A model generated the notes under the pieces. That model did not search any database and had not been told where the DNA came from. It was given only the letters and a program-made list of their open reading frames with translations. This document shows, one piece after another, positions 1-24,784 of a stretch of 24,784 bases of DNA. Made by a program: the position numbers and the translations under genes. Every line of letters starts with the position of its first letter. The stretch's first letter is position 1. The stretch is from a virus: the IMG/VR virus record IMGVR_UViG_3300008219_000092, positions 1 to 24,784 of that record. One strand, written 5' to 3'.

Positions 1-1
1 A

Positions 2-619
2 CAAGTCCGAGAATCCATCAACAAGACTTTCTTTTTGGATCTCCTTGAACTTCCAGGACCAACTGCTGCAGATGGAGATGTCATGAGGTTTAGTGCAACA
101 GAGATCAACGCACGTCAAAGAGACCGACTCTCAGTCCTTGGTCCAATCGTCTCACGGCAGGAGGTGGAGTTTTTGGCACCAATGGTTATGAGAACCCTAG
201 GAGTCATGGAAAGCAATGGAATGCTTTCTCCTGCACCTCCTGCACTAATGAATGCAGATTTCAGAGTAGAGTATGCAAACCCTGTAAGCATCTCAATGAG
301 AACAGGAGAGTTAAACAGTATCGCACAACTAATCCAGTTTCTTCTTCCAATTGCACAGATTGACCCCTCTGTAGTTCAGAGGTTCAACACAGGACGAATT
401 GCAGAATTAGGTGCAGAGATCCTTAGAGTTCCTCCTAGTGTTTTGAGAACAGAAGAGGAGATGCAGGAGTTGATGCTTGCACAGAGGCAGGCACAAGAGG
501 AGCAGATGCTCCTACAGAGTAACCTTCAGGTTGCAGAGGCAGACAATCTTGTGAGTCAATCAAGAAGGAATGACGCACAAGCAGGACTTGCAGTTGCAAA
601 GAGTCAGTTACCTGTATGA
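2..619 (+). CDS. Portal (head-tail connector) protein, C-terminal part
   Basis: The reading frame is open from the first bases of the window, so the N-terminal part lies outside; the TTG near base 35 is internal. Portal proteins of T7-like podoviruses form the dodecameric ring at the capsid vertex through which DNA is packaged and ejected. The visible part matches the portal C-terminal region: an FSATEINARQRDRL segment (the equivalent of the T7 gp8 'TATEI' helix), followed by a helical region with LGPIVSRQEVEFLAP, and a Gln/Glu-rich C-terminal coiled coil from about RTEEEMQEL onward. Position directly upstream of a Bbp19-like gene, scaffold and capsid supports the call. The stop overlaps the next ATG (ATGA), suggesting translational coupling. 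The family call is firm, though only about 205 residues are seen. Confidence 0.88.
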   Translation, partial: QVRESINKTFFLDLLELPGPTAADGDVMRFSATEINARQRDRLSVLGPIVSRQEVEFLAPMVMRTLGVMESNGMLSPAPPALMNADFRVEYANPVSISMRTGELNSIAQLIQFLLPIAQIDPSVVQRFNTGRIAELGAEILRVPPSVLRTEEEMQELMLAQRQAQEEQMLLQSNLQVAEADNLVSQSRRNDAQAGLAVAKSQLPV

Positions 620-882
620 TCAGAAAGAAGGAGCGGGACCGCAAAGCACTATATGACAGACTTTTCAAAAGTGATGATGGACAGAGGTTTCTAGAGGATC
701 TCGCAAGAAGAAACCACGTTTTTGATGTAATCACAGTAGAGAACCCCCAGATAAGTGCCTTTCGAGATGGAAGGAGAAGTGTAGTAGTTGATATTATGAA
801 CTACCTTGGATTAAACACAAAGGATTTGGAACGTCTTGCACGAGAATCCACAGATGGAAGAGATGAGTACAACCCAGACTGA
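616..882 (+). CDS. Bbp19-like small phage protein
   Basis: This 88-aa charged protein follows the portal gene through an ATGA overlap. The pattern of a Phe/Tyr-rich start (YDRLFKSDDGQRFLEDLAR), a central acidic segment and a basic GRRSVVVDIMNYLGL helix matches the small Bbp19-type proteins encoded between portal and scaffold in Bordetella BPP-1-like podoviruses and relatives. Their exact role is not established; the position suggests head assembly or packaging. No membrane segment or cysteine pair is present. The scaffold start lies inside its last codons, so the three genes are probably co-translated. The call rests on length, order and motif memory. Confidence 0.65.
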   Translation: MIRKKERDRKALYDRLFKSDDGQRFLEDLARRNHVFDVITVENPQISAFRDGRRSVVVDIMNYLGLNTKDLERLARESTDGRDEYNPD

Positions 883-1699
883 GGCACCCCCCTCTGCAGA
901 AATGCATGAAGGAGGGTCAATCCTTGGAGGAACAGGAGGATCTGAATCTACAGATCCACTTGCACTAAACATAGAGAGCTTGCCTGAAGACATCAGGCAT
1001 GAACCAGTTTTGAAGAACTTCAAATCTTGGGATGCACTCGCAAAGAGTTACATTCATGCAAACAAGAAGTTGGGAGTTCCTTCAGAGCAGTTGCTGCAAC
1101 TTCCACAAGGAGAGAATGCAGATTGGAATGGAGTATTTTCCGCACTAGGAAGACCAGAATCTCCAGAGGGCTACGAGTTGAACGGCACAGGAGACTTGGC
1201 AGATGGTTTTCGACAACAAGCACATCAGTTGGGACTTAACCAGAAGCAGGCATCTGAACTTCTAAACTGGTACAGTGACACCCAAGCAAGTGTGGACGAG
1301 AAGGATAATGAGGATTTCGCATCAGAGCAAGTTCAGTGGGTCGCCGCACTTCAGAAGGAGTGGGGAGATTCCTATGTCAAAAACAAACAGTTGGCAGAAA
1401 GAGCATTTCATCAGTTTGCAGATGAAGACGCACTTGATGTCATGAACAAGACAGGGTTGGGAACTCACCCTGCGCTTGTAAGGATGTTTGCCCAGATTGG
1501 ACAGATCCTCACAGAGGATGGTTCATTGACAGGCAATCAAGAAGGTCGAATTGGAGGAATCTCTTCAGGATCTGCAAAGACAAGAATTGATGAACTTCTA
1601 AACGACAAGGATTTCACAGAGAGGTACTACAACCAGTACCACCCACGGCATTCGGATGCCGTGACTCAAATGCAACGACTATACGAGGCAGCAGGTTAG
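863..1699 (+). CDS. Capsid scaffolding (assembly) protein
   Basis: About 278 aa. The ATG at 863 is preferred over upstream TTG/ATG options because GGAAGAG lies just before it; the gene then overlaps the previous one by 20 bases. An acidic, low-complexity N-terminus is followed by LPEDIRHEPVLKNFKSWDALAKSYIHA (residues about 41-67), a signature segment of T7-like scaffolding proteins (LPE-lr-ePsl-df-d-aLakSyv). The middle is strongly helical, with ASELLNWY and a Gln/Glu-rich stretch. The C-terminus (DFTERYYNQYHPRHSDAV) is basic and aromatic, as expected for the part of a scaffold that contacts the coat protein. It lies directly upstream of the major capsid gene, the usual place for a scaffold. 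It would act inside the procapsid and leave before DNA packaging. Confidence 0.85.
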   Translation: MSTTQTEAPPSAEMHEGGSILGGTGGSESTDPLALNIESLPEDIRHEPVLKNFKSWDALAKSYIHANKKLGVPSEQLLQLPQGENADWNGVFSALGRPESPEGYELNGTGDLADGFRQQAHQLGLNQKQASELLNWYSDTQASVDEKDNEDFASEQVQWVAALQKEWGDSYVKNKQLAERAFHQFADEDALDVMNKTGLGTHPALVRMFAQIGQILTEDGSLTGNQEGRIGGISSGSAKTRIDELLNDKDFTERYYNQYHPRHSDAVTQMQRLYEAAG

Positions 1700-1815
1700 T
1701 CAGATAACCGTAATGGCCTGACCTGAGATCTCTGAGTCGGACCTACCTCTGGTAGATAATCCGTCATTCGTGAGTCGAAGCGAGTAATCGTTTCACCAAA
1801 ACAAGGACGGATTAT
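1694..1815 (+). promoter_or_regulatory. Structured leader upstream of the capsid gene
   Basis: The 113-base gap before the capsid gene is dense in short inverted repeats. GGTTA/TAACC (1694-1698/1705-1709) spans the scaffold stop. CTACC/GGTAG (1743-1747/1751-1755) closes on a 3-base loop. ATAATCCGTC (1756-1765) is a perfect 10-base complement of GACGGATTAT (1806-1815), which contains part of the AAGGA ribosome site and the first two bases of the capsid ATG. CGGA (1738-1741) could instead pair with TCCG (1760-1763), giving a competing fold. Pairing is seen directly; a role in translation control or RNA processing of the most highly expressed gene is inference. No convincing sigma-70 promoter was found in it. 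Confidence 0.5.
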
Positions 1816-2773
1816 GTCTACTCAAGTAACAACTGCATTTGTCAAGCAGTACATGGCAAATGTGGACTTTTTAGTCCAACAGAAAGGAAGCAGACTGCGT
1901 AATGCAGTCACGCTCAAAACAGGAGTTCGTGGAGAAGAGGTCTTCATGGACCGGGTTGGATCAACTGCACCACAGAAGGTGACTTCTCGACATGCAGACA
2001 CTCCACTCATCTCGACTCCTCATGACCGCAGGCGAATCACTCCAGTGAGTTACAACTGGGGAGATCTGATTGACAATGTTGATCGTGTGAAGATGATCAT
2101 TGACCCCACCAGTCCATATGCCCAGAATGCAGCATATGCAATGGGAAGGGCAATTGATGATGAGCTTCTGGATGCAATCAGTGGAAACGCCTTTGGCGAC
2201 TCCTCTGGAACCTCCGGATCTGATGCATCCACGGCAATCGCACTTCCTTCAGGACAGAAGGTTGCAGTTGATTTCCACACCTATGACACAGGGTCAGGAG
2301 ACAAGGGACTCACCCTTGGAAAACTGCTGAAAGCACGAGAAATTTTGGGTGCAGGAGAAGCAGACGATTATGGTCTGGATGGATCTCCAAACCTCTTTTG
2401 TGCAATCAATGCAAAGCAGATTTCAAATATGCTTGCAGATTTCTCAATGGGAGGTGCATCCGGAGTACAGGGAATTAGTGCTGCATCAGCAGACTACAAC
2501 TCTGTGCGTAGCCTGGTCGCAGGAGAAATTGATACTTTCATGGGATTCAAGTTCATCCGGACCGAACTCCTCAACACCGATTCCAGCAGTGATCAACTGG
2601 TTGTTTGTTGGCATCGTAGCGGAGTTGGATTGGCGATCTTTGATGATATACGAGCAAGGATCTCTGAACGTCCAGACAAGCGTTATTCCACGCAGGTCTA
2701 TTATGAGATGACGATTGGCGCAGCACGTCTTGAGGAAGAGCGTGTTGTTGAAATCGCATGTGATCCCACTTAA
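1814..2773 (+). CDS. Major capsid protein
   Basis: 319 aa, with a good ribosome site (AAGGA, 6 bases before the ATG). The protein starts with TTAFVKQYMANVDFLVQQKGSRL, the N-terminal arm typical of the coat proteins of BPP-1-like and related podoviruses, and continues with VFMDRVGSTAPQKV, a DTPLISTPHDRRRI segment and WGDLIDNVDRVKMIIDP, recurrent motifs of this HK97-fold 'phage capsid protein' group. The C-terminus (YYEMTIGAARLEEERVVEIACD) is the beta-rich A-domain end typical of the group. Position between scaffold and cement genes agrees. It forms the icosahedral shell. No decoration domain is fused; the separate downstream gene probably supplies it. Confidence 0.9.
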   Translation: MSTQVTTAFVKQYMANVDFLVQQKGSRLRNAVTLKTGVRGEEVFMDRVGSTAPQKVTSRHADTPLISTPHDRRRITPVSYNWGDLIDNVDRVKMIIDPTSPYAQNAAYAMGRAIDDELLDAISGNAFGDSSGTSGSDASTAIALPSGQKVAVDFHTYDTGSGDKGLTLGKLLKAREILGAGEADDYGLDGSPNLFCAINAKQISNMLADFSMGGASGVQGISAASADYNSVRSLVAGEIDTFMGFKFIRTELLNTDSSSDQLVVCWHRSGVGLAIFDDIRARISERPDKRYSTQVYYEMTIGAARLEEERVVEIACDPT

Positions 2774-2794
2774 CCCTGAGCCAGGAGATTAGAA

Positions 2795-3286
2795 ATGGCA
2801 GCAGTATATGGTGTAAATTACACCAAAAATTACCCAATCGAGTCTGGCTCCACGTCTGCACAGTCACAAGTGCCTGTGTCAGAAGTTGGTGGTCGCATGA
2901 GGGTCGCATACGACACTTATGAGGCATCCAGCCTTGCATCAGGGTCCACCATCTCCATGTTCAAGCTTCCAAATGGAGCAAGAATCTGGCAGATGATCTT
3001 GATCACAGATGATCTGAGTTCGTCAGGAACCCTTCAGGTTGGAGATTCCAGTGATCCCAATCGGTTCATCACAGAGTCAATCTGTGGAGATGCCAACAAA
3101 GTCCACTACATGCACCCGAAGGCACATGCATCAGATAGCAATCTGACTCTTTTGGGAGGAGTAAGTGGAACAGGTATTGACGCATTTGGTTATGCACTCA
3201 CTGCAGAAACCACTGTGATCCTCACCACGGCAACCGCAGCCCTCACTGGAACCATCAATCTTGCGTGTTTCTACACGATTGATTGA
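2795..3286 (+). CDS. Capsid cement/decoration protein (Bbp16-like)
   Basis: This 163-aa protein is preceded by AGGAGATTAGAA-ATG. It is rich in Ser, Thr and Gly and predicted to be mostly beta: GGRMRVAYDTYEASSL near residue 30, then SMFKLPNGARIWQMIL and GTLQVGDSSDPNRFI. This layout matches the small beta-sandwich cement proteins made from the gene right after the capsid gene in BPP-1-like phages. It would bind the outside of the shell at local three-folds and stabilise it; the target site is inference. A terminator follows directly, so capsid and cement end one transcription segment. Function is assigned mainly by position and fold pattern. Confidence 0.68.
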   Translation: MAAVYGVNYTKNYPIESGSTSAQSQVPVSEVGGRMRVAYDTYEASSLASGSTISMFKLPNGARIWQMILITDDLSSSGTLQVGDSSDPNRFITESICGDANKVHYMHPKAHASDSNLTLLGGVSGTGIDAFGYALTAETTVILTTATAALTGTINLACFYTID

Positions 3287-3304
3287 AGAGTTCTGATAAT
3301 TAAC

Positions 3305-3328
3305 GGGCCGATGAGAATCGGCCCCTTT
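3305..3328 (+). terminator. Rho-independent terminator after the capsid-cement genes
   Basis: GGGCCGAT (3305-3312), loop GAGA and ATCGGCCC (3317-3324) form a perfect 8-bp GC-rich stem with a stable GNRA-type tetraloop, followed by CTTTCCTT. It starts 18 bases after the cement stop and lies before the next gene. The U-tract is broken by C, so read-through into the tail genes is likely partial. This corresponds in position to the terminator after gene 10 in T7, which keeps capsid expression above that of the tail genes. Confidence 0.82.
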
Positions 3329-3344
3329 CCTTGCATGGAGAAGT

Positions 3345-3491
3345 ATGTCCAAAATAACCCTATATGATGACAAGAATGTATCTGAAGAGTTGGATTCAAA
3401 CTCTGATGAATACAAACAGAGGGTTTCCCAGGGGTGGACCACCTGGAAGAAACCTAGTGTCAAGAAATCCAAACAATCATACAAGGTATGA
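3345..3491 (+). CDS. Small hypothetical protein (48 aa)
   Basis: A 48-aa reading frame (MSKITLYDDKNVSEELD...) fills the gap between the terminator and the tail adaptor gene. It has a clear ribosome site (GGAG, 4 bases before the ATG) and stops 3 bases before the next start. The first half is acidic; the second half is strongly basic and Trp-containing (GWTTWKKPSVKKSKQSYK). No family is recognised. Small charged proteins between cement and adaptor genes occur in related phages, so a head-completion or regulatory role is possible but not shown. Confidence 0.6.
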   Translation: MSKITLYDDKNVSEELDSNSDEYKQRVSQGWTTWKKPSVKKSKQSYKV

Positions 3492-3494
3492 CTA

Positions 3495-4091
3495 ATGGCT
3501 TCCGTGGTAAGCATCTGCAACATTGCACTCTCAAACCTTGGAGATGAGAAAATCGCCTCTCTCTCTGAGAACAATGACAGGGCACGTTCATGTGATTTGA
3601 GGTATGAGGATGTCAGAGATGCAGTTTTGAGATCATACCCGTGGAATTGTGCAACCACTCGTGTTGAGCTTGCACGGTCAACAACTGATCCTGTCTGGGG
3701 ATTCACCTACAGTTTTGCACTTCCCTCTGATTGCCTGAGAGTTCTTGATGTCTATGATTACACTGTTCCCTTTGCAATTGAAGGGAGGTTCCTGCTCACA
3801 GAGAACTCATCCGCAAAACTGAAGTATATTGCAAGAATCACTGATCCAAACGATTATGACATTCTTCTTCAACAGGCAATTGGAATCCGGCTTGCGTCTG
3901 AGATTGCAGAGGCACTCACAGGAAGGACGGAACTGAAGCAGGAGATGTACCAGAAGTATCTGCTGGTTCTCTCTGAAGCACGGGGTGTGGATTCCCAAGA
4001 GACTGGGATGCCAATGGTGATTGAGGCAAATGATTTCATCAATGCACGTTTTGACACCTCCTACCTCTTGAACACCAGCACCACCATCTGA
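3495..4091 (+). CDS. Tail tubular protein A, gp11-like adaptor
   Basis: 198 aa. The N-terminus MASVVSICNIALSNLGDEKI is the typical start of T7 gp11-like adaptor (tail tubular A) proteins: two helices with the ALxxLG motif. It is followed by RYEDVRDAVLRSYPWNCATTRVEL, where the 'yp-vRd-vLr-hpWnfA-kR--L' signature is clear, and by a beta region (WGFTYSFALPSDCLRVLDV). The adaptor ring joins portal to nozzle. The stop and the next start share one base (TGATG), consistent with balanced synthesis of adaptor and nozzle. Confidence 0.92.
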   Translation: MASVVSICNIALSNLGDEKIASLSENNDRARSCDLRYEDVRDAVLRSYPWNCATTRVELARSTTDPVWGFTYSFALPSDCLRVLDVYDYTVPFAIEGRFLLTENSSAKLKYIARITDPNDYDILLQQAIGIRLASEIAEALTGRTELKQEMYQKYLLVLSEARGVDSQETGMPMVIEANDFINARFDTSYLLNTSTTI

Positions 4092-7006
4092 TGGCACGGG
4101 TTCAGGCACTTCAGGGGAGTTTTGTAACAGGAGAGATTTCTCCAAAGTTACAGGGGAATGTCCTCTTGGAATCATACAAGAGTTCACTAGGAACCTGCCT
4201 GAATTATGTTGTTGTTCCACAGGGTGCAGTGATGAGGAGACCTGGAACGAGGTATGTCACTCCAACAAAGAATGATGGAGAGGTACGTCTGATCCCCTTC
4301 AATTTTGGACAAGGACAATCCTATGTGATTGAGGCAGGCGCAGCATACTTCAGGTTCTTCACTGCAGATGGAGTCTTGATGGAAGGAGCATTAAGTTCCA
4401 CTCCACTGGAAATCACAACAGACTCTGATGGAGATGCAGTTCCATATGGAGTTGCAGATCTTGACGGGCTTTATGTCACCCAGAGTGCAGATACCCTCTT
4501 TATTGTCCATCCGAGTTATCAACCCTTCACTCTCAAACGCACAGGCACCTACACTTGGGTGTTTGCAAAGTTGGATCTCAAGCATGGTCCCTTTGATCCT
4601 GTCAATGTCTCAGACACAGTTCTTCATGTTGATATGACCACAGGGTCATTTGACAAGGAGAGGATGACAGATATCATCCAAACCTCTGATTACATTGATA
4701 TTACAAATGAGAGATTCAGTGTCACAAAACATCCCTTTGTCAATGGACAGAAGATCTACTTTGTATCCTCTGGAACCATTCCCTCCGGGTTGACTGCAGG
4801 GCCAGGAACCCAGTATTACATCATCAACTCAACAGAGAACACCTTTCAGGTTTCAACTGCCTACAGTGGGACTCCTGTCAACATCACCAATGTCCAAACA
4901 GGAACCCTCACAATCTGGAAGGAGTTTATTCCAAAGGATACAACAATCACCCTGACAAGTTATAATCTTCTTAGTAATATCAACTTCACTGCGTCTGATA
5001 ACAAGTTCAACAAAACCGAGCATGGATTTGCAAATGGGACAAAGATGCGCTTTGTCAGATCTGTTCCTGTAAGTGAATTTACAATAGAGACTATCTACTA
5101 TGTGGTTGGAACAGATACCAACGATTTTCAACTCTCTGCCTCAGCAGGAGGAACTGTAATCACAGGAGCAACCAACTTCCAGGCAACAACTCTTCATGCA
5201 AATGGAATTCTTGGAATCAACTCTGACACAGGATTTCAAACCACTGATGTAAACAGGTACATTCGATTAAACAATGAGATCTATCCCCACATTCGTTGGG
5301 GATATGCACAGATTAAAACAAGATCCTCCACCTCTGTTGTCACTGCAACAGTTAAGGAATCCCTTGCAAACGAATTTACAACAAAGGAGTGGGCACTAGG
5401 TGCATTCAGTGGGACATCAGGGTATCCAAGAACAACCCAGATTTACCAACAGAGGCTTGTTTTTGCAGGAACCACCAGTGAACCCCAGAATATCTACTTC
5501 TCAAAAACAGGAGATTTCAACAACTTTGCAACCACAGAGGCATTTGGAAAGGATAGTGGAAGTGTGGATTCCACAGGCGCAAAGATAATCACAGAGCAGA
5601 TTTTTGATGACAATGCAATTACCCTTCAAATCTCCTCTGATACTGTTGATCTCATTGAGTGGTTAAATGAGGATGCACGTCTCTCTCTTGGAACCTCTGG
5701 AGGAATCTTTCAAGTGTATGGATCAGATACAGACTCTACCCTCACTCCATTCAACTTTACAATCAAGAAAATCACAGACTGGCCCTCTGAGGACACTGCA
5801 CTTCCACAGAAGATTGGAAACAATGTTTTGTATGTCCAGCAGAATGGACGAAAGGTCCGGGAGTTGATCTTTGATAATGAACAAGAGCGATACAGTGCAG
5901 ATGACATCTCCATCCGCTCAGAAAACCTCTCCCAGCAGGGAATTGTGGAGATGACATACCAAGATCAACCACATGCAATTTTGTGGTGCAGGAAGGCAGA
6001 TGGGAAACTTGCTGCCTGTACCTATGTTAGATACCAACAAGTGATTGGGTGGCATCGTCATGAGATTGCAGGAACCCACACAGAGGCAACTCTGAACTAT
6101 GGAACACATGCAAAAGTTGAAAGGATGGTTTCAATTCCAAGGATCAACTATGACCAGATGTGGTTTGTTGTAAAAAGATCCATCAACCTTGGAATTGTGA
6201 CTGTTCCAGATCATACAAATGATAAACTTGCACTCAGTGGTCATGGAATGGTGAACACAACACGAGTCCGGTTTTCTACTACAGATACCCTTCCTGATCC
6301 TCTCAGTGTGGACACAGACTATTATGTTGTTAGCACCGCAACAAATGACTTCAAGGTTTCAACTACATCAGGAGGAGGTGCAGTCAACATCACAGACACA
6401 GGAACAGGAACCCACACTGTAAGGATGATGGACCGTAGGTATGTGGAGTACCTTGATAAATTCTATGATTCCTCTGAGACTGATGCAAATGCAGCACATT
6501 TTCTTGATTGTGGAGCAATTTACTCTGGAGGATCAACAACCTCAATTACAGGATTGGGATATTTGGAAGGAGAAACAGTTTCACTTCTTGGAGATGCCGC
6601 CGCACAACCTGATAAAACTGTGTCCTCTGGAGCAATAACTGCACAACTTGCAGTCACACGAGCACATGTTGGACTCTCATACAACAGTGATCTCCAAACT
6701 CTTCCACTTGCACTTGGAACTGCAGATAACACATCCGTTGGAAACCAGAAGAGAATCCACAGGATTGTTGTAAGATTTCATGAATCAATGTCTCTCAGTT
6801 ATGGAATGTCAAGTGATGATTTAACAGTTGCAACATTCAGAAGAGGAGGAGATCCAATTTCATCTGCACTTCCACTTTTTAGTGGAGACAAGGAACTCGT
6901 GTTTCCATCAAACTATGATACATTAGGACAAGCATATTTGAGGTGTTCCCAACCATTTCCAAGTACCATCACCTTGCTTGCACTTGATTATGAAACCAAC
7001 GACTAG
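4091..7006 (+). CDS. Tail tubular protein B, gp12-like nozzle, with three inserted modules
   Basis: 971 aa. The start (MARVQALQGSFVTGEISPKL) and the following CLNYVVVPQGAVMRRPGTRYV are the hallmark N-terminus of T7 gp12-like nozzle proteins. The second half (RTTQIYQQRLVFAGTTSEPQ, later RKVRELIFDNE and GWHRHEIAGT) carries the beta-propeller and platform signatures of the family. The protein hexamerises below the adaptor and forms the tail nozzle to which fibres attach. It is longer than T7 gp12 because a module of about 70 residues occurs three times: roughly residues 203-275, 296-365 and 701-779. Each copy has an H-x-F/M-x-N-G core, a YY(I/V)(I/V) strand and a TN-x-F-(Q/K)-(V/L)-S strand. The N-terminal and core assignment is firm; module function is unknown and may be surface or fibre contact. 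Confidence 0.92.
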   Translation: MARVQALQGSFVTGEISPKLQGNVLLESYKSSLGTCLNYVVVPQGAVMRRPGTRYVTPTKNDGEVRLIPFNFGQGQSYVIEAGAAYFRFFTADGVLMEGALSSTPLEITTDSDGDAVPYGVADLDGLYVTQSADTLFIVHPSYQPFTLKRTGTYTWVFAKLDLKHGPFDPVNVSDTVLHVDMTTGSFDKERMTDIIQTSDYIDITNERFSVTKHPFVNGQKIYFVSSGTIPSGLTAGPGTQYYIINSTENTFQVSTAYSGTPVNITNVQTGTLTIWKEFIPKDTTITLTSYNLLSNINFTASDNKFNKTEHGFANGTKMRFVRSVPVSEFTIETIYYVVGTDTNDFQLSASAGGTVITGATNFQATTLHANGILGINSDTGFQTTDVNRYIRLNNEIYPHIRWGYAQIKTRSSTSVVTATVKESLANEFTTKEWALGAFSGTSGYPRTTQIYQQRLVFAGTTSEPQNIYFSKTGDFNNFATTEAFGKDSGSVDSTGAKIITEQIFDDNAITLQISSDTVDLIEWLNEDARLSLGTSGGIFQVYGSDTDSTLTPFNFTIKKITDWPSEDTALPQKIGNNVLYVQQNGRKVRELIFDNEQERYSADDISIRSENLSQQGIVEMTYQDQPHAILWCRKADGKLAACTYVRYQQVIGWHRHEIAGTHTEATLNYGTHAKVERMVSIPRINYDQMWFVVKRSINLGIVTVPDHTNDKLALSGHGMVNTTRVRFSTTDTLPDPLSVDTDYYVVSTATNDFKVSTTSGGGAVNITDTGTGTHTVRMMDRRYVEYLDKFYDSSETDANAAHFLDCGAIYSGGSTTSITGLGYLEGETVSLLGDAAAQPDKTVSSGAITAQLAVTRAHVGLSYNSDLQTLPLALGTADNTSVGNQKRIHRIVVRFHESMSLSYGMSSDDLTVATFRRGGDPISSALPLFSGDKELVFPSNYDTLGQAYLRCSQPFPSTITLLALDYETND
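4697..4915 (+). repeat. Nozzle inserted module, copy 1
   Basis: Encodes about residues 203-275 of the nozzle. Key positions are a His in KHPFVNGQKIYF, a PSGL turn, YYIINSTENTFQVS and a closing NITNVQTGTLT. It is related to copies 2 and 3 at the protein level only, with diverged DNA, so it is not a recent duplication. Confidence 0.75.
4976..5186 (+). repeat. Nozzle inserted module, copy 2
   Basis: Encodes about residues 296-365, directly after copy 1 with a short linker. It shows EHGFANGTKMRFV, YYVVGTDTNDFQLS and a Gly-rich close (AGGTVITGATN). It is aligned by eye with copies 1 and 3. Confidence 0.75.
6191..6427 (+). repeat. Nozzle inserted module, copy 3
   Basis: Encodes about residues 701-779, far from the first two copies and inserted after the core domain. 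It shows GHGMVNTTRVRFS, YYVVSTATNDFKVS and GGAVNITDTGTGTHTV. It is closer to copy 2 (TNDF core) than to copy 1. Confidence 0.75.
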
Positions 7007-7015
7007 GAGATTAAA

Positions 7016-7642
7016 ATGGCATGGTGGGTAGTCCCTCTAATACAGGCAACAGGTCTTTTGTTATCATGGCAGGCACAACAGCAGCAATCCCGGCAACAGC
7101 AGTCTCAGTATAATGCACAGGCAGCAGAGTATAGAAGGTATGCAAATGAACAATACAAGATCACCCAGAAGAAGATGGGGTTTATTCGTCTACAATCCTT
7201 GAGAAAGGAAGATGAACTAAGAGTGTTAGGACAATTGAGAGGACATGAAATCAAAATACAGGGAAGACGTGCAACCTCAGCAATTAGTGCAGAAACAGGA
7301 TCATCTGGTGCAGTTGTTGGATATGGAACTCCAGGGCAGATTGAGTTTGAACAGGTTTTGACTGCAAACCGTGCATCCGCAAACATGGTAAACAGTGCAA
7401 ACTTGAAAGCACATAATCTTCAAGTGAGTACCAGCAGACAATTGGAGATCATGCAGGATTCTGCAGAGCTTGCAAGAACATCAATGGTTGCAAAGGCAGA
7501 ATGGGCAACTGCTGCTGCTGCCGCAAAAGAGGCATCACGTTTGATTGAAGGCGCAGGAACCCTCTTGACAGGCACAGGAACAATGGCTCAAACCCAGTAT
7601 ATGATGCCTGTGGATCAACGAATTCCTTGGTTTAGACCCTGA
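7016..7642 (+). CDS. Internal virion (ejection) protein, gp14-like
   Basis: 208 aa after AGGAGATTAAA-ATG. A short hydrophobic N-terminus (WWVVPLIQATGLLL) is followed by a very Gln-rich helix (residues about 18-45), a long charged coiled coil and an Ala-rich helix (WATAAAAAKEA). The SSGAVVGYGTPGQIE segment is a common feature of T7 gp14-like internal core proteins (G-S-G-V-x-x-G-s-P). These proteins sit in the internal core and are ejected first to form a pore in the host outer membrane. Position right after the nozzle agrees. Its stop shares one base with the next ATG (TGATG). Confidence 0.82.
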   Translation: MAWWVVPLIQATGLLLSWQAQQQQSRQQQSQYNAQAAEYRRYANEQYKITQKKMGFIRLQSLRKEDELRVLGQLRGHEIKIQGRRATSAISAETGSSGAVVGYGTPGQIEFEQVLTANRASANMVNSANLKAHNLQVSTSRQLEIMQDSAELARTSMVAKAEWATAAAAAKEASRLIEGAGTLLTGTGTMAQTQYMMPVDQRIPWFRP

Positions 7643-10575
7643 TGGCACGTCTAAGATTCCAGAAGTTTGAGAAGGAACTGAGTCCTGTTGAGCAGGGAGT
7701 TGGAATCCCGTCTTATCCTGCTGCACCTCCTCCCCAGCAAATGGTAGGAGATGAGGTTCTCAGTGAAAGCCGCGCCTATGAACGTCTAGGACAATCAATC
7801 CTTGATTTTGGATCAACTCTTGGAAAAGTGATCACAAATGAACAGGGACGTATCCGCAAAGAAGTGTGGGAACAGGGGATGCCACTTGCACTTGCAGAGT
7901 TGGATCGAGAACTGGAGCAAAGGATTATTGATGATTATCAGCAAGGTTTAAGTCCGGCGGAATCAAAAAAGCAGTGGAAGCTGCATGTGAAAACCCTCAT
8001 AGATAATATTAAGAGTACCAAATCTTGGAAGAGCATCACGCATGAGGGAGACAGGAATAAGCTGGAGACCATACTTCGTGACAGGGCACACAGTATGGAG
8101 ATCAGGGCACTCCAGCAATCGTATGCCCTTCAGAATGAACTCCAATCCTCAATGGTTCAAAATCAGATCACTGGGGCACTGAATGACCAGTTACTGGAGA
8201 TTCAAGATCCTTCCTTCAACAAAAATTCTGAAGGAGAGGGCTTGGGGCATACCATCCCTCAAGATATCTTTCTCAAAAGTCATGTTATTGGCCGTGCAAA
8301 TGCTGAGATTGAACAAATACTGGAAGCTAACAACATTAGTGGGAGGCAGGCGCAAAGACTAAAACTCTGGGCTGCATCTGCAGTCAATGATTTACAATAC
8401 AAGGCACTTTCACACCACATTAAGATCAAGACTGGAATTGCTGCAGCAAACTGGCAAGAAAAGTACAATAACTTGGTGAAGACTGCTGCATTGGGAGGGT
8501 CCAGTGTCAGAAGACGTTTGGTTGATGGTAAAGTCTCTGAAGATTCACGATTAGACCCAGTGGAGGAGCATCTTCAAGGGGGTCTTGCTGCAGAGTTGAT
8601 TGGTCCAAAGGATGCCCTACGTCTCAGGGAAGATGCAAAAGTAACCTTTGATCTCAATGATGTCAACAATGATATCAGGGATAACCCTTTGGATACCTAT
8701 TGGATGCTCCGTACTGATGAACCAACAAAGGAGGAGAAGGAAGAGATTATTGCTGATTCTGGCAAGGAAGAATGGAACCGTCTGAACGAGTTGAGAGGTG
8801 GGTATTACCCCTCACTCATGGGAGCAGCACGGGAATCCAAGATTAAAAACGCACTGTCTGAGATTGAAAGTCAACAATCAGCAGATATGGAAATGGCAAA
8901 TCAAATGCTGAAACGTGCAGGAGAAGTTCTTATTGATCCTGAGTCATCTCCTGAGAGTATTGCAGCAGTTAAAAATACTGAGTTTCTTGATCAGTTTAAG
9001 CATTACAAACATTTTCAACGTAAACCGTGGAAACTTAAACAGTGGAAGCTGGCTCTTGAGTATGCAGAAACAGTTGGATTGGGAATCAAGGATATTGACA
9101 AGAAATCCTATAAGGAGTTTCAAGAACTCAAAGATAGTCTACATCCTAAGAATCAGAAGTTTAAGGATGCTGAAGGAAAGGATATCCCTGATCAAGAAAA
9201 CTTCCGGTATTCCCAGATGATAGGAATTTATTCTGGAGTTTTAGGGGAACTCCAGAAATTGATTGATCTCCGAGTAAAAGACCCGGCATCCATTGGACAT
9301 CAGCAAGCAGTGAAAGATGAGATTGATCCAGAATCTCCAGAGGGTATTAAGAGGATTATAAGAGATCAGATGAACTGGAAAGGAATACCTGATGATCAAT
9401 ATCCAAGTCCAAGTGAACTTTCAAGACAAGTGCTTGCAGGAACAACTGCAGTGTGGTCTTTAAGCATGAGAGAAAGGAGAGGGAAGGAATGGAATGCGCT
9501 TACCATTTCCGGTACAGGTGTGAAGAAGAAAGAATTTCTGGATACCTTAATTAAAAAATCTGGAGAAAATGCATCTTCTGTCATGAATGAGTTTATCAAA
9601 GCAGATGGATTCACATGGGGAGATTATATCTACACAGAGATAAGTAACCCTGTGCTTTTGGATGAGTTTAATGATTCCCAGAAGCATTTGGCAAAAAACC
9701 GTGAAGAAGTTGGAATAATTTTTGATGTAAAGAAAGAACCTGCAGCATCCTCTTTCAAGACACTGAGAGAAAAGGTTTCAAGAGATGAGACTGTAAGGGC
9801 ATTTCTGGATTCTTTTGGCACCGGAACTGCAGAATCGTCTAGTGTTTTGGATATGCTTACAGATTATGTTATTTACAAGAAAACCAAAAATAGAGGTTTC
9901 ACTCTGGATGAGGTCATAGAACTTGCAGAGACTCACTTGATTTCCAACCAGTATGTAGTAATTCAAGGAGGATCTGGAGAGAGAACAACAGTCCGCATTG
10001 CATTGAATAATTTACCACAGAGGAATGGTGAACCAGTAAACCCGGATGTTCTTAATGATGTATTAATAGAATACACAGAACGTCTGGTGGAACATGTAAG
10101 TGCAGAAGCGAGAGAGACAGGATGGGATATTGCAGACATTGGAGGATCAGATCTCTGGCAGTGGAGGATAAACCCAGATGAATCAGGACTCACTCTTTTT
10201 TTCTGGAATGAGGATGCAGGTATGTTTCAAGAGGCACTTTACAATGAAAATAAATTTCCTCTCACATGGAGTGATTTGCAGGGAGTATATGACATAGTAA
10301 AGAATAATGAAACTTCTGTTTTGTTTAGAAAAAGACCTTGGAACATACCGCAAGGACTTGCAGAACCAAGACCTTTAACAAGAATAGGCTGGCCTCAAGT
10401 GGAGAAACCCTCACCTTCTGTTTTCATTAGAAAAAGGCACCCACAGGAAGAAACACCTGTAGAACCAGAAGTGGTTGAACCATCACCAAGACCAGAAGTG
10501 GTTGAACCTCCACCAAGTCCAGAAGAGGAGGAACCCTCTGGGTGGAGGGAACTTCTTATTCGTCAGAGGAAATAG
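7642..10575 (+). CDS. Internal virion (ejection) protein, gp15-like
   Basis: 977 aa, almost wholly helical and charged, starting with MARLRFQKFEKELSPVEQ. Early residues contain a Pro-rich linker, then helices such as YERLGQSILDFGSTLGKVI and a long series of Lys/Glu-rich helices with no membrane segment. This is the expected architecture of a T7 gp15-like ejection protein, which builds the channel across the periplasm. The last 50 residues form a Pro/Glu tail with a 9-residue tandem repeat (PEVVEPSPR, PEVVEPPPS). The tail ends 5 bases before the next start. No enzyme motif was seen. Assignment rests on size, order (between gp14- and gp16-like genes) and helical composition; sequence identity to T7 gp15 is not visible by eye. 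Confidence 0.72.
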   Translation: MARLRFQKFEKELSPVEQGVGIPSYPAAPPPQQMVGDEVLSESRAYERLGQSILDFGSTLGKVITNEQGRIRKEVWEQGMPLALAELDRELEQRIIDDYQQGLSPAESKKQWKLHVKTLIDNIKSTKSWKSITHEGDRNKLETILRDRAHSMEIRALQQSYALQNELQSSMVQNQITGALNDQLLEIQDPSFNKNSEGEGLGHTIPQDIFLKSHVIGRANAEIEQILEANNISGRQAQRLKLWAASAVNDLQYKALSHHIKIKTGIAAANWQEKYNNLVKTAALGGSSVRRRLVDGKVSEDSRLDPVEEHLQGGLAAELIGPKDALRLREDAKVTFDLNDVNNDIRDNPLDTYWMLRTDEPTKEEKEEIIADSGKEEWNRLNELRGGYYPSLMGAARESKIKNALSEIESQQSADMEMANQMLKRAGEVLIDPESSPESIAAVKNTEFLDQFKHYKHFQRKPWKLKQWKLALEYAETVGLGIKDIDKKSYKEFQELKDSLHPKNQKFKDAEGKDIPDQENFRYSQMIGIYSGVLGELQKLIDLRVKDPASIGHQQAVKDEIDPESPEGIKRIIRDQMNWKGIPDDQYPSPSELSRQVLAGTTAVWSLSMRERRGKEWNALTISGTGVKKKEFLDTLIKKSGENASSVMNEFIKADGFTWGDYIYTEISNPVLLDEFNDSQKHLAKNREEVGIIFDVKKEPAASSFKTLREKVSRDETVRAFLDSFGTGTAESSSVLDMLTDYVIYKKTKNRGFTLDEVIELAETHLISNQYVVIQGGSGERTTVRIALNNLPQRNGEPVNPDVLNDVLIEYTERLVEHVSAEARETGWDIADIGGSDLWQWRINPDESGLTLFFWNEDAGMFQEALYNENKFPLTWSDLQGVYDIVKNNETSVLFRKRPWNIPQGLAEPRPLTRIGWPQVEKPSPSVFIRKRHPQEETPVEPEVVEPSPRPEVVEPPPSPEEEEPSGWRELLIRQRK
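10465..10525 (+). repeat. 27-bp tandem repeat in the gp15-like gene
   Basis: Two adjacent 27-bp units (10465-10491 and 10492-10518), each starting CCAGAAGTGGTTGAAC, plus 7 bases of a third, encode PEVVEP(S/P)P(R/S). The two units differ at only a few bases, so the duplication is recent or maintained. The encoded Pro/Glu tail is probably extended and flexible. Confidence 0.85.
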
Positions 10576-10580
10576 GACTA

Positions 10581-12344
10581 ATGCCTTTTTACACACAAGA
10601 GAGAATCCCGACTCCTGGAGGAATGGAGTATTTTGGAAGGCAGTATGACCCCTCTCTCTCTGTCATCTTCAGTGAATCCTTCATGGAAGGATTCAGGGAT
10701 ATCACTCCAATGCTTGCACTTTCTTACACACAACTCCAGTACGCAGGAGGAGCAGTCTATTCAACAGAGGATCAATGGGAGTCCTCAGAGTTTTTCAGAG
10801 AAGGACTTGAGTATGATCAGGATATGACAGAAGGACAGGCACGTTTACTTGCAGAGAGGCATGATCAAAACCGGAGATATGCAGACTTGATGTCAAGAAC
10901 CTCTTTTGGAGGCGCGGCTCTTGGCATTGGAGGATATCTGGTTGGTTCAATTCCTGATCCCATCAACTTTATTCCATGGTTGGGAATGGTGAAGAAGGGA
11001 AAGCAGGTTCAGGCTTTAATAAATGCAACCACCCGTGGAAAACGTGCCCTTAGAGGAGTCATTGAAGGAGCAGGAGGGGCAATTGCATTCCAGCCACTCT
11101 ATGCAATGGAGAAAAGTTCTTACCAAGAAGAGTATGATTACTCAATGGCATTTGCTGATATTGCAATTTCTGCAGGAATTGGTGGTGCATTTGGAGGATT
11201 GTTTGGAAAGATACATCCCAAAGACCCTGATTTTTCAACCAAAAAACTTGAGGATGCAAAAAACATCTCCTCTGTCCCACTTAGGGATAGAGTAGATGCG
11301 GTGAAAGTTTCCCAAGCACAAAGAGCCGCAGGAGAGACACCGGATGCCGCACACATTCTCAATAGGTCAAAGCCAGAACCTGTAACTCTAGATCCAGCAG
11401 ACACGGCACAAACACACGCCGCTAAACTCGCAGGGGCACCTTCTGGAGTAATAAAGGGATCATTTGTGGAGTCTCAACTTCTGAATCCGGATGGATCTCT
11501 TATGAGGGTCTACCACGGAATGGTGCAGGCAAAAGGGACAGATCCGTTTGAAGCAATAGTTGCAGGCAAGGATTCAAATGGAATGATTGCATTTACAACT
11601 GATCCTTCTGAAGTTGTGTGGTATCCAAGAAGGGGAATTCCACCAGAAAGACTGGCGGCATACGAAGCACTTGTTGATGAGTTTCCAGATTTCTTTGAAA
11701 TATCTGATCGCGGAAAACCGTATGCGGTCTTCGACTTTATGCCAGAACGTCTTCAGGATGCAGATGTTGAAGCGAGAATCAAGGGATTAGAGGAAGCAGG
11801 AACTCCTCTCAGGAATAAGGACGGTGAACCCATCAAAACGGTTTCTGAGGGGAACACTCTTGAAAACATGACAAGGGAATTGGACGAGGGATTTCCTGAA
11901 ATAGTGGGAGGAGAAATCAATCCTCGCTTTCTCAATGTGAAGAATCTCCATCCACCAATGCCTCCCAAGGAGATAAAGGAGTTGGGTGCAGAGTGGTTCA
12001 AGAAGGAGGGGTTTGATGCAGTCTGGTCCACAGAAGAAGGAGGAAACAAAGTCATCTTCACAGTGGACCCTGCTCAATCCAAATCCATCTATGAACCTGA
12101 GTTCACAAAATTAAATGAAGCTGTTGCCACTGAGGAGATAACTCCTGTGTCAAATGATCAACTCAAGTCAAGGAAAGAGCAGAAGTTGGAGTTGGAACAT
12201 GCAGATCAGAATCTTGCTGCAATGGGAGATGACATCTCAGATGAGGGTGTAAGGATAATCGTGGACGTGGAGGATTCTAGTGAGAGAATAACTGCACAGT
12301 CAGAAGGATATCTGGCTGCAGGGAACTGTTTGGTGAGAGCGTGA
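10581..12344 (+). CDS. Large ejection protein with ADP-ribosyltransferase-like segment
   Basis: 587 aa from the ATG at 10581, which follows the gp15-like stop and an AGGAAATAGGAC ribosome site. Residues 108-135 and 193-210 are Gly/Ala-rich and hydrophobic (GGAALGIGGYLVGSIPDPINF, ISAGIGGAFGGLFG), as in the membrane-active N-terminal parts of gp16-like and 'polyvalent' phage proteins. Residues about 293-505 resemble the ART-PolyVal fold: RVYHG (309-313), GMIAFTTDPSEV (334-345), then GFDAVWS (477-483) and VIFTVDPAQSKSI (491-503), the typical closing strand. Such domains transfer ADP-ribose from NAD to host targets. Whether this one is active is unknown: the usual catalytic Glu is not obvious to me. 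It is probably delivered with the DNA. The stop shares one base with the next gene. Confidence 0.7.
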   Translation: MPFYTQERIPTPGGMEYFGRQYDPSLSVIFSESFMEGFRDITPMLALSYTQLQYAGGAVYSTEDQWESSEFFREGLEYDQDMTEGQARLLAERHDQNRRYADLMSRTSFGGAALGIGGYLVGSIPDPINFIPWLGMVKKGKQVQALINATTRGKRALRGVIEGAGGAIAFQPLYAMEKSSYQEEYDYSMAFADIAISAGIGGAFGGLFGKIHPKDPDFSTKKLEDAKNISSVPLRDRVDAVKVSQAQRAAGETPDAAHILNRSKPEPVTLDPADTAQTHAAKLAGAPSGVIKGSFVESQLLNPDGSLMRVYHGMVQAKGTDPFEAIVAGKDSNGMIAFTTDPSEVVWYPRRGIPPERLAAYEALVDEFPDFFEISDRGKPYAVFDFMPERLQDADVEARIKGLEEAGTPLRNKDGEPIKTVSEGNTLENMTRELDEGFPEIVGGEINPRFLNVKNLHPPMPPKEIKELGAEWFKKEGFDAVWSTEEGGNKVIFTVDPAQSKSIYEPEFTKLNEAVATEEITPVSNDQLKSRKEQKLELEHADQNLAAMGDDISDEGVRIIVDVEDSSERITAQSEGYLAAGNCLVRA

Positions 12345-14839
12345 TGGCAAAAGACCCTTGTTTTGATCTTATCAAACAGGCACGTTTTAGAATGTCTGAT
12401 GAAGAAGCTCGTGATCTCATCAAGAAACTTAGAGAAGAGAAGCAGCATCTTATAAAGTTAAGTCCTGGAGACTGGCAGGTTAAGTTCAAGAAGAAGATAG
12501 TTGACGATAGTGAACGTGTAAAGTGGGTTGCCCAGCAAAGGGAAATTCAGGTGAAGCGTCAGATCTTCAAAGATCCTGAAAACCTGAAGAGGATTAGAAG
12601 GGATGCCAAGACAAAGGAGAACTTTTCTGCCTTCTTGGTTGGCAGCACCAAAAAGAAGGAGGGGTTTCTTGATTCTGTGTGGAGCCTTGGACATGCAATG
12701 GGGTCTCTTCGTCTAGGAAGGATTTTCTCTGTTCTTCCAGGAGGAAACTCTGCATTAAGTAGACCTTCTGTCTTTGGATATTTCCCCTTTGGACGTGGGT
12801 TGTTTGACCAGCAGGAGTTTCAGGCTGCAGTGGTTCAAGAATTGTTTCCATTCACAGGAAAGCAGAAGGGAAATAATGACCTTGCATTCAAGATGGCAGA
12901 CGCAATCAACAAGGAACAACGTGAGTTGGTGAACCTTGCAAACTCTGAGGGTGCAGCAATTGGATGGCTTGATGATTTTGTGACGACACAATATCATGAT
13001 CTGAGAAAAATTGAGAAGGCAGGATTTGAAAAGTGGAAATCTGATATCTCAGGTTTTCTGGATGAGGATCGGACCTTCTTTTCAAGAGACATGCAGGATC
13101 GTGAGAATTTCCTGCAACAGGTGTATGATAATATTATCCAGAACAAGAGGGCACTTGCAGATGCTGCACCTGATGAGGTTGGAATGGGAAAGATGTCGCT
13201 TGCAAACATGATGTCCCAGTCTCGGCAGTTGCACTTCAGGAATGCAGATTCATGGTTGAAGTACAACTCTCTCTATGGACATGAGAATCCAATCCAAGGG
13301 ATTATTCGTGGAATTGAAAGAATGAGTGCAAACGTGGTTCTCATTCAGAAGTTTGGTGCAAACCCAGATTTTACATTCAACAAGTATTTGAAATCATTTC
13401 CTGAATTGACACCAAAAGAGACTGCAAGGATCAAATCTGAGTATGCTCAGGTTTCTGGAAAAGCACATCAAGTGGGGAACCCCACGCTCCACAAGTGGGA
13501 GCAGAGTCTTGCTGCAATCCAGAATATGTCAAAACTTGGAAAGGCAACAGTCTCTGCATTCACAGATCCAATGTACTCTGCGTTTGGGGCGCACTACCGG
13601 GGAAAGAACTACTTCAGTGCGTATTATGAGACTTACAAGACAGGTTTGCTTCAGTCTCCATTCTGGAAAACTGCATCCTCAAAAGAGAAAAGAGAGTTTG
13701 CACGAAAATTAGGTATTGCACTTGATGGAGTCATTGGTAGTGCTTCTATGAGGTTTGATTCAAATGGTGGAGGTCCAGGCACCATGCAGAGGATGGTTGA
13801 TAACTACTTCAAGTTGACAGGACTCAATGGATGGACAAACTGGTGGGCAGAAGGTGCAGCAATCCTGCTGGCAGATGATCTTGCAGATGCAACCAGAAAA
13901 TCGTTCTCAGAACTTACTCCAAGGTTTCAAGTGTTTCTTGGAAACTATGGAATCACAGAGATAGAGTGGAAGGCACTGTCAAAATTTGAACCTGATGTGG
14001 TTGGAGATGCAAAGCTCTTTACTCCTGAACTCATCTACAGGGATTTGGAGGAAAAGATTGCTGCGATTCCAAATCCTACAAAGGAGGATCTCAATGCATT
14101 CAAACAACAGAGGAATTTAGGAGATAAACTACAGAACCTCTTTGTTACAGAGAATGAGAATCAAGTGATACGTCCAGGAGGACGTGAAAGGGCATTCATG
14201 TCAAGAGTACCCTTTGGAGGAGACGAGGAGTTTGCAAGACCTGGGACTCCCTCTGGAATGGCAGCAAAGCTATTCTGGCAGTTCAGGAGTTTTGGACTTT
14301 CAATGATGTTTAAGAATTATCCTAGAGTTTGGGAGATGGGGATGCCTGCGGCGATGCATCTCATTCCAATGGTTGGACTTGGGTACGCAGCAAAATCTGC
14401 AAAGGATCTCTTGAAGGGAAAAGAACCTGTGGACCCCTTTGTAGATCTAGAGGCATTCTCAAAAACGGTTATTGCATCTGTGCTGCAGTCAGGATTTGGA
14501 GGAATTGTTGGAGATCTTGTTTTTAACGACTACAGGAAATATGGACACTCATTTTGGGATGTTTCGCTTGGTCCTACTGCATCAACCATGCAGGATTTTG
14601 CCATGTTGTACAGTGCCTTTGTGCGAGGTGACGATTTTGCGGCAAGAACATGGAATGCACTGAAGCGTAATGCTCCATATGGAAACTTCTGGTTAACCAG
14701 CACCCTGATGGATTACTTCATTAATTTCCAGATTCAAGAATTTCTAAACCCAGGATACCTCAGACGAATGGAACGCAGGGCGAGAAAGAAGAACAATCAG
14801 GAGTTCTTGTGGTCTCCTGCACAATTTGTAAACAGATAA
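12344..14839 (+). CDS. Large internal virion protein, gp16-like C-terminal type
   Basis: 831 aa. The ATG at 12344 overlaps the previous stop by one base (TGATG). It begins with a short Cys-containing helix and an EEARDLIKKLREEK helix. The centre contains a helical region with WTNWWAEGAAILLADDLADATRKSF. The C-terminal 200 residues are diagnostic: FWQFRSFGLSMMFKNYPRV, LIPMVGLGYAAKSAKDLLKGKEP, NAPYGNFWLTSTLMDYF and FLNPGYLRRMERRARKKNNQEF. The last segment (N-x-P-f-x-N-l-w-x-t-x-x-x-D-y ... LnPGYLrRmerR) recurs at the end of gp16-like ejection proteins in podoviruses. It would span the inner membrane during DNA entry. No lytic transglycosylase motif was seen in either this or the preceding protein. 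Confidence 0.8.
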   Translation: MAKDPCFDLIKQARFRMSDEEARDLIKKLREEKQHLIKLSPGDWQVKFKKKIVDDSERVKWVAQQREIQVKRQIFKDPENLKRIRRDAKTKENFSAFLVGSTKKKEGFLDSVWSLGHAMGSLRLGRIFSVLPGGNSALSRPSVFGYFPFGRGLFDQQEFQAAVVQELFPFTGKQKGNNDLAFKMADAINKEQRELVNLANSEGAAIGWLDDFVTTQYHDLRKIEKAGFEKWKSDISGFLDEDRTFFSRDMQDRENFLQQVYDNIIQNKRALADAAPDEVGMGKMSLANMMSQSRQLHFRNADSWLKYNSLYGHENPIQGIIRGIERMSANVVLIQKFGANPDFTFNKYLKSFPELTPKETARIKSEYAQVSGKAHQVGNPTLHKWEQSLAAIQNMSKLGKATVSAFTDPMYSAFGAHYRGKNYFSAYYETYKTGLLQSPFWKTASSKEKREFARKLGIALDGVIGSASMRFDSNGGGPGTMQRMVDNYFKLTGLNGWTNWWAEGAAILLADDLADATRKSFSELTPRFQVFLGNYGITEIEWKALSKFEPDVVGDAKLFTPELIYRDLEEKIAAIPNPTKEDLNAFKQQRNLGDKLQNLFVTENENQVIRPGGRERAFMSRVPFGGDEEFARPGTPSGMAAKLFWQFRSFGLSMMFKNYPRVWEMGMPAAMHLIPMVGLGYAAKSAKDLLKGKEPVDPFVDLEAFSKTVIASVLQSGFGGIVGDLVFNDYRKYGHSFWDVSLGPTASTMQDFAMLYSAFVRGDDFAARTWNALKRNAPYGNFWLTSTLMDYFINFQIQEFLNPGYLRRMERRARKKNNQEFLWSPAQFVNR

Positions 14840-14848
14840 GGATATACC

Positions 14849-15859
14849 ATGACCGTTTCAGTCAACAGATCAAGAGTTCAGTACAGTGGTGATGGCAGCG
14901 TAGTTGCCTTTGCTGTGACCTTCTCTGCAATCACACAAGCAGAGATTGTCGTAACGGTTACAACCTCTGGTGTTGATAGTGTCAAAACTCTTGCAACTCA
15001 TTATTCCTTGACTGCTGCACCCTTTTCAACAGGGACTGTGACGTTCCTGACCTCTCCTACGGATTATACTCCTGCATCTGGAACAACAATCACAATCTCA
15101 AGAAGTCTGGATCTTCTTCAACAAACTGATTACCAGGCAAACGATGCACTTGATGCGGAAACTCTGGAGGAGGGCTTCGACAAGGCGATGATGGCTGCAC
15201 AGCAGTTGGATGACGGGAAGGACCGGACTCTGAAATATGCGGACACCTTGACTGATGACTTTGCAGGAGATGCAGATTTCACCACAATCTCCCAGAGTGT
15301 CTCTGACCGTGCCAGCAAATACCTGAGCTTTGACGCCACTGGGAAACTTGTTGTAGTCACAGAAATTACTGGAGCCACCATCACAGAGACCTCCTCTGCA
15401 GTTGGAGATGTACTGACGCATGATGGCAGCAAATGGGTAAATTCAAAGATCCTTGCACGGCTCTCTCAGATCAATGATAGCAATGGAAACGAGGCAATCA
15501 AGTTTGTCACAACAGGGTCTGCAGTCAATGAGATAACAGTCACAAATGCAGCAACAGGAAATGCTCCAACAATCTCTGCAACTGGAGAGGTGGACAAAGG
15601 CATTCACTTTGAAAACTCTGAAGCAGAAGAACTCCTGAAACTTGCGTCTGTTGCATCTGCAGTCAATGAGATTTCAGTTACAAACGCAGCAACCACCAAT
15701 GCTCCTGAAATCTCTGCAACAGGAGGAGATACAGACATTGATGTGGATATTACTCCAAAGGGAACAGGAGAACTCAAGGTTGATGGAAAGATTAAATCCA
15801 TCAATGGGCAATCCTTCACACAATCTGCCTTTCATGGCGCACTCATTCTAGGATTCTAA
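14849..15859 (+). CDS. Tail fibre protein with T7 gp17-like N-terminus
   Basis: 336 aa after ATAAGGATATACC-ATG. Residues 1-130 match the tail-attachment domain of T7 gp17-like fibres: VQYSGDGSVVAFAVTF, TVTTSGVDSVKTLATHYSL, then TTITISRSLDLLQQTDYQANDALDAETLEEGFDKAMMAAQQL, in which the R-x-x-d-l-Q-x-d-Y and E-x-x-x-D-k parts are the signature. The rest is a shaft with a 23-residue repeat (SAVNEITVTNAATGNAPTIS and a second copy) and a DVDITPKGTGELKVDGKI segment typical of environmental phage fibres. It stops after NGQSFTQSAFHGALILGF without an obvious receptor-binding tip, so the next two gene products may complete the fibre. Confidence 0.85.
   Translation: MTVSVNRSRVQYSGDGSVVAFAVTFSAITQAEIVVTVTTSGVDSVKTLATHYSLTAAPFSTGTVTFLTSPTDYTPASGTTITISRSLDLLQQTDYQANDALDAETLEEGFDKAMMAAQQLDDGKDRTLKYADTLTDDFAGDADFTTISQSVSDRASKYLSFDATGKLVVVTEITGATITETSSAVGDVLTHDGSKWVNSKILARLSQINDSNGNEAIKFVTTGSAVNEITVTNAATGNAPTISATGEVDKGIHFENSEAEELLKLASVASAVNEISVTNAATTNAPEISATGGDTDIDVDITPKGTGELKVDGKIKSINGQSFTQSAFHGALILGF
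15518..15724 (+). repeat. Two 69-bp repeat units in the tail fibre gene
   Basis: Units at 15518-15586 and 15656-15724 both begin TCTGCAGTCAATGAGAT and encode SAVNEI(T/S)VTNAAT(G/T)NAP(T/E)ISATG. They are 138 bases apart start to start, so the shaft period is 46 residues. Several silent differences show that the copies have diverged under protein-level constraint. Confidence 0.85.
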
Positions 15860-15860
15860 A

Positions 15861-16229
15861 ATGGCAATTCCATCAGGTAGTGGGACTGAAGTCCTGAAAA
15901 ATACATATAAACATGCATTAACCAACTCTGCAGTCATCATGGTGACTGGTGTTTCAAATCACACCTACACTGTCATCTCCGTGATCTTCACAGAGATGGG
16001 GAGTGCAGCACAGACAATCTCAATGTATGTGGATGCAGGTGCATCCGATGTCTCCTCATCATCTGGACAGGATATTTATTTATTGAATGCACAAGCACTT
16101 GCATCTGGAGAAACTTTTATCTGGAACGATAAGATCGTGCTTTCAGGAACAGATGCATTGAAGGTTGTCACAGGAGGATCTGCAAACGTGGATGTGGTTT
16201 GTTCATTTGTTGACCAAGATTGGAGTTGA
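15861..16229 (+). CDS. Fibre-associated virion protein (122 aa)
   Basis: A small beta-rich protein right after the fibre gene (1-base gap). HTYTVISVIFTEMGSAAQTISMYVD is followed by SGETFIWNDKIVLSGTDALKVVTGGSANVDVVCSFVDQ. This layout, an 'i-v-l-xx-gD-xl-v' beta-sandwich of about 120 residues, is frequent in marine phages beside tail-fibre genes, where it is annotated only as a structural protein. No Cys pair, signal or enzyme motif is seen. It may be a fibre tip or knob or a decoration protein. The next gene begins one base after the stop. Confidence 0.6.
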   Translation: MAIPSGSGTEVLKNTYKHALTNSAVIMVTGVSNHTYTVISVIFTEMGSAAQTISMYVDAGASDVSSSSGQDIYLLNAQALASGETFIWNDKIVLSGTDALKVVTGGSANVDVVCSFVDQDWS

Positions 16230-16230
16230 T

Positions 16231-17190
16231 ATGTCTGGAATAATAGGAAAGCGGGAAGTCAGGGGATCTGGAGTTGTCAGCAGGCATCCTGCCCCAGTCC
16301 TCTCTGTGTCAGGATCAACAGGTGTTGTTGCAGATTCTGACCTGGAGAGTATTGACCATGACTCTCTTGTAAACTTTGTAGAAGGCGAACACTTTACTCA
16401 AGCAAATATAACTGCAACAGGAACCATTACTTCTGGAACTTGGGCTTCCGGAAGTGTGGCAGAAGGGTATGGAGGAACTGGTAAGACTGGCTATGCTGAA
16501 GGTGATATGTTATATTCTGATGAAACTGATTCCCTAGAAAGGCTTCCCAAAGGGAATGATAATTATGTTCTAACAATGAATGGCAATCATCCAAATTGGG
16601 AAGTAACGCAAGCACCCGAAGGAACTGCGGTACTGTCAACCGGAGAAAGTGGAACTGCGAAGTTTCTGAGAATTAATGGTGACAATTCCTCAAGTTGGCA
16701 GCCAGTTCCAGCACCTAGTCCGGCGGAAGGTGAAATTATTAAAGCTAAGTTTGTTAGTTTTGCCACTGGGTCTTTTACTACGACTTCGTCCACTTTTCAA
16801 TTAGTTACTGAGGGAAGTTCACCAAACGGTGATGCTAAAATCACTTCAGGAACATTTACAAAGGACACGGCAAACCATGTTTTGGTTATTTGGGTAAGCA
16901 ATGTGTATGTTTATGGTGGTGGTGAAGATTCGGGAAGTGAAATCCAACTAGCAACAAGTGGCGCTACTGACAATGATAACTTGATTGCCGGAGCATTGAC
17001 AGGCCAATATATGCTCATCCACTCGGATGCTAATGCTCATCTAAGGACTTCTAGCACCATATGTTATTTGGATACTACTACTGCAACGTCTGTGGAGTAT
17101 TTCATACAGATTAGGGCTTCTCACAGTGCGACAAATGCCCAATACCTTAGGGGTGAATCTTCTGTATTGTTACTTGAGATAAAATCATGA
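16231..17190 (+). CDS. Distal tail fibre/receptor-binding-like protein
   Basis: 319 aa. The ATG at 16231 is chosen because it follows the upstream stop (GGAGTTGAT-ATG); a longer upstream reading would overlap the previous gene by 65 bases. Residues about 30-110 carry the environmental-phage fibre motif NITATGTITSGTWASGSVAEGYGGTGKTGYAEGDMLYS and end in a W-x-V turn. Residues about 170-319 are a beta-rich domain (GTFTKDTANHVLVIWVSNVYVYG ... RGESSVLLLEIKS), probably the receptor-binding tip. Codon use changes inside the gene: Ala GCT becomes common after about base 16470, while the upstream genes use GCA almost only. That suggests exchange of the distal domain with another source. The last 4 bases overlap the next gene (ATGA). 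Confidence 0.72.
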   Translation: MSGIIGKREVRGSGVVSRHPAPVLSVSGSTGVVADSDLESIDHDSLVNFVEGEHFTQANITATGTITSGTWASGSVAEGYGGTGKTGYAEGDMLYSDETDSLERLPKGNDNYVLTMNGNHPNWEVTQAPEGTAVLSTGESGTAKFLRINGDNSSSWQPVPAPSPAEGEIIKAKFVSFATGSFTTTSSTFQLVTEGSSPNGDAKITSGTFTKDTANHVLVIWVSNVYVYGGGEDSGSEIQLATSGATDNDNLIAGALTGQYMLIHSDANAHLRTSSTICYLDTTTATSVEYFIQIRASHSATNAQYLRGESSVLLLEIKS

Positions 17191-17537
17191 TTAGACAATT
17201 TACAAGGTTTGATATTGTTCATTCATTGGTTGGAGGTGCATTATCTGGTGATTCAGATACGGGTCCGTTCAAATTCCTTGATGGTCAGACGCCACCAACT
17301 GACGCAGAAATTGATGCAGAAATGATCCGAGTTGAAGCAGCAGAACCCATGCGTATTTTGCGGAGACAACGCAATCTCAGACTCACAGAGACTGATTGGT
17401 GGGTCTTGCGTGGGAATCCAACGAATGACCAGCAGGTGTATAGACAACAGTTAAGAGATATGCCTGATTTTGTAACTCCTTCATTGGATGGGAATGGACA
17501 GTTGACAGGTGTAACATGGCCGGAGATTCCGGAGTGA
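17187..17537 (+). CDS. Tail fibre assembly chaperone-like protein
   Basis: 116 aa. The C-terminal half contains RRQRNLRLTETDWWVLRG, then QVYRQQLRDMPDFVTPSLDGNGQLTGVTWPEIPE. This is the pattern R-N-x-L-L-x-x-t-D-W ... Y-R-q-x-L-R-d-x-P ... v-x-W-P-x-x-P of the phage tail assembly chaperone (APC) family, which helps fibres trimerise and fold. The gene directly follows the distal fibre gene with an ATGA overlap, as usual for such chaperones. The N-terminal 40 residues differ between members and are not recognised. Confidence 0.8.
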   Translation: MIRQFTRFDIVHSLVGGALSGDSDTGPFKFLDGQTPPTDAEIDAEMIRVEAAEPMRILRRQRNLRLTETDWWVLRGNPTNDQQVYRQQLRDMPDFVTPSLDGNGQLTGVTWPEIPE

Positions 17538-17541
17538 CCAC

Positions 17542-17931
17542 ATGGACCGAGAGCGCGACTACGAGGTACTGCTGATTGTTGTAATCGCAGTGTTGATGGG
17601 ATTTTTCATTTTTTTTCATGAATATACTTTAGCTGCGGATAACGAGACACCAATTTTAGTTCCTCAGACTCAGATTTATCAGCGGCTTGTTCCAATAAAT
17701 TGTGGGCCTCCTCCACTGCTTCAGGCTTTTCTGAAATCAGCAGGGAAAGTTTTGATTTATAGCGGAGTTGGATTGCAAGACAGCGATAATATTGTGATCT
17801 CAGTTTATGAAAATCCTCAGCATTTTTTCACAATCGTGCTGTGGGGTGGTCGGGAAGCATGCGTGACTGTAAATGGACAGCTTGGACAGATGCGGCAGCG
17901 GCCAGATTTCTGGATTAAAAGAGATGATTAA
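17542..17931 (+). CDS. Hypothetical membrane-anchored or exported protein
   Basis: 129 aa. The charged start (MDRERDYEV) is followed by a hydrophobic segment (LLIVVIAVLMGFFIFF, about residues 9-24) and a LAADNE stretch that could be a signal-peptidase site. The rest is soluble, with two Cys (in PINCGPPP and EACVTVNG) that could form a disulphide in the periplasm. Predicted strands are VLIYSGVGL and FFTIVLWGG. No family is recognised. Position at the head of the lysis cassette and one hydrophobic segment make a role in lysis or in changing the envelope plausible; this is inference. It overlaps the next gene by 8 bases. Confidence 0.6.
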   Translation: MDRERDYEVLLIVVIAVLMGFFIFFHEYTLAADNETPILVPQTQIYQRLVPINCGPPPLLQAFLKSAGKVLIYSGVGLQDSDNIVISVYENPQHFFTIVLWGGREACVTVNGQLGQMRQRPDFWIKRDD

Positions 17932-18100
17932 ACCTGTAATCTCGAAGGACTCACAAGAACCACTAAGCGCAGATGAGCGGTTTCGGAGGAAATACCCGCT
18001 GGGGATTGAGGTGGAGTTTGAGAAAGAATATGGACGCTTTCCTTCAACAGAAGAAATGTGTTTAGAAATTAAACGGAAGAAAAAGAGATGATTAAACCTG
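17917..18100 (+). repeat. 20-bp direct repeat at two consecutive start codons
   Basis: AAAAGAGATGATTAAACCTG occurs exactly at 17917-17936 and 18081-18100, 164 bases apart. Each copy contains the ATG of a gene and gives the first residues MIKP. The bases around the copies and the frames of the upstream genes differ, so only the start region appears to be duplicated. Confidence 0.9.
17924..18091 (+). CDS. Hypothetical protein (55 aa)
   Basis: Start taken at the ATG at 17924, which overlaps the previous stop (ATGATTAA). The protein is MIKPVISKDSQEPLSADERF followed by RRKYPLGIEVEFEKEYGRFPS and a Lys-rich C-terminus (EIKRKKKR). It is soluble and highly charged with no recognised domain. The start site shares a 20-base exact repeat with the start of the following gene. 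The stop overlaps that gene by 4 bases (ATGA). Confidence 0.5.
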   Translation: MIKPVISKDSQEPLSADERFRRKYPLGIEVEFEKEYGRFPSTEEMCLEIKRKKKR

Positions 18101-18570
18101 AAATTTTGGTAGATGTTGTTAATCTTCCCCCTCTCCAAAAAAAGGGATTTCCTCTTGCAAATATAGTTTTTTATGAAGTCAAGCAAACTTGGAAACCAAT
18201 GAGGAAAGCGATTCTTATTTTATTAGTCTTTCTTTTGCTTGCAGTATCCCCGGCAGGAGCAGACAAGTTGATGGAAAAAACTTTTGTTGAACGGCCACCT
18301 TCTGCATCATACTCTCAATATCCGGCACAGCCACCACCTAAAGATTCTGCTGAGCAGGTTCTTGATATTTTGTTATCACAAGGAGTCGCAGGAGTCGGGC
18401 TTATCGTTTTGGGCTGGTGGATTAAAACTACAACCGCACAGGCGAGGGCAGATCGGCTTCGGATCGAGGAGCGCGTGTTTGATTTGGTAGAAAAAACCAA
18501 CGCACAACTTGCAGAACAACATTCTGAACTTACAAACATTGGTCGAGAGCTTGAACGAATTAGAGGATGA
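18088..18570 (+). CDS. Holin-like or exported membrane protein
   Basis: 160 aa from the ATG at 18088 (4-base overlap). The likely signal sequence is internal: MRKAILILLVFLLLAVSPAGA at residues 38-58 with an A-x-A cleavage site. The true start may therefore be the ATG at 18199, giving a 123-aa precursor. A Pro-rich linker follows, then one membrane segment (QGVAGVGLIVLGWWI, about residues 98-112) and a charged coiled coil to the end. Topology, small size and position before the endolysin fit a holin or spanin-like lysis protein. No canonical lipobox Cys is present. Confidence 0.55.
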   Translation: MIKPEILVDVVNLPPLQKKGFPLANIVFYEVKQTWKPMRKAILILLVFLLLAVSPAGADKLMEKTFVERPPSASYSQYPAQPPPKDSAEQVLDILLSQGVAGVGLIVLGWWIKTTTAQARADRLRIEERVFDLVEKTNAQLAEQHSELTNIGRELERIRG

Positions 18571-18891
18571 ATGGAAGTTGAAACAATTGTACAACTAATT
18601 GAACGAATTGGAGTTCCAATTGTCGTCCTCGCTTTCTGTGGATGGTACATCAAATTCCTGCAAATTGGGTTTGCTGCGGATCAGCATTCAGCAAAACAAG
18701 AACGCACTGATATGCAGGAAAAATTCACAAAAGAACGTACTGAAATGAGGCAGCAGGACATTGAAAATGACAGGCAACTGGTGTCTATTGTAAAGGCAAC
18801 TTCTGATGCGTTGGTGGAAATGAAGACTGCACTTGCGGAGCAGACTGCAACAATGAGGGAATTGCTTGGACGGCTGGATCGAAAAAGGTGA
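18571..18891 (+). CDS. Holin-like protein with one membrane segment and coiled coil
   Basis: 106 aa. The ATG directly follows the previous stop. A single N-terminal membrane segment (IGVPIVVLAFCGWYIKFLQ, residues about 13-31) precedes a long charged Lys/Glu/Gln helix (residues 39-106), predicted as a coiled coil. This arrangement resembles single-TM class III holins and membrane-anchored coiled-coil proteins. Three genes in a row share the layout (this one, the one before and the one after), so they may form one lysis complex. Holin assignment is inference. Confidence 0.55.
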   Translation: MEVETIVQLIERIGVPIVVLAFCGWYIKFLQIGFAADQHSAKQERTDMQEKFTKERTEMRQQDIENDRQLVSIVKATSDALVEMKTALAEQTATMRELLGRLDRKR

Positions 18892-19115
18892 ATTTAAGTC
18901 TTTTGGTTCAAGGTTTAATAATAGGATTTGTGCTTGCAATCACAGGACTTTTCAGTGCAATTTATCATATGGAAATGCAGACATTAAATCGTATTGCATT
19001 GATAGAAGCATCTGTTAGAAACATCGAGGAATCTGTCCGGAACTTACAGCTTCGCATGAGTCATTTAGAACAGGTTTTAATCAATTATGATCACGAAAAA
19101 ACAGAGAAGGAGTGA
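18888..19115 (+). CDS. Small membrane-anchored coiled-coil protein
   Basis: 75 aa starting with GTG (GTGA overlap with the previous stop). Residues about 6-26 (LVQGLIIGFVLAITGLFSAIY) form one membrane segment; the rest is a coiled coil with regular heptads (IALIEASVRNIEESVRNLQLRMSHLEQVL). No cleavage site is seen, so it is probably N-terminally anchored. It may be a second holin, antiholin or i-spanin-like component. The stop overlaps the endolysin start by one base (TGATG). Confidence 0.58.
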   Translation: MNLSLLVQGLIIGFVLAITGLFSAIYHMEMQTLNRIALIEASVRNIEESVRNLQLRMSHLEQVLINYDHEKTEKE

Positions 19116-19498
19116 TGCATAGTACAAAGAATTTCAGTTCAGCCGAGTTGCAATGCAAATGCGGATGTGGAGGTAATGAGATGAAACCTGACTTCCTTGA
19201 TAAATTGCAGACAATCCGAGATGAGTTCAAGAAACCCATGCGAATCAACAGTGGTTTCCGCTGTTCAAAACATGATGCCAATGTCTCATCTTCAAAAATT
19301 GCAGGGAAAGGACCGCATACAACTGGTCACGCAGTGGATGTTGGAATCTCAGGATCAGATGCTCTTCTGCTTGTAGAATTGGCAGTTAAAAATGGAATGA
19401 CTGGTATCGGAATCAAGCAGAAAGGCAAGGGAAGATTCTGTCATTTTGACGATTTAACTGATGAAGCAGGTCCACGGCCTTGGATATGGTCTTACTGA
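19115..19498 (+). CDS. Endolysin, peptidase M15-family D-Ala-D-Ala carboxypeptidase-like
   Basis: 127 aa from the ATG at 19115 (preceded by GAAGGAG; a GTG one codon earlier is possible). It matches peptidase family M15A: an N-terminal FSSAELQCKCGCGG, a conserved SGFRC (residues 46-50), a zinc-binding H68-x3-G-H-A-V-D75 motif (GPHTTGHAVDVG) and a second ligand at H110 in RFCHFDD. Such enzymes hydrolyse peptide cross-links of peptidoglycan and are common endolysins of environmental phages. There is no signal peptide, so release across the membrane needs the neighbouring holin-like proteins. The family and metal ligands are clear; exact bond specificity is not. Confidence 0.9.
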   Translation: MHSTKNFSSAELQCKCGCGGNEMKPDFLDKLQTIRDEFKKPMRINSGFRCSKHDANVSSSKIAGKGPHTTGHAVDVGISGSDALLLVELAVKNGMTGIGIKQKGKGRFCHFDDLTDEAGPRPWIWSY

Positions 19499-19508
19499 AA
19501 GGAATAAA

Positions 19509-19700
19509 ATGATTGGAATGCTTGGCACAATCGGGTTGGCAGCAGCAAAGACGCTGGTTGTGAGCCTCCTGACTGAGAAGATGGTCCTGAAGTTGACACT
19601 GACCCTCCTAGAGTGGGCAGTAGACAGGACGAGCAACGAGGTTGATAACCACTTGGTTAAGATGATGCGAGAACAACTTCAGAAAACTGGAGTGATTTAA
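19509..19700 (+). CDS. Small hypothetical protein (63 aa), lysis cassette end
   Basis: The start at 19509 follows AAAGGAATAAA. The N-terminal 45 residues are hydrophobic to amphipathic (MLGTIGLAAAKTLVVSLLTEKMV, then LKLTLTLLEWAVD), and the C-terminus is charged (EVDNHLVKMMREQLQ). No family is recognised. It is the last rightward gene before the attachment site. It could be a membrane-associated lysis helper or a moron-type gene; neither is shown. Confidence 0.6.
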   Translation: MIGMLGTIGLAAAKTLVVSLLTEKMVLKLTLTLLEWAVDRTSNEVDNHLVKMMREQLQKTGVI

Positions 19701-19708
19701 GGGGGAAG

Positions 19709-19766
19709 TGATATCAAACTGATATCAAAATCCCTGAAATCAGGGGTACTGATATCAGTGATATCA
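19709..19766. promoter_or_regulatory. TGATATCA repeat dyad: arm-type sites or terminator
   Basis: Four exact TGATATCA copies lie at 19709-19716, 19720-19727, 19750-19757 and 19759-19766. They are placed symmetrically around a CCCTGAAATCAGGG palindrome (19732-19745), so the whole is an imperfect dyad of 58 bases. The repeats resemble integrase arm-type sites beside attP. The central hairpin, followed by T-rich sequence on either strand, could also terminate the convergent lysis and integrase transcripts. Confidence 0.6.
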
Positions 19767-19818
19767 AGTTTTCGATTTTCCTCTTGATCCTCTAAACTAC
19801 TGGAATCACTCCAAATGC

Positions 19819-19868
19819 TGGTGGGTCGGCGGGGTCTCGAACCCCGGACCACCTGATTAAAAGTCAGG
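19819..19868 (-). other. attP core: 3' half of tRNA-Lys(UUU)
   Basis: Read on the minus strand, 50 bases form the exact 3' part of a tRNA. Anticodon stem-loop CCTGA-CTTTTAA-TCAGG has anticodon TTT (Lys). It is followed by TGGTC, T arm CGGGG-TTCGAGA-CCCCG, 3' acceptor strand CCGACCC, discriminator A and encoded CCA. No D arm or 5' acceptor strand precedes it, so this is not a tRNA gene but the host-identical core at which integrase crosses over. Integration would replace and restore the 3' end of the host gene. Phage genes flank both sides, so it is attP. Confidence 0.88.
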
Positions 19869-19925
19869 CAGTCCAAACCGATAACACATTGATATTCTAA
19901 TCTAATATTATTGGATTTCACCAAC

Positions 19926-19945
19926 TGTTATCAAAACTGATATCA
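19926..19945. promoter_or_regulatory. Integrase-side arm-type repeats
   Basis: TGTTATCA (19926-19933) and an exact TGATATCA (19938-19945) lie on the integrase side of the tRNA core, the last overlapping the integrase stop. Together with the four copies on the other side, they flank the core as P and P' arms would. The role as binding sites is inferred. Confidence 0.5.
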
Positions 19946-21004
19946 TGCCAGCATCCTCTGATTCATTCCCTTGACGACATTTGAAGAATGCTCCTCTGTC
20001 AAATGTGAGTATCTCATCACCATACCAAGAGTCCGGTGTCCAAGAGAATCTGCAATGTCTCTGAGGGTTGCACCATCCATTGCCATGTAGGACGCAAAGG
20101 TATGTCTGAGATCATGGAACCTGAAATCCTTTAGATCTGCAGCACCCACTGCACTTTCAAAGGGTTTCCGGAAGGAGATGGGTTTGTGCTTGTCTCTCCT
20201 ACCAGGGAACACAAGCTCTGTGTCAATCCTCCGGATCTTGTTCCTGAACTCTGTGAGTGCAGGTCCATCAAATGCAACTCTTCGGGTGTCTCCATTCTTT
20301 GTATCACGGAAAATCACTGATCCTTTTACCAAGTCCACATCTCCCCATTTCAATCCCCAGATTTCCATCTCCCTTCCTCCTGTGGAGAGTGCAAGCATCA
20401 CCACCAGAAAGAGATCAGGGTTGGAACTCTTTCTGCACTCTGAAAGCAGGAAGTGACGTTCCTCATTTGTGAGGAACCGTGTTCTCCCCTTTGGTTCTTC
20501 CAGCTTTGGAATCCTCCTGACAGGGTTCGTTTCCAATACAAACCACTCCTCCACACAGACCGTGTAGACCTTGGAGAGGGCACTCAAGTATCGGTTGACA
20601 GAGGCGTTGCTGAGTCTCATCATCAGCTTCTCCTTCACCTGGACCAGATCATAGGGTTTCACATCACGGGCCTTGAGCGTGGGAAGTTCCTTGATCCAGA
20701 ACTCCAATTGTCCACGCATGGTGACATCCGGATTCTTCCTTGAGATGAAATCCTTGATGAGTTTCTGGATGGAGTCTGCTCCTGCACCAGAGGGTTTCTT
20801 CTTGATCTCCCTCTCCAGGGTTTCCTCATAGATTCTGTTCAAGAACCGAGTCCTCTGTGAGGGTTCTCCTTTCGTTGAATACTTGTCGCGCTCCCTCACG
20901 GAGCAGAGACTGAGCTTCTTGTACTGCCCAGAGGGGAGGATCAGATCATAGAACCTACCGTAGACTTTCTCTCCTCGTGTGAAAAACAATGCGTCTTGTC
21001 TCAT
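19943..21004 (-). CDS. int: Tyrosine recombinase (phage integrase)
   Basis: 353 aa. The N-terminal part (residues 1-65) is an arm-binding-like domain, the middle (about 75-160) a SAM-like core-binding domain with NRYLSALSKVYTVC, and the C-terminal part the catalytic domain. The full active set is visible: R211 (STGGREMEI), K236 (RDTKNGDTR), H297 with R300 (FHDLRHTFAS), H323 (LGHRT) and Y332 (VMRYSHL). The enzyme should be active. It lies beside the tRNA-Lys attP, so it integrates the phage into that gene. It follows the repressor gene with a 4-base overlap (ATGA on the minus strand), so repressor and integrase share one lysogeny transcript. Confidence 0.96.
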   Translation of the reverse strand: MRQDALFFTRGEKVYGRFYDLILPSGQYKKLSLCSVRERDKYSTKGEPSQRTRFLNRIYEETLEREIKKKPSGAGADSIQKLIKDFISRKNPDVTMRGQLEFWIKELPTLKARDVKPYDLVQVKEKLMMRLSNASVNRYLSALSKVYTVCVEEWFVLETNPVRRIPKLEEPKGRTRFLTNEERHFLLSECRKSSNPDLFLVVMLALSTGGREMEIWGLKWGDVDLVKGSVIFRDTKNGDTRRVAFDGPALTEFRNKIRRIDTELVFPGRRDKHKPISFRKPFESAVGAADLKDFRFHDLRHTFASYMAMDGATLRDIADSLGHRTLGMVMRYSHLTEEHSSNVVKGMNQRMLA

Positions 21005-21312
21005 GCGGCTTCTCTCCCTCCCTTCATTGAAATGATTAAAAGGTTCTCAACTGTCTTGAATTTCTCCGTGAGAATCTTGTTCTCCTCAAGGAGATTCCTG
21101 TCCACATAGGGAGGATCTATCCCAAACAGCACCTGATCCACACTCTTCCCCTTCTTGATGCAGTAGCTGACGATCTCCTCCAGAGGGACGGTCCCTCTAC
21201 TCTTGTATCCGGCATAGGACTGCTTCGATAGCCTCAAGCAGGCAGCAATCTCCTGATCCTCTCGGAACCCCTCCATGTACGCAATGCGCCCCATGATTTC
21301 ACTAAACTCCAT
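21001..21312 (-). CDS. Short CI-like repressor, HTH domain only
   Basis: 103 aa with a strong ribosome site (AAGGGG, read on the minus strand). Residues 10-65 match the N-terminal HTH of phage CI repressors: AACLRLSKQSYAGYKSRG, then VPLEEIVSYCIKKGKSVDQVLFG (the l-s-x-x-x-l-x-x-W/Y-k-x-R-x-x-iP ... GxSxDxLLxG signature). The rest (ENKILTEKFKTVENLLI) is a short coiled coil, probably for dimerisation. The C-terminal S24/LexA-like self-cleavage domain of lambda CI is absent, so induction by RecA-driven cleavage is not expected. It faces the early operon across a 176-base control region and is co-transcribed with int. Confidence 0.82.
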   Translation of the reverse strand: MEFSEIMGRIAYMEGFREDQEIAACLRLSKQSYAGYKSRGTVPLEEIVSYCIKKGKSVDQVLFGIDPPYVDRNLLEENKILTEKFKTVENLLIISMKGGREAA

Positions 21313-21341
21313 TTTCCCCTTGATTGACTGAAAATTTCAGC

Positions 21342-21371
21342 TTGACTAATTCATCTGTAACAGTGTATGAT
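21342..21371 (+). promoter_or_regulatory. Rightward early promoter (sigma-70 type)
   Basis: TTGACT (21342-21347) and TATGAT (21366-21371) are separated by 18 bases, a good sigma-70 match, pointing at the xis-like gene. CTGTAACAG (21355-21363), a short palindrome, lies in the spacer and CTGAAA-A-TTTCAG (21328-21340) just before the -35; either could be a repressor site. Confidence 0.65.
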
Positions 21372-21380
21372 CTCATCTAC

Positions 21381-21406
21381 CTTGTTCTGAGACGTACTCA
21401 GACAAG
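21381..21406. promoter_or_regulatory. Inverted repeat, probable operator or leader hairpin
   Basis: CTTGT-T-CTGAG, spacer ACGTA and CTCAGACAAG form a 10-bp dyad with one bulged base, about 10 bases after the -10 element. A binding site here would block transcription from the early promoter; as RNA, it would be a hairpin early in the leader. The repressor bound is unknown, with CI or the HTH/zinc-finger protein as candidates. Confidence 0.55.
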
Positions 21407-21424
21407 TTCATTTGTACCAAGACC

Positions 21425-21467
21425 ATCAAGATGCACCAAGCCGACATCAGTCAAACTGTAATACAGT
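21425..21467 (-). promoter_or_regulatory. Possible leftward promoter and operator
   Basis: On the minus strand TTGACT (plus 21449-21454) and a weak -10 (CTTGAT, plus 21425-21430) are 18 bases apart, mirroring the rightward promoter. ACTGTA-A-TACAGT, a 13-base palindrome (21455-21467), adjoins the -35 and shares CTGTAA/CAGTGT with the site in the rightward spacer. The -10 is poor, so use as the repressor-integrase promoter is uncertain. Confidence 0.3.
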
Positions 21468-21488
21468 GTTAAACCAAACGCAAGGCAA

Positions 21489-21674
21489 ATGAAGGTCATG
21501 ACCACCGATTTGTATGACACCAAGTCTGCAGCAGACTTTCTGGGGTTGTCTGTGGACCAACTCCGCAGGAGAGTCCGTGCAGGACTCCTCTCTCCAACCT
21601 TTAGATCACGGAATACCTTCTTATGGGACAAGAAAGACCTTCTGACCGCGCACGAAAGCCTGACAGTTTCGTGA
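21489..21674 (+). CDS. Excisionase-like MerR/HTH_17 protein
   Basis: 61 aa. TKSAADFLGLSVDQLRRRVRAGLL followed by SRNTFLWDKKDLLTAHE is the pattern of the short helix-turn-helix (HTH_17) excisionase family: first helix, recognition helix R-R-R-V-x-x-G and a wing. It is the first rightward gene after the control region, opposite int and cI, so it may direct excision or act as a Cro-like control protein. A second ATG three codons downstream is a possible start. The next gene starts inside its 3' end, a 52-base overlap. Confidence 0.72.
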   Translation: MKVMTTDLYDTKSAADFLGLSVDQLRRRVRAGLLSPTFRSRNTFLWDKKDLLTAHESLTVS

Positions 21675-22237
21675 GACGCATCATGGAGGAGAAGGGATTG
21701 ACCATCTCTGAGATGTCTTCGAGATCAAGATTGACGAGGAAGACTTTAACGTACTTCCTCAGCAGGCCATTTATGACCAAAGGGAACCGCGCCATGTGGT
21801 TCGCGTCATGGGCGAGGGCACTAGGTGAGGAGAAGGAACTGATTGAGGAGGAAATGGAGAAACTCTTCGCACACCGTTATTTCCCCTGTGAATTCTGCGA
21901 GGAGAGGACGTTCAGGTTAAATCACAGTCAGAGGTTCTGCTCTGACAAGTGCAGGAAAAAGTGGAGACAAGAGACTCCCAAGATCTATCGGGAAAGCAGT
22001 GTTCACTCCCAGGCATTTGTAACCTCCTACCCTGATAAGAAGGGGATCACATACACAGAGAAGCGTGTTTGCGAGAGTAGGGATTTCCAGAGTGAAATTG
22101 ATGACTACCTCAAGGAGGGAGGAACTGTGAAGACCCTCAAATCTGGATTCGTGGAGCATCAAATCACAATTCCCTTGGAGGATTTGGACAAGAAGAAGAT
22201 GGAGAAGCAAGAGGAGATCAGAGTTGAGGCATGTTGA
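21623..22237 (+). CDS. HTH and zinc-finger protein
   Basis: 204 aa with GGAATA before the ATG; a start at 21683 would avoid the overlap but cuts into the first helix. Residues 15-48 form an HTH-like segment (SFVRRIMEEKGLTISEMSSR, then RLTRKTLTYFLSRP). Residues 88-113 hold a zinc finger (CEFCEERTFRLNHSQRFCSDKC), two CxxC/CxxxC knuckles of the kind in phage and plasmid regulators. The C-terminal part has a charged strand-helix region (ITIPLEDLDKKKMEK) of unknown role. It may be an early regulator or Cro-like protein. No exact family is recognised. Confidence 0.65.
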   Translation: MGQERPSDRARKPDSFVRRIMEEKGLTISEMSSRSRLTRKTLTYFLSRPFMTKGNRAMWFASWARALGEEKELIEEEMEKLFAHRYFPCEFCEERTFRLNHSQRFCSDKCRKKWRQETPKIYRESSVHSQAFVTSYPDKKGITYTEKRVCESRDFQSEIDDYLKEGGTVKTLKSGFVEHQITIPLEDLDKKKMEKQEEIRVEAC

Positions 22238-22262
22238 ACTGCAGGGCAATTAAGGAGATGAA

Positions 22263-22490
22263 ATGAACCAATATGAAGAACTTAGAACCAAACTGATTCC
22301 AGAGGCAGAGGCACTTGCAGAAGCGAAGGTATCGAAGAAGAAGGATCTTGGAAAGTGGTCTGCACATTTCTCAGAGGCGATGGATCGACTCTCACATGAG
22401 AAGTTGGGAGTGACTGCAACTTGGTTGAGGAGGGAACTGAAGCTACAGGGGCGTTGTCCAAAGTGCGGAAGGGGTGGCGCATGTGGATGA
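22263..22490 (+). CDS. Small early protein with C-terminal zinc knuckle
   Basis: 75 aa after an ideal AAGGAGATGAA-ATG ribosome site. The first 55 residues are helical and charged. The end carries CPKCGRGGAC, a CxxC plus a third Cys. No family is recognised; it is probably a small nucleic-acid or protein-binding accessory factor. The stop overlaps the next ATG by 4 bases (ATGA). Confidence 0.6.
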   Translation: MNQYEELRTKLIPEAEALAEAKVSKKKDLGKWSAHFSEAMDRLSHEKLGVTATWLRRELKLQGRCPKCGRGGACG

Positions 22491-22774
22491 CAAGGGAGCA
22501 TCTTAGTGAGTCAGACTTCAAGAGAGCATGGAGGGTTGACCCGTGGGAAATTACAGGACTTATGTGGCCTGCAGGACACAAATTCAACGACCACCAAAAG
22601 GAACAGCCAGCAGTTCATGGATGTGCTGCGCCACCAAAACCTGTTTGTACAAAAGAAACGTGCTTGCAGATGTCTGATCGGTTCCGTGCATCAATCGGTA
22701 AAGCAGTCTGGCACTGTGCGACCTGTTGTGTCACTCAGTTCCCCGGAGTTTATGATGATCATTTGGACGCATAA
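22487..22774 (+). CDS. Small early Cys-rich protein
   Basis: 95 aa from the ATG at 22487 (ATGA overlap); the ATG at 22481 is also possible. The N-terminus has SDFKRAWRVDPWEITGLMW, and the second half CTKETC ... HCATCC, likely a zinc-binding site (C-x4-C and C-x2-C-C). Another frame over the same region is open for 120 residues but lacks start-site support. No known family is seen. The stop shares one base with the next start (TAATG). Confidence 0.6.
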   Translation: MTREHLSESDFKRAWRVDPWEITGLMWPAGHKFNDHQKEQPAVHGCAAPPKPVCTKETCLQMSDRFRASIGKAVWHCATCCVTQFPGVYDDHLDA

Positions 22775-22968
22775 TGGATCAACTCACTCAAATGGAACTC
22801 CTCTGGGAGATCAAGAAGGTGAATGCAAACTTGGAGAAGTTCTTTCAACTTGTTGGTCCAGGGTTTGAGAAACATGAATTAATCCAGTCAATCAAGAATC
22901 AGCGTGAGCAGAGACTGGCTGCCGCATCACGTTATAACCAAAAGGAGGAGGATGACAACACTAAGTAG
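22774..22968 (+). CDS. Small hypothetical early protein (64 aa)
   Basis: It starts with MDQLTQMELLWEIKKVNANLEKFFQL, an amphipathic helix followed by a charged C-terminus (KNQREQRLAAASRYNQKEEDD). It overlaps the previous stop by one base and the next gene by 17 bases. No domain is recognised; a coiled-coil adaptor role is possible. Confidence 0.55.
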   Translation: MDQLTQMELLWEIKKVNANLEKFFQLVGPGFEKHELIQSIKNQREQRLAAASRYNQKEEDDNTK

Positions 22969-23107
22969 TCAGGATGTGATTCACATTCTGAGAGAATCAA
23001 GGAACCGCAGAAACCGGAAGGCAGAGCGGAAAAGGGTGCTGAACAATCTGGTTCAGCGAATCAGGAAATTCTTAACTGAGATGCAAGATGGCTTTATCTC
23101 TAAATGA
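22952..23107 (+). CDS. Small basic early protein (51 aa)
   Basis: The ATG at 22952 is preceded by AAAGGAGGAGG, the strongest ribosome site in the early region. The protein is very basic: ILRESRNRRNRKAERKRVLNN and VQRIRKFL. It probably binds nucleic acid or ATPase partners. It overlaps the Sak4-like start by 20 bases. No family is recognised. Confidence 0.52.
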   Translation: MTTLSSQDVIHILRESRNRRNRKAERKRVLNNLVQRIRKFLTEMQDGFISK

Positions 23108-23837
23108 TATTTCGACAGGTATCAAGAAAGACCAAGGGTTGAAGGTGGTTCTTCATGGTCCTGCTGGAATTGGCAAGAGTACCTATGGGAGTCAGTTTCC
23201 CTCTCCCATCTTCTTTGATCTGGAGGGAAGTCTGACAAATATTGATGTTCCTCACTTTGATCTGAGAAGAGGAACCTTTGATGAGTGCATGGATGGACTC
23301 AGGCTTCTTCTCAAGGATCATTCATACAAGACACTTGTTCTTGACACAGTGGATTGGATGGAAACAAAAGTTCATGAACAGGTTTGCCAAAAGATGGGAG
23401 TTCCTAACATCTCTGATCCTGAGTATGGAAGGGGGTATTCACATGCGTTGACACTGTGGAAAGAATTCTTGGATGCATGTGAGATTATCAAGGAAAGAAA
23501 GGGAATGAATATTGTTCTCTTGGCGCATTCCAAACAGGGGCAGATTTCTGATCCAATGTATGGAACCTACAACCGACACACGTTGAAGTGCAGGGATAAG
23601 GTGTCCGAACTCATCGTGGAGTGGGCAGATATTGTCTTGTTTGCAGAAATGAAGGTGTTTCTTGATGAGAAGAAATCTGGATTCTCAAAAACTACTGTTG
23701 CACATGGAGGTCAGAGGGTTGTCCACACACAGGGGAAACCTGCGTTTGTTGCAAAATGCAGGTTTGCAATTCCAGAGGAACTGGAGATGGGGTATTCACA
23801 CCTGATCTCTGCAATTCAAAACGAGAAGAACTCATGA
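23088..23837 (+). CDS. Sak4-like (RecA/Rad51-type) single-strand annealing ATPase
   Basis: 249 aa with an AAA_24/Sak4 layout. Walker A GPAGIGKST at residues 24-32 and Walker B KTLVLDTVDW at 81-90 (D86) are clear. The following helix-rich stretch (VSELIVEWADIVLFAEMKVF) and the closing basic region match phage Sak4-type core proteins, which help pair single-stranded DNA and promote recombination and replication. It sits directly before an SSB-like gene and a RuvC-like resolvase, a known functional set. The gene overlaps the next by 4 bases (ATGA). No lid or zinc insertion is seen. Confidence 0.87.
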   Translation: MALSLNDISTGIKKDQGLKVVLHGPAGIGKSTYGSQFPSPIFFDLEGSLTNIDVPHFDLRRGTFDECMDGLRLLLKDHSYKTLVLDTVDWMETKVHEQVCQKMGVPNISDPEYGRGYSHALTLWKEFLDACEIIKERKGMNIVLLAHSKQGQISDPMYGTYNRHTLKCRDKVSELIVEWADIVLFAEMKVFLDEKKSGFSKTTVAHGGQRVVHTQGKPAFVAKCRFAIPEELEMGYSHLISAIQNEKNS

Positions 23838-24334
23838 AACTATTAACTCCAATTATTCCAAAAGCAGGATCAGATATCCTCAAGGCAGGACAATATGTTG
23901 CAACCATGTTTGATTGTGAGAAGAAGGATACAATCAATGGAGGGTTATATCAGGATGACTCTGGACAGATGGTGAAGAAGGGGTATCTTGAGTGCAAATT
24001 TGAGATTGATGCACCAGGAACTCAGTTCCACGGATGGAAAATCGTGGATCGACTTTCCCTCTGGCATCCCAATGAAACCACAAGAGAGATTGCAATGTCG
24101 AAGGTTGCAAGGATGGCATCTGCAATGGGATGGGCAGATCCAATCGAGGAGACAGACCAGCTTCTTGGAAAGAAAGTCGAGATTGTTGTCATACATGAAG
24201 AGAGTGATAACTTTGGAACACAAGCTCGCATATTTAAGTACCTCAAGCATGAATCCGGGGGGCATCCTCCTGTTGAGGAGCAGAAGAAGCAGACCTTGGA
24301 GGAGATTTCCAAGAAAGATGATGTCCCATTCTGA
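23834..24334 (+). CDS. SSB-like single-strand DNA-binding protein (DUF669-like)
   Basis: 166 aa from the ATG at 23834 (ATGA overlap with the ATPase gene). The N-terminal part (SDILKAGQYVATMFDCEKKD) with GYLECKFEIDAPGTQFHGWKIVDRLSLWHP gives the beta pattern of phage DUF669 OB-fold-like proteins. The C-terminus ends in KKDDVPF, an acidic tail like the DDIPF partner-docking motif of bacterial SSBs. It would coat single-stranded DNA and recruit the Sak4-like protein. The stop overlaps the resolvase start by one base (TGATG). Confidence 0.8.
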   Translation: MKLLTPIIPKAGSDILKAGQYVATMFDCEKKDTINGGLYQDDSGQMVKKGYLECKFEIDAPGTQFHGWKIVDRLSLWHPNETTREIAMSKVARMASAMGWADPIEETDQLLGKKVEIVVIHEESDNFGTQARIFKYLKHESGGHPPVEEQKKQTLEEISKKDDVPF

Positions 24335-24784
24335 TGACAACAATAGGAATTGACCCTGGGCTTGATGGTGCAATTGCAAAGGTTCAAGGGTCTGACATTG
24401 AGGTGTGGGATATGCCAACACTGGAGGTTAAGAAGAAGAGGTTTGTCAATGCACCAATGCTTGCAGACCTCCTCTCTTCCATTAAAACTCCAGAGTGTGA
24501 GGTTTTTCTTGAGAGGGTTTCTGCAAGACCTGGTCAGGGAGTCACCTCAATGTTCTCGTTTGGAACCTCGTGTGGAATCATTCAGGGGGTTGTTGCTGCA
24601 CTTCACCTTCCCCTCACCTTTGTGACTCCACAGATGTGGAGGAGAAAGATGGGGGTTCCAAAGGGGAAGGATGGATCACGATTGAGAGTTCTTGAACTTA
24701 GACCTGAGCTTGCGTTCAGGTTCACACGAAAGAAGGATCATGGACGTGCAGATGCAGTTCTTCTTGCACTTCATGGATCACGAT
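24334..24784 (+). CDS. RuvC-like Holliday junction resolvase, N-terminal part
   Basis: The frame runs from the ATG at 24334 to the window end (about 150 codons), so the C-terminus is missing. RuvC-fold motifs are clear: MTTIGIDPGLDGAI with D7, the acidic residue of the second motif in VFLERVSARPGQG (E60) and KKDHGRADAVLLA with H136 and D140. Such enzymes cut branched DNA during recombination or packaging. Clustering with Sak4- and SSB-like genes supports this. It may be complete just beyond the window. Confidence 0.87.
   Translation, partial: MTTIGIDPGLDGAIAKVQGSDIEVWDMPTLEVKKKRFVNAPMLADLLSSIKTPECEVFLERVSARPGQGVTSMFSFGTSCGIIQGVVAALHLPLTFVTPQMWRRKMGVPKGKDGSRLRVLELRPELAFRFTRKKDHGRADAVLLALHGSR

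What the first reader, a model, noticed from the sequence alone, without database searches (positions are those of the whole stretch)
10581..12344. ADP-ribosyltransferase-like segment in a protein ejected with the DNA
RVYHG, GMIAFTTDPSEV and VIFTVDPAQSKSI in order, preceded by Gly-rich membrane-active segments, match the ART-PolyVal layout. An ejected ART could modify host proteins at infection, before phage genes are expressed. The substrate is unknown, and no catalytic Glu is evident by eye.
Basis: partly seen in the sequence, partly recalled or inferred. Interest (0 to 1): 0.6.

Follow-up and report, generated by a model that had tools for sequence, protein, structure and literature searches.

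The report
ART-type cargo in split phage ejection protein
This gene makes one half of a split phage protein that is probably shot into the bacterium with the DNA; it carries an interchangeable enzyme-like part of the ADP-ribosyltransferase type, and each half of the split protein has a single, almost perfectly conserved cysteine right at the split, as if the halves were stapled together again.

Summary
The three motifs are real, and the segment belongs to the ART-PolyVal family. Direct scores for the window protein are borderline (Pfam 0.023; 0.0012 for the domain alone), but its two nearest relatives (44-47% identical) match PF18760 at about 2e-6, the pre-strand, H, GxD and DPxQxKS landmarks align with 27 canonical members, and a model of the domain finds ART-PolyVal models (best E 4e-7). 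The 'missing Glu' is expected: this family is H-Y-D, not H-Y-E. H312 and D479 are kept, but the strand-2 aromatic is Ala337, so catalysis is uncertain. The protein sits at the epsilon15 gp16 position; with the next gene it corresponds to T7 gp16 split in two. The stretch between its N-terminal ejection domain and its C-terminal tail is a swappable cargo slot: ART, Zeta, PBECR3, GNAT, SLT and ParB cargos, or none. Unlooked for: in 117/117 split pairs a cysteine lies 2-7 residues from the end of the first protein and another near the start of the second, almost always the only one in each; 26 of 27 fused versions, and T7 gp16, have none. I propose a junction disulfide. ART-bearing phage ORFs are about 16-fold depleted in cysteine, consistent with passage through the periplasm.

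The parts
10581..12344 (+). Slot protein (epsilon15 gp16 position), 587 aa: N-terminal ejection domain, ART-PolyVal-type cargo, C-terminal tail with the only Cys
10638..11276 (+). N-terminal ejection domain (about residues 20-232), all-helical in the model, conserved in all slot proteins; matches phrog_342 (T7 gp16 family) and phrog_3003
11433..12095 (+). ART-PolyVal-type domain, residues 285-505, with a long variable insertion (about 349-446)
11505..11519 (+). RVYHG, strand 1, His312 (invariant in the family)
11583..11627 (+). MIAFTTDPSEVVWYP: strand-2 aromatic replaced by Ala337; Tyr348 kept
11925..11945 (+). RFLNVKN = family motif P.YLsikNP
12009..12023 (+). GFDAV = family motif GYDGV, Asp479 (100% in 68 members)
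12051..12086 (+). VIFTVDPAQSKS = family motif vAFrPeQIKS
12327..12329 (+). Cys583 codon, the only Cys of the slot protein, 4 residues from its end
12344..14839 (+). gp17-like 'pilot'/virion structural protein (phrog_684), the C-terminal half of the T7-gp16-like protein; ATG overlaps the slot stop (TGATG)
12359..12361 (+). Cys6 codon, the only Cys of the gp17-like protein
7642..10575 (+). 977-aa protein at the gp15 (periplasmic tube) position, no Cys
   Evidence: synteny; Cys count
7016..7642 (+). gp14-like internal virion protein (phrog_418), no Cys

Best explanation
The gene encodes the N-terminal half of a split T7-gp16-like ejection protein. Its N-terminal domain (about 20-232) corresponds to the part of T7 gp16 just before its cytoplasmic C-terminal part. 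A cargo domain of the ART-PolyVal family (285-505) is inserted behind it, and the tail (504-587) ends in the only cysteine. The downstream protein (12344-14839) is the C-terminal half and starts with its only cysteine. Shown here: family membership, synteny, cargo swapping, the cysteine pattern. Inferred: the pair is packaged in the virion and ejected with the DNA, the halves being linked by a disulfide between the two terminal cysteines (formed in the free virion or the periplasm, possibly released by reduction in the cytosol); the cargo reaches the cytoplasm, where NAD+ is, and acts on a host target before phage genes are expressed. Whether it transfers ADP-ribose is open (about 50%), since the strand-2 aromatic is lost; the core is conserved in sequence, so a function is likely.
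For: ART family; syntenic slot protein of Vibrio phage 1.182.O matches PF18760 at 3e-17, L071 at 2.3e-25, fused K437b at 2.2e-6. Fold: pLDDT 85-95 in the C-terminal strands, 22 BFVD matches at E<=1e-3, several named ART-PolyVal, ART-fold proteins over-represented among weak PDB hits. Ejection context: gene order tail-gp14-gp15-slot-gp17 in many podophages, phrog_342 matches slot, gp17 and T7 gp16 itself; T7 topology PMC8954989. Cargo slot: L071 and L090 share 71% (residues 1-225), 62% (last 91 aa) and 85% (gp17) but carry ART or Zeta toxin; other cargos. Constraint: dN/dS about 0.1-0.5 in the ART core. Cysteines; depletion in ART-bearing ORFs 0.31 against 5.1 per 1000, as noted for the injected N4-type vRNAP (PMC3715699, PMC3915230).
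Against: The window sequence alone does not beat shuffles against my HMM. No PDB match is significant. The catalytic-position aromatic is lost in this clade. Full-length modelling of the ART region was poor without canonical members in the alignment. No virion proteomics exist for this phage. In the T7 topology the split junction would lie in the reducing cytosol, where a disulfide would not last.
Confidence: 0.7

Rival explanations
1. The ART-like domain is a degenerate, non-catalytic relative kept as a structural spacer or as a binding module (NAD+ or host protein) inside the ejection protein.
For: Strand-2 aromatic replaced by Ala/Ser/Pro in the three clade members and Tyr348 replaced by Phe in L021; the insertion varies fast (37% aa identity between L020 and L021); close relatives of gp17 (44-45%) have no cargo at all.
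Against: His and Asp and all nine family-invariant columns are kept and the core evolves under constraint similar to the N-terminal domain.
Confidence: 0.35
2. The terminal cysteines do not form an inter-protein disulfide but bind metal, form homo-oligomer disulfides, or are the only places where Cys is tolerated.
For: No structure or gel was examined; in the T7 model this junction lies towards the reducing cytosol; Cys avoidance is general in these proteins.
Against: Mere tolerance would not give 117/117 conservation in both proteins; the pair is absent in 26/27 fused versions, including a fused clade nested among split ones, although the junction is collinear.
Confidence: 0.3
3. The cargo acts in the periplasm on the envelope, not in the cytoplasm.
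For: Some slots carry SLT peptidoglycan-cleaving domains, which must act in the periplasm.
Against: ART chemistry needs NAD+, and PBECR RNase, GNAT and ParB cargos have cytoplasmic substrates; the insertion point lies behind the membrane-proximal part of T7 gp16.
Confidence: 0.2
4. The motifs are chance resemblance in an unrelated fold.
For: Direct scores are weak and PDB fold hits insignificant.
Against: Relatives match PF18760 at 2e-6, nine invariant columns kept, fold search in BFVD 4e-7.
Confidence: 0.04

Closest known systems
ART-PolyVal (Pfam PF18760), ART domains of phage polyvalent proteins (Iyer et al. 2017, PMC5512222)
   Same: Order of motifs, H in strand 1, invariant GxD, DPxQxKS end; fusion to virion-delivered proteins
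   Different: Strand-2 aromatic lost, long insertion of about 100 residues, DP preceded by two extra residues in one alignment; sits as a single cargo in a split ejection protein rather than in a giant polyvalent protein
Epsilon15 gp16/gp17-type ejection proteins (Uetakevirus phiV10 and SPN1S, BcepC6B, Piluca)
   Same: Gene order, C-terminal Cys tail, gp17 partner with N-terminal Cys
   Different: These relatives carry coiled-coil-like, SLT or ParB sequence where the window has the ART
T7 gp16 (internal virion protein with transglycosylase domain)
   Same: Slot plus gp17 align to the phrog_342 profile of T7 gp16
   Different: T7 gp16 is one chain, has no Cys and no such cargo
Phage T4 Alt (injected ART)
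   Same: Head-packaged ART delivered with the DNA is the functional model
   Different: Alt is of the R-S-E clade; no shared sequence family shown here

Membership tests
ART-PolyVal (PF18760) | Profile match above the curated cut-off (31.2 bits) | tested here: not met
   Window 15.9-20.0 bits, L020/L021 29 bits, syntenic 1.182.O 64 and L071 90 bits; window is linked through 44-47% identical L020/L021. I therefore call it a divergent relative of the family, not a curated member
ART-PolyVal (PF18760) | His in strand 1 (YHGT) | tested here: met
   H312, 100% in 68 members
ART-PolyVal (PF18760) | Tyr/aromatic in strand 2 (GfYF) | tested here: not met
   Ala337; Ser in L020, Pro in L021
ART-PolyVal (PF18760) | Conserved Asp of the H-Y-D configuration | tested here: inconclusive
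   Asp479 in GFDAV aligns with the only near-central 100% conserved Asp; that this is the strand-5 Asp of Iyer et al. is my reading
ART-PolyVal (PF18760) | ART fold | tested here: inconclusive
   BFVD hits to ART-PolyVal models at 4e-7, PDB hits to ART folds not significant, mean pLDDT 71
ART-PolyVal (PF18760) | NAD-dependent activity | not testable with these tools
   No biochemistry
Epsilon15 gp16 / T7 gp16 ejection protein family | Homologous N-terminal domain and gene order | tested here: met
   and synteny
Epsilon15 gp16 / T7 gp16 ejection protein family | Present in virion and ejected | not testable with these tools
   Inferred from homology and Cys depletion
Polyvalent proteins (Iyer et al. 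2017) | Several unrelated effector domains in one large chain | tested here: not met
   Window protein has one cargo; fused relatives such as L078 (ParB, PBECR5, ART and gp17) do qualify
T4 Alt clade ART | R-S-E active site | tested here: not met
   YHG start and no Glu at the strand-5 position; clade definition

The most novel reading that the evidence does not exclude
Epsilon15-type podophages split the T7-gp16-like ejection protein in two, made the first half an interchangeable effector carrier, and re-join the halves after translation by a disulfide between one unique cysteine at each side of the split. Fusion of the genes removes the need and both cysteines. Reduction in the host cytosol could then free the effector half.
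Probability: 0.45. Interest if true: 0.85.

Novelty: new variant of a known kind. Interest (0 to 1): 0.68.

Why it matters
It ties the polyvalent-protein effectors, so far predicted to be injected, to a concrete delivery part (the T7/epsilon15 ejection protein) with cargos that swap in an otherwise near-constant frame. The cysteine pattern gives a sequence-readable mark of ejected phage proteins and a specific, cheap test (a non-reducing gel of virions) for how a split ejection protein is held together.

Tried and rejected
phmmer of the window protein against PDB sequences: no hit. Profile of the slot family and of gp17 against PDB: nothing useful. Profile of the ART alignment against PDB: only sub-threshold hits, led by ART-fold exotoxins (E 0.14-0.5). 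Two scans of bacterial genomes with narrow queries found no relative. Full-length model: N-terminal domain confident, ART region not; its PDB search gave nothing. A first mixed alignment misplaced two ART fragments and was discarded. hhalign of two small ART profiles: probability 73%, local E 3e-5. Metal, lipidation and homodimer roles for the cysteines were considered; they do not explain why fused versions lack both. Extra cysteines in 14 of 117 pairs lie, with one exception (L090 gp17 C581), upstream of the likely true start codons. One literature query failed for a short term.

Full report
Observation. The ORF 10581-12344 gives 587 aa without an internal stop. The window is a 24.8-kb virus record with major head protein, tail tubular proteins, gp14-like internal virion protein, a 977-aa protein, the protein in question and a phrog_684 virion protein, and downstream an integrase and a CI-type repressor.

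Family. On its own the protein is borderline: PF18760 ART-PolyVal E 0.023, 0.0012 for the domain alone, and 10.9 bits against my HMM of 68 canonical members, where the best of 2,000 shuffles reached 13.0. Relatives settle it. Two IMG/VR phages with 68-70% identical gp17 carry a 44-47% identical slot protein, and their domains hit PF18760 at 1.6e-6 and 1.9e-6. The syntenic protein of Vibrio phage 1.182.O hits at 3e-17 and that of L071 at 2.3e-25. A 30-row alignment keeps nine invariant columns in the window: S298, G305, H312, G313, P448, D479, Q499, K501 and S502. The ART-only model (mean pLDDT 71, C-terminal strands 85-95) has 22 BFVD matches at E <= 1e-3, several named ART-PolyVal. Its PDB hits are not significant, but MbcT, PARP, tankyrase and exotoxin ART folds make up about ten of the first fifty (that MbcT has an ART fold is from my own knowledge).

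Active site. Iyer et al. 2017 give this family as H-Y-D, so a missing Glu is expected; only 51% of members have a Glu at the PARP-like position. H312 and D479 are kept. The strand-2 aromatic (Y 66%, F 24%) is Ala337 here, Ser in L020 and Pro in L021; Tyr348, the second conserved Tyr (Y 76%, F 16%), is kept here and in L020 but is Phe in L021. The ART core shows dN/dS of roughly 0.1-0.5, like the N-terminal domain, while the long insertion is much less constrained (synonymous sites near saturation for the window pair). Catalysis is therefore possible but unproven, at about even odds.

Delivery context. Gene order matches epsilon15-type podophages; Alcaligenes phage Piluca is annotated 'epsilon15 gp16-like' and 'pilot protein' for the two genes. 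phrog_342, which T7 gp16 matches end to end, matches the window N-terminal domain (profile 292-429) and its gp17 (824-996), and in Vibrio phage K437b one fused chain spans profile 292-1225 with the ART inside. So slot and gp17 correspond to a split T7 gp16. In the T7 model residues 1-228 are periplasmic and 411-1118 cytoplasmic (PMC8954989), which places the cargo at or behind the inner membrane. That step is inference.

Cargo slot. Between a constant N-terminal domain and a constant tail the middle is exchangeable. L071 and L090 share 71% in residues 1-225, 62% in the last 91 and 85% in gp17, yet one carries an ART and the other a Zeta toxin. Others carry PBECR3 or GNAT, SLT, SLT and ParB, several domains in fused chains, or none (390 aa). 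L020 and L021 are 98% identical in nucleotides in the tail but 54% in the ART insertion.

Junction cysteines. The slot protein has exactly one Cys, four residues from its end, and gp17 exactly one, at position 6; the two codons start 32 nt apart. In 117 of 117 split pairs from IMG/VR and named phages (50 split clusters below 60% identity in all, some without a complete slot gene) both cysteines are there; 103 have exactly one in each protein, and the extras are, but for one, upstream of likely true starts. Of 27 long fused chains (1,185-2,914 aa) 26 have no Cys at all; the exception has seven in its cargo and none at the junction. T7 gp15 and gp16 have none. On a gp17 tree the IMG/VR fused chains sit inside the split ones next to a split sister with both cysteines, so fusion went with loss of both; K437b and T7 have long branches and unsure places. 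The junction is collinear in fused and split forms. The simplest reading is a disulfide that re-joins the halves. I found no report of it, within an open-access library only.

Cysteine depletion. The 68 canonical ART domains have no Cys in 10,472 residues. The 68 ORFs that bear them have 0.31 Cys per 1,000 against 5.1 in neighbouring ORFs. The injected N4-type virion RNA polymerase is also Cys-free, and passage through tail and periplasm was proposed as the reason (PMC3715699, PMC3915230). The depletion therefore supports ejection of the window protein, indirectly.

Limits. No virion data; ORF starts were mechanical; neighbour ORFs are a rough control; the tree was a quick search; counts come from related phages and are not independent events.

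Noticed in passing
window 12327-12329 and 12359-12361; L003-L097, L262-L341: Unique Cys at the C-terminus of the slot protein and at the N-terminus of gp17 in 117/117 split pairs, absent from 26/27 fused chains and from T7 gp16.
   Followed up: yes
L102-L180: ART-PolyVal-bearing phage ORFs are about 16-fold poorer in Cys than neighbouring ORFs; 53 of 68 have none.
   Followed up: partly
L071:3346-4995 and L090:3016-4995: Near-identical ejection module with ART swapped for a Zeta toxin domain.
   Followed up: yes
L020:3193-5004 and L021:3136-5004: ART insertion 54% identical in DNA while the tail is 98% and the linker 92%: local exchange or fast evolution of the cargo.
   Followed up: partly
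L282:1-5838: The one fused chain with cysteines (seven, residues 366-577), grouped as in a metal-binding domain.
   Followed up: no
window 19943-21004 (-), 21001-21312 (-): Tyrosine integrase and CI-type repressor: the phage is probably temperate.
   Followed up: partly
window 7006-7016: Relatives have an acetyltransferase gene between tail tubular B and the gp14-like gene; the window has none there.
   Followed up: no
window 19112-19498: Peptidase M15 (endolysin-like) gene.
   Followed up: no
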